Assembly: GCA_961205875.1 (NCBI GenBank)
Contig: OY540815.1
Coordinates: forward strand, 10,726,001-10,790,000
Length of the DNA stretch: 64,000 nucleotides
Source of the DNA: Sialis fuliginosa
Lineage: Eukaryota; Arthropoda; Insecta; Megaloptera; Sialidae
Direction of reading: 5' to 3'
Position 1 is the stretch's first letter. The number at the start of each line of letters is the position of its first letter. The notes under the pieces are model-generated. The model made no database searches. It was not told where the DNA came from and saw only the letters and a list, made by a program, of their open reading frames with translations. This document shows positions 1 to 64,000 of the stretch, one piece after another. Both the position numbers and the translations under genes were made by a program.

Positions 1-500
1 ACTTTCAAAAGTAAATAATTAATTAATAAAATATACATATTATTAATATTCTTCCCTAGAATTAAATAAAATCATACGTCTAAATTCTAAATGATCAACT
101 TCGTCAAATAAAAAAACATATTACTTATTTATAAAATAAATTTGAAATGATTGTTTTTATTTGTTTATTAATTTAAAATGAGTCATAATTTAGTTCAAAA
201 TTACAATAAATTGTATTTTAAAAATATTTTCGGTCATAAAACAAATAATAAATATTTTGTCTTAAATGTATTTATGATATGAAAAACAAATATATTTGAT
301 GTGATATGTTATATCATTTCTTAGAAATACTGAAATCAAATATTTGTTAAAGAAAAATACACAGAAAATTAAATTGAGTAAATGATAACCGATACAAAAA
401 TAATGGTGTTCAAAAAGTCATTTAAAAATTTCAATTCTTTTACATATACTTATGTACTTATGTACAATTATTTTAGTTCTTTTTAGTCGAATCGTAATTT
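1..500. other. AT-rich non-coding DNA
   Basis: Very AT-rich sequence with no long reading frame, repeat unit or recognisable site. I see nothing specific in it. Confidence 0.6.
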
Positions 501-514
501 TTAAAATTATTACC

Positions 515-720
515 CGTCTGTCTGTTTGTTTGTTCCGACTTGACATGAAAACTACTAAACCGATTTTAATGGAACCTTCGCTAACCTTATGATTTTAAAA
601 TTAGCAACATGATAATTGATTTACTGCTGGACTGTATTAAGGAAACTTTAAAATTAACATTTTTTAATTACACCGTGACAATTGTATTCTGATGCAAATT
701 AAAACGCTAAAATATTAAAT
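515..720 (+). repeat. Interspersed repeat with 'GTCTGTCTGTTTG' and 'AAACCGATTTTAATGG' wording
   Basis: A 'ccgtctgtctgtttgtttg' run is followed by 'gacatgaaaactactaaacc' and 'gattttaatggaacc'. This order is very common in insect interspersed repeats. A second, more decayed copy of the same wording lies at 12,685-12,900 and ends in 'gcgggcgaagccacggg', the usual tail of such elements. There is no coding capacity. The class (RTE-like 3' end, SINE or other) cannot be settled from sequence alone. Confidence 0.5.
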
Positions 721-784
721 TTATTAGTTTCAGTTAAGTTTTTATTCAATTCTTAAAGTAGACAAACACATATGTATTGAAAAT

Positions 785-1422
785 TCATAATAAGTATTTG
801 GGAATAACTCCTCCTTTAACGTTGATATCTAGCTTCAATCTTCTTTCAAAGTCATTGCAAGCGACACGCACTGTTTCCATTGGCATTTTGTTCCAAAATT
901 TGATAATAACATTCTTAAATTGTTGCAAATTTGAGAATTTGTAATCTGAGAGCTTAGACAACATATGTATATGACCATATAAAATAATCGAAGTATTGCA
1001 ATCGGGAGAGTTTGGCGGCCATTCATTCATCAACAAAAAATCAACCAAATTATCCTTACACCATACTTGAATAATGTTTGCTGTGTGGGAGGGGGCTCCA
1101 TCTTGTTGAAATCATTAATAATCATCTCCAAATAAATTGTTGGCATTAAGCATGACATTTTTCTTTAATACTTCCCCCAAATAGTATTTTGCATTGATTG
1201 TTATGTCTTTTTCAATAAAAATTAAGGGTAATTTGTCTCTTGAGATGATGGCGCCCCAAACCATGATTGACGCAGCATTCTAGAATCTTAGAACGTGTCC
1301 TTTATCTTCCGGAATGTCCTCAATACTAGCAAACTAAACTCTGCAATACTGGAAGTTGTAGGATTGCCCCAGAACAAATAACTTCTCATCAGAAAATATA
1401 AATTCATCACCTATTTTTTAAA
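785..1422 (-). pseudogene. Tc1/mariner-superfamily transposase, decayed catalytic domain
   Basis: Read on the minus strand, this is the catalytic half of a Tc1/mariner (IS630-type) transposase. In order it has 'FIFSDEKLFVLG' (first catalytic Asp region), 'SIMVWGAIISRDKLPLIF', 'FQQDGAPSHTA' (second Asp) and 'NEWPPNSPDCN' (third Asp). It ends in 'RRLKLDINVKGGVIPKYLL', the usual C-terminal '..RL..ci.akGG' wording. All blocks lie in one frame but are broken by four in-frame stops (two TAG, then TAA-TGA just before FQQD). The DNA-binding N-terminal half is not recognisable above about 1,422. The second and third Asp have 32 residues between them, close to a mariner DD34D spacing with a small loss. 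The third Asp block has lost the usual Asn-Pro-x-Asp-Tyr. This is an inactive relic. Terminal inverted repeats were not found. Confidence 0.85.
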
Positions 1423-1429
1423 TATTATT

Positions 1430-3980
1430 TCTCGATATAGTTTCGTGTCCGAAATTTTTATTAAAACTAATTTAAATTGCATAATTGTTTTACATGTTAC
1501 ATGATATACTAGATAACATAACGGTACTTTTAATTTTTAATTTTGGTAAAGAATGGGTTGCTAAAATAACACCAATAACGGTAAATCGTCGATAGAGTTG
1601 TATCAGAATATAATTGTCACGGTATATAATATAAAACATATAAAAATGAAAATATAAATATAATATAAAATAATAAATATAATATAAAATATAATGATAT
1701 GGTTTTTGTGTCAACTAGTTGCGCGAGCATTCAGTGATTTTGAAATAGACGTGAGGTAGTTCTAGTATAAAATATTAAATAATATAGGTATAGACAGTTT
1801 TATAATTTTACATATGATGTTAATTCATAAGAGATTTGAACATATTCATCTTATTATAATACAGATAAAAATGCATCCCATATGCATGCAGCCACTGAAA
1901 ATACAAGAAGTGTAGGTTTTTTAACGCCGGCTGTTTCACATTCCAAGTATAGAGATATTCATGGAATAAATCATTGAATTATAATTTATAGTCGTTCTAT
2001 ATCTGATACCAGTCTTGGTGCTGCTCTTCCCATTCGGTGTAGAACAATGTATGTGGTATGTACATAATTTAGTTAAAAATTTGTAATTTAAATGCATGCC
2101 TTAAGACTGTATTATTGTATGCATATAAAGTATCATATGCCCGATTGAATTCGATATTAAATATGTAAAGTGACTCGAAGTATAGCCAATTTAAAATATT
2201 ATGGTTTTCACTTACCCCAGTACTATTTTATTTTTTCTTTGAAGAAAATGTGTTTAAATCTACATTGTATTTGAGTATATTATTACAATTGTTACATTAA
2301 AATACATAAGGATATTATGAAATTTAATCTAAATTATTGATATACTTAAATATTGAATACATACTTTTAATTATAATTAAAGTATATGTATATTTTATAT
2401 TATATATTGTAAAACGCGATATCTCTCTGTTCGTTAGTGCGCTTTTCACTCGAGAACCACTTATCTGATATATATGTGTTTTTTTAATTCATAGATATAT
2501 TCTTTGCGCAGGTTTTAGTACCTATGTATTTTGTAAAGTTAGGTAACATAAGGAATAAGCAGTGACGATTATTGTAAATCAAGTCGAAAAAAATGTAATT
2601 ATCTCGGCTCGTATACAAAATAGGGTTTCCCCCATTTGTGAAAATCGGTTATTATAAAAGTAGGAATGGCGAAATTTATTTATTGCTTATTACATCAAAA
2701 TATATTATTATAATATAAAATATGAATTATTATATGTGATTTTATATTAAAACAAATTCTTCAGGTAAATTATTTAATAATTAATTTAAAATAGAAATTA
2801 ACCCTTAAGCAACACCAGTTAGTTCTGTTAGTATTTATAACACTAGTATAATATAAAATACACCAACATAACTTGTTAACAAAAAAGCATATTGTACGTA
2901 TGAGTATAACTAACTAGTTAAATATAATCGATATTTTATGTAATGATGTAAAAGCCATCGATTAAACGTGATTTTTAATAAAATTAACTGACAATCACTA
3001 TTAGCAATAGGAAGCAAAAATTATATCCCTATTATAATTACATTATTTGTTGAACACAATGTTATGCATACTGATCATCGTGTAAATGAATCAAATTAAA
3101 ACCAAAAAGAGGGCACACAATCATATTACAACTTCAAAAAGACAATGGGTCAATCAATTTCATGCAAAAATTCACAAACAATTGGAATATCGGCATGAAA
3201 TGAAAGAGGGGGAAGCATGTATGTACATAATTGTTTAACCAACCTTATAAAATGCAATTGTACTTGGAAACGAAAGGGTGGAAATCTCATATAGTCAGAC
3301 ATGGAGTGACCAGGGCCGGGCGAATGGGGTTCTATTCCCATGGTACCAATGTAATGTCGCTGAGTAGGGTTTTTTGTTATTTAAACCGACGATAAATTGA
3401 ATTGGACTGAAATATTAGTAGTACCGAAAGAATGAATGTTACAATTTTTATCGGTAGGTAGGAATGAGAAAATTAATGTTTTATCGATTGGTTTTAATTA
3501 TGTTATGTAAATATTCCGTGATGAAATGTATATTTATGTTAATATACCTATTAAGTCTTCATACATACTTATGTCAAATTTTTAGAAAACCAGTCAGCTA
3601 CCAAATAGTTAATGCTTATAATTTATATAAATATTTAGTAGTAGTCATAATTAATTTAATAATATATTTATTAAAAACCATAGAGATATATTATACCTGG
3701 AGTGATAACTCAATGCTAAAAGCCTGTCCCGCGAGATAGCTAACAATAAGGCTAGATATCGACATGAACTGACAGTTCATAACTTTCTATACTAAAAACA
3801 TTGGATTCGTACGATATTACCGTGAATACAACTGAAACATTTATAGTTTGAAGAATTGAAGGAATAATGCGGTGCACTAGAAATTTCTATCAGATTAACT
3901 CTGTAATATTATGAGATTGGAAAACAAGTTCAAAACGTGAAAAATCTCATAAATAAATAATGTTCTTAAAAATTATATTT
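1430..3980. other. AT-rich non-coding DNA with repeat-like fragments
   Basis: No exon or RNA gene is supported here. The part above the transposase relic (1,430-1,760) is low-complexity AT sequence that may include the lost 5' half of the element. The stretch 2,400-2,680 ('ctcggctcgtatacaaaata', 'gggtttcccccatttg') reads like an old interspersed repeat. A GC-richer patch at 3,290-3,350 has no recognisable content. Confidence 0.4.
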
Positions 3981-3987
3981 ACATATA

Positions 3988-4128
3988 TAAAAATATTGAT
4001 TTTGAAATAAAAAAATTTGATTCAAAAACTTAAAAAATCATGCTATATCAATTTCTAACTGGTGCTACCCATTTTTTCTTCAATATTAATCTTAGAATCA
4101 AATTTTTTATTTCAAGATCAATATTTTC
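3988..4128. repeat. Short foldback (imperfect inverted repeat)
   Basis: The left arm 'aaatattgattttgaaata' (from 3,990) is answered by the reverse complement at 4,091-4,128 ('tatttcaagatcaatatttt'). Arms are about 35-40 bp with a roughly 65 bp spacer. It could be a small MITE or a chance AT hairpin. No target duplication is clear. Confidence 0.5.
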
Positions 4129-4129
4129 A

Positions 4130-5220
4130 TTGTCAAACGTTTTTCTGACAAAATTATTCAGAAATTATAGAAAAAATAAATAAATACATTTTTTTCTTGA
4201 TGAAATGACCCAATGACCCATACAGTTATCAACGTTGAAACACAAGTTTAATTTATTCATCTAGATATGGAATATGAGTACGAAAAATGCATTCATAAGT
4301 ATTCTAGATTTTTAGAAAAAGTTTAAGACACTCTACTATAGTACGCAGGTTTTTGAAAAATCAAAAAAGCAGTATATTTTAAATGGGAAAATCACCCCTC
4401 CCCCTCTGGTAATGGCCAATTTTTAAGATTGAGGGCTAAAACTATTTCCACATTTTTTTTTAAATTATTTGGAGCTGATTTAGGGGGCGGCCTAGTCAAA
4501 GTTCGTCCCAACCCCATTTAAGGACCACCCTAATGTATATAGGTGCATTTATATTCAAGACTTTAAAAATGTCATTCATTATTTCAACAAGAAAAATGTA
4601 GTCATTTATTGTATATCCGGTCCTGTCCAGTTAATACTAATAGACACTGGCCCTTTGGGGATGAAGGGTGGAAGTAAACCAACTGGCCCTCATTTGTGAG
4701 ACCGCGGAGTCTTGTCTAGTTAGAGAACGGACCAGAGATGAGGGTCGGCCACACACACATTCATACACATATAAAATAACGCTGGGTGCAGAACAATCCA
4801 GATATTATCAATGACGCCTAGTAAATTGTCTTGTTTTTGTTTAGAATTTAGAACAAGAGGAAGAGTTAATACTTGAATAAAAGAAGATATATAACATCTC
4901 CAATCCACATTGGGTTTTATTAGTTTTTATGAACACGGTGAAACTTCTCCAAACCGACTAGCTACTTATATATAAAATAATATTTATTTATTGTTACTGA
5001 AACTATTTTTTATCTCTGATTATTGTAATTTTTTGATATGTGTATCTTTATGCATGTAGTTTGCCTCCCAGGAAAAATATATGTTATCTGGAAATGCTGG
5101 AAAATGAGGGGTGTTATAATAAAACGGTTTAAGTTACTTATATTCTTCAAAATTACTAAAACAAATAGAAAAAGTTGTATTTATTAAAAATTTTGTTTTT
5201 TTTCGGTTGGTATAATTGGA
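4130..5220. other. Non-coding DNA, partly repeat-like
   Basis: AT-rich background holds GC-richer patches at 4,380-4,530 ('atcacccctccccctctgg', 'ggggcggcctagtcaaag') and 4,615-4,920. The first reads like the interior of an insect repeat. The second has no recognisable motif or coding frame. Confidence 0.35.
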
Positions 5221-5224
5221 AGAA

Positions 5225-5600
5225 AAAAATTGGACAAAAAGTAATTAATAAAAAAAAAATATGTTAAAACACATATTTTCGTGTGCAGATAGAGGGTTGT
5301 CGATAAAATACGTGCGCAAAAAAGGTGGAGGGGAGGGGGAGAAATTGCCTAGCGCGATGATATGTGATGAAGAGGGGGAGGGGTCCGAACAAACGTGGCG
5401 TTTGAAATACTTACATCAATTTTATTTCTATTTTTTTAACTATACATTTTATTGGGGGGCAGGTTTTGTGACGTAATAATAGGTAGGGGGTTGAAAAAAT
5501 GTGATATAAATGGAAAGAGAGATCAAAAATGACGATACGTGACGAATTTTATGAATGACCGCTAGGTACATATACATAACTACCGGGCGTTATAACTACA
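5225..5600 (+). repeat. G-rich interspersed repeat
   Basis: Two purine-rich blocks (around 5,325-5,341 and 5,373-5,385) separate 'agcgcgatgatatgtgatg' and 'aacgtggcgtttgaaatac'. They are followed by 'gggggcaggttttgtgacg' and 'gatacgtgacgaattttatg'. The wording matches the non-coding interior of lepidopteran-style repeats as I recall them. The 71-codon open frame here follows from the G-runs and is not taken as a gene. Confidence 0.4.
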
Positions 5601-5609
5601 TACTTATAA

Positions 5610-6270
5610 CATCCATGTAATAAAACGAAAAATTTTCGGACTATAAATATCAATATATAAAAATTTTATTTCTTAATTTTATAGGTTATATAATATTCTC
5701 AAGGAAAAATAACAAAATATATATATTAGTAAATAGTCTAGAAATATATAATTTCGAGGACATGATGAAAAGTGAACACACCAATAAACTTTGAACACCA
5801 AATGCACCACAAAGTTTTTGTAGTAGTTACTGTATCGATTATAATAATCCATGTTATAACAATTGAAGTTATATTTAAACGAATTTTTGGGCGTTATAAC
5901 GCTCGGTAGTAACAAGTAGGTTAAAAACATTAATGGTTCCATATAAAATATTGATCTTAAAAAAGAGCTAATGTAGAAGATGGGATAGGTTTGAGAAGTT
6001 TCGCTGTATATTGTAATATACAGAGATTTAAAACAAAACTCTTATAATAATTAAAAATTATTATTAATTAAAAAGCCAAAATATTTCAAAGAAAGTGTTT
6101 ATAATGAAATGCGAAAAAATACAGAAAAATATACGAAATAATAATATAGGTACATTTTATCAAAATTTATAGAATGCACTAGAAAAAATAAAAGATAAAT
6201 ATATCATTTAAATCGACTATATATCTAATAACAAAAACATATAATCAATAAATACACAATTTATTACAAA
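5610..6270. other. AT-rich non-coding DNA
   Basis: Simple AT-rich sequence. An 87-codon open frame on the minus strand (5,679-5,942) has a low-complexity, Tyr/Phe/Asn-rich translation and no motif. Nothing else is supported. Confidence 0.5.
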
Positions 6271-6279
6271 TGAAACCCC

Positions 6280-6470
6280 CTGTATGTTCCCCACAACCTA
6301 GACACCCCTGTTTTAATAGATAGACACTATCAGACGCGACTGTTGTTACCACGTGGTAATCTATGTGAAAAACACCAGATTGTGGCCCATGAAGTTGTTG
6401 TAATGCCCCTTTTAATTATATATCTGGCTTATCGAGTGATTTGTTTAGGTTTCTCATACTGTCTGCTTTG
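6280..6470. promoter_or_regulatory. Candidate regulatory island with a palindromic E-box
   Basis: A roughly 190 bp stretch of higher GC and complexity than its flanks holds the perfect 14-bp palindrome TTACCACGTGGTAA at 6,346-6,359, centred on CACGTG. CACGTG is the core bound by bHLH dimers such as CLOCK/CYCLE or Myc/Max (family knowledge). No coding frame is apparent. That it is regulatory is inferred from composition and the palindrome only. Confidence 0.35.
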
Positions 6471-6631
6471 GGTATTTATTGTGTGAAAGTATTTTATGAA
6501 TGAAGATACTCGGGAAAGGTAAATTAAGTTGGGTTTTGTTATCCGTAAGTATCATTGTCTTTATAAATTCATTAACTAATTGTAAGTGTTATACAATCGT
6601 TTTATAATGTATATAATATGTACTATAGGTA

Positions 6632-6831
6632 TATGTAGGAGGTGTGTTAAAAAAATAATGGGAAAAGTATCTGTACAGTGTTAGCCATATTGGATATTTA
6701 GTCTGTTGTCAGCTATCAAAAAGGTTACATGTGTTTTGGTAGGATCGGCGATTAATATCAATCTAGACAAATAAATAAAATTCTTTCCCAAAAACGAAAA
6801 TTTCCGTTATTTTTTTAACACACCTTGTATA
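6632..6831. mobile_element. Mariner-like MITE, about 200 bp
   Basis: The left end carries 'AGGTGTGTTAAAAAAATAAT' (from 6,640) and the right end its reverse complement 'ATTTTTTTAACACACCTT' (to 6,826). This gives about 25-30 bp terminal inverted repeats in a TA-rich setting that would suit TA target duplication. Interior wording ('acagtgttagccatattgg', 'tcagctatcaaaaaggttac', 'gtaggatcggcgatt') resembles the 5' leader of a mariner element from memory, so it is probably a deletion derivative. There is no transposase. Confidence 0.7.
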
Positions 6832-6834
6832 ATA

Positions 6835-7495
6835 TATAAAAAAAAGTATTCTGTTTGGTGACGTGGTTAATTTATACAAATATTATATATTATATAGAAC
6901 AGTATTGAGTATTAATCATCAATTTGTGAATTATTTAATAGTTATAAGGTTTTAAGTAAAGTACATAAAAACATCAACCTGATAAATAAATAAATATTTT
7001 AAACTTACAAATGTAACTTGAACAGCAATTAGAAGGGTTATAATTTTATAATTTCTATTTAAATATTTACTTACTTTCTATATTTAGACGTTAATTGCAT
7101 AGTAATTTACATAGCTATTTTAACGCTAGCTAGTATTGATCAAAAATAAATGTAATTTTTGGTACACCACCTTTTAAATTCATTATATAGAAAACAGTTG
7201 AGTGGATTAAGTTTTAAATGATTGAAAAGCCACACATTTGCAATATAAACATCGATCGATGTAGTAAATTAACCCACTTATTTGTCATCTGATACTAATG
7301 TTTTTGATATACTTAAATTATTTCGAAATTATTATAATTATTATAAATAGTAATCAATAATAATCATATCAATAGATTTTAAATATTTTAATTAAATTTC
7401 TTTATTTTCTTCTTAAGAAGAAGATGAAGATGATAAAAATGATATCGTATTAAATAAATAAATAATTATTATTACCTATTTATTTAGTAAATGAT
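6835..7495. other. AT-rich non-coding DNA
   Basis: No reading frame, repeat boundary or recognisable site is supported between the MITE and the large foldback. Confidence 0.5.
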
Positions 7496-7496
7496 A

Positions 7497-9656
7497 TAAT
7501 TTTGCTTCCTCGCAATATCCAAGTTACGAGAAGATTTGTTATCGGTTTAGAATGAGACAAAAAAATTTTTCTCCGATTTCAAAGTTTTAAATTGTTCTTT
7601 CCGTTTCAGGTCATGACAAACACTCGTTCTGTGTCTGTCTGTCTGTTCCCTGAATCCTTGTCACACACATAACTCATGAACCTCTGAACCGATATTAATA
7701 AAACTTGGTTGGGTGGTTGGATCTGGCTTGAGAACGGTCCCATTTCAAAATCATAGAAATCGTGTGTAAGAGGGAGGGGTGACATCCTAAAATATTTATT
7801 CTTTTAAGATATTTCAAGAACAACACATGTTACGTGAAAATTTCATATAATCTTTTTTGTAGAGTATTAAATTTCCTATAATATAGGTCTACAACGTTTT
7901 TTGTAAAATATTCCCTTACAAAGATTATCTCAATTTGCTTTAAAAAAAATTAATTTATTTTTAAAAATTGATATTTACATTGACATATTAAAGTTCATTT
8001 TGAAGTTTGCATTAATTTAGATTTAGATTTAAATTGTCAAAAAATTAAAAATATACGAAAAAATAATCAGGTGCGTCTTAAAAAAAATTTCGAACTAATA
8101 TTTTTTAGTGAAACTTTATAAAAATTAAATGGTTAACCATTGCCAGGCAATTTATCTTAACACTTTATCGGTTTTTATTTAAATTGTTTAATAATTATCT
8201 ACATTTGGTGAATTTAGCACAAGGAAACACTGTGCATTTACTTGGCAGATGTTTTTTCTTAAATTACAGAAAAAATAATAATACAAAATCTATGAAATCT
8301 TAATCTATATACTCTGGGCTCTTAAATTATAATGTTAAAGAGATAATAAGGTCAGTTGTTTTATCTATATAATAATTGATCCTAAAATTTAATGAAGAAT
8401 AAATATGAATGTTAGATATACATATGTAACTATTCAAAGAACTGTATACGACTTTTGTTAGATGTTTATAATACAGAAACTCAGTAGAGAACACATTTTA
8501 TCGTACATAAAACTATACAAAACAGCGAACAAACGATAGGTATAGAATTTGAAAGCGTTTAAAGAAATATATATCTTATTATCAAAGTTGTCGCGTAGAC
8601 TTCCGCGAGGTGTCACTAGGGACCGATGCTTTTTTTATCTCTTATACTTGTAAGAGGATCAACTTTGAAATTAGTTTAGTTTTATAAAGATTTTTTTGAA
8701 AATGGATATTGAATTTGACCTTTTATAAATTTTTTTACCGGTATCGTTATCATCTAAAAGTATCTACTTAAATAATCATTTCAAATAATTTTCAATTTTT
8801 TGTGTTAAGATGCGGACAGCAGTACAGCAGCGCTTTTTTGTCAATATATTTTTATCGATTATGTTTCTGTGTTAAATGACATTAACTAATTATGAAACCT
8901 ATTAAAACACTCGTATGAACAAAGTTTTGCTAAATATGTTTCATTTTAAACTAATTAAGAAAAATTAGATTACTGTTTTCAATATAGAAGCCATTTTTAG
9001 TAGATAAATCTCAATCATGTAAAATCAGATCGGAATTTCGTCCAAGTGAAAATTTTAACTTAATACAGCTGTAAAAATCCAAGACATGTTATTTTCTACA
9101 ATTTTAAGATATTCAAGATATTTTAAGATAATTTTCTTGGTGTTTATCATCGAATGGATGTTTTACAAAAAACTTCTGCCAAGTAAATGCATAGTGCTTC
9201 CTCGTGCTAAATTCACCAAAGGTAGTTAAATATTGAATAATTTTTAAGACGCACCCGATTATTTTTTCGTATATTTTTAATTTTTGACAATTTCAATCTA
9301 TTTAAAAAAACAAAACCCTATTTTATAGGAAATTGAATGTTCTATAAAAAAGATCCTATAAAATGTTTACGTAACATGTATCGTTCTTGAGATATCTTGA
9401 AAAAAAAATATTGGGGTCACCCCTCCCCCTTACACATGATTTTGATGATTTTAAAATGGGACCGTCCTCAAGACAAATCCAACCAGCAAGTTTCATTAAT
9501 ATCGGTTCAGTGGTTCATGAGTTATGCGTGTGACAAGGATTTAGGGGACAGAAAAAAAAATCAATTTAAAATTTTTAAATCGGAGAACAATTTTTTTGTT
9601 TCATTCTAAAACGATCACAAGGCTTCTCGTATCTTCGATATTGCGAGGAAGCAAAA
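7497..9656. mobile_element. Large foldback element, about 2.16 kb, with very long inverted arms
   Basis: The element opens 'TTTTGCTTCCTCGCAATATC' and closes with its reverse complement (GATATTGCGAGGAAGCAAAA at 9,637-9,656). The inverted match continues inward through most of the left arm (to about 8,262) and the right arm (from about 9,165). Shared landmarks include 'aaccgatattaataaaactt', 'gggaggggtgacatcc', 'acatgttacgtgaaaat', 'aattaaaaatatacgaaaaa' and 'tttagcacaaggaaacact'. The left arm carries about 100 bp that the right arm lacks (around 8,085-8,190). The central 0.9 kb is AT-rich without coding capacity. The 70-codon frame at 9,397-9,609 lies wholly in an arm. This is a non-autonomous foldback element of unknown superfamily. 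A stand-alone arm occurs at 60,791-61,261. Confidence 0.85.
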
Positions 9657-9659
9657 TAT

Positions 9660-9925
9660 ATATGATAACCAGTATTTTAACGCAATTAATTTATTTTATT
9701 TTGAACTACACTAAAACAGTATACGAACATCACACATTGTCATTCAAAAAACCAATATAAATTAAGCTTCAAATCATATCAAAAAAGTATTACTAAACAA
9801 AATGTCACCGAATAATTGGGAAACTGTCAAAATATTACCTCAAAAATAAATATATGACAGCTGTCAAATATCTCGAAAACCTACCGCTATAGTTTTGTTT
9901 CAACAAAAGATAGCTTCCATTCGAT
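9660..9925. other. AT-rich non-coding DNA
   Basis: Nothing recognisable is present between the foldback and the next island. Confidence 0.5.
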
Positions 9926-9929
9926 GTGT

Positions 9930-10140
9930 CAAAGCCATCTGGATGCATTACTTTCACTACCGCGGCACATCAATGCACCGCTGCATCAGGCGTGCTCAGT
10001 TTAATCCAATCGTAATCCTAGTAATGCCCCGAAGCGTGCTCTCACTAATTTCAACAACATTGTTTTAACGTTGATTAGCCAAACTCTGATAATCCTGTGT
10101 TGTTTTTGTTCTAAATATAAACAACTGCACGCGCGAGCCT
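9930..10140. promoter_or_regulatory. Candidate regulatory island with three TAATCC sites
   Basis: A GC-richer, high-complexity stretch with TAATCC at 10,002-10,007, 10,013-10,018 and 10,090-10,095. TAATCC is the classic target of K50 homeodomains such as Otd/Otx, Bicoid or Gsc (family knowledge). Three same-strand copies in under 100 bp are more than expected by eye. No reading frame or splice site is persuasive. Its function is inferred. Confidence 0.35.
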
Positions 10141-10144
10141 TTGT

Positions 10145-12680
10145 GTAAACGTTTTATAGTTTATATCGTTCAAAAGTGAAAAGTTGAGATGAACAAAATG
10201 ATTTTAAAATAACTCTGTTAGCACAGAATTAGTACATTGCTTGGTATTTATAACGAAATATACAGGGTATCGAATTGAGTTATGTTGTCTATGGATTTGG
10301 TCTATGTGTAAAAATAAATTAATAATGAGTACATTTCCAGTGTTGTTATTCCGATTTTATTGTAACGACGTAGTAAAACCGAGTTTAAAAATGCGTGTAG
10401 ATAGCGCATTACACTCGACATAACTAATCAGCTTTAGGTAGTTATGCTATTCTTCTTGACCTACAGGCATAGCATAAAATAACCCGAAATAAAAACGCGT
10501 GTAAACTGCATGGATTTTATCGTAATGCATTTCGCATTAACATTTGAAAAACCGTCGTCAGTTAAAACATGATTAAAACACCTGAGACGAAGAGATGGAA
10601 AACAAAATAAAGCGTGATTCGTGGGACGTAGAGGAGACGATGTATTTTTGAGATTTCTTGTTGGTACGCCATCGAACTTATAGCGTATTTCAAATCAGAA
10701 TCATGATTCCAGCTGACGTTACTTATTCTCGTAGATGTACTGTTTAAAATGGCTTAACTACATTGGTTACAGTAAAACCGGAACAATAGCGCTGTGTAAA
10801 TTTACTCATATGTAGTATTTTAGTAATATAAAGCCTCAGAAATATTTGTACTAACAAAATGACTTTTTCTTTATGCAATATGTTCCGTAATAACTTTCTT
10901 TATGTAATAATATTAAGCATGTTATTAATTTAACCAATTGTTATATGTTCAATTTTTAAATTAATAAATAAAATTAAGCTCTGTTCTGCAAAATATAAAT
11001 AACTTTAAAACACATAATTTGAAACTACTATATATTGAAATATCTATAATTCATATCACATATTTCAAGAATACAATAAAAATGAAAAATACGTTCGAAA
11101 TGTTAAAAATAAAATTGAAAAATCATAGCAAAAACATTTGGTATGATAAAGGTGTGTGAAATTTATTTACTCAAACACTTGGTCTCGAGTGTGCTCGACC
11201 ATATTCTTGAGAAATTTACATTTGAAAAGAGTGCGCTATGCCTTCCCTAAGGAACAATACTGACGAGTGACTCTTCTCTAAATGTTTCATGCTTAAAACG
11301 AAACGTTATTAATAACAGAACATCTCTTTACATTGTTCACCCAATGTTATTTGGAGCTTTGATGTAAACATCTATCTGCTTTTTCCTTATTCCGTTTATT
11401 TTCTCTTATAACATTTGTTTTCTGGACCCAAATGAAAATAGCTGCTTGTTTTTTTTATAAACATGTCGCAAGAAAAAAAAAACATGTTTACGATATTTGT
11501 AAATACAACTTGTAAATATACATATTAATACAGAATACCACAGAATTAATACCCCGTTCAAAGTTCTTGTAAGTCAATAAATCTTAAATTAAATCAAATT
11601 GAAATTTGTAATAGAAATATCAACTTAAAAATAAGAAGAAAATCTTAACGTACTTTCATTAATTATCGCGACCATATTGCATTACCATATATCATACATG
11701 TATTGTATAAAGTTACTTATTTATACTGCCTTGCTAACAAGGGAACATCCCTAGGTGCCACTCTCCGATTTTAATGAAACTTGCTCAAAATATTCTTTGG
11801 GTAAAAATTTAAAAATTAAGGACACCTATTTTTTTATACGTGCCAGTTTTTAAGTTTAGGTGGTGAAATCGACCTTTGAAAATGAGAGTAAAATTTTTAA
11901 TTTGTAAATAGCTCCTAAATTATTTGGAATTATGGCTTGTGTATAGTACAAAATTTGTTTGGTATTACAAGAACTATAAATTATATCTACATATCTACTA
12001 GTCTACATGCAGAGTCAAGTAATAAGATATATTTTTTATGTTATAGACCCACAATTTTTTTATAATGAAATCATACAACTGATATTCTAACTAAAATACC
12101 TACGAAACTGCTTTACATAACATAAAACGAAAAAATATACAATTTCATATTAAACGATACAAAAGAAAATCAATTTAAGAGAACAGGAATAAGAAAAAGA
12201 TTAGTTTTGTCTAGACCATCTTCAAAAGATTGGAAATAAATACGGGACAATAGAGACGTATAAAGCATTGCGTCACATACGTTTGCATAGAGTTAGAAGG
12301 GTTATTTGTTGTATGTGTTAAAGTTTTTGCTAGCGCAAAGCCCTGTGGATGTTTATTATTTATTTAGTACCATTTATCTTGTTTTGTGTCCCAAAGATAT
12401 TATTATTTGTACGATTCAGAGGTCTCGTGTTTCCTACATAACTCATAATATATTGATAATACCCCACATAATCTTATCGGTGAGTTATTAGTGTAACAAA
12501 GTTAATGCTATAATTTCATGTATTTAATTATTTGTGTGTTTTCATTTTTAAACATTAATTGAATGAAAAATACTATCTACTCTTTTCATTGTAAATATAT
12601 AAATAAAGATTGCGGAATTACAACTTTAAAAATATATTTTTTTGTTTGTTAATATATTTGAAATATTTTGATATATTTTA
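10145..12680. other. Non-coding DNA with scattered repeat fragments
   Basis: Mixed unique-looking and AT-rich sequence. The part 10,380-10,800 is less AT-rich but carries no convincing exon. A GC-richer patch at 11,140-11,300 is unassigned. The part 11,735-11,900 ('aagggaacatccctaggtg', 'ctccgattttaatgaaact') is the opening of an insect repeat whose other end I could not find. Short open frames at 10,241-10,423 and 12,306-12,491 have no recognisable content. Confidence 0.4.
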
Positions 12681-12684
12681 GAAT

Positions 12685-12900
12685 TTTCATCAGCCTTTTT
12701 GTTTGTTTCGACTTAACAAGAAAAGTAATAAACCTATTTTGATGAGACTTTTACTGTTCAAAAGCGTAAGATTTTAGAAGTAATTTAGGCTATATGATAG
12801 TTGAATTAAGGCAGGTCTGTATTATGGAAAATTATAATTGTTATTTTATAAAAAAAAATGATTTCGAAATAAACGCGGGCGAAGCCACGGGATATTTATA
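12685..12900 (+). repeat. Interspersed repeat ending 'GCGGGCGAAGCCACGGG'
   Basis: A decayed copy of the family at 515-720, with 'gtttgtttcgacttaacaag' followed by 'aaacctattttgatgagac'. It closes with 'aaacgcgggcgaagccacgg', a tail seen on many insect interspersed repeats. It has no coding capacity. Confidence 0.55.
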
Positions 12901-12904
12901 ATAT

Positions 12905-13615
12905 TAATGTATAGTCTCAATATAAATATAATACAAAAATTTAAGTAATTAATACACGATGGCATTTATATTTTATATAAAGGGGGTTCTTTATTAGACT
13001 CAAGGGGCCCTTCAAACAACTTAAGTAGTATTGAAGTGAGGGTTGAATACATAAAACCGTATAGAAATTAAAATTACTCTAAATTCATTATGTGTATACA
13101 TATTAATAATATGGAAAGGGTTACCGATTGGTATTTTAAATTTGAATATAAAGTTACAAAATATTTAGAACCATTGATTTCAATAATTATATTATATACT
13201 GATTGTGAAACAATATTAAAAAGGTCTATATCGTTTATACATAATAAAGTCATATAGTTATAGATATATGTAGATAAATACGAATATAATTATATAAAAT
13301 TAAAATTTAACTAATTGTTCTGTGAATATTAGTTATTTATGAAATAGACGATTTGTTTGTGTACCATTTATGAATTTGTAATAAATAACTAATGACAAAA
13401 CAATACAAATACTGTATAAAATCTGTTTACATTCCTACCTTTGTTTATCGTAAAAACAATTTAGCGGATATTTTATACTGTATATATGTAGGCAGTGAAT
13501 AATACAATTGGTGTAATATTATGTATACATACAATATTCATATACATATATTAATTATTATTAAGTTCCATTATTTGATTAAAATCTGTATTTATCATAA
13601 AAAATGAGTGAGTAC
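12905..13615. other. AT-rich non-coding DNA
   Basis: Low-complexity AT sequence. I see nothing specific. Confidence 0.5.
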
Positions 13616-13789
13616 CGAGCATTAGCGCTGTGATGTGTAAAAAAAAATATTCCGCATTTGTAAAATTATCTGAAAACCGATGTTACGTAGTTTTTCCGTT
13701 ATTGAGATAATGTAGATTAAAATAGACTTGATGCATTGCATTGACCGCTTTTTATATAAAATAATTCGGTTCCGAAGTACATACAACGT

Positions 13790-14342
13790 GGACTGTTTGG
13801 AGCCCCCTACTGGCGCCATTTTTGAGTTAAAAAAAAGGTCATATTCTATTTATTGAGATTTATGTTACATTTCGACACTCCAAATGCCTAGATATGAAAA
13901 TAAAAATTTTAAATTCTATTACACCCCTCCCTATTATTCCAAAATTTAAAATTATTTTGTTGACTTTAGTATTTGTCGTTGGTAGTCCAACTAAAGCCTC
14001 GTTAGTAATTTTTTTTTCTGATTTTTTGAGCCGGTAGTTATCGAGTTAGTTAAATTCCGCTAATTTGGTTATGCATTTTAACGTGCCACATGCCTTGGAA
14101 TAAAAAAAATTATTTTTTACCTAGCTTTAGCTCCTTAGTGCCTCCCTCCCTGAAAAATTAGTTTTTCAACATTTTTTTGCTTGTACATATTTTACTAGAG
14201 GGTATCATTTTACATGTTCAGTAAAAATTTCAAGTTTCTAGCTTATAATATAGTTAACGAGATATTTTGTTTTGACTGAAGAGAACAGACGGATGGACGG
14301 ACGACAAAATGAGATTAATAGGGTTTCTTCGGAACCCTAAAA
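13790..14342 (+). repeat. Lepidopteran-style repeat ending 'GGAACCCTAAAA'
   Basis: The element carries 'tactggcgccatttttgag', 'ttacacccctccctatt', 'agttatcgagttagtt', then 'acagacggatggacggac' and 'agggtttcttcggaacccta'. The closing 'acggacggac ... ggaaccctaaaa' order recurs at 36,430-36,508, so these are two members of one repeat type. The wording is familiar from lepidopteran genomes. There is no protein-coding content. The exact left boundary is not visible. Confidence 0.6.
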
Positions 14343-14344
14343 GA

Positions 14345-15060
14345 TGTCTGCAGAGACTTAAATATTAAAATTAAATATACATATTACATATGTATGTTCT
14401 ATTTATTTAATGTAGAACTAATTGAACTCTACAAAAAATCCATACATAATTTTGATGTATTAATTATAGTTTAGGCCAGAGTATGTGTTCAATGTTCCAC
14501 GCACTCTTTTTTTACTTGTACAGCTAATTTATTCATTGCTCAGCTCTTTTGAGTGATTATTTGTATACTTATAACTCTTCTGATATTTCAGGGATCACGT
14601 TGGTGCAGGTTTTATCAAAATGCGTCACATGTTTCGCACTAGCATTTTATTTTTATTTTATTTTAGAAATATATCTAAAACACAAGTTTTTTAATGTGAA
14701 ATTTTAATATTTCAAAATGACATATGTGATTGCTTTTTTAAAATATACATTTAAAAATCTTGACAACCACTGACTTAACATGCACCTGAAGAACAATTGT
14801 AAAGTTTAGCGTACCACATCTATGTGTAACACTAGTTCTCCACTGTTGTTCGGGGCTTAGCATTTCTGCAAATGTTACTAGTAAATTTATAGGTAAATAC
14901 GAGCGAGGAACAAAACACGAGTAACAATGATACTACATACTTTACAGATGTTATATGCACGCTGTCGTACTTGTATTACGACAACATTTATTATACGTAT
15001 ATAATTTCTACGTTTATAAATATTTATAGCCTTATAATGTGTATACATTTATACCAGTAT
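14345..15060. other. Non-coding DNA
   Basis: AT-rich sequence with a somewhat more complex patch at 14,470-14,640. There is no exon, repeat boundary or motif cluster that I can support. Confidence 0.4.
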
Positions 15061-15064
15061 ACCT

Positions 15065-15320
15065 ATTATAGCCGTGATGGTATAATTACATCACGTGAAC
15101 CATTCGGTTGGTAAAGGAAACTGGCGAAATTTGGCCAAATCTGAACAAGTTTGAACGATGCGTTATAACAACCCTTATTATATAAAGCTGGAACTTCACG
15201 TGGTGATGCGTATTGGTGATGTAGATGTGACAAATATTTGTTATGCTTGTGAATACCTCAAACTTGTCATCCACACATAGTGTATCAACTTTAATGAATA
15301 ACTCTTTGATGCGCGTTTAA
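15065..15320. promoter_or_regulatory. Candidate regulatory island with paired CACGTG E-boxes
   Basis: Two CACGTG E-boxes lie 106 bp apart at 15,092-15,097 and 15,198-15,203. Their flanks face each other: 'catcacgtgaacc' and 'cttcacgtggtgatg' are near mirror images. The sequence between is of mixed composition, with no repeat signature. CACGTG pairs are typical of bHLH-PAS targets, but function here is inferred. Confidence 0.3.
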
Positions 15321-15521
15321 AAACCGACATACGATGGATTGATATTTGCGTATTGGCCATATTTGGTAATACATAGCAAACTAAACGAATATGACCATAT
15401 ATCTACACATTGGCTTAGTTGTACAAATATGACAAATATTTGTGTGCTATTGCCAAGTGAAGTGGCGGCTTATATACGTGATAAAATGTATTATAATATA
15501 TGTATTATGTATACTAGCTGT

Positions 15522-15880
15522 TATCCGCGACTTCATTCACGTGGAACTTAGGTTAGTGAAAATAACACCATGAAGTTAGATTAGGTCACATATTAAGTTT
15601 TAGGTAGATTTCTGTATGATAGCCGATAAAACAGGTTTCTAGTTTCGCATTTTTACGCTAGATGTCTGCGCCAAAAAAGTATAACCTTCAAATGTCACAC
15701 ACCCATGTTTTATCTAATAAATTTTCAGGATACAAAGTAGCCTATGTCCTTTCGCAGGATGCAAGCTATTTCCGTGCCAAATTTTATGAAGATCGGTTCA
15801 GCGGTTTAGCCGTCAAAAGGTAACAAACAGAAAGATAGGTACACTTTCGCGTAAAAAATAATAGAATAGTATAATAGTAG
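15522..15880 (+). repeat. Arthropod interspersed repeat ('TACTAGCTGTTATCCGCG' family)
   Basis: It opens 'tactagctgttatccgcgac' then 'ttcattcacgtgg'. It carries 'gtagcctatgtcctttcgc' and 'aagatcggttcagcggttta', then 'gtaacaaacagaaagatagg', and ends 'cactttcgcgtaaaaaataa'. This layout is one of the most frequent short interspersed repeats in Lepidoptera and other insects. It is about 360 bp and probably near full length, with no coding capacity. Whether it derives from a Helitron, an RTE element or a SINE is not decided here. Confidence 0.75.
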
Positions 15881-15884
15881 ATAG

Positions 15885-16415
15885 TATGGCGATGTATGTA
15901 TGTATATTTTTAATAATAAAAGGTTGAATAAAGACTGCAATTGGTGACAGTTAAGTAAATTTTCCCTATAAGAAAGAAGTTCAAGGTAAAGAAGAAATGA
16001 TAAATAAAAATATTAGTCTTCAAAGATGAAGGTATGTTTTATAATTCACGTTGAAAATTAGTACAGAATATGAAAGAGCATTTTCAGCACCTAATAAAGT
16101 AAGTATGTACCTACTTATTGTTAGTACAAAATTTTATTCTCGAGTCAATTGTGTGTAATTTTTCAGTTTTTTAATGAGATATAATAATGTCAATAATTAA
16201 ATAAAATAATAATATAAAATATTTTTCATTGTCAATTTAAAACGATACTTACCTACTTTACATTATTTATCTAGATTTTAATTTTTAACTGTTGATTTTT
16301 TTCATAAAAAGAATATGGATTATACTGAAAAATAAAATTGTTTAGGGTAAATACCGATATCTCGGTTATAAAAGTGAAAAATACCACAATACAGTTTAAT
16401 TTACTTTTGTAAATA
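15885..16415. other. AT-rich non-coding DNA
   Basis: Includes a short GTAT microsatellite-like run near 15,893-15,905. Otherwise nothing is recognised. Confidence 0.5.
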
Positions 16416-16420
16416 CTATT

Positions 16421-16648
16421 TACGTATACGGACAAATATGGAACAAAAATTTTTGGAAAAAGTACAATTCCTAAATAAAAATTTATTATTCGTATTGCAA
16501 TACTTTATAGACTTATTGTATTTTTAAATAAAATATTATAATTTTTTAATAAGTCGGTAGAAAATAATTGCAATACGGATAATAAATTTTTATTTAGGAA
16601 TTATAATTTTTCCTAAAATTTGTGTTCCATTTCTCTCCATGTATATCG
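16421..16648. mobile_element. Foldback MITE, about 228 bp, with about 85 bp arms
   Basis: The left arm (16,421-16,505) and right arm (16,565-16,648) are inverted copies. The core 'aattcctaaataaaaattta' (left, from 16,466) is matched exactly in reverse complement on the right. The outer parts ('atatggaacaaaaatttttg' against 'aaatggaacacaaattttag') match with few changes. The spacer is only about 60 bp, so a transcript would form a long hairpin. Confidence 0.8.
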
Positions 16649-16894
16649 CAGTATCCATCATAATAAATAATCATTAACAACATAACAAATATGATAAAAT
16701 TATGAGAACCTGATTAATATTCAACAATAATCGATGATATTATTAAATTTTAATACAACACACACCGACACATCGGTTGGTAAATGAAAAAGTAATTAGT
16801 TTATTTAGCTTGATTAGTTTCAACGAGACCGACATAAAACCCGGGGATCGGTTTAAATTAAAACTTCAACAGAAGCTCAACTATAATGAATTTA

Positions 16895-17050
16895 AAAAAT
16901 ACCCCACGACCGAGCGGGTGTACACACGTTCTATATTGAGTGACGTGACCAGCTTTCATATTTGCTGGGAGTTCGTAGTTCGACTCCCTCCCTCACCTTA
17001 CTGTGTATCCACTCCCACACATTTTCATTTTACTTTCCACCCGGTCAGTG
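16895..17050 (+). repeat. tRNA-related SINE or tRNA pseudogene
   Basis: An A-box-like 'GACCGAGCGGG' (16,908-16,918) reads like the 5' part of tRNA-Ser. It is followed about 69 bp later by a B-box-like 'AGTTCGACTCC' (16,977-16,987) next to 'cctccctcacc'. The two boxes in the correct order are the signature of an internal RNA polymerase III promoter. The spacing is longer than in a tRNA with a variable arm, and a clean cloverleaf does not form, so a SINE or decayed tRNA copy is more likely than a working tRNA gene. The following 60 bp may be the SINE body. Confidence 0.45.
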
Positions 17051-17399
17051 CTGCAGGACTTTGAGTGAAAACTACCTGCATATAGGAGTTTTGAGCATTG
17101 ATGCTTTTTTTAGGTTCAACGTTTTAAAGAAAGAATATATACCTATATAAAATGGTAAATTCAGAATTTTGCATTGTAGTTTACAGTTTTACAAGTTTGA
17201 CCAGAATTTTTTATTGAAGAAAATTCCCTTTCCTCTTCCTGACAATTGAATATTATTATTAAAAAAACTTTTTAGAAAATGAATCATTTTATTTTGAATT
17301 TTATTCTGAAGTCAAATTAACTTTTATCAAACAAATACCTAAATAAGAACTTCATAAATGCAAATAATTTTAGTCATATCTATAAAAATGATTTCAGAT

Positions 17400-17585
17400 T
17401 GTTGGAATGCATCTAGCTTAGATGTGGGAAAATGAAAAATTGAAAAATGAAAATTTTCAACATTGAAAATTCATTAATTTTCAACGTTACAAGGATCTTC
17501 AGAGATCCTTATAGATAGTTGTAAAAATTTTTAAATCGTTGTAGATCTTTGTAGAACGTTGTAGATCTTTGCAGGTCTCCACATA
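17400..17585. repeat. Short hairpin and tandem 'GTTGTAGATCTTTG' units
   Basis: 'AAGGATCT-TCAG-AGATCCTT' forms a perfect 8-bp stem with a 4-nt loop near 17,491-17,510. Immediately after, 'cgttgtagatctttg' occurs twice in tandem (about 17,537-17,571), with a partial unit before. 'gaaaaatgaaaattttcaac' upstream is also self-complementary. It is probably a decayed repeat and has no coding content. Confidence 0.5.
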
Positions 17586-18104
17586 TCAAAAACTAGTGAA
17601 CAACTATGATTTTATCTCAAAATGCATTTATGAATTTTTTTTTAAGTGAAATGTTCGAAAATGCTAAATTCTTGAACGAACAAAAAACACAAAGCAAACA
17701 ATTGCAGTTAATTTTTTTGATAAAAAACTAAAACAATGTCAAATTACACTTTGTTAATTTATACCATTTGACAGGCCAAATATAACTTGTAATTCGGCTT
17801 TTTCCAATACCTGATCGAACATACTTCATTTGTACCTAGGAACGAAATAAAAAATAAAAGTTATTTCTCTAACATAAAAAACACACGTTAAGTAAAAAAA
17901 AAACTAGAAAATATCGAATACCACTGGTTTGTATTTAATGTCACCATTTTGTAATCATCATAAAAAAATTCGTAAATCGAACATCATTTATGTTTAAGCA
18001 CGTTTAATCTCTGTATGACATTTAACATCAGTAGCAACACATGCAGAAAGTAAAAATATTGAAAAATTTTGCCAAAAAACGAAATTTGCATTACAGTTTT
18101 GTAC

Positions 18105-18300
18105 TGCGGCTGGCCAGGCTCCCACTCACCCACCCCCACCCACTTCGTTCTGGACATGTTGAGGGAAACCTCAGTTGTGATTAAAATTTCATAATTGCAT
18201 TCTGCGGCTACACAACGTGTGTGAAATGTGTTACTCTCTCTCACTCTATTTATTTCCCTCTCTGTCACCGCCGGCAGTTGTTTGTTGCTCTGTGAATAGT
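18105..18300. promoter_or_regulatory. Unassigned GC-richer island
   Basis: About 200 bp of higher GC ('ggctggccaggctcccac', then C-rich 'cacccacccccacccac', 'gtcaccgccggcagttg'), unlike its AT-rich flanks. It is spanned by open frames on both strands. The longest frame in the window (125 codons, 18,217-18,594, plus strand) begins here, but its translation shows no domain and becomes AT-driven and low-complexity. I treat it as a possible conserved non-coding element or unrecognised exon. Confidence 0.25.
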
Positions 18301-18778
18301 TCCGTAAATATCACATTTATAATAATGTATGCACGACAACCGAATTTGTTTTTGGTAAATAGAGTATTCCGGGATGAAATGAATTCTCACGAACTTGTTC
18401 GCGAGAGAAATCAAAAAGGTGTGTTTAAGTCGAATGTATGCATTAATTATATATTCAAGAGGATTATGAATAATACGGTTTTCTCTAAAACTGAATTTGT
18501 AATTATTTCACTAATTGAATTATTCACTTTAAATTTAACTAAAATAATAGTGATTTCGAATCGAAAGTGGCGCCATTACGGAATTTATTCTTAAACCGAT
18601 TTATCAATGTATACGAATCAAATTATTAACAATAAATTAGTGATACAAAACTTGTAAAATCTATTCAAAAATAATTTTTAGTGTTTGCTATAAACGTTTT
18701 TAATTAATTTTGATTCTTTCATAAATTAGCCTATGATAATTGATATAATCAAAACTAACATTGAAGTTAGGTTATAAG

Positions 18779-19070
18779 TAGAGATTGGAAAAACAGTTTT
18801 TCAACTATTGCGTAAAAATGCATTTATTGTAATTTTTATTACATATCTCCACCGTTTTCATAAAACTGGTTTGATTGAACACAATTTGAAATCAACTATT
18901 TGCAACTATCTTTCTAACCATTTTAAAACTATTTGCGACACTTTTTACTGCTTCGTTTACACTAATTATTATTAAATCGTAAAAAAAAACTATTTATCAA
19001 CTATTTTCCGAAAAAAAATTCAACTAGTAACTATTTCATTGAAAATAAAAACTATTTTTCCAATCTCTAG
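18779..19070. mobile_element. MITE, 292 bp, with 'TAGAGATTGGAAAAA' ends
   Basis: Left 'TAGAGATTGGAAAAACAG' (18,779) is answered by right 'CTATTTTTCCAATCTCTA' (to 19,069), about 21 bp of near-perfect terminal inverted repeat. The interior is rich in repeated 'aactattt' words and has no coding capacity. The family is unknown. TA or TAG flanks are possible. Confidence 0.75.
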
Positions 19071-19079
19071 TTAAAAGTG

Positions 19080-19800
19080 ATTAAGAGATTATTGCCATGC
19101 GTCAGGATTTCTATTTATCTATACTTATTAAATAATGAATTAGTTTTTTAGATTCTGCCATAGCTCAAAAAGCGACTGTTTACGAATTCAAGGAGTGAAT
19201 ATTCACTATGAATTAGTGATTTCTAACTATTCAGTTTGAGAGAGTTGATTCATCAACTTAAAATCTACAGTTTATTTCATTACATTATTTAATAATATAC
19301 AATATACAGGATATCAAAAAAAACCTTTCATGTAAAGAATATTTTTAAGTCCAATTATGGATTTTTTTATAAATTCTTGCGTTTGTATTTTTAATCTTGA
19401 ACAACTGAAAAACTATATGAATCATATTTTTACCATTCAACGGTTTTATGTAATATTATAAAGAAAATAATATTTCCATACTATCTTATACATAAGGCTG
19501 TATATGGCCTAAAGGCTACAGGTTCCGTTTCTACATTAGTCCAAATTAAGATGAATTTTAATTTAAATACTAGAAAGGTATATTTGTATTTAACTTTCAA
19601 AACAAACAGTAACAAACTTATCATGTCACAAATTTAGAAATGAATTAGAGGAAACCGAATATGAAATAGAGACGTGCGAATTCTATTTTTGTTCGAATGT
19701 GTGTTTAAGAGAACACCAAATTGGAAATGAAAACAGCGTAGATCGGGTGTTCGATAATTACACACTGAGGTGAGAATGAAATTGGGTTTCGTGCAGCAGA
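19080..19800. other. AT-rich non-coding DNA
   Basis: Contains the perfect 14-bp palindrome AGTGAATATTCACT at 19,194-19,207 and a 'TATACAGGATATC' start at 19,304 for which I found no matching opposite end. There is no gene. Confidence 0.45.
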
Positions 19801-19817
19801 AATGTGCTCTATAAAGT

Positions 19818-19859
19818 GGGTTTAATTCTGTTAAAGTTCGTGCAAATACAGCTATAAAA
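19818..19859 (+). repeat. Direct repeat of about 42 bp, copy 1
   Basis: 'GGTTTAATTCTGTTAAAGTT' followed by 'CGTGCAAATACAGCTATAAA' occurs here and again at 20,614-20,655 with one mismatch. The match stops abruptly on both sides. It is not AT-simple and is not part of any repeat otherwise recognised. Confidence 0.7.
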
Positions 19860-20613
19860 ACAGTTTCACACGTACTAGAAAAAATATATACATACATTTA
19901 TCACTATCAAAGTGTTATAATTTAAATGAATAATTGGGGTAATAAATCGTAAAAACATTTATATCTGAATTACTCTCGCTTTATTCATTCCAGTTTAATT
20001 TATTGTTAATTATATATAACAAATATTTTTGCATTTTCGTAACGATTGTCCTATGCACATGCACTGTTTTTGTAATTGTTATAAAATAATTATTAATTTC
20101 TTGAATTATTGACCTTCCAGTAGTAGTGCCCTATTTCATGACACTTTTAATGACCTAAACCTGTCATATTTTTATTTAATTTAAAAAGTAATTGGAAATT
20201 TGATTGACTAGTAAAAATAGTAATAAAAATAAATAAAAACTAAAAAATTATATTAAAACAATAAAACCAGGACAGTCAAGTTGGAGTTGATATAAAAGTA
20301 CCGACTCCTTTATATAAATAACTGTACACGCATATTTTTTTGGCATAGAGCATATTAAACAAAAATTTAAGGTTATTTAAAACATAAAAATATCAAAAAA
20401 TTATATCACAATGAAAATAACTATTAAAATTAAGCTGTTACTGAGAAAAACATGTATCTAGCACCCCTAATCATTAAATTATTTAAAAAATATAGTACTT
20501 TAGGTTTGTGAGACTTGGTGCCACTGTTACATGTTTAATTAATTTTTAATGAAATTTGTATTTAATGTATAGTTTGTGAACAAAATACGGTCCGTGTGAA
20601 ACAATCCAAAAGC

Positions 20614-20655
20614 AGGTTTAATTCTGTTTAAGTTCGTGCAAATACAGCTATAAAA
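20614..20655 (+). repeat. Direct repeat of about 42 bp, copy 2
   Basis: Second copy of the unit at 19,818-19,859, same orientation, about 800 bp away. The one difference is TTTAAG for TTAAAG. Flanks are unrelated, so this is either a short duplicated functional block or the surviving core of two repeat copies. Confidence 0.7.
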
Positions 20656-20844
20656 GTTCGATGGAAGACTGCGAGTTATCACTGCTGGTTTTCTTTCGAT
20701 GTTGTTTTTGCACTGTTTGTCTAATATAAATAAATTCAATTCGCTTCAATAAAATCAATATTAAATTTCGATACTTCAATTTTACTTCGAACATCCAGGA
20801 TACACGATATATAGATTTCTGTATGCGCAATACTTCCATCATTA

Positions 20845-21100
20845 AATATTTGTTTGAAAAAATGTTTGCTGATTTTATTCAATTAACTTAATTTTATCTT
20901 ATTTTATCTACAGTCAAAAAATATGAAATAAAAAAATAAGGACATGCTTTTATCTTAAATATTGATAATATTATCTTGACATAAGTCAATAACTTTGTTT
21001 TCAGAAATAAAAATATAAAAATAATAATTTTTCAATTATTATCCTTATTTTTAGAAAACACAAAAAACTGAAAACAAGATCAGAAAATAAAAATGATTAT
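20845..21100. other. AT-rich non-coding DNA
   Basis: No supported feature. Confidence 0.5.
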
Positions 21101-21105
21101 TCTTT

Positions 21106-21357
21106 ACATATGAGAAGCAACAGAACAAAACTTGATAAATCCACTTTCAACCGAGGTGACTATATCTAATTTTTTAGTTATCCATTTCCAACTTGTGCAA
21201 AGACGCTAGTTCATAATTTGAGTGTTAAAAAATCTACCTATAACCATGCTCAAAAGTTTAAAACAGTACATGAAAATAGGGTAGTTACATTTTCACCTCT
21301 CCTGTAAAATTTGCAAAAATGGATTTATTCGGTTTTGTTCTGTTGCTCCTCATATCA
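21106..21357. mobile_element. Foldback MITE, about 250 bp
   Basis: Left 'tatgagaagcaacagaacaa' continuing 'aacttgataaatccac' is matched in inverse on the right by 'ggatttattcggttttg' and 'ttctgttgctcctcatatc'. The arms also share 'gaggtgac' / 'ttcacctct'. Each arm is about 60-70 bp. The interior is non-coding. The boundary bases are uncertain by a few positions. Confidence 0.7.
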
Positions 21358-21945
21358 TATTATATTTTATGGTGTTCATACAAATTAGACTTTATTAAAC
21401 GAGGTAAAAGGCATGATGTAAAATTAACTCAAATAATAATATTCCAGAAAAGATATAATATATTTTTTTAAATGTTAACGATATTTGTTCACTATAAGAA
21501 ATATAGATTTAAAATGTCATATTATATTGTTCATTTCTCCTAGTAATCTATTTCAAGGAATCTGTTCATGACATCGTTACATTTATTCTTTAGAAAAGAT
21601 TCAATACTTTTATAAACTATTCTAGTAAAATAAAACTCAAACTACGAGCATATCAAGTTTATGTGTTCAATTAAGTTAAAAATGGAAATTTCATTCTGTG
21701 TTAAAAGGTGTGAATTACCTGAGCACATTATTAACATTACAATAAATTACACACGTACAAACTCTCCGTGTGCGTATTGTGCGAAAGTTTTGAAACTTCT
21801 GTTAGAAAACATGAATTTTCAAGTGCAATGAATTTTGAATTACGACTAACTTTACGGGGAAAACTCCAAGATGTGTTCATAAACAGGCTGATTATAAAAT
21901 ACTTGTACAATTTAATATATGTTTACTCTTTCAATTTTATTAATG

Positions 21946-22270
21946 AACTAGAATTTATCGCGACTTCACCCGCGTTTGATTCGAAATCCCTTTCATTTTT
22001 ATAATTTTTATTTTAAAATATCATACAATTATTTATCACATCTATCAATTTATTTTTATGTTTTTGTAAGGAAAAATTATCATCTGTTAATTTTCGGACC
22101 CTTATCTCAATATCAATTATTATCATACAGTCTTAACTAATTCCAAGATCGGAGACTTATAAACAATGAAAGTCCCATGAAAATCAGTTCAGTAGTTTTG
22201 GTGTCAAATCATAACGAACAGACAGCAACTTTTTATTTAAAACTTTCAAAATTGATTATACTGTATATAA
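21946..22270 (+). repeat. Degenerate interspersed repeat ('CGCGACTTCACCCGCG' family)
   Basis: It opens 'aatttatcgcgacttcaccc' and carries 'ccaagatcggagac'. It closes with 'aaaatcagttcagtagtttt' and 'gaacagacagcaac', the same order as in the better-kept copy at 15,522-15,880. It is more diverged and non-coding. The 63- and 78-codon frames around it fall within repeat wording. Confidence 0.55.
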
Positions 22271-22574
22271 AAGGACGTATATTAAATCAAAAAAGGTACA
22301 CAAATTACTATATGAAATTTTTTAGCTGGTTAGATAAAAATCCCTATTTTATAAAAATCTTAAATTAATTTATTTGAAAATATTATATTTTAAATTAAAT
22401 ATGAAATAACGTCATATTGTAACATTTTTTTATTTGTTTTTTTCATGAAAACTAAATAAAATATAAAATCTTATTTTATATTTTATTTATTCGTTTATAA
22501 ATTCATTCAAACAAAATTGTCAAGCTACTAGAAAGTATACAAAGTTGGATACGACATTTAACTAAGTTAGTGTT

Positions 22575-22725
22575 AAGGATTTCCGAAGGTCCTGTACATA
22601 TTTACGGAAGAGGACGCGCGCCCTCGAAGACCTTTCCAGTTGTTTACTTGTCTCCCATCCTCCACAGGTAGTGGGAAGTGTGTTTCCATGTTCGGAGATT
22701 AAACATTCTCGCGGGGTGTTTACGA
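22575..22725. promoter_or_regulatory. GC-rich island, possible exon or conserved element
   Basis: About 150 bp of distinctly higher GC ('aagaggacgcgcgccctcg', 'tctcccatcctccacagg'). It is open in one frame on the plus strand up to 'CACAG|GTAGTG', a possible but weak donor. It is also open on the minus strand over 37 codons from an ATG near 22,691. Neither translation matches anything I know. Its composition marks it as constrained, or as an isolated repeat core. Confidence 0.3.
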
Positions 22726-22873
22726 TTACCTAATGTGATTAAATTACTATTTAATGGAATGATCTCGATTGGTGAGACACGTTTTTACATTTAATTAAAA
22801 CGCGAACTTTTCTTCTTGGGAATAGTTTTATTTACATTGTGCTTTAACTGATTTTATTTGCAATTTTCTCTCG

Positions 22874-23502
22874 TATACAGGGTGCCCAAGATAAGCGTGA
22901 AATGCATGGGAATTTCCTTAACGGTAAGAGATACAGATTCGGTTAAATGAGATGAATTATTTGTAAGAAAGTCGAAGTACTAAATACTAGTGATATTTAT
23001 AAAGTATTTTATTACAAATATTTAAGTAGGCCATGAAAAACAAACATTGTTAAACAAAAAATACCTAATAAATGAATATTTGAAAACAATAAACTTTTAC
23101 AAAAAAAATGTTCTTACTTTTTTTCGAAAATAAGTATGACAAGTTACATATTGTTGTAAAGTAAAAAACACGTAGTGGCCCATAAGAAAAACTAAAATTA
23201 GGGCTTGTAACTCGGAAACTAAAAGAGATATAAAAATTCTAAATACGTCAATCAATTCTACACAAATAGTGCTTTAAGAAACCGTAAACAAAAAGTACCT
23301 ATCTACTTTGACAAAAAAGTTATGGCCATTTAAAAAATGTCCGTATTTTCAGATTTTTGGGTATACCGCCTAAACCACATAGAATTTTTAATATATTTTG
23401 ATGTAGTAACACTCATCACTTCTTTACAAATAATTCATCTCATTTAATCTTACCGTTTATGAAATCCCCGTGCATTCCACTCTTATCGGAAAAGCCTATA
23501 TA
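22874..23502. mobile_element. Foldback element with a 'TATACAGGGTG' left end, about 630 bp
   Basis: Left 'TATACAGGGTGCCCAAGATA' and the following 90 bp ('gaaatgcatgggaatttcc', 'aacggtaagag', 'taaatgagatgaattatttg') are matched in reverse complement on the right (about 23,418-23,502: 'aaataattcatctcattta', 'cttaccgtttatgaaatcc', 'gtgcattccactcttatcgg'). The interior is AT-rich without a transposase. It belongs with the elements at 28,746, 34,503, 39,905 and 42,032 in build, though its sequence is distinct. Confidence 0.8.
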
Positions 23503-23504
23503 AA

Positions 23505-24115
23505 CATTAAAATTTTCAAATCGACTCTTGTATAATCAAAAAAGTATTTTTATAATAAATACAAACGATTTTTTAATGTTATTATTAAAGTAGGTACCTA
23601 TGAAATTTTTAAACAACTTAATATAATTATTTTTTTGTTATTATTATTACATTAATTATTGTTTGTATATTTATATTTAATTTAGTAAAATAATGCCATC
23701 TCTAATATTGATAATTAATTATATCTACCCCTATTTTGATAAACACATAGATCAAATATATTGTTATATTAAATAAATTAATCAAATTTTAATTAATTTC
23801 GACATTGTAATCATATATAAATTGAAATTTACTCATATGTACGTCAAATTAAATAGAAATTATACATATATTACTATAATACAGGTACACCCGCCAGCGA
23901 TTTATATTAAAATCAATTGGGTTAAGTTTATCAAGCTTTATTTAACCTAGATCATTTACTCTAGTCGTTATTGAAAATTAAATACCGTATGGTTTTATTC
24001 ATATTAAAATTATTAATAAAAAGGATGAAACTTCGCAGGACCAGTTTTAAAAAATCGGTATTACCTAAAAATCTGAAACAAACGCCATTTTCGTGATTAA
24101 TTAGTAGGTATAAAT
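23505..24115. other. AT-rich non-coding DNA
   Basis: Low-complexity AT sequence with no recognised feature. Confidence 0.5.
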
Positions 24116-24117
24116 AA

Positions 24118-24898
24118 TTTTTTGTGGCGTTTAACAGGGCAATCAGTAGAGTCAATTTTATTTTATTTTTTAAACTACACTCTATTTCATGTTATATCTT
24201 TATTTATTATTTATTATTTTTTATATTTTTTTCTGTATTATTTTGTATATGTATGTATCCTTAATTCTTCTTTCATATCATGTATCATTTTGAGTAGTTC
24301 TACACTGTATTTAAACGGTTTTTAGAATAAAGATTTATTCTGTTTTATTATTTCTTACATATCGTTGAAGAGCTGATTATTTTACTGTAAACAATTATTC
24401 AAATACATTTATTGTTAAGTTATTTAAATCATTGTACCTTATCTATTTTTTCTATTTTATCCACAAGGTAACTTTTTCTATTACTAAAAATAACTATACA
24501 TTTAAAAAATTACTTACAATTAGTATCAAAATTTTAATAATATAAATATCAAAATCAGATTAAGTAACAGTATTGTTTAATAAAACTTATATTGCTGGCA
24601 AGAATTGGAGATAAAAAATACCACTTTGAATGGTTCGTTTTAAATTTAATTAGGAAAGTTGTATTTCAACATAAAATCAGTTTTCTAAGAATTAGGGTGG
24701 ATCCAGACTATAGAGTCGGTTTCAGTACGATCTCACTCCAGTCAAATATTCAGTATAGTAATACTGTATCGGAGCGTGATTGGACTGAGACCTGAGCGAT
24801 ACCTATAGAGTGAATGATTTCATTGTTTATTATTTATTTTATCCGATAATTTGGATTGACTTTTAATCCTACTACCGGTCCTGTTAAACGCCAAAAAT
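24118..24898. mobile_element. Possible transposon with 'GGCGTTTAACAGG' ends, about 780 bp
   Basis: 'TTTTGTGGCGTTTAACAGGG' on the left is answered by 'CCTGTTAAACGCCAAAAA' on the right. Inversion beyond the terminal ~20 bp is weak, so this is a short-TIR element if real. It encloses a second palindromic block at 24,712-24,803 around 'CAGTATAGTAATACTG', itself opened by 'gggtggatccagactatag'. No coding capacity was found. Confidence 0.45.
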
Positions 24899-24965
24899 AT
24901 ACATAATATCCATAACCAAAACTAGTGCAACAAACATGAAAAATGAATATTATTTCGGATCTCTA

Positions 24966-25262
24966 ATGTCCGGTATTATAAAGGAGCTAGCAAGCACTTT
25001 CAGATGGGGTATCAAACTTATATGACAGTTTTATTGGAGTTTTTGACAGATAATTTCATGCATAGGAAGTAAAATTAAAGATATGTAAAGTATATTTACT
25101 AAAGTGTATTTTCTAACCTTGATTAAAAACGGTAAAAACCAACTTACTGCGATTGCAAATATCTGTTAAAAACTCTAAGAGAAATGTCATACAAGTGTGA
25201 TACCTCATTTGAGGGTGCTTGCTAGCTAGCAAATTTGCTAGCTCCTTTATAATACCGGACAT
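24966..25262. mobile_element. MITE, about 295 bp, with 'TGTCCGGTATTATAAAGGAG' ends
   Basis: The terminal 27 bp ('TGTCCGGTATTATAAAGGAG' then 'CTAGCAA') are identical at both ends in inverse. Imperfect inversion continues inward past 'atgacagttttattggag' / 'ctctaagagaaatgtcat'. Flanking TAA at 24,964-24,966 and 25,262-25,264 would fit a 3-bp target duplication as made by PIF/Harbinger transposases (family knowledge). The ATGTCCGG/CCGGACAT ends leave a one-base ambiguity. The right arm holds an extra 'GCTAGCTAGC' block. Confidence 0.85.
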
Positions 25263-25264
25263 AA

Positions 25265-26900
25265 GTAAAACGGTTTTCGCAAAAATACCTGGTCCTTTGA
25301 AGCTGGATACTGGATACCCTGTAACATATAGTATATGTCGTAATATATTAGAAATATAGTATATGTCGTCTTCTGAACATACGTAACTGTATTTTTATTA
25401 ATGTAAAATAGTATCTTCGTTTGAGTAAATTATAATTAACCGAAGAGTTTGCCAGACAAACATTGTTGGCGAACATGATTGAACAAATTCCGATAACAAT
25501 GTCGTTCATTCTGGGAATGATTTCCGTTATACAAGTAAAATTTCAATTGATAACGACTCGTAAATCAGGCGTTCGTTTTACATACAAATTACTGATAACT
25601 GCGGACGCTTTGTTCGCGTATCCATTATTAACAAAACCGCTATAACCTAATCAATCATTTATAGATCCATTGTAAAAAAAATACATTAATTGTGTATACT
25701 GGTTAACTCTCTACTAGACAATTCTGTTAATATTTTTTGTTACATTATTACAATTGAATCATTCATGAAAAATAGGATTTCTAATTTAATTTCATAATAA
25801 AAACAAGACCTTTTTAGTATAATTTTCATAATAAGAACAATTTAGTAATAATAATAATATGTTACTATGTTATTACATAATATGTATAAATATACAATAA
25901 CCATTGCAAATTCAATTTGATATACAGTACGTATAGACATTAAAAATATACACAGGCTGTAGAAATACGAAACATAAAGAAATCAATGTTATTTCAGACA
26001 CACGAAAATGTTTACTCTTCTGTTAATATTATGGCAGACTCGTGAATACATTTTTTATATTTCGTCATTGATAAGTTCCCACAAATCATTAACAAATTGC
26101 AGAAAATATAAAATTGTTAGTAATTTGTAAAAAAAACTTCTATTAGTGTTTTTGATCAAATTCAAGAACGAAATTTGAAACTAACTATTTTGAATCAAAT
26201 ATCAAATATATACTCTAATAAAGTGATTTTCATCAGAAAAGTAAATAATTCATTCATTCTTTACAACCAAAATTATAAAGAAATAAACCATTACAAAATT
26301 GCTTTCAAACTCTATACAATAAAGGGTTTAAAAATCTACCGTATAACCTTATTAATCATTTATACCCATTGTGAGAGTACAAAAAATGCCATAGAATTAG
26401 CTACACACATAACAATTGTCCCTGTTGGTTGTTAGTTTAATTTATTTCTGTAATAAAATGGTTATTGAGTTTTTGGATAAACCTAAAGGATGTGGCCAGA
26501 CATAAATCACATAAAAATGAATTACATATGATGAGTTATTTTGTTTAATTGTTTGATAGAGGATATGACTTTTGATTTGTACAGTTTTGTTTTATTTGAA
26601 TCGGATTTAAATGAATGACATTTGAATACATTCACGAATATTGAATGATTTTAGATATTGTGGGTTTTGAAAGGGTGTCACATTTGTAATACTCGTTTAG
26701 ATAATATTTTTAAAATCTTTCAAATTCTTACTGCAATCATAAAAAATAAAATATTTTAACATTAAATATAACTTACAAGGAACATATCGTCGGTGCGCGT
26801 GCAAAATCTACCGTCACAAATGTATCATTTTTTCAGGAAACAATACAAACTTTATAATATTTCTTGACACATATAGCTTATAATTAGCAATTATACGTAC
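25265..26900. other. AT-rich non-coding DNA
   Basis: A short direct repeat 'atatagtatatgtcgt' occurs twice near 25,331 and 25,355. The segment 25,435-25,650 is somewhat GC-richer with a 60-codon frame and no known content. The 86-codon frame at 26,175-26,435 is Ile/Asn/Lys-rich and looks like chance. Confidence 0.4.
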
Positions 26901-26921
26901 TAGTATAGTTGCAAAATATAA

Positions 26922-27110
26922 CTGTCAGTAGTCTTAGAAAAGTATTGGCACATAGCAGAAATTACCAACAATAGTAAAGCAGTTTTTTTCCCATAAAAGC
27001 ATTCCATTGAAAAATGTCACATAAGTTTTGCAAGCGAAATAGTTCGTATACATGGTGCCATGACATTTGAAATGTAACGGTTCTTAAAGAAAAAAAAAAT
27101 ACAATTTCAT
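26922..27110 (+). mobile_element. Possible Tc1-like element end
   Basis: 'AGAAAAGTATTGGCACATAG' (26,936-26,955) resembles the 'CAAAAGTATTGGCACA' ends typical of Tc1-like transposons. It is followed by 190 bp of mixed sequence. No opposite inverted end and no transposase were found, so it would be a fragment. Confidence 0.35.
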
Positions 27111-27514
27111 ACGCTAAATAAATTAAGATCAGACAAAATTTCGATAAAAATTATATAAATATACTGAGGTGACATGAATTCTTGTATTTTATATTTACGG
27201 GTATGAGAGTTCATCTAAAAAAGTTTGGATAGTATTTAAGCGCGCAATATTTTTTGTACTTTGAGCATTAAATATATTGTATTTAAACCTTTAAGCAATA
27301 AAATTCTGAATTCTGACCATTATACTAAACAAGTGACATTAAAAAATATTTTTTTGAGCAATAACATTTTCCGTTTTGAGCATATTTGCATTCATTATTA
27401 TTATATAATTTAATTTGCTTTAATTTTATAACATTTAATAAAATAAAATAAGGTAAACCTGAATAATATGCCGTTACAACTATCAAATATCACGTGTTGA
27501 AATGTTAGAATAGA

Positions 27515-27530
27515 CCTAACCTAACCTAAC
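27515..27530 (+). repeat. Short (CCTAA)3 tract, insect telomere-type unit
   Basis: Three perfect CCTAA units plus one C. TTAGG/CCTAA is the ancestral insect telomere repeat. At 16 bp this is an interstitial trace, not a telomere. The 'ctaacc' wording continues loosely for about 50 bp. Confidence 0.6.
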
Positions 27531-28244
27531 GAAAACTAACCAACCCAAAACTAATCAACTCGATTTCGACCCAATTGATTGCCCTAACCAAGGACAGTTA
27601 ACTTGTATTTTATTAGAACATCAACTCTGTACGATTTATAAATTATATAAATACATGATATTGCTCATTTAGTAGAACAAATCTCACCAACCTTATACTC
27701 ATTTAGCCATTTTAAGGAGTAATGTGTCATTTTATTTCTTTAATGAACAAAAAGTATTTTCTTAACGCTAGTTTATATTAACTATTACTAAAACACAAAA
27801 AATAATGTTCAATATTGTTTACAAATGCTACATATAATAGTTCATTAAGTTTATTTAATGCTGTTCACTATTTCTCAAACAATTTAAAATAGTGCGCGTT
27901 TAATTTGCTCCCAAAAAGTTTTGGAACCACTGTAGATACCAAAGGAATTATGCCTGAAAAAAAAATACTGAATTCGAATTTCATTGTCAATATTCCAGGG
28001 TTTAATAAACTTATATAATATTTTATAAGACTTTTCCCATTTCACCAAATCCTCATATAAAAATAGATTATATTTAAACATGTAAATATATTCATTACCC
28101 CGCAGGGTTTGTTCCAGCATTCCACTGCGTCAAGTAAGTGACATATTTTCACAAAACACGTCTCGAGAATATTGGATTAATTCCATATAAATATAATAAC
28201 ATTATCGTTCGGATATTAGACCGTACACGGAAATTTAATTTATA

Positions 28245-28450
28245 ACTTTCCCCATTGACTGTGCCGCAATGTGTGTATGCGATGGGGGAGGGGGTCCTGA
28301 AAAGAAACGCCTGGGTGGTAGAGGGTCCCTGGGGCGTAATACAGTGCAGACTTCTCTCATGGGACTTCTTTCACTTGGCACTCAAACATTCGAGTGCAAA
28401 TGAAATAGAATCAATCACTTACATACGAAGAAAGAGACCATGTTTTGGGT
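28245..28450. promoter_or_regulatory. Unassigned GC-rich island
   Basis: About 200 bp of higher GC with 'gatgggggagggggtcctg', 'ggtagagggtccctggggcg' and 'gcactcaaacattcgagtgc'. The last forms a small palindrome with ends GCACTC/GAGTGC. A 77-codon plus-strand frame crosses it (28,255-28,488) but shows no domain. It could be a conserved non-coding element or an unrecognised exon. Confidence 0.3.
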
Positions 28451-28579
28451 TACGGATTTTTAGATATTATTCAATCGGGGGATTTTAGTGAGATGTTTTT
28501 TTCGTGTTCTACAGATTGTTTTATTTGTTTTGTAGGTGGGACGATGTGTGCTCTTTTTTTCTTTTTATATTATCTGTAT

Positions 28580-28601
28580 GATGTATGTATGTATGTATGT
28601 A
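28580..28601 (+). repeat. (GTAT)n microsatellite
   Basis: About five perfect GTAT units. Simple sequence, no further meaning. Confidence 0.8.
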
Positions 28602-28745
28602 CTATGTAGTTACAATATTTGAATGATTTGTATATACGGAAAAGCTTTTTTTCCTTATAACGTCAACATAATATGTAAACAGTACTTCACTTTTCTGTAT
28701 AGGTGTGTCTGAATATATAAATATGCTTAAGTCAATATAATAATA

Positions 28746-29343
28746 TATACAGGTTGCCCCGTAAACATACCGACAAACTTTCAGGAGGATTTTGCTTTTT
28801 GGTTTAAATTTTTTGTAACTTGGAAAAATGATAGTTCAAAGTATGCTGATCAAATGTTGTAATGAGTGCAACCTACAAAAACCTATAACTTCTGCTCCAG
28901 AGGGCATCCAAACATTATATGTTTATGTTTATCACCTAAAGGATCAATTTTTAGAAATTTTTGTAAATGTTGAAAAGTTCTTAGAATTAGTCAGACATTA
29001 TAAAGAAATATTTTTTTAGAATTTTTTATAACATTTATTTATTATATAAAAAAGTGCCCAACAAAAAAAAAACTAAAAAATGTCACCAAAGGATCTAAAA
29101 AAAATTATTTGTATTCATTGACTAATTCTTTAATTAAAATCATGTATTGTTTGAAGCACAAATTATGAATTTTTGTAGATTATACTCTTTACAACTTTTG
29201 ATCAGCACACATTACATTACTTTTGTGTGGGGTCTTTCTTTTGCTCTACTGCTAAAATAGTTAATTAGCGTACATAAGTTAAGTTTTGATGTCTTCTACA
29301 ATTCCTAAAAGTTTGTCGATATATTTACGGGACATTCTGTATA
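28746..29343. mobile_element. Foldback element with 'TATACAGGTTGCCCCG' end, about 600 bp
   Basis: Left 'TATACAGGTTGCCCCGTAAA' continuing 'cataccgacaaactttc' is mirrored on the right by 'aagtttgtcgatatattta' and 'CGGGACATTCTGTATA'. Inversion also holds further inside ('tatgctgatcaaatgttgta' against 'caacttttgatcagcacaca'), so each arm is about 150-190 bp. The 63-codon frame at 28,828-29,019 starts in an arm and is not taken as a gene. Flanks are TA-rich. Confidence 0.8.
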
Positions 29344-29349
29344 TTCTAT

Positions 29350-30210
29350 TTATAATTTGTAACGTTGAATAAATAGTGGATTTTTCAACCATCTATAAGA
29401 GAATTAAAATAAACGTATCCAATTTTGTGAGTTTGGTAACAAAGTACTATGGAACTATAAATAACACAAAATTCAGAATTCTGTTAAAGTGTTAGATAAT
29501 CTAGTTTATATAATCATATTTTTTTTCATTTATATGAAAAATTTTCTTTAAGTTTCCGTGTGAATTTTTTTAAGCAGTACAGTAAAAAGTTAAAACTAAA
29601 TTATACATTTTCAACACTTAAACTAAAATCCTTTTTAATAATATAATAATTGTACCTTAATAATTTATCAAAATGACCGCACTAGGTTGAGCAAAGGGTT
29701 GCTGAAGAAAAAACATATCATGTAGGTACATACGTTCGCACGCATCCGTTTCAATGATGAAACAATACCAAATACATTATTCATCCTGAAAACCCGACAC
29801 AACCGCAGCAATGCATGCATTCTTGATAACAGTTAAACCTGTTTAATTAATTTTAAGGTATATTGTATCCTGTTCCTATCTAAATATAGTTATCCCGCGC
29901 TACGCTAACTACAATAAATTCACAATAATCTTGTTTTCCTTTTAAACACGTACAAATACGAATATATGTATCTATGTAGATTTGTAGATTGTAGATACAT
30001 ATGGGAACATGCATTCAAATGTATATTTATGTATTTCATAGTGCTAGATCAATAATCAATTATATATTTGTTTATGTATTTAATTTTGTTTAGTTATAAA
30101 ATATCTTCATATTCGATTTTCTTCAATTTCTTTTTTAAATTAGGTGCTTTGATTTCTTAACGCGCATGATTTTTGACCAAAATACTAAAATCAAAAAAAA
30201 TTGAAACAAA
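29350..30210. other. Non-coding DNA
   Basis: Mostly AT-rich. A more complex patch at 29,675-29,830 contains 'gcagcaatgcatgcattc'. No gene or repeat boundary is supported. Confidence 0.4.
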
Positions 30211-30218
30211 AATATTTT

Positions 30219-30428
30219 TACTAATCGATCTCGTTTCGTGTAAATTGAAGCCATCTCAGTCTCATCTCGAAAAAAATTACGAGAATTACAAAGAAAATTA
30301 GTATCGTCTCTTCAAAATTTCAGATAATCTCGTCTCGTCCGAGTTTAAGTTCTTCTCGGACTCGATCTAGTTTTTAGACCAAACCGAGACGAGATCGAAA
30401 AAATTCTCGTATCTGCGTGCAGTCCTAA
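30219..30428. repeat. 'TCTCGTCTCG'-rich foldback-like repeat
   Basis: Many TCTCG/CGAGA words occur in both orientations ('cgatctcgtttcgtg', 'ataatctcgtctcgtccgag', 'aaaccgagacgagatcg'), so the two halves are partly self-complementary. It ends 'gtatctgcgtgcagtcct'. A non-coding, probably non-autonomous repeat. Confidence 0.5.
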
Positions 30429-30429
30429 C

Positions 30430-31785
30430 CATTTTTATTAAACTCAAAATTCTTATATTTCCATTCCATCATTATATTTTTATTACTTAATGTACCCCTT
30501 AATATATGCGAACGTGTCACATACATGCATATATACTTCTATATCCCTACTATAAATAAAACGAAGCTCTTTAGAAATAATATGATTTACTTAATGCACT
30601 AGGCGAAGTTGCATTTAAATATGAAGTTATGGAGTGCGAAGGAGTCATTCATGCCTTTAGGGCATTGAAAAATTTGAAAATTTACATACATATATACGAG
30701 CATACATAAATCAGGGGATTTTATATTATTCTAATAAATATACATAAGCTATAAGGAGTAAGGAGAAACTAGATTTTCGAATAAGTATATTTTAAAAGTT
30801 TTTTTAATATATCTACTCTTGTTTTAATGATTCATATATTAGGGATCAAAAGTAGATACACACAGCAATATTTTTTAAAATATTTAACTTATAAAATGGA
30901 ACAATTTATTTTTATATTTTTCATTCAGATACTTTATTCGATTTGGCGTTTTTGTATTAATTAACATATATACCACTTCCAGTGGCTAAATATTTTAATT
31001 GCCATGAACGACAAACGTTTTCTATAGAATGAATTTCCGGAATGTTTCCCGGCCAAAGTAAAAAATTAATTCCTATCTGTGTTTTTTTTTCTTATTAAAA
31101 AATAGTTTATTTAAATAATTTATAATTACTGGACGTTAGCCAATATTCCAAAAGTGTTTAAATAAATAGAAATATTTTTTATGGAATACGTTAAATAAAT
31201 TTATAATTTACCTTAGCTAGGACAATATCCAGACATGAATCCTATAGAAAACGTATGTCTTGTAATAAAACTTACCTAATTAATAAAATAATTTCTTAAA
31301 CTGAAAGTTTTAAAATTCAATTTTGACAGTTTGTAGCCTCAAACAAAAAAGTGTATAAAATGGTTAAATAAATTTAACACATAAAGTTTATTTCTTATTA
31401 TTTATAACTTAATTACTAGGGAGAGTGTGGAGACCAAACATGCAGCTATAAAATAATTATAATATTCGCTATTTAACGACAAACTTTAGATATTTCAGGG
31501 AAAACTTGAGGAATAAATCTTTCGGAATAAACTGTAAAGTAATTAAAGTCACTTTCAACTTCTTCCTTCGCGTGTAGTCACGTGCCATAAGTTTTACAAA
31601 CTTTTCAATGTGTATATGTATGTATCTATGCGTGTGTGTATACGACAAAAATACCGAACCTATACAATAATTACACAACCACACAAAAAAAGTGTAAGGT
31701 ACCTAAATACGACCTATATAGCATTGTAGTATTGGTCGAGCATTGTCAAAACCCGAATTTTTGGAATTTTCTACTTACCAGTTTT
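30430..31785. other. AT-rich non-coding DNA
   Basis: No supported gene. The 71-codon minus-strand frame at 31,469-31,684 contains a His/Thr/Ile simple run from a microsatellite-like stretch and shows no domain. Confidence 0.45.
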
Positions 31786-31791
31786 TTTTTT

Positions 31792-32079
31792 ATTATTTGA
31801 GCTTGAATTTTGGGTTTAAATTGATTTTTTCAATGTTGGCTACTAAAAAAAATTTCTCGAGTTTCGTTCACAAAAAGTTATAAACAATAAAATTATAATT
31901 TAAATACGATCAACATTTTTCTCGTAAACGGCAAAACGTTTTCTGATGATTTTTACGTCAAATTTTGTATTCATAAATTATAACAAAATCCACTTTACAG
32001 CTAAAAAAAACGATTTTAGATGTTTAGTAGCCAACTTGGAAATATTCAACCTAAACCCAAAATTCAAGCTCAAATATAA
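31792..32079. mobile_element. Foldback MITE, about 290 bp
   Basis: 'ttatttgagcttgaatttt' continuing 'gggtttaaattg' and 'ttggctactaaa' on the left is mirrored on the right by 'tttagtagccaacttgg' and 'cctaaacccaaaattcaagc'. Arms are about 55-60 bp. The interior is AT-rich and non-coding. Confidence 0.75.
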
Positions 32080-32084
32080 AAATA

Positions 32085-32990
32085 TGTTTTAAAATGTCTT
32101 GGGAGCAAAAAATTTATTGAAAAATTGTTTCATTAAAGGAAAGTTTTAAATTACAGGTTCCATAGTCATGACTTAACCATTGTTCTCAATTTACGGGTGA
32201 ACATTAACTCATAAAGGCGGTAAATAACGGAATATTAAAATTATTTAATTTTATTTAACATTAATTAAAAAATGACAGTTAATAAAATAATATCTATTAT
32301 TGTACTTTTATTTAAAATATTCTTATACGGTAGCTTTATTAAGAAATATATAGATTACCATTTTGTATTCATAAATAAAACATATCGATGTTTCAAATCA
32401 GTATTTAATTATATCACTCCCAGGTAAAACAATTGTACGATTTAATTAAACAAAATCTATAATTAAGTTTGCTTCATTTTGTGAGAGAACGTGTGGGTTT
32501 ATGGAACAATCAGAAATTCAGGAAATGTTTTAAAATAAAATTATACATTTATCGTTTATATTTGAACATGCCTCTAAGGGTTTTCATACAGACAAAATGT
32601 TATAAATTGATTTATTGATAATTTAAAAAAAATAAACATTAAAATAAAACATTAAATATGTCACTGACTTTCAATTACTTACCTACTAATTAAGTTTTTA
32701 TCTCGATTATCTCGGACTTAATTTACTTTATTCATAAAAGTGTCATATTTCTCGATTTTTTGTGATAATATTCGATAGTATCCAATTATATTACATAAAA
32801 TATGATAACATCCAAAAAAATAAATAAAGAGCGTTTCTCGGTCGAAGAATTTATTACAACAGCACTTCATATTTTAATTATAAAAAAATATTATTTTCTT
32901 TTCGTCAAATAAACATTTTTCGATGGATTGAAATAATCTTCATGTCACTCGATGAAATACCTCTATAGATTACGTAAGTAGAAAATAATG
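32085..32990. other. AT-rich non-coding DNA
   Basis: Nothing is supported apart from a small AGTCATGACT palindrome near 32,165. Confidence 0.5.
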
Positions 32991-32994
32991 GACA

Positions 32995-33130
32995 TTTTTT
33001 CGGTCCTTAAGGGACCCTTATTTTTTTAGATAGACATCAGGTGTGCAGAACAAAGTAACTACATTCAACTGTTGACAGATTCTGTGACGTCAGCACTTCT
33101 ATTCAATGTTATTCTCTCGCTTTTTTGTGC
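32995..33130. promoter_or_regulatory. Candidate regulatory island with a consensus CRE
   Basis: A perfect TGACGTCA palindrome (33,085-33,092), the cAMP-response/ATF-CREB site, lies in a patch of higher complexity. Near it are 'gtccttaagggacc' (near-palindrome) and 'atcaggtgtgcag'. Function is inferred from motif and composition only. Confidence 0.3.
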
Positions 33131-33134
33131 AATT

Positions 33135-34160
33135 GATTCCATTTATCTGACATTCCAAAGCATTAATATACCTACATATATTAGTATATTTTTTTGAAAA
33201 TAAATTTTAAATAATCCATACTAGTATTTTTTTTATTTAAAAGAAGTTTAATTAATAAACTAATCTATTATTTTCAGATAATTATTCAACATTTTACAAT
33301 TTAAATTTGGCATCAAAAGAACTCCAATAGCTTTATCCATTACCCTAGCATTGCGCTAAAAATATTTTTAATCCCCAATCAAAAAAAGGATTATGTATTT
33401 CAAACCTACATTTGTTTATCTCTATGTATGCATATACCGATTTTTAATGCATTTTTTATATTAATGATAATTTTCCCGATAGAGTTATAGGATATATTAT
33501 ATGAATTTCGGAAATTTGGTCACCATTTTGGGTCAGCCTAAAAATCATTCAACCATCCATCAAAAAAGAATTTTGTGTTTCATGACTTAATTTGTATGTA
33601 CGAATGTATGTATAGTTGTTTACTAAATTATTAATTTTCAATTTAATTTTTTTTTTATTGTTAAATGTTGTTTTTATTTTTAAGGAATTTAAGGTATGTA
33701 TAAATACCCATAAACTAGATTCCTAGATAGTAGACTAGTTTGTTTTTTAAATATTTTTAAAATTATTAACTAAAGTCTATTTTTTACAAAATAAGTATAA
33801 ACTATTAAGTAATACAATTTAAAGCTAATAAATGATTGTCTTATTAAACAGACTACGAAAAATTTATATAAATAATGTAAAACACTTTCTCCAATAATTT
33901 AAAATATATAGAATTTTTTTTCCAATATATCGACGCAAATTAGAGCTAATGATATTGAAATTATCCAAATTAAAAAACTTTGTATCATTAAAAAAAACTC
34001 GCCTAGAAGGTCTTTACTTAATAAAATCATAATATCAAATAATCAATTTTATACAATAAATTAAATTATCTTTTTCTTAAAGACTGCACGAATGTTGTTT
34101 TTATGTGCTACAAAATCACTGTACCTAGTTCATGTCTAATTTTTTCTGCCTTCTTAAATA
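33135..34160. other. AT-rich non-coding DNA with two diverged direct repeats
   Basis: 'aatccccaatcaaaaaaagg' (33,371) and 'caaccatccatcaaaaaaga' (33,550) head two loosely similar blocks followed by 'tgtatgcata' or 'tgtatgtata'. These look like old copies of one repeat. There is no gene. Confidence 0.4.
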
Positions 34161-34166
34161 ATAAAG

Positions 34167-34412
34167 CTACCGCAAGCATCGTGAAAGAGCATCAATCAAA
34201 TAATTTTTACCGTAAATCTTATCCAATACATAGGAAACATTAACAAGTTCACCAGCAAGTGGAGAGCCATTGATTATTGAATTGTTTGAAATACACGCGA
34301 TATCTTCGATTGCTTTATACAAGTCTCTTAGTGTAACCTCCCATCTTGAAATTTTTAATGTAATACTTATCGTAACATTTTTCATGTAATTTTTATTTTC
34401 CTTTGACAAAAA
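34167..34412 (-). other. Open frame of about 80 codons, possible terminal exon or relic
   Basis: The minus-strand frame ends 'DALSRCLR-stop' and includes 'WEVTLRDLYKAIEDIAC' and 'GSPLAGELVNVSYVLDK'. Its residue mix is more protein-like than the other short frames here. A plausible acceptor (tttgcaaacag) sits directly upstream at 34,413. I do not recognise the family and it has no visible partner exon. Its neighbour is a foldback element at 34,503. Either a terminal exon, a gene relic or chance. Confidence 0.2.
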
Positions 34413-34502
34413 CTGTTTGCAAATTTATAAACAAAAATAAAGTCACAAGTAATACAATATCCTGCTATTTTTTTTATGAAATTTTAGTTTAAAACATTAC
34501 AT

Positions 34503-35240
34503 ATATACCGAGTGCTCCATTTTAATTTTCCCAGGTCAATATCTCAAAAATTAAGCAAGATGGTGAAAAATGTTTCTATTTAAAGTTATAGCATTTCGAG
34601 GGGATAATTATTATTGCTATGGATTTTTATAATTTATGAGGTTTTATGGAGTAACTACGAAAAAAATAAGCAACTTTTATTCGAAACGTTTTTTTAGACA
34701 AATATTTTACGATACAAAGCAAAATTAACAGAAATGTATGGATTTTCAATAAATTTTTACTCAAAAAGTGCTAGGACTTAGACAAGGATTCTACAATTTT
34801 GTAAGAGAAAAGAAAGAAATTTTTTTTCGTATTTCAACGATGAAGAACTTTACCAACTTGATGAAAAAGTTGGTAAAATATTTGTTATCATAAAACAAAA
34901 ACATTTTTTGTCTCGTACATTTTTTTATCAAAGTTGACTTGATTTTATTTAACAATCATTTTTTTAGATTTAAGTATTTAAGCATTCAAATCATAAAAAA
35001 ATGTTTAAAAAAAATTGAACAACAGTATAGGGAACCATTATAGGTTACCATTTGAAAAAAAATGTTACCCCATATAACGCCTATAAATCTCCATAAACTT
35101 AAAAAACCCATAGCAATAATAAATGTCACCCTCGAAATGCTACAACTTTTGTCTAAAATATTTTTTATCATCTTGTTTAGTTTCCGAGATATCGGCCTGG
35201 AGAAATATAATATTAAATTAAAATGGAGCACCCGGTATAT
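34503..35240. mobile_element. Foldback element with 'TATACCGAGTGCTCC' end, about 735 bp
   Basis: Left 'TATACCGAGTGCTCCATTTT' is mirrored at the right by 'AAAATGGAGCACCCGGTATA'. The inversion continues inward ('ggtcaatatctcaaaaatta', 'aagttatagcatttcgaggg' against 'accctcgaaatgctacaact'), giving arms of about 150 bp or more. The 87- and 88-codon frames on opposite strands here (34,986-35,328) come from the arm and AT-rich interior and show no domain. Confidence 0.85.
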
Positions 35241-35244
35241 AAAA

Positions 35245-35735
35245 AACATATTTTTTATTTTATATGAAAATAATATTTTATATAAAATTAATACGTTATT
35301 AAATTTATTTCATGGAAACCTCAAATAAATAAAAACTTTTCTTTTACTCGTAGAATATAAAATATTTTCTTTAAATATTAAAAATCAAACATGTGGTATA
35401 TCTACATAGTACCTGTTTAAAATCTTAACACCGAGTGACTTAAGGCCCTCATGCCCCGCTTTCTTCCTAAAAAATAGTAATTATTTAACATAATAAATAA
35501 GAAATATTAGTCATGTTGCCACCCTTTGTAATAAAAACCTTCTGTTAATACTGGTAAAATGTTATTTATTGTTAGTTAAAATCAGCATTGCCTACATTTT
35601 CCACTGTTAGGATGAAAAATTTAATTGTTATTGTATGTAAACTCGGCTCTGTATCTATTCAAATATCAGAAAAAAATCAAATCATGCTAATAGATAAATA
35701 TTAATAATCTCGTAATTGATCAAATCAAAATAAAC
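35245..35735. other. AT-rich non-coding DNA
   Basis: No supported feature. Confidence 0.5.
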
Positions 35736-35739
35736 GAGA

Positions 35740-36000
35740 AAAACGGCGAGGGTTGCAAAAGGTTTCGTTTATTTGATGACTCAGCCGAAAAGTAGAATGT
35801 AGTCTGTATGTTGTATAGAGAAGCCAGAAAGAAATAATTAGGTAGCATTCGACGAGTCACGGCGAATTCGACGCAAGGTAATGGATTCTATTGAAAGGGT
35901 CCGCGCGTCGCCTAAGATAACGTTTTCTGTTATTTTTACTTATAGCCTTTAAACGCTGTTGCCTGGACATCGTCGTTGTATCGTTAGTAAATTCTATTCA
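35740..36000. promoter_or_regulatory. Candidate regulatory island with an ARE/NF-E2 site
   Basis: TGACTCAGC at 35,777-35,785 matches the AP-1 core extended to the antioxidant-response/NF-E2 site bound by CNC-Maf or AP-1 dimers. The following 200 bp is GC-richer ('cgacgagtcacggcgaattc', 'gggtccgcgcgtcgcctaag'). It includes 'CGCAAG|GTAATG', which could be a splice donor on the plus strand, but the possible exon before it is short and unrecognised. Confidence 0.35.
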
Positions 36001-36177
36001 AGAAGTTTTCTTGGGTTTTTATATTATACCTATATCGGAACGTGCTTCGTAATTAAGATGGTTCTGCGTGGGCTGAAAAGTTTTTTCTTGGTATGATTTG
36101 AGTCCAATTATAAGATTTCATTGAATTAATTTATTATTTTTTTATATTTCAAAACAAAATTAATTGGAATTATTTTT

Positions 36178-36510
36178 TTATTCAAGAACTTTAAAGAAAA
36201 CGTTTATTTTACCCCATTCTCTTTCGTCGCCTCTAGACAGAAGGGTAATTTGACATTTTTCGTTTGAATTTTAGAAGACCTATCTAAGGACACTCCACTC
36301 GATGGAGTAAGTGAAAAAAAATTTGATTGGAAGGGGGTCTAATAATTTTTTTTTTCAAAATTTCATCATTTTTGTTTTTGAGTTATCAATCTACGTTCGT
36401 ATACCAAATTTTATCTAAATCGGTATAAAATTTATATAGACGTACGAACGGACGGACGGGCGGACAGAGCAAAACTATAAGGGTTCATAGTTTTCTACGG
36501 AACCCTAAAA
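36178..36510 (+). repeat. Lepidopteran-style repeat ending 'GGAACCCTAAAA', second member
   Basis: It carries 'tcgtcgcctctagacag', 'cactccactcgatggag', 'ttttgagttatcaatctacg', 'acgaacggacggacgggcgg' and 'ctacggaaccctaaaa'. The ending is shared with 13,790-14,342. Non-coding. Confidence 0.6.
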
Positions 36511-36514
36511 TAGA

Positions 36515-36975
36515 TATTAGATGTATAATATTTAAAATTAAGACAATTTTTAATGTGTTATTAAAGAAAATCATCAACAATATAAAAGCACCTGTGTTGC
36601 TATCCGCGCGCAACCTTTCTCCCTCCAATATACATATACGCAACAGCCTTAAAACTCGGGACTCATTGGATTCTTAAAGTATATATATATAACTTAGTGA
36701 TTAAAAAAAAAAGATCTAAGAATTATGTTCTTTTCAGGGCGATTTTTAGCCTAATTTTCCTGTACTATAGTTTAAGGTGAATGATAATATATATTCTCTG
36801 TAAATAAAAGTTCAATAAAATCATTAGATCTAGGTTTTTTACAAAAAAACGTACCAGTTTGTAAAAGGAGCCACATTAACTAATAGGTAAGATCCATCTT
36901 ATTGATCTATTAATATAGATCCACTAGGTTGTTCTTGAAAAAAATGAACCAAAATTTTTAATACTGTGTATATTT
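36515..36975. other. AT-rich non-coding DNA
   Basis: A patch at 36,595-36,670 is less AT-rich. No feature is supported. Confidence 0.45.
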
Positions 36976-36979
36976 AAAC

Positions 36980-37388
36980 GATTTTGAGAGATAGTCAAAA
37001 TAAAAGTTTAATATTATATAATATTATATGCAAATTGGTCATAATTTTTATTCTATCAGTTCCACGTAATGAATTTTATAAAATTATATATAGTATATAC
37101 TATATTTATGTTGGAGTAACTGACCATTTGGAAATATTTAAAAAAAATAAATTGGGTACTCTGGTCTAAATTACATTATTTTATAAAAAAATTACCTATC
37201 ATTTAATCATTTACATAAAAGTTAATATACAAATTATTTACTAAAATTCTGTAGATCATATTGATCGAAACGTAAAGAATAAATAAAATAAAAAAACTTA
37301 TAGACCAGAGTATCCCATTTATTAAAAAAGAAAGTATATACTATATACATACATAGAATAAAATTATTAAAAAAAACTCTCAAAAATC
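36980..37388. mobile_element. Foldback element, about 410 bp
   Basis: Ends 'GATTTTGAGAG' and 'CTCTCAAAAATC' are inverted copies. Inside, 'atagtatatactatat' and 'aattgggtactctggtcta' are mirrored by 'agaccagagtatcccattt' and 'agtatatactatatac'. The centre is AT-rich. The 61-codon frame at 36,984-37,169 lies in an arm and is not a gene. Confidence 0.7.
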
Positions 37389-37389
37389 A

Positions 37390-38095
37390 AATCTAACATC
37401 ATAATTATAAGATATTTTTAAAAATTTAAAAATTATACAAAATCATTATCAGTTAATAAACTAAATTATACTTTAATAATTTAAAAATATTAGTGAAGCG
37501 TGGAAATATAAAATCAACCGTTTCTAGCAATTAAATTAATTTTGCTACGAACACAAAATTGCTTTTGCAACTCTCGTTTCAATTTGTTGACAAGTTTGAA
37601 TTCAAACAAGCAGAAATAATTACCAGTGTTCCGCAGTTTATTATACTTCGTTCTTCAGATTCTCTTATCAGATCAAAATTATTTTATTTATATATTTTAC
37701 AATATAAAAACTTTATAAAATTTTTATGAATAAAACTTTTTTTTATGTAAAATTTTGATTAAATTAAATCAATATTACAATTAAGTACTATTTATTTTTA
37801 AAATAGCATGGTTTATTTTGGCCTAAACGAATTCTAAGAATGAACAAGGTCGCATCGTTTGTGACAGTGGGGTTTCTTATGATTTGTACATAAAACAAAT
37901 GAATATTCACAAATTTTTTTATTCATACTATTTCAAAAACTTAAATCAAAAACTATAGAGAATATATTCTAATAGACTATAATTTTTGTTTCAATTTAAT
38001 TAATTAATATTTATAGGCGAAATTGTGGAAGTACGAAGTGTACTATTTTTATTATATGAAGTTTTTCACTCATTCAAAATGATTAATTGTTTTGA
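37390..38095. other. AT-rich non-coding DNA
   Basis: No supported feature. Confidence 0.5.
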
Positions 38096-38099
38096 TTTG

Positions 38100-38290
38100 T
38101 TTTTGTACCTTATAGATCTAATCGAGATCTATAACTTGAAACCAAAACAAGCGTGAAAGCAGCTACTGATACTGATTGTAATTTACGCTAGCGCGCAAAT
38201 TTATCGCTGCGCGTATCGTATTTCTCCAGTGACGCCCGCGCTGGTTAGAATGATACCAAAATCATCCCAATCGGACTTTTAATTTATTCA
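38100..38290. promoter_or_regulatory. GC-richer island with a perfect 9-bp hairpin
   Basis: TATAGATCT (38,111-38,119) and AGATCTATA (38,125-38,133) form a perfect stem around a 5-nt loop. The next 130 bp is GC-richer ('acgctagcgcgcaaattt', 'gctgcgcgtatcgta', 'gtgacgcccgcgctgg'). There is no coding frame. It could be a conserved element or a structured transcript. Function is unknown. Confidence 0.3.
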
Positions 38291-38294
38291 ATGG

Positions 38295-39900
38295 TTTTAG
38301 ATCTCCTAAAAACATTAGACGTTATTCACATCAAAAAAAAATCTAAATGACTTTATCTATAAAACAACGTACATTCTCAAAAATACAAAATACAATTTCA
38401 ATGTAGAGACGAAGCTTACAAATTAATATATTAGTGTATTGATTATGTTACCAATATGTTAGCAAATAATTTATTATTGACCAATGGTGTAGTGTACATG
38501 GGAGTTACATGTAATTAAATAATCTATAATTGCTTCGCCAGCGTTGTTGAGGTAGGAAGATTTAAACTTTACTCGTGTGGGTTTAGGCCAGTTTGCCCTG
38601 ATTGTTTTACTTTGCTATTTTAAGCTTATTATCGTAAACCATTGTTATTTGAATCATCTGTGTTTAAACTTCATTAATTCTAAAAGCGGAACTCTAATTT
38701 TATGATTATTCAAATATGGGTCTTTTTACGTCAACATATAACCCTAATTGATTATAGAACGATAATTTTTCTTTGATTTTTTAATTATAGATATTAATTA
38801 TTTTTTTTAAATACGATAAGATAATTTTAATTAAGAAAAATTATCAGCGACTAAATCGAAATCATATTAATTTTTACTAATTAATTACAATAAATTATTT
38901 TAAATTACGTTTAAAAAAAAATGTCCAGTAGCAAATTTAATTATCCCTTAATTGCACAGTTTTTATCTATCTATATATATATAAACATTAATTCATCAAC
39001 TGGTCTATAGTCTGTATACAAACAGTAATTATTATTTTTAATTGCTTATTTACAACTTCATTTAATTCACGACGGATAAAACATTTTCAATTAATATTTG
39101 TTTATAGTTTTACATATAATATGTATCACGACAAAAAATACTACGTGACATATAATTATTTAGAGTGGCAAATAAATTTCTCTAAATCAAAATCAACACA
39201 AAGAACGAATGGAAACAAAAACATCAAAATTGTAGAGAATGAAAAAAACAAGAGTATTTACAGGTATTCAAATTTTATAAATCACATTCAGAATTTTTTA
39301 TTAAAATAAATAACTCTTCTCTCTTGTTGGAAAATACATAGTAAGAAGAAAAAGAAGACAGTAGCAGAAAAACATTTCAAAAATATTGAAATGCTCTCCT
39401 CCTATTAGGATAAAAAGCAAAGTTAGAATGAAGTTTCAGTACAATAAACTTCACTTACTCCGTATCTGTCAAATACAGAATCTGAATTACATGATATATC
39501 TCAATTTTGTAAAAATTTCAAACATACAATGAATTTTTGTCTGATAAAGCCACTTCGTAATGAAAAGTCGCGGCGAGTTGTTTTTTCGTTGGTTTTTGTA
39601 CTTTTGTTTCAAACAATTATTTTTTAAACAGTGACGAAAATAATGTTACCAACTGTTAATTCACCCTCAATTTTTATGCCAGAGTTTATTTTTAATTTTA
39701 ATGTTTTTATTTTATTAACTCGAGTTAATTAGTGAAATATAAAAATGTTCGTTTCTTAACTCATTTATAACCAAACTATGGAACAATTTTACCATACAAA
39801 TATTTTAGTATGTTAACTTTAAAATGCTGTGTAGTCACCGCGCAAAACTGATTTTTTATATTTTCTGCAAGTTTAATAATAATAATAAAAATATAAAATA
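38295..39900. other. Non-coding DNA
   Basis: AT-rich with slightly more complex patches at 38,530-38,640 and 39,400-39,600. No exon, repeat boundary or clear site cluster is supported. Confidence 0.4.
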
Positions 39901-39904
39901 ATAA

Positions 39905-40471
39905 TATACAGGTTGTTCGCCAAAATCGAGTGATCATTGCTAACTTTGTTATTATTGGAGCTAGAAAATCGGTAAAATGGGCAAAGTATCAGTATATTCT
40001 ATTTCATTTAAATTTGCAGTGGTTGCCGCGGTTTTTGATGGTACGAATCGTTTATCATACCATAAACAAAAATTAAAATTATTTAATTATTATGCATTAT
40101 TTCGCAAATTTTTAACGTTTTTGAGTAGGTATTATTAATAAAAAATTATAATAATAATATTTTTCTTAATCAATAAAATTCAAAAACGTTAAAAATCATT
40201 AAAAAAATGGCAAAAATACCTAAAATTATTGTTTTAAAATTTTTTACCATTTGTTTTATTTAATTAAATTTGCATAGCACACTATTTTTTGATATTTTCT
40301 ATTAATTTATTATTATATCTTATTTTATATTTTTTTTTATTGTTTTAATTTGGAAACCGCCATTATTCATCCTGAAAAAAATACTGATACTTTGCCCATT
40401 TAACCAATATTCTAGCTCCAATATTATCAAAGTAAGCAATGATCATCTGATTTTGGCTAACACCCTGTATA
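39905..40471. mobile_element. Foldback element with 'TATACAGG(T/G)TGTT' ends, about 567 bp
   Basis: Left 'TATACAGGTTGTTCGCCAAA' followed by 'atcgagtgatcattgct' is mirrored at the right by 'aagcaatgatcatctga' and 'TTTTGGCTAACACCCTGTATA'-type sequence. The inversion continues through 'ttattggagctagaaaatcg' and 'aaatgggcaaagtatcagta', giving arms of about 95 bp. The interior is AT-rich and lacks a transposase. Confidence 0.85.
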
Positions 40472-40474
40472 TAA

Positions 40475-41695
40475 TATAAATGTCGTTATATATATAGTTT
40501 TTTTAATTCTGAAAAAAATGAGCAAAATATTTTCATTATAACTATACCTATACTACTTTAATATGAAGTACAAAAAAGTAAAAATTGATTATTTAGTCAG
40601 TCATTCACTTTAGTTTTAAAAAATAGTTTTTAATTCATTTTATTATCAATATGACATATTTCATGCAACTTCATTATTAATTATTATAAATTATATTGTA
40701 CATACATAACAATCCGATACATAGATTTTAAGAAATTTCGAATACTTTGAAGTTAATGACTTCCTACAACTTTTAATAAACATATTTAATATGTTTTTTC
40801 CCTTTCAGATGCTTATATTGTTTTCCTTGTTAATATTATTAATGTAAGTAGTTATTAACAAAGTTTCTTTAAGTTTAAATAAGTAGTTTACAGAGGAAAT
40901 CCTTTTTTATATGTTCTTGTCTGTTACGGAAATGAATGGAAACTTTCAAGTTTAATTGCTACTCTAGATTTACTATTTATTTTTGTTTAAGTGTTTCAAA
41001 GTTTATATAATATGTAGTGTTTCATTTTGTCATTTTCACTCCATTAATTTCATTTTAAGTTTTGCCAAAAATTGTAATAATAACTTTTAATTAAGATATA
41101 GTATGATTTCTAATTATTACTTTTTAAAAATACGTATTTTCATTAATATTAATAGCGTAACCCAGGACTTAAAGGAACAATTTTTCTTCAGTGGTTTATT
41201 TCATATAATAAAATAAGATATACACATAAAAAAAAATAAAAAAAATATTGTTTTTGAATTAGCTTTCATTTACTCAAGACCTTTAGGCTTGCATCGCTGT
41301 CCTGACTGAATATTGCGCAATTAGGCTCTAAAGATCTATAGGTGATAATTTTATGAGCATAGGGAAAGCATAAATTTGGTTAAAAAAAGTATATACAAAA
41401 TTTTTTCATCTGATTTGCTTCGGTCTACCCTTTATAGTTTATTTTTATACTGTTTGTAAAAAAATGCGATAAAAAGCAGCACTAGTTAATGAAAAATAAT
41501 GAATTTAAAAAAAAGTTAATTCATTAGAGGAAAATTTTAGCCGTGCATTATTACTTTTTTTATTTAGATAATATTTACAAATTATATATTTTTTATTGTA
41601 AATTAATCAACAAAATTTAACACCATAATATTTTTGTTCAAATGAAAAACTGTAAATTCTATATTATTTAAAAAATAATTAAACCAAACTATACG
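40475..41695. other. AT-rich non-coding DNA
   Basis: A patch at 41,255-41,350 is less AT-rich. Nothing else is supported. Confidence 0.45.
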
Positions 41696-41699
41696 ATCA

Positions 41700-42025
41700 T
41701 TTACGGTTTCCTTATCAGGCACTAACGACCTTAAAGAAACGATTTTCCTCAATCAAACTTGGGCAATTAACTTCACGACATTACGTGCGAACGAATCAAT
41801 ACACAATCTATCTAATAGAGCTATTAGAACAGTTTGACGGATAGACCACATGCTGCCCGCTTCCCTAATTACTGAATTTATTAATTAGCCGGTCCCGTAC
41901 AGCGTCTGGAACAACTACCTCTAATTGGATTATGCAAATAACTTCACAACATCGCTCCATTATAGACAGACACCAAGTGTTAAGCTGACTACCATATATT
42001 AAAAAGTGATTCTGGATGGTACTGG
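41700..42025. promoter_or_regulatory. Candidate developmental enhancer with homeodomain and POU sites
   Basis: About 320 bp of clearly higher complexity with several TAAT cores ('gggcaattaac', 'cctaattactg', 'attaattagcc', 'ctctaattgg'), a perfect POU octamer ATGCAAAT (41,932-41,939) and a GATA-type 'cttatcagg'. This is the texture of an insect homeobox-regulated enhancer. A 61-codon minus-strand frame (41,865-42,050) crosses it without a recognisable domain. The regulatory call is inferred. Confidence 0.4.
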
Positions 42026-42031
42026 GTTCAC

Positions 42032-42723
42032 TATATACAGAATGTTTCATAATTTAAATGTCAATATAGAGGGGGTTAATTTATATATGAATTTAAGAAA
42101 TAATTTCATATAAGCTATTAACATATAGATTCACTTTATTTTTGATATACAGGTGATCAAGATTTTTTTTTAAAATTGTGTTTTTTTTAATAACTCCGAA
42201 AATACTTTAAATATTTTTATAAAATTTGGTGGGTGTAAGCAAGGTGTAGGAGACACATATTTTGTGAAAAAATCGAACTGTCAATTTCAACCAGTGGCGT
42301 ATCTATTAATGTCACCTTGATTATTTTAAATGAAAAAATTATACGCCGCTGTTTTTTCAAAAAGAAACATTATTTTATTAATGGTGCTTTATTTTGTGAA
42401 ACAAAAGATCTCCTGACTTTTTTTCAGTAAAAAATAACAGCAATTATCTGTACGTGAAATAAAATATTTTTACACTTAAACTTCTTTACACTTTTTATTG
42501 AAATAATTCTTTAACAACTAGATAACTAATATCAATTTCTGTATAAATTAGTTATTAATTTTAATTGACTGTTAAAAATTAATAACAAAAATTTTGATCA
42601 TCTGTATACCAAAAATAAAGCGAAAACTGACCTATGTTTATATGAACTTTTTGTTTTAAAAACATGCACATATTACCCCCCTTCAATGTTGATATTCAAT
42701 TATGAAACCGTGAATATACAGCA
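42032..42723. mobile_element. Foldback element, about 690 bp, with about 160 bp arms
   Basis: Left 'tttcataatttaaatgtcaa', 'agagggggttaatttatat' and 'ctttatttttgatatacagg' are mirrored on the right by 'cctatgtttatatgaac', 'attaccccccttcaatgttg' and 'caattatgaaaccgtg'. The ends are TATACAG-like. A second TATACAGGTGATCAAG / CTTGATCA-type pair lies inside the arms at 42,147 and 42,603. Non-coding. Confidence 0.75.
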
Positions 42724-42823
42724 CGTATTATACCACAAACGTTTAGTAAATATTTTTATAGAAATCTAGGATTTTGTTAGCTGAAAGTAAAAATCGTTGT
42801 AACCCATATGAGTAATAATACTA

Positions 42824-43340
42824 TAAGGTACTGGCACCAGTCTTGAATATGACCCCAGTAATGGCTAATTTTTAATTTAATGTACTGAATTAGAAATATT
42901 TGTTGATATTGGATTACTTATACTATTTCTGAATATTAATCTATATACATTGAACTACCTTACAGCGTGATTTGATGACAATCGGCCAGTAGGTGTCAAA
43001 ATGGTGGACATTTAAACTAATTATTAGTATAATTTAGTTATTAATTATTATTCTTTTATATTTTTTGTGTCGTAGTACTTATCATTTTGTAATCATTAGC
43101 AAGTGTCTATCACTGCGTGCTCATTACTAGTTTTACTTTATCTATTACTGGAGAAAAAACATAAACAAAATAAAAGGCTATAATTTTTAAAAAAATTATA
43201 TTTGCGGACTTTGGTAATTAAATTGATTAAAAAAAAGTTACTTGTTTTATTAGTAACGAAAATTACAAAAAAGAAGTCCGTCAATCACAAAAACAGTAAA
43301 CCTCGAGCTTATAGTAGCCATAACTAGTGCCAGTATCTTA
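42824..43340 (+). mobile_element. MITE, 'TAAGGTACTGGCACCAGT' family, copy 1
   Basis: The ends TAAGGTACTGGCACCAGT and ACTAGTGCCAGTATCTTA form an 18-bp inverted repeat. The roughly 517 bp interior contains 'tttaaactaattattagta', 'gtcgtagtacttatcatttt' and 'aatttttaaaaaaattatat'. All of these recur in copies at 44,207-44,726 and 47,099-47,629, which lie in the opposite orientation. There is no coding capacity. Confidence 0.85.
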
Positions 43341-43344
43341 TATT

Positions 43345-44200
43345 TTTTTCTCTAATTGTAAAATCATAATAGCGGGAAGGGTAATTTTTATTATACTTAT
43401 ATAGTAACAATACCATAACATTTCCCAAACTTTTTCACGCGCAAACTAGTGAATTTTTCGTAATTGTATTTAAATTTTGTTGGATCCATAAGACAAGGAT
43501 AGGCTGCTATTACATATAATTATTATATATAATTTGTGACAGTAATTAAAATACTATACATTTTTTTATAATTTATAATATAATACAAAAGTGATAGACA
43601 TCTTACAATGTATACATATATGAATAAATAATATATGTATGTAATTATTTTATATACTTATGTAAAATTAAAAGTACATATTTATCAAACCCAAACGACA
43701 TTTTTGTGTCCGTTTCACAGCCATCTGACTACGGGCATTTTTTTCTAATGCAACAAGCACAGATAATCCTCTTTATTACAAATAGTAAACAAACACTTTT
43801 AGACATATTTTAATCCGATTATCTGCATAATATTTTAATATCAAGTTTACATTATATCTTGAATAACGCATTGTAATGTCACCATTAATCAAGGCATTCA
43901 AGATGAGATCTGTGGGTATTTTTCATCATTAAATATGAAATTCACTTAAGAAGTGTAGATGTAAGGTTGCTTACAAAGTCCCTGAACTTTAATTATTCAG
44001 AAGTGATAATCAACTGAGAATATAAAAATTTTAGGTTGCATTAGATAATTTATTCTTCAAGAGTTAATAATTAGCTTATTATTAACATTAATTTTGGTCT
44101 CTCGATTTTTCTGTTGTCAGTTATTTTTACAATTTTTTTTAATTTCACCCGAGCTTCAGAAAAAAAGTCCAATAAAATTATTTTTTTAAATATAGCGAAA
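43345..44200. other. AT-rich non-coding DNA
   Basis: Separates two MITE copies. No other feature is supported. Confidence 0.5.
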
Positions 44201-44206
44201 TATAGA

Positions 44207-44726
44207 TAAGTTAAAGTCACCAGTTATGGCCACTATAAGAGCAAGATTTCGGTTTTTTTATTTATTTATTTATGGGTTTGGTTTTTGTAATTCTCATGAA
44301 CTCATGTTACTAATAAAACAAATAACTCTTTATTTAATCAATTTAATTACTAAAGTCCGCAAATAAAATTTATATTTTAAATTATAGCGTTTTATTTTGT
44401 TCATTTTTCTGCAGTTATTGCAAAGGTAAAATCAGTAATAAGCACGCAGTGATGGATACTTACTAATAATTACAAAACGATAAGTACTACGACACAAAAG
44501 ATATAAAAGAAAGAATTGTCAAATTTGAAACAATGTTAAGCAGTTACTATGATAATATAATAATAAATACATAAATTATACTAATAATTAGTTTAAATGT
44601 CCACCATTATAGATTAATATTCAGAAATGGTAGTAATCAAATATCAACACATATTTCTAATTCAGTACATTTTATTAAAAATTTTCCATTACTGGGGTTT
44701 TTGCCAAGACTAGTGCCACTACCTTA
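44207..44726 (-). mobile_element. MITE, 'TAAGGTACTGGCACCAGT' family, copy 2
   Basis: An inverted copy of the element at 42,824-43,340. It shares 'agttatggccactataagag', 'attactaaagtccgcaaata', 'agtaataagcacgcagtgat', 'tagtttaaatgtccaccat' and the end 'actagtgccactacctta'. Its left end (44,207) has decayed. About 520 bp, non-coding. Confidence 0.85.
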
Positions 44727-44729
44727 TAT

Positions 44730-45495
44730 ACTTTTAATTTGTTACCTTTAAATAAAAAAAATAGATTGTACAATTTATCGCCAGACAGGGATTACAAATG
44801 GATGGTGTATTTGCCCTGGAGTTATCAAAGCAAGTGACGTTTACTAGAGATTTTATGCTAACAAATAAAATAATATTTAAACAACTTAAACACTATGTAT
44901 TATCTGGGTGGTTAAAAACTTAATAAACACCTGTTATTATGCAAACAGAGCGTAAGATTTCATTTGCTGTATACAAAAAAGTGTTCGTTGAAATTATACA
45001 AAAATAATCGAGAATATTTTATTCAAATTTGTTTCAATCCACTTACTAATCTCAGACATAAAAATCTTTGTGACAGCAATTTGTCAACTCGCTTATGACA
45101 ACTTTGCAACATTTTTCTTTTTAATTATGTGGAATGGAAATTTGTCTTCAGACAGTTTTGAATGTAATGATTGATTTTTTATGTAATGAATTATCTTTTT
45201 TAAGATTTGTTTAGCATGATTAAACTGAATTTATTAATGTCTTTTAAATGATTATCTTTAACCCAGCAGTAGACCCTTTGTGAATTACTTAAATAATTTT
45301 TAAATGAGAAGGATTTTATGGTTTAAGAGCTCTATGTTTGAGACATTATCTCACTTCTAGATAATATGTTCTTAAAAATCGTTTTTTGCACCATTTCAAA
45401 TTCCCCAAACAATAATAAATATCGGTATGGTGAACCATACATGATTTATTTGTTAGAAATAAAACCCACCTTTGTATTATAAATATTAGTTTTCT
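44730..45495. other. Non-coding DNA
   Basis: AT-rich. Nothing specific. Confidence 0.45.
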
Positions 45496-45500
45496 AATCA

Positions 45501-45915
45501 TTTAGTTGCATTTGTTTCCAAGGCAAAATGAATTAGTGACGTATTAATTAGTTTTTAAAATTTAAATTTTGAATGTGTTTTTCACCTCTTTAATGGATGT
45601 TTAGATACGTATACGTACAAAATTTCGAATATTTTTAAAACCCCTAATCCGATTAGCACCAAAATCAATAGTTCTGGAGTATTGACCAAGGCAAACATTT
45701 TTCCCAAAAATAATTCAAATCGGTGCATTTTTATAGTAGTTATCGTAAACGAAAGAAAATTCTACATTCAGACATACAGACACACGCACAGCCGCCATGC
45801 GAAAAACAACTTTTCTTTTTTGAAGTACAATCAGAATATATCATTATCTGGGACACCATTTTTGGACGGTATTACAATACTTTCATTTCCTTCGGAACAT
45901 GGAAATAAAAATTAA
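45501..45915 (+). repeat. Interspersed repeat with 'TTTCCAAGGCAAAATGAATT' start, copy A
   Basis: Shares long blocks with 59,591-60,063: 'gcatttgtttccaaggcaaa', 'aattagtgacgtattaat', 'aaataattcaaatcggtgca', 'tagttatcgtaaacgaaag', then an 'agacatacagacacacgcac' run and 'gacggtattacaatactttc'. It is non-coding. The 77- and 61-codon frames here are repeat sequence. It is about 55 bp shorter than copy B. Confidence 0.75.
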
Positions 45916-46060
45916 GCAAAACATTAATATGGATTTTAAGAATCAAAATACAAACATGTTATTTTCTTTATTCACCTACATTCGATACATATTATAATTA
46001 CAGTTGAAAAAAGAAAAGTAAAATAAGTAGGTACATTGTTCAGAACATTGTTCTTGAGAT

Positions 46061-46081
46061 AATTTAATTTAATTTAATTTT
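46061..46081 (+). repeat. (AATTT)n simple repeat
   Basis: Four perfect AATTT units. Confidence 0.75.
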
Positions 46082-46119
46082 AACTACATAATATTGTAAA
46101 TGTTTAAGTATGGCTGATG

Positions 46120-46245
46120 TACTATAAACAATGACGTAACGCGATTGTTTTAGCACACCCATTTGCATTAGCATGTGAGGTATTCTGCCCCTTCTCCTCT
46201 CTAAGAACCACTTCCTGTGGATGTGTACAATAGTTATAACATAGG
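46120..46245. promoter_or_regulatory. Candidate regulatory island with POU octamer and Ets/Runx-like sites
   Basis: A perfect octamer ATTTGCAT lies at 46,161-46,168. About 45 bp later, 'AACCACTTCCTGTGG' combines an Ets core (CTTCCT) with facing Runx-like half sites (ACCAC and TGTGG). The patch is less AT-rich than its flanks and carries no frame. Its regulatory nature is inferred. Confidence 0.35.
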
Positions 46246-46249
46246 TAGG

Positions 46250-47095
46250 TGAAAATTGAAAGGCGTTAAGTGTAAGATGATATAGATGATTTATATTTTA
46301 TTATTTTATAAACAAAGAAAAGTGGCATACTTAAAAAATATAATAACAAATAAGATAAATAAATTATAAATAAAATGTAAATTATAAAAAAGAAGGGTCC
46401 ATAGATACATCCATTTACATACAAATATTTTTGCGTAGGCTTAAAAAACCAACAAATATGTAGAATATAATACTTGTACTTAAAAAATAATATAAACATA
46501 ATTTATATTCCATTATGGTGTAGTGAAGCCGATAGAGTTAATCCGTGCTATCAAATTAAATTATTTAAATACTACAATAACATGTGTGCAATAATTCTGT
46601 ACATTAAATTAATCATATAATCTACTGAACATCCAAAAAATATTACACCGAAGGGATTATTTCAGCGAATCCGTACCATAAAAGTCTCGCTGTGGAATAA
46701 ATACCATTAGTATGTACTGAGGGCTAGGATTCTTAACACACACATTATATATATGAAATTTTAATTTCAAATCATAAAGTTGAAAATATAATGCTAAACA
46801 GAAATATAGAATAGCGACAAAGAGAAGACATATATTATAGGAAGCTGTAGAAAATAAACCAAGAAACCAAACGGATTTATTATTTTTGTACCTATAGCAA
46901 ATAACACGAATTTGTTTAATATTTCGGAAATTTTATATTTAGTACTATAAAATATGCGTACTTTACAAATAAACATGCTATACATTTATTATATTTTAAA
47001 ATTAATTTTGCTCCCTATAAAATACCAATAAACAAAAATAATCCAAAATATTATTTTTACAATCAGAACCTACTGATTTCTATATAACTATTGAT
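46250..47095. other. AT-rich non-coding DNA
   Basis: Minus-strand frames of 63-77 codons here are Ile/Phe/Tyr/Leu-rich and follow from base composition. No gene. Confidence 0.5.
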
Positions 47096-47098
47096 TAA

Positions 47099-47629
47099 TA
47101 AGGTACTTGCACCAGTCATAAACAATTTAAGAGCAAAGTATATTGTTTTTTGGGAATGATGGGCTACTTTTTTGTAATTCTCATGAACACATGTTTCTAA
47201 TTACTTATTAAATCAATTTAATTACCAAAATTCGCAAATATAGATTGATTTTTAAATTATAGCCTTTCATTTGATGTATGTTTTTTCTCCAGTAATGAAC
47301 AACGTAAAACCAGTAATGATAAACACTTGCTAAAAATTTTAAAAATTACTACTATAAACGTTATACAATCAAGAGTCGTAAAATTTAAAACAATGTAAAT
47401 AAAGCATTTACATAAAAAAAACACCTTTCTTGACAGTGATAATTGCTTGAATACTGTTTTAAACAAAATTATCAATTATCATCAAATTACGCTGCAAGAA
47501 CATAAATGTATAAAGATTAATATCTAATAATGGCAGTAGTCAAATATCAACAAATATTTCTAATGCAGTACATTTAATTTTAAAATTTTTAACACTGGGG
47601 TATTATTCAAGACTGGTGCCAGTACCTTA
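47099..47629 (-). mobile_element. MITE, 'TAAGGTACTGGCACCAGT' family, copy 3
   Basis: Same orientation as copy 2. Ends TAAGGTACTTGCACCAGTC and GACTGGTGCCAGTACCTTA are better kept than in copy 2. It shares 'ttgtaattctcatgaacaca', 'aattaccaaaattcgcaaat' and 'aatatcaacaaatatttcta' with the others. A minus-strand 72-codon frame (47,257-47,475) is inside it and is not a gene. Confidence 0.85.
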
Positions 47630-47744
47630 CCTACATAAATACGTAAAAATGTTATTGCAATTTAAAAATATATCAATGCTCCAATCACTGAACTTAAATA
47701 TATTTACATATCACATATAAAAATCCTCTAATTTAAGAAGCCGT

Positions 47745-48085
47745 GATGTAATAAATAAAATAGAGTATTCAGGAACACGAGCTCCGGTATTCCGAAAACA
47801 TTCTGGACCATTTTCAGGGCGACCGACTGCGCAAAAATGGTGAGCCATCATAAAAATATGTTATGGTTATATTATACAGCGGCTAGATTCCACTGTTACA
47901 TAACGCAGAACATATAACGGGACTCCCGCTACCGTAAAGACGTATTATTTTTATTGTTTGTCGCAGTTCAATTATTGTATGTTGATACTTTACGCCAGTG
48001 AACTACTAAACTTGTTATTATTGTTCAAAGTTACATTACTGTTATAATACCTGGACGGCTAAGTTGCTCGTAAACTCGAGAACTT
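47745..48085. promoter_or_regulatory. Candidate regulatory island
   Basis: About 330 bp of higher complexity and GC ('aacacgagctccggtattcc', 'gggcgaccgactgcgcaaa', 'cgggactcccgctaccg') with a GCCAT core ('gtgagccatcataaaa') and TTTTATTG. There is no convincing exon in either orientation. It may be a conserved non-coding element. Confidence 0.3.
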
Positions 48086-48554
48086 AATATGAAAACTTTT
48101 ATGTGGTTTTTAAAGAGAGTGAAGTTTTTGTCATTACTTCTTTATCAAATATAACCTCATAATCTTCAAATGAATTTATTTAGTTTATGAATTACTTCTA
48201 TTTATAAGTAAAAGATATTAGATATATGAGAGGACATTTAAAGATTAAATGGCGATGTTGAAATGTTCGTTATAAAATATTATTATTTTTTTGCCCCTAC
48301 TCTAGTATTTGGGGCAAGATGAGTATATGATATATTTTATTTAATTAACACAAAAACATTCAGTTTTGTCATAATCTTTATCATAAAGAATATACCTACT
48401 AACTGCACCTGATACTTTGCATCATTTTAATCAGCATTTTTTATTTATTGCTATTAATTAATGTTTTATCTAACCGCAAGTTTTAATTTATACCAAAATA
48501 TTTTTTATATTAATAATAAATAGGTCTGTACATAATACATATGTTTTTAATATA

Positions 48555-49480
48555 CTACACTCATCCAAACAATTAAAGGAACAAGAATTTAAACATTTTT
48601 TTTGGGTGTTTTTTGAAGTGCTGTATCTTTGTGAAAAATAGTCGTATCGAAATAAAACAAAAAGCATTTTAAAGCGTCAAGTTTCTAGTTTTGAGATTTT
48701 TTAGCATAATTTTTTTTGAGTTACGGTTATCGCGCAATCAAAAGAAATAGTGGGACACAAAAATTTTCCAATTTTTTAAATTTTTTTTAAGGGTCCTCGG
48801 GCTTGGGAAATTTTTTTTCAGTTAAACCAATGCATTGGTCAGTTAACTTGTTTATTCAGCTTTAATTTGCTTTTTTTTTGGTCTCTCTCATTTTTTTTTG
48901 CCGAGATATCTGCCTTTAAATGAAAAATGATTCTTTTGTCTTCGATCATCAATATATCAGCAACTAATGATTAAACAGTAAATTTAAGGGCAGTGTTTTT
49001 AATATACTATAATATACTCTTCAAGAACTATCAAAGTAAACTAGTATCGAAATTCAACCAATATTATACCTGCCATAACGCAACATAAACTCGTGATTTT
49101 TTTGTGCCTAGTCTTACCTGCTTTTACAATAAAAATTTCCATTGCAATTGAACGCGAATTGAAAACTCTATACGCATTCTCTACGTTTGACATAAATGCA
49201 AAACTATTTATTTTTGCCGCTTGATGGCGCTAGGAGTATTGCTATGCTGTTGAACGATACGAGGGAAAAATAAACAAACGTTTTGTTAACTTTATTTTAC
49301 CTTAACAGCATCATATACACATGATTTTTTTGTACACATTACCTTTCGAGTGATATAAATTTCATTCACCTCCTTTTATAATAAATGCTAAAAAAAAACG
49401 TAACACAATTTTCGATGTTCACGTCAACCAATTATATATTTTTTAAATCGTTGACTGGTTGCTAAAATAATAGAAGCTTA
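48555..49480. repeat. Probable transposon remnant
   Basis: 'acactcatccaaacaattaa' followed by 'aggaacaagaatttaaac' has the look of a transposon terminus. Interior phrases ('tttcagttaaaccaatgcat', 'ttgccgagatatctgc', 'cgcttgatggcgctagg') are repeat-like. No opposite end or protein is visible. Confidence 0.3.
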
Positions 49481-49484
49481 TACT

Positions 49485-50830
49485 ACTTATACCTCCTTCT
49501 TCTAGAAACTTCAACTTTTGTGAACAAATAAATAAGTATCTTACTGATACTTAATTACGTCGTTTCAGAGCAAACATCATGCTGTCCTTATTTATACAGT
49601 GAATTTGAATTCATCCCAAAACAATTATATTGATAAAATTTCAAGAAATTATCAACTTGAGATTTATTAATATAACTTAATTTATTCGTAAATATGTAAA
49701 TGAAATACAAAATTATTTTTTCTGAAAATAATTTCATTATCGGTAAAAAAACTTAGTATATAAAATGTTACATAAATTTCAAAGCGGAATATTTACATTA
49801 TACATACAAGAACAAAAATAGATAACTCGTTAAGTGAAAACTATTACTCTCTCTACTTTGAAATATTTCATTAACGGAGTACTTACTTCATCTACGAACA
49901 ACAATGTACATAATTTAATAAAGAATATTACTCAACATATACATACATATACGGTTAATAATCTCACAAAATATTTCAATATTATGAAAGCTTCGTGGCT
50001 TCATTAGTACAAGCAACATTGTCTATACATAAAACTTGCAATATTAGCATATCTGATAAAAGATATAACTTGAGATCAGGAGCTGTAATGAACTTTTGAA
50101 ACATTCCATGGAAACTATATTATAGTTAGACAAAACTCGAACTTATATTGAGGACGTTTAGTTAAATTGCTTTTGATTTTATTTGTATAATTTTTTGTAC
50201 GGTAAATTGAACATTTTATACTTCATTGGAGAATAAATGTGTTTTCAATAGCAATTTCAAAGTTCTATGAAAATGTTAGCTTTTTTTCAATTAACTATTT
50301 CTGTTATAACTTTTTTCTATTTTCTTCACTACTACACACGTCAATGATTAATATAAAACAATTAACGTTACTATTTTATTCTTATTTACAATATCGACGG
50401 TGGAAAGTATAAACCAAGTAAACGATATTTTAGCAGATATTGAGTTATATATAACATTAAAATTACTATTTCATGCTACGCTGAATGGTATATTCACCAA
50501 AGCTCTACAATGAAAAATACGTCACCTGTAATATAATAAAACGACTGTCGTTTTGACTAAATTCAAATAACTTACAATAAGTGACATCATATTATATCAC
50601 AATTTTCATTTAATAAAACTCAAAAAAATACCAAACGTGACGAATTTGAGTATACATAAGAAGAAGTAAAATGAAAAAAATACTGACAAAAATATAACAA
50701 AATATCGATTTTTCGTCCTACTACTGTAAAATTTTATATCACTTATTTGGTTTTAGAGTTCCGCCGGCGCGTCGATATAAAAAACAATATGAAATGATTT
50801 TATTTAAGAAATATGTATCACTTATTATAA
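49485..50830. other. AT-rich non-coding DNA
   Basis: No supported gene. A short GC patch 'agttccgccggcgcgtcg' lies at 50,758-50,775. Confidence 0.45.
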
Positions 50831-50840
50831 GAAAGGTACA

Positions 50841-51018
50841 GTTAGACAGGTAATAATATCGCCAGCAATATTATAATATCCACAAATACACAAATTCACA
50901 AATATTGTTTTGTATAACCACTGTGTAACCACACTCAACAACGATATTTTTAACTTTAAATTGCTGGTTTTAAATCAATGGAAATTAATATTGCTGGCAA
51001 TATTATAACCCGTTTAAC
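50841..51018. mobile_element. MITE, about 180 bp, with 'GTTAGACAGG' ends
   Basis: Left 'gttagacaggtaataatatc' and 'gccagcaatattataa' are mirrored on the right by 'aatattgctggcaatatta' and 'taacccgtttaac'. GGTAC occurs just outside each end (50,836-50,840 and 51,022-51,026) and could be a 5-bp target duplication. The interior is non-coding. Confidence 0.7.
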
Positions 51019-51029
51019 AGTAGGTACTT

Positions 51030-52835
51030 TAAGATTTCGCGGTAAATGCCTTCCTTGATGAGACAAGAAATTTTGATGAAAACGAGATAAAGACAAGACC
51101 GTTTAAAGATGATACAAGTATTAAATTAATAGTTGGATGTAAAAGTTATTTTTTTTAAATACAATTTTTATAAATTTTGAATACAGTTCAGTTTCAACAT
51201 TTCAAAATGTAAAGACATATCTACATAAATGTAACAACAAAAAAATATTATAATACACACATAGTTTTTTTTTTAGACTTTTTCTGCGAATCGAAAAAGT
51301 CGTGTTATCCTTACTTCAATCTGACTTGATATAAGTTCAACTACTGCTAAACTAGAAAACTTCACAACTTGTCCCCAATTCCATTCTTGTATACACATAC
51401 AAATTTCTAGAATAAATAAAAATGTTTTCAATAATACAAAAGATGAAATGCGTAGACGACCCTGATAAAATCGGATGTTAGTTTTTTTTTCGAAGATATG
51501 GGCCATATCAGCCAGACGTCTGGTATACACAAATATACGGTATGGTCCAAAACTTCATAATATAATGAAATATTAAAAAAAATTAACTTCCTATTTATAT
51601 ACATAATACTTTTTTTATTGGCATTTATTTCGTGTGTAAATTATTTAGGTAAATATTAATTATTATGTTTTTCATTTATTTTTTATAGAAAAAATGTGAT
51701 AAATTATACAATTTTAAAATTATAAAAATTATTTTATGATCGATCTGTATATATTCCTATGTTTTTTTTTTGTTTTCAGTTAATAGTGTAGACTAGTGTA
51801 GAGCACTACGGTTTCAAAAACTCGCAGTTCTGAGTGACTGTGATAGAATTAAGGGATAACGCATGACTGCTTTCTGTTTTATCTTTCTTTTACTGAAATA
51901 ATTTATTTCTGTTTTCACAAGTGTACGCTTAAATATATTTTATATCTTCGTTGACATTTTAATGAAAATGTGAGAAATATACAAACACATTTGGTCTGAT
52001 TTGTTCTGAAGATATCTCGAAATAACAGCATTTATATATAATAAATTGTTTTAGAAAATTAGACTACAGGCCTTATCTTATTATACTTGTCATACATTCT
52101 CTTAGAAACATAATTATTATGTACAAAATATATTTAACCTTTTCATGCGGCAATACAAAATACAAAAATTAGTAAAATACATTTAAATAAAACAAAAAAT
52201 AAGATATTTAGATTTTGGATAACAGTTTATCAGAAATAAAAATTATATTCACAAAAATCAACTTAAAATATTCAATAAGAAATTTATGTATCAACATAAG
52301 CATATAACTTTAGTAAAAACATGAAATATTTTATTTATTTTTATTGTGTTATAAATTCAGATTTAAGCGCCATTTTTTGCTACTTTACTTTGCATGTGTT
52401 TAAGGATTAACATATGTAATAAGGATTAAATATATACCTACATACATTTAAGAATAATTTGAAGAACCGTATACATTTTATTGTATGCATATTATAACGA
52501 TAACTTTTATCTAATCAAATAAACAAAATATTAATTTATTTTTACGAGTGGAAAAATTTTCAATAAAATCTGGAATAATAAAATAATAAGTATAGGAATT
52601 TTACAATCCAACTGCATAATATCTAACGCTTACAGATATTATAAAATAGCATGCAAATTAAACGTCATATTAACATATCTCGAACACATAATTCACTTTT
52701 AAATTAAAACATTTCACATGTCACTGGTTTTTATGAAGAACGACATAAAAACTATGCTACCGTAAATAAGTTTCAATCAACATTTTGTACAAATTGTAAC
52801 AAATAATCAGTTTCCATCGAGAATATTTGATCTTA
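51030..52835. other. AT-rich non-coding DNA
   Basis: An 85-codon minus-strand frame at 51,273-51,530 reads somewhat protein-like but has no motif, splice context or partner. The rest shows nothing. Confidence 0.4.
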
Positions 52836-52839
52836 GAAC

Positions 52840-53065
52840 AGCTTTCTCTCTCTCTCTCTTTCCATCACAAACGTGTAGTCTTAAATTAACTTTTTTACAA
52901 CCCATAAAATTCCACATTCTCCTTGTTTCCTACGAACTTCCGTATCCCGCATTAAACAGAAATGTAAGTACACGTGGAGAATTCAATCCCCCTTTCTCCC
53001 CTCCTTATCTCACGGCATCATACTTCAACCCCCCTCCCCACATCTAACCCTTTATTGTTATAAAA
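52840..53065. promoter_or_regulatory. CT-rich island, possible GAGA-factor region
   Basis: A (CT)7-8 run (52,845-52,859) is followed by 200 bp of C-rich sequence ('tccttgtttcctacgaactt', 'tccccctttctcccctcc', 'caacccccctccccacatc'). (GA)n/(CT)n runs bind GAGA factor in insects (family knowledge). It could be a regulatory element or a transcript leader. No frame is persuasive. Confidence 0.3.
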
Positions 53066-53069
53066 TGTT

Positions 53070-54155
53070 AAAATATAATCTTATCCGTTTTCATCTTAGA
53101 GTCTTAGAGTAGGTAGTATCGTATTGTTTTATAAATAAGTTAATGATAAGATTGTATGTATTTTTTTTACTTAATTTAATTGCAATAGCTTAATTTTTTT
53201 ATGAGATTATTTTTCCTCAATTATCTCTTTTTATTTTTATTTTCTATTTTATGTTTGCAATTTCATTTAAGAGATTTTTGGGTGGTATTAATAAGGTTTA
53301 TTTCAAGAATGCTACAATTTTATTACTTCATAAAAAGGAAAATACGACTTATCACTCTAGTAGGTTATTTTTAACCCTTCTTCAGTAAAACTGAAACAAA
53401 CATTTATATATCTTAATTAAAGTATACTTAATGTTATTTTTATTAAGTAATGAATATTGAAAACCCGTCGAGTAATTCTTTTTTTATAAAACAGAAAAAA
53501 TGTTTTAAAATTTTAATTTATCATACTGTGTAGATAAAATATATTTACACAAATTATTGGTTATAATATTTAATATAAATTACAAAATTAATATAAATAA
53601 CAATTTCTTAGAAGTGTTGTTTATATTGATTTGAATTTTATTTCTCAGAATTGAACCAAAGAATTCATTAAAATAAATTATGGAACAATATTTATAAGGA
53701 ATTCAATCAGAAAAAAACAAAAAAAAATCAAAGTAATTACATTCAGCAGACATTTTTTTACTTTTGGGGTAATTTAAATAAAAAATTGCACGCTGTTGCA
53801 ATCTAAAATTGCGATCTATTAATAAATCGAATTTAAGCTGTTACAGAAATTCTTCGAATATAATACAAATTTTTATTGTTTTGTAATAACAGCAGATAGT
53901 AGATAAACTATACATAATCTAAATTAATCTACTAACAATAAGTATTTATTATTGAATTGGGTAAATATTTCCATGTTTACAAAAAAAGTTGTTTTTCTAT
54001 ATTTTATATTAACCTATCAATATAATTTGTATACCAATTATTTATCAATATATACAAAATGTATTCTATATACATATCTATCTATCTCTGTATAGTAAAA
54101 CAAATATTTTATCGCAGCCTAAAAAATTCCTACACTTAAATAAATTACTCTTAAG
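53070..54155. other. AT-rich non-coding DNA
   Basis: No supported feature. Confidence 0.5.
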
Positions 54156-54189
54156 AAAAATATTTACGATGTAAATCAGTGCAATATGA

Positions 54190-54680
54190 AACTAAACAAA
54201 AAAACGCGTTATAAAAAACAACCCCAGATTTCACTCTGTGTGTCGATGCAGGCCATTTTTATCGTACATTTGAAAACATAAAGTAAACAATTGTGTGATA
54301 AAATACGGTCGAAAACAAACAAAAAAGAACCTCGAGAATTTCTGGGCCGCAAAACTCACGGCATACAATACTCCTTACAAAGATAGAATAAACGTCTATC
54401 TTCCCGTGACGCATGCATAAAAGGTGTAGCAGTATTGTGGGGGTAAAACAGAATAAAGGGGTAGGGAGTTAAAGTTGTCGCGTCGTATAAAAGTCGAGTC
54501 AGCTTATCTTCCTTACACCACCCCTCTCACTCACTTCTACTCGTTTTTTTTTTTCAAAACATGTATAAAAGCGTAAGAATTGCGGATGACATATTTTCAC
54601 TGTCACACATATTTTCCTTTTTTCCACGACTGTGCCGCTCGACGTCAAAGTATTGTTGTAATACTTTGAATATATATGTA
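54190..54680 (+). promoter_or_regulatory. Candidate regulatory or promoter island with TATA boxes and clustered TTTATR words
   Basis: About 490 bp of mixed composition. Two TATAAAAG boxes lie at 54,486-54,493 and 54,564-54,571. The second is followed 33 bp later by TCACTG (54,597), an initiator-like spacing. TTTTATCG, GATAAAAT, GCATAAAAGG and the two GTATAAAAG words form a cluster that also resembles Caudal or Abd-B type homeodomain sites. CAAAGTATT and AATACTTTG at 54,646-54,668 form a perfect hairpin. No downstream coding exon is evident, so promoter activity is conjecture. Confidence 0.35.
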
Positions 54681-54689
54681 CAATAATGT

Positions 54690-55090
54690 ATATACTTGTT
54701 TTTAATTTAAAGTTTGTTTTTGACTCGCATTCACTTTATTAATGTCTATTAGGGGGAAATAATAAAGAAGTATCTTTTTCAATTAAGTTTCAAATAAAAA
54801 ATAACAAGCATTATCTACATCAGAAGTTCCTTTAGCCCAAATAAAACGGTGGGTTGTCCATTCCCAAGAAAATAAATAAATAAAAATTTATTCATATTAT
54901 TGAAGCAAAAACAAAGTCGTTTAATTTTGTATTGTCAGTCTAAAAAATAAAGTTGCATTTGTCTGTTAAAGTCTCTCAGATTCTTTTGATATACAATTTT
55001 AATTTAATTTAAGTTCGTAAAACAACTGTGTCGAGTTCGCGGAACACCAATTAAGAACCTCTGATCAGTATATATATATAGTATTTTAAT
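54690..55090. other. AT-rich non-coding DNA
   Basis: No supported feature. Confidence 0.5.
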
Positions 55091-55099
55091 TAATTAATA

Positions 55100-55760
55100 T
55101 TTTATTTTATTTTGGGGGGGGGTGGGGGGAAATCCAAAAAAAAATTTTTTTTGCATAAATTGTTAGTCAAACACAATAGTATGTAGAATATCGTCCTAAA
55201 AGCAGTCCTTCGGAAGTTATGGCTTGTGAACGCTAACAGAGTTATCAACTCTACCATTTGAATCTTGAAACTTTAAACGCGTTTTTCTGAAAACCACTTT
55301 TTTGTAAACCTCAAGCAAGATAACTCAAAAACTATTTGATCGACCATTTTGAAGTTTTGCACACTTATAAATAACATAATTACCTTCTATATGAACCTAA
55401 AGTTCTTTGAAATTTATTTTTAAAAATATACACTTTTTCATTAACAAATATAGTAACTTCACGAAAAATCTAACTTACAATTTTAAGGTTCAGATAGAGT
55501 GTGCGAGTCTTAAAAATACTTATTTTTGATGTTTTTAATCAATATAGCAGACGCTATATTGCACGCCGTGGAACAACTCAGGCGGCAACCGTCTGTGATG
55601 CAAGTGTCGTATAGCCGCCATTTTTAAATATTAAAAACATAAATTAATAAATATGATTTTGATAACTAAAAGATATAATAATATGCACATAAAATTTTAA
55701 TTATGTAGAATTAATAGTTTCGATACAAAAAAATCTTATTTTCGGCTACCTAAACGGATC
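55100..55760. repeat. Repeat-like block opened by a long G-run
   Basis: A run of G broken by a single T (55,114-55,129) is followed by about 600 bp with repeat-type phrases ('agataactcaaaaactattt', 'gatcgaccattttgaagttt', 'ggaacaactcaggcggcaac'). The GC-rich 55,550-55,620 patch is part of it. There is no protein-coding content. It is probably the remnant of a larger mobile element. Confidence 0.4.
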
Positions 55761-55764
55761 TCCC

Positions 55765-57180
55765 CTCTTAACATTATACATATACTGATTAATCAATACA
55801 TAACAACAAAAATATTAAAGACATGTCACTATCGAATGATAAATGACACCTCCTTTGTTTATCATATTTAATTTAACAGTAATTGTCCTACAAATATTTA
55901 CATAACAACATTAAACAATACAAGCATTTGATGAAAAACCTGTTATTTTTGATGTTTTTGTTTGATAGATTCAATTACAATAAGGCATCGAGTACGAATC
56001 GAAACCATTACAATACGAAAGGCGAGTGACATTGTGTTAAATTGACTTCAATTTGATTTCACACAGCTTGGTTTGTTACGAGAAAAGAAATATTGAATTT
56101 AAGTTGAACTTTTACTGGAGCTGAATTGTTTCTGTAGAAGGATACATCTATATATAGAAGAAATATTTATCTGTGTGAAATCTCGGAATGAACTTGTTAC
56201 AGTTATTTGTACGAATCAAAAATTAATTGAAGTATATTGACTGAACATTCTTTATCGGGCGAAATATATATTTTCTATTGAATTACGAAATTGCTTATAT
56301 TTGTGGAAACTTTTTTGTTATAATACTTTTATTTCTTATTTTAATCAATCCGTTAATTAATAAACTAATAATTCACTAACAGAATGAGAATAAAAATAAC
56401 GGCTATGATTGTACAACATAAAATATAACTTGTAATATAAATACAAAATGTTTTATTTTTGGCTAATTTTTGCTGCTATTTGGTTCTTCACATTTTTAAT
56501 ATGGGGTTACACTTTAGAGACATTAGTGACACTATATTTTATTACCTTTACATCCATGCACAAATATAATACAGTCGCATATTAAAAATATCGAGATAAA
56601 TCATGTTAAAAATTAGATTTACTTTTCTACTGTATTACGTAGCAAGCCATACTTAAATGTTAATATATGTTACTATCAAATATACAACATTATTATTCTT
56701 TGTAACTTTCTGGTATTTTTAAAAGATAATAAAATTTACTAATTGATGATTTACCTAATAAAAAGTTAAATTGCTACTTAGCAAATGAACAAAAAGTATA
56801 ACACATTTAAAAATGCTATGTGTGCCACGAGACTTTTTTATACCCTCGCGCTGTACTGATAATGAGTGGACAGTGTACATGTTTCTAATTGTTTAAAAAA
56901 ATCTTTCTGATTTATTTATAAAAGATATAAAAATGACAAATAAATTATTGATAACAGTATTTTCTACAACTTTTAATAAAAACATTTCTTTTCTAATTCG
57001 CACCGTTTAAAAAATAATTTTATTGTCTTTATTAATAATGTACAACAAAAATCAATAAAAAAAATTTCGATAGCAAAAATATTGACTAAAATTTGAACTT
57101 ATACTAATGAATTCAATTCAAAAATTTATATTTATATCTTTACAAATTATTATTATACAAACATTTCCCATACACTCAAT
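55765..57180. other. AT-rich non-coding DNA downstream (3') of the minus-strand exon
   Basis: Contains no recognised exon, repeat boundary or site cluster. If the exon at 57,260-57,370 is real, this is the start of its intron. Confidence 0.4.
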
Positions 57181-57259
57181 CAGAACTCGAAAAAATACGC
57201 GGCTTGTCTAGAGCATTCTTTGACCCAATAATCTATTCTTTTAGAAAAAAGAGACTCAC

Positions 57260-57370
57260 CGCTTCCGGCTTCAACGCGGAGGCCACTTCAAAATCAATTT
57301 GACGTAGAAGCGCGGATGCTATAACATCTGGACTTGACGTTGATAGGCTGTGGTGTATCACTGATCCCAT
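57260..57370 (-). CDS. Partial gene: first coding exon, 37 codons, function unknown
   Basis: The minus-strand exon starts at ATG (57,370-57,368), preceded in frame by TAA nine bases upstream, and runs 37 codons to a consensus donor: ...GAAGCG|GTGAGT, with exon end 57,260, phase 0. Its GC is 50% (55 of 111), against roughly a quarter in the flanks. The start reads MGSVIHHSLSTSSPDVIA and the rest includes ALLRQIDFEVASALKPE, an amphipathic-looking, well-mixed sequence with no signal peptide or membrane segment. A likely acceptor (ttcttttatatag) at 57,395 would make 57,371-57,394 5' UTR in the same exon. The same bases resemble a TATA box but sit too close to the ATG. No known family is recognised. 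The rest of the protein must lie across an intron, possibly beyond this window. Confidence 0.6.
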
Positions 57371-57394
57371 AGCAGTTTAAATATGTTATCTGGT

Positions 57395-58380
57395 CTATAT
57401 AAAAGAACCACCGTTGTCAAGATATCGTTTCAACTATATCAATCCCAAATTTAATTTAATTCTTTAAATCGAACTAAGATATGAATATCATTTAAGTATG
57501 TGTACATATATTTTTATATACATATTTATTTAATGGGGTATTATATATTTAATAAAATATTTGATAAATAAACTCAAATTGAAATAAAAAATTAGGAAGA
57601 TAATAAAAAATATCAAAATTAATTTTCAATTAATTAAAAAAAATCTTTCGATTTTTACATTATACATTCATATTTGGTCGATGACCATATGTAAAAAAAA
57701 ATAGTATATTTAACATAAAAATATTAATGGTGTAAGCTTATTTTATAACTGAATTTGTAAAAATAATGAAAATTAATATAACATAAAAGATAGTTTTAAT
57801 ATAAATGATTCACTTGACCATCAAAAAGATATGAAAATGAAACTAGATTTATCTAACTCTCAGATCTATAATAAAATTCTAAATGAACGAAATTTCAACC
57901 AAATGTATATAAAGATGTTATCTACAATTTTAGTGGATTTATATTCAAGTAATATAAAACAAACATAAAACTAATGTTTCCAACATCAAATTTGTAATTT
58001 TATGTTACTTGAAAACAAAACATACGATATTAATCTTACGACTTATTTCATAAAAATTATATGCTTTTGATTGTATACATAAGAGTATGTAGATTCTACA
58101 TAAATTGTGTTGATACAAGAATATTTATAAATAAATAAAGACAGAAACTGTCAAAATATCAAGACGTCTATAAAATATATTAAATTTTTAGTAGAATGTC
58201 CATGTCCATTGTCCACTTATGCGCTCTACATTATTTACTAACAAAATTAGATTCTTGTTATATATTAAATATTTCTAAACATAATTAAATTATATTATAA
58301 GGAATTTAAAAAAAAAAACATTATTAATCTAGATTATTATAATTCCTATAAAATGAAGTATAGATAAATGTTTACAAACA
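57395..58380. other. AT-rich DNA upstream of the exon
   Basis: No second exon, clear promoter or repeat is visible. The possible splice acceptor lies at its lower edge. Confidence 0.45.
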
Positions 58381-58388
58381 GATATAGA

Positions 58389-58628
58389 CAGGGGTTATTT
58401 TAGTGTGTAGTTGTAGCTTATTTCTGCAGTTCCAAAAATGAAAACTGCAGTTGTAAAAGTTAATTTGTGAAGTTAAAAAATTGCAAGTAAAAAGAAAAAT
58501 ATAAAAAAGTGTAAGTGAAGAGCAAAAAAAGGTCACTATAATTTATAAGGGAGAAATATACTAATGTGAAGCAAAAAAGCCAAAAAAAAGGTATTTGCAG
58601 TTTAAAAAATTTCTTAAAATAACCCCTG
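58389..58628. mobile_element. hAT-like MITE, 240 bp
   Basis: Ends CAGGGGTTATTTTA and TAAAATAACCCCTG are perfect inverted copies, with the CAGGGG start usual for hAT transposons. The 8 bp outside each end, GATATAGA and TATACAGA, agree at 6 of 8 positions, as expected for an aged hAT 8-bp target duplication. The interior is non-coding. The 90-codon minus-strand frame at 58,460-58,732 crosses its edge and is not a gene. Confidence 0.7.
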
Positions 58629-58639
58629 TATACAGATTT

Positions 58640-59140
58640 ATATGCTAGCATTATTAAAATAAATTCATCGAAAGTATTTTTCCGAAAACAACAAGTGCGT
58701 TTCTCGCTTATAAAGTTTACATTTGAGGTCAACTACAGTACATCACATTTTTATAAAAGTAAAATAATAATAAATAAAACCCCTTGTGAGTGTTACTAAA
58801 AACTATATAGATCATAAGTATTAAATATTTTTAAATTCATGTTACATGTATAATCAACCTGAAAACATTTTTGACTCCAAACAGTACTTATAATCTAGTA
58901 GTAAACATTAATTGTATGTAAAACCGCTAAAACATAACAACTATTTATGACTTTCACAAATAAAAATCTCAATAAAACCACGATTGCCCGCTACGTGTGT
59001 CCATTGCAACAAATAAAAAATAACCGCTAGTACATAAATATTCATATTTCTTTGAATAAATTTATTTCATTTTATGAGCACTGTATAGACAAAGGTGCAC
59101 AACAATCAAAGTTTGTTTTATGGACCATCAATAACGATCA
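58640..59140. other. AT-rich non-coding DNA
   Basis: No supported feature. Confidence 0.5.
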
Positions 59141-59240
59141 GTCGCTGTGTGCCCTCTCTTTCAATCTTCCCCCTCCCCTTTCCATTCCACACTATCCGCT
59201 CGTGTTTTATTAGCAGTGCCACCCGCTAAGGGGTTGTGAA
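59141..59240. other. Small C-rich patch
   Basis: 'tcttccccctcccctttcc' and 'agtgccacccgctaagggg' stand out against AT-rich flanks. The content is unassigned. Confidence 0.25.
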
Positions 59241-59590
59241 TTGTCAAATTTTTATTCAATATTAATTATTTTATTTTTATTTTGAAATGCTTATTGACTT
59301 AAATATTTTTAAGATTATCTGCAAATATAAAAAAAATATTTTATGTGAACATATATTTTGTAAAGATAAATTATTAAAAAATTATACCCCCACAGCCAGT
59401 AAGTTCACTAACTGTAAAATACAAAAATAATTTCATTGTATATGAATTATATTTTCAGTTAATTGTTTTGTTTTGGGAAAAATCTTTAAACGAAAAGTCA
59501 CTATGTCTTCTATACATAAAATTCACTAAATACCCTTTTCGCAATTTGAAAAATTAAAGTAGTAATTAATTATAATCAATATAGTTTGAA

Positions 59591-60063
59591 TTTAGTTACA
59601 TTTGTTTCCAAGGCAACATGAATTAGTGACGTATTAATGTGTATTTAAAATTCAAATTTTGAGGGTGGTTTTCACCCCTTTAATAGCAGTTTAGGCATCA
59701 ACAAATAATAAATATCGAAATCGAACTACAAATGTACCAAGTCTTATCAAAATAAGTGAGATAATACTCGCAACGTTCACTTTTTAGACGATAAAAATCA
59801 ATAAAATCATCTAAAGTACTCACTGAGATAAACATTTCCCCCAAAAATAATTCAGATCGGTGCATTTTTACAGTAGTTATCGTGAACGAAAGAAAATTCT
59901 ATATTTAGACACATAAACACAGATAGACGCACATCCGCCGTGCGGAAATTAACATTTCTTTAAGTTTTGAAGGTATTATAATCATAATCTGCTTTTATCT
60001 CGGACACGATTTTTCGACGGTATTACAATACTTCCATTTCTTTTAGAACATGGAAGTAAAAAC
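59591..60063 (+). repeat. Interspersed repeat with 'TTTCCAAGGCAACATGAATT' start, copy B
   Basis: A direct copy of 45,501-45,915, with extra sequence between 59,695 and 59,830. It shares the opening, the 'aaataattcagatcggtgca' block, 'tagttatcgtgaacgaaag', a degenerate 'acacagatagacgcac' run and the closing 'gacggtattacaatacttcc'. Non-coding. Confidence 0.75.
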
Positions 60064-60324
60064 AGGTTGATTGCATAATCAAACTTAATTAATCGTCCGT
60101 TTTTAAGCTTCAAACAAACACTAACGTAACTCTAAATTAGATTAGGGTTAGTAAACGAACAGTTTACTAACCGTGCTTATTTTATAAACAACCCACATTC
60201 ATTATTAACTTCACACATATGTATATGAAGAATAATATAAAAACGCTGTTATAAATTTAGTAATCCAGATTCAACATAAAATCCTTAAATCTGGAAGTAT
60301 CTCTGTATAAAAATAAACAAATCA

Positions 60325-60560
60325 AAATCACTTTTATCACCCCTGCGCCCGCCACGCTCAGCTACCGCCACTGACATGTAGCGATCGCTCCTTTTGTCAT
60401 AAATTAATGATGTGACACCGAGAGAGAAGGAGCTACAACAATAATAGCATATCGTCTCTCGTCTGATGTAAATGCGCCATGTCGATCTAATGGTTAAATA
60501 TCACAATACTCTCTGTGGTCCCCATTCCCCCCTTTACCCTCTTTTTCGAGCGGAATAGAA
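60325..60560. promoter_or_regulatory. Candidate regulatory island with homeodomain site
   Basis: About 230 bp of higher GC and complexity ('ctgcgcccgccacgctcag', 'gtagcgatcgctcctttt') with 'TCATAAATTAATGATG', which combines Hox/Cad-like and TAAT words, and a GA-rich 'cgagagagaagg'. There is no convincing coding frame. Regulatory function is inferred. Confidence 0.35.
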
Positions 60561-60790
60561 TTTTATTAAAATGTTCAAAGAGGAGTGTGAGTTTATTATT
60601 TTTCGACGTTTTCACATAAAAGGACATTAGAAGGGGAACATTAGATTTATCCGTGAATATAATAAAATCTAACTGTTTCATCCCATATTAACACCATGAA
60701 CATTGAACATACATTTTTTAATAATCGTGAAAATTATAAATATATCGAAATGTAATTAAATCAGAAATAAGCTAAACATAATAAACTATT

Positions 60791-61261
60791 TAAAAAAAAC
60801 TTCTGCCAAGTAAAGGCACAATTTAAATAAAAACCGATAAAGTGTTCAGATTTTACAACAAACGTTGTAGACCTATATTATAGGAAATTGAATGCTCCAC
60901 AATTCTATACAATTTTCACGTAACATGTATCGTTCTTGAGATATCTTGAAAAATAAATATTTTGGGATGTCACCCCTTCCCATTACATACGATTTTAACC
61001 ATTTTGAAATGGAACCGTCCACAAGCCAGACCCAACCATCCAACCAAGTTTCATTAATATCGGTTCAGTGGTTCATGAATTATGTGTCTAACAAGGATTC
61101 AGGGAACAGACATACAGACAGACAGATACGGAACGAAAAGTGTTTGTCTTGACATGAAACGGAAAGATCGATTTAAAATATTGAAATCGGAGAACAATTT
61201 TTTTGTTTCATTCTAAAACGATCACAAAGCTTCCCGTATCTTCGTTATTGTGAGGAAGCAA
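60791..61261. mobile_element. Solo arm of the 'TTGCTTCCTC' foldback family
   Basis: Matches one arm of the large foldback at 7,497-9,656 from 'aaacttctgccaagtaaagg' through 'aaaaccgataaagtgttcag', 'acgtaacatgtatcgttctt' and 'tcattaatatcggttcagtg' to the end 'ttgtgaggaagcaa'. It lacks the opposite arm, so it is a solo arm left by deletion or recombination, or a truncated insertion. It keeps an intact 'acagacatacagacagacag' run that is decayed in the right arm at 9.5 kb. Confidence 0.8.
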
Positions 61262-61484
61262 TTAATACTAAGAATTTTGCACACGTATACATCCACAAAT
61301 TATTATTATTACCATTATTAGTATGTCATGTAAGTTGCACAAGTAAACAAAATAAACAATTGAAGTTTTCATATAAATACTTACCAAAAAATTTTGGGGT
61401 TATTTGTTAAGCCATATTATATTGGGGTTAATGTACAAAGCACACAGGAACAGAACCTTTAGTTTATATAGATTGTTATAATAA

Positions 61485-61510
61485 CAAAATAAAATAAAAT
61501 AAAATAAAAA
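61485..61510 (+). repeat. (AAAAT)n simple repeat
   Basis: About five AAAAT units. Confidence 0.75.
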
Positions 61511-61554
61511 CAATTGAAAGTGAAGCACAGGAGATACAATACAATAATACACAT

Positions 61555-61880
61555 TATATCTCTGTTTGAAATCTATCTGTCGACAACATTCGGTGTCATC
61601 TTTCTCCGACAATGTAACCCTTTTACAGACCCAGCACTTAAATATTCATTGGTTAGAATTGTAACGCGAAACCCAAACGTATTCTTGATTAGGAAACGCT
61701 TTTAACTTATCAGATATGTCTTCATCAATGCTGGTTCGATTCGATCGGGTGCTTTTAGGATTAGCTGTCACCTGTCCTGATATACTAATTTGACAAGAAA
61801 CTAAGTGGCTGCAGTCGCTAATAGAGCAACGTTTATGTCATTCTGTATAACTCGCGGAACAATCAATGTTTTGCCAGATT
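61555..61880. promoter_or_regulatory. High-complexity island, possible enhancer or unrecognised exon
   Basis: About 320 bp clearly unlike its AT-rich flanks, with a GATA site ('taacttatcagatatg'), an E-box-type 'tcacctgtcctg' and 'ggttcgattcgatcggg'. On the minus strand, 61,649-61,837 is open for 63 codons, ending '..KLKAFPNQEYVWVSRYNSN' then TGA, but it has no ATG and no clear splice site. Either a conserved regulatory element or a piece of a gene. I cannot decide between them. Confidence 0.35.
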
Positions 61881-61884
61881 TGCT

Positions 61885-63680
61885 TCTAAGATGTTTACTA
61901 AATATTGATAAAGATGTTCATTTTGTATTGTATTACTATTTACATATATTTTCAAGAAATAAGTCAAAGATTAAATAAATATAACATACGCAGTATATAA
62001 ATAAATGAAAATACATATAAAACAAGCTTTTAAATCGAAATAACATTTTAAACAGTTTTTTTGTGGTGTTAAACTTTTTAATCGAAACCAAGAAGAAGAA
62101 AAATATCTTTATCTATATTCGAAACCGAAACCAAAGAAAAAAGTATCCTTATCCGCAGGCCCTGAGAGAGCTTCAATGGGACCCGAGCCAAACAACATTT
62201 CAGAGGCCCTATACCCCTCCTACAACAAATTCCTTACCCTTAAATTTAGTTTGAACTCGTAAACTTCTTATAACTTTCTAATATTATTTTAGTATTAAAA
62301 ATATTATTAGTATAACTTAAATAAATAAAAACAATAATTTTCGGGGACCTTGAAACCCCAGCGGTATGGGCCCTATGGCCATCCTAATCCCCATCCCCCT
62401 ATCTGGACCTGCTCCGTATCCAATATGTCATATCCCTAACAACCCTACCCAAAACCTTTAAAATCTTGAAATACTAATGTGGGACTTATTATTATATTCA
62501 GTAATAATGTATACATATATACAAATACATTATTTTTAATTTTGTATACCTACTGGTATTATCCGCCTTTAGTAGTTATTAAGTCCCTTAAGTTCGCTCG
62601 AAAACCTGGAAATACCTGCACTTAAAGTTTTTTTTTTAATTTTATTATCGATACCAATGAATTAGCAACGAAAAAAAAGTACATACATGTTTTTTACAAC
62701 AAACGTTTCAGAGAAGCACAATATATTATTATATTATTTGCAAAAGAATATTAACTTCTACAACACTGGTAGTATTTTATTATTATTACAATTTTATTTT
62801 ATCTCTCGAGTAATTACCCGTATCTTCTAAAAACAATTAGCTTTTATTAAAAAATGCGTTGGTTTCTTTTAATAGGGACATAAATTTGATTATCAATTAA
62901 TTTAATGTCACTGAAATAAGTTTAGTTAATTTACTTGATAAGAAATAAAAAAGTTTTTTATGTAAGTGATATAAAAAGGGTTAAATATTTTTAACCAATT
63001 AACAATTCGAGGTATTTGAGTATAATTTTCTCTAAAAATACAGAAAGAGGACAATGTATGACCAAAGAAACGTATAATGTTTTTTGCTTCCCTTCGCTTA
63101 AAATGCTGCATAATATCTAATAACATAAATTTGAAAATATAAAACTCAACACATTTTTTTACAGTGTGCCATCTAGATAAAATGCACAAAGAATCAAGAC
63201 ACACCACTTATTAGCATTAGCTAGCGGGTATCTGGTATATAAACGTATAGAATATAAGTGAGAAAATGTACTGCAAATAGGCTATTATAGTAATGGAGTA
63301 GCTGGAAAGAAATCCACTAATTCCGAATATACATTTATACGCGCGCTCTCAATCCCTGTTTCAATTTTCAACTAGGTTAAGCTTTATAATTATGTAATTT
63401 GTCAATGCAGAACCACGGCCGTAAATTAAACATTTAGGCGAAACTGTTTTGAATTTCTGCTGACGAGTTTGTAGAAATGGATTCTTGGGCAAATTGAATA
63501 AAATAGTAGCTATGCATTTCATATTAATATGCATTGTTTTGTTAAGTATAATGAAATAGAATAGTAATGTTCTCATCAAATAAATTACATCTATTTCTTT
63601 TAATTTAAGGGTGGGGCTTCACACCAAGACGATATCAACATCATTTATAAGTGTCCTCGAGAGATTTGATTTTACAAAAT
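61885..63680. other. Non-coding DNA, partly repeat-like
   Basis: The part 62,090-62,460 contains GC-richer phrases ('caggccctgagagagcttc', 'ccccagcggtatgggcccta', 'catccccctatctggacctg') that read like an old mobile element. Its 63-codon frame is unrecognised. The minus-strand frame of 93 codons at 62,926-63,207 has no motif. Nothing else is supported. Confidence 0.35.
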
Positions 63681-63689
63681 TATCAATAA

Positions 63690-64000
63690 CTAGCGACCCG
63701 TCCCGGCTTTGCACTGGAGTTAATATTTCACCCCCTGTCTGTATGGAGGGTTGTAATTGTTATTTTAGCTGTCCTGGCAAACGTTGTTCTGCCCAAAAAT
63801 AATCACATATTCGTAAATATCTCCAGGGCCACCTACCGGGTTCATTTTTTGTAAAAAATATTTCTTTCCATGTAACAAATATATTCTAATCGGACCATAA
63901 ATACATATTCTCGACCTCAGCGTCACCTATCGGGTCCAAGAAAGTTAAACCTATCGGAGCACTAAACGAACTAAACGCGTTGTTTTGACTGAAAAGGACA
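63690..64000 (+). repeat. Interspersed repeat, 'CTAGCGACCCGTCCCGGCTT' family, cut by the window edge
   Basis: It opens 'ctagcgacccgtcccggctt' then 'tgcactggagttaat', the start of a repeat abundant in several insect orders. It continues with 'gcccaaaaataatcacatat', 'ccagggccacctaccggg' and 'ctcagcgtcacctatcggg' to the end of the window. The CC-TATCGGG/CC-TACCGGG wording recurs internally three times. Non-coding as far as seen. Confidence 0.65.

Follow-up and report, generated by a model that had tools for sequence, protein, structure and literature searches.

On the minus strand of the 64,000-nucleotide stretch of DNA analysed here (the window), a short open reading frame runs from an ATG into a strong splice donor and stands apart from any other convincing exon. 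We consider it moderately probable that this candidate, hereafter the orphan, is a genuine 5′ exon, present in one copy, that is spliced across a very long intron. In the proposed mechanism, transcription would start at or upstream of the orphan, and its donor would be joined to a minus-strand exon far downstream, past the window's low-coordinate end. A tentative host is a gene for a MOXD1/DBH-like copper monooxygenase, which is the nearest gene and the only one recognised.

Results

Position, frame, and splice signals of the orphan

The window and the features of the orphan are listed below. Positions without a contig name are those of the window, and C7 denotes the contig.

C7:10726001-10790000, the window, in a genome of 392 Mb
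57176..57450, no strand assigned, GC-rich island around the orphan, with its peak over 57251-57375
57260..57370, minus strand, candidate first coding segment (37 codons), ending in phase 0
57371..57394, minus strand, possible 5′ UTR portion if splicing uses the acceptor before 57394; 57389 is the alternative exon start
57254..57259, minus strand, donor GTGAGT, ranked first among the window's GT sites

On the minus strand, the ATG at 57370-57368 lies nine bases 3′ of an in-frame TAA and is followed by 36 sense codons. The frame is open from the ATG to the splice donor, as in a first coding exon, and its 37 codons encode MGSVIHHSLSTSSPDVIASALLRQIDFEVASALKPEA. It meets the donor in phase 0 (GCG/GTGAGT, with the GT at 57259-57258) and, without splicing there, would close 45 codons from the ATG. 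Of the window's 6,405 GT sites, counted over both strands, this donor scores best. In the 344 kb of sequence read for partner exons (C7:10466001-10810000, window included), 13 of 35,538 GT sites score at least as high, the orphan donor counted. An earlier note on this DNA had described an ATG after an in-frame stop, 37 codons, and a phase-0 GTGAGT, and the coordinates, frame, and signals were all confirmed. The plausible upstream acceptor that it also named is present, at 57394 or 57389, but proves mediocre: the two sites are only fair, being equalled or beaten by 10.9% and 3.8% of 28,178 AG sites, respectively.

The earlier observation of an exon with 50% GC in an AT-rich setting was likewise borne out, as the GC content of the orphan exon is 0.495-0.505 versus a mean of 0.271 for the window. 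In 50-nt bins, the GC content is 0.24-0.42 next to the exon and drops to 0.12-0.18 outside ~57450 and 57176. The exon is the GC peak of its ~275-nt island, and ten other 111-nt islands in the window are richer in GC. A core promoter composed of TCAGT at 57364-57360 and a DPE was rejected, with the DPE-like word lying one base off register.

Exon scan and chance level

Candidate exons were scanned as acceptor-to-donor segments, with approximate splice weights and codon frequencies. In the window, the orphan came first of 47 candidate segments and accounts for two of them, one per acceptor; these scored 26.7 and 25.1, and the runner-up scored 19.4. When the sequence was shuffled with dinucleotides kept within 200-base blocks, 2 of 200 shuffles reached 25.1, and the same two reached 26.7. 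With the whole window shuffled instead, 25.1 was never reached in 200 trials. The orphan is the top exon candidate of the window, with a chance level of roughly 1% per window, and it was selected from a large scan.

Codon composition by itself is poor support for the orphan as coding sequence. Open shuffles of the same letters score as well as the orphan in 3.9% of 20,000 cases. The exact exon ranks 23rd by codon score among 292 open GC-matched 37-codon stretches of the 344 kb, and the same frame moved by eight codons ranks second of the 292. In the exon scan of the 344 kb, the segments placed above the orphan are the exons of a MOXD1-like gene described below, their antisense shadows, and C7:10602330-10602496, which has a score of 27.0 and a composition-corrected codon score below zero. 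Once C7:10602330 and everything in the MOXD1-like gene, on either strand, are left out, the candidates after the orphan score 21.4 or less.

Copy number and identity searches

A search of the 392-Mb genome with the orphan found nothing but the orphan itself, once as DNA and once as protein. Moreover, it lies outside all dispersed repeats detected in the window, and the multiple copies that mark a transposable element were not found. The peptide, which the earlier note could place in no nameable family, gave no match in Pfam and none among PDB sequences. A tblastn search of plasmids with the peptide gave no match, and its exact degenerate patterns were absent from both the prokaryote contigs and the viral contigs; fragments of the peptide found nothing in literature full text. 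Because the DNA collections searched are prokaryote, plasmid, and viral rather than insect, these nulls say little about conservation of the orphan. The genome is taken to be an insect's from the general appearance of the DNA and from its DBH-like genes. An amphipathic helix over residues 15-33 was considered and rejected, since the hydrophobic moment is unremarkable (43.7% of 5,000 shuffles are as high). As for RNA genes, no Rfam match reached the gathering score in the window, and four sub-threshold matches near the orphan were taken as chance.

Partner exons and the MOXD1/DBH-like gene

In the 57 kb on the 3′ side of the orphan, the exon scan found only weak candidates and no convincing partner exon, which agrees with the earlier account of a lone exon-like unit. 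Apart from transposon remnants, the coding exons that could be recognised in the 344 kb come from one gene on the minus strand, which encodes a MOXD1/DBH-like copper monooxygenase. This gene occupies about 10609-10617 kb of C7, on the same strand as the orphan, and its first coding exon lies 166 kb downstream. The features concerned are as follows.

46214-46125 of the window, minus strand, weak phase-0 terminal-exon candidate, score 12.7, 11 kb downstream of the orphan
C7:10609150-10617232, minus strand, MOXD1-like host candidate
C7:10617146 to 10616886, minus strand, coding part of MOXD1-like exon 1, DOMON positions 15-60
C7:10610500-10610336, minus strand, MOXD1-like exon 2, DOMON positions 66-111

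The weak terminal candidate within the window is a possible partner of the orphan and is more likely a product of chance. For the MOXD1-like gene, exon 1 opens with a stretch that resembles a signal peptide by eye. Further on, Pfam finds both copper type II monooxygenase domains in a 281-codon open stretch, whose best match among solved structures is dopamine beta-hydroxylase (4zel, E 6.7e-44). The high-scoring segment at C7:10602330-10602496, which has no Pfam match, may be the last exon of this gene or may be noise. A GC-rich open stretch at C7:10697967-10698149, once a partner candidate, has no Pfam match, looks repeat-like by eye, and was dropped.

The exon-1 acceptor and the paralogous locus

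An acceptor is found 86 nt 5′ of the MOXD1-like ATG, and it is equalled or beaten by 1.7% of AG sites. The orphan lies on the same strand as the MOXD1-like gene and upstream of an acceptor-bounded exon. Three DBH/MOXD1-like loci are located within 0.5 Mb of C7. In a genome search, copper-monooxygenase loci were placed at 10446.7 kb (+) and 10933.8 kb (+) of C7, with others on C10, C11, and C14. The two further loci on C7 have the following extents.

C7:10436286-10447166, plus strand, paralogous MOXD1-like locus
C7:10930898-10934213, plus strand, third DBH/MOXD1-like locus

The paralogue has the opposite orientation to the MOXD1-like gene. From C7:10436286 onward, it is identical to the exon 1 region of that gene at 350 of 383 nt, and the protein identity is 87% for exon 2 and 92% for exon 3. 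The similarity begins in a T-rich tract ~20 nt before the exon-1 acceptor, and the DNA further 5′ has diverged. The best explanation of similarity that starts at such a tract is a splice site common to both copies, which points to a leader exon upstream. Judged from these alignments, the MOXD1-like gene probably has a leader exon upstream of its exon-1 acceptor, and the edge of similarity may also have another cause. For the paralogue, a search for an orphan-like exon gave no significant match in 10 kb (tblastn) or 11.5 kb (blastn). As the orphan is single-copy genome-wide, the paralogue is without a similar exon too. Other non-coding leader exons within the 166 kb would escape the scan and would leave little trace.

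Joining the orphan to the MOXD1-like exons

If the orphan donor were joined to the exon-1 acceptor, the intron would measure 166,027 bases, and the resulting frame of 37 + 30 = 67 codons would cross the ATG of the enzyme. In this join, an 86-nt stub precedes the enzyme ATG at position 87, and the orphan frame ends at 91-93, with a TGA two bases past the ATG. The frame is not continuous into the enzyme through this acceptor, and the orphan joined to exon 1 is an upstream ORF, not an extension of the enzyme. An upstream ORF across the start codon is expected to depress translation of the enzyme. The phase-0 frame of the stub is open in both paralogous copies. They differ at 8 of the 86 bases, and because five of the six differing codons alter the residue, the stub frame does not look conserved as protein.

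MOXD1-like exons 2, 3, and 4 are all entered in phase 0, the phase of the orphan, and are thus compatible in frame. Joining the orphan to any of these exons would leave the enzyme without its signal peptide and with half of DOMON at most; in particular, a join to exon 2 would break the DOMON domain in two. Since no join is an obvious fit, the link between the orphan and the MOXD1-like gene is put forward as a hypothesis only.

Discussion

The earlier note had read the exon as either the start of a gene whose first intron is very long or an alternative first exon, and this is still the best reading, because the only recognisable exons downstream (to C7:10466001) begin 166 kb away. Its description as a coding exon stays putative: the frame is open from the ATG to the donor, but codon usage speaks for it only weakly, the acceptor scores are mediocre, and at the nearest join the frame does not enter that of the enzyme. 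From the layout of the sequence we infer both that the orphan is transcribed and spliced and that the MOXD1-like gene is its host. The latter assignment is tentative and takes up a little under half of the probability that we give to a genuine exon.

An explanation that we regard as quite possible, while short of an even chance, is that the orphan is a GC-rich non-coding island, such as an enhancer in a regulatory desert, in which an open frame and a donor-like hexamer have arisen by chance. Selection from a large scan favours this explanation, as do the 3.9% of open shuffles that are equally codon-like and the 2 of 200 block shuffles that reach the exon score. Ten islands of the window are also richer in GC, none of them with a comparable exon in the scan, and the fly gene olf413 likewise has a long upstream non-coding interval with many conserved clusters (PMC3632565). 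However, the GC peak, the frame, and the donor of the orphan coincide, and, C7:10602330 aside, no other candidate of the 344 kb scores above 21.4 unless it lies in the MOXD1-like gene or antisense to it.

Part of the probability given to a genuine exon belongs to an unrelated gene, of which the orphan would be the first exon and whose other exons would be small, AT-rich, or more than 317 kb away. We consider this unlikely. The scan sees short and terminal exons poorly, and weak phase-0 terminal candidates exist, for example at 46214-46125 on the minus strand of the window; however, a gene reaching well past the read sequence must cross a pair of MOXD1-like genes on opposite strands. Many dispersed repeats in the window bring to mind a transposable-element fragment or a gene relic, but the orphan matches only itself in 392 Mb and lies outside those repeats, making such an origin very improbable.

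Insect genes are known to have distal alternative first exons and 5′-leader exons behind very long first introns. The orphan resembles such exons in standing alone with a strong donor, far upstream of a gene on the same strand, across a gene-poor interval. In contrast, its acceptor is only fair, its frame misses the host coding sequence through the nearest acceptor, and it is a prediction from sequence.

For Drosophila, a table in PMC3632565 lists msopa-olf413 among the non-coding regions longer than 65 kb, with a length of 99.2 kb and 86 conserved clusters; the coordinates printed in the same table row span ~82 kb. PMC10848397 describes a P element inserted 1.9 kb upstream of where olf413 transcription starts, with no other protein-coding transcript annotated within ~53 kb and a lncRNA 12.23 kb upstream of the insertion. 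As far as these sources describe olf413, the two cases are alike in that a DBH-like gene ends a long interval in which no coding exon is recognised and which here measures 166 kb up to the orphan. Unlike the fly case, the present one has three DBH-like loci in a span of 0.5 Mb, and the likeness is one of gene family that does not imply orthology.

If the favoured reading of a spliced 5′ exon is correct and the orphan is used, it would mark a remote promoter that serves a DBH-like enzyme gene, or else an unrecognised gene, in an empty-looking region. A more specific and rather improbable scenario is that a promoter 166 kb upstream gives rise to an alternative DBH-like transcript, in which a 67-codon upstream frame would gate translation or the signal peptide would be replaced to yield a cytosolic product. 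Short first exons behind introns longer than 100 kb are easily overlooked, and the orphan is at present a modest annotation lead, ordinary in kind.

Other features of the window and its flanks

Two families of dispersed repeats were observed in the window. One is present as two copies, at 45500-45911 and 59590-60062, which are 82-84% identical in blocks. The other is present as three copies in two orientations, at 7499-7909, 9353-9657, and 60850-61261, which are 86-92% alike in blocks, and translated stretches similar to this three-copy repeat recur in the flanks. In addition, a 108-codon open stretch at 788-1111 on the minus strand resembles a fragment of a Tc1/mariner-type transposase by eye, with no Pfam match at 0.01, and a clearer transposase (PF01498) is located at C7:10656895-10657470. 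Finally, 62083-62458 contains GC-rich blocks in which both strands have open frames, and the scan gave no splice-bounded exon there.
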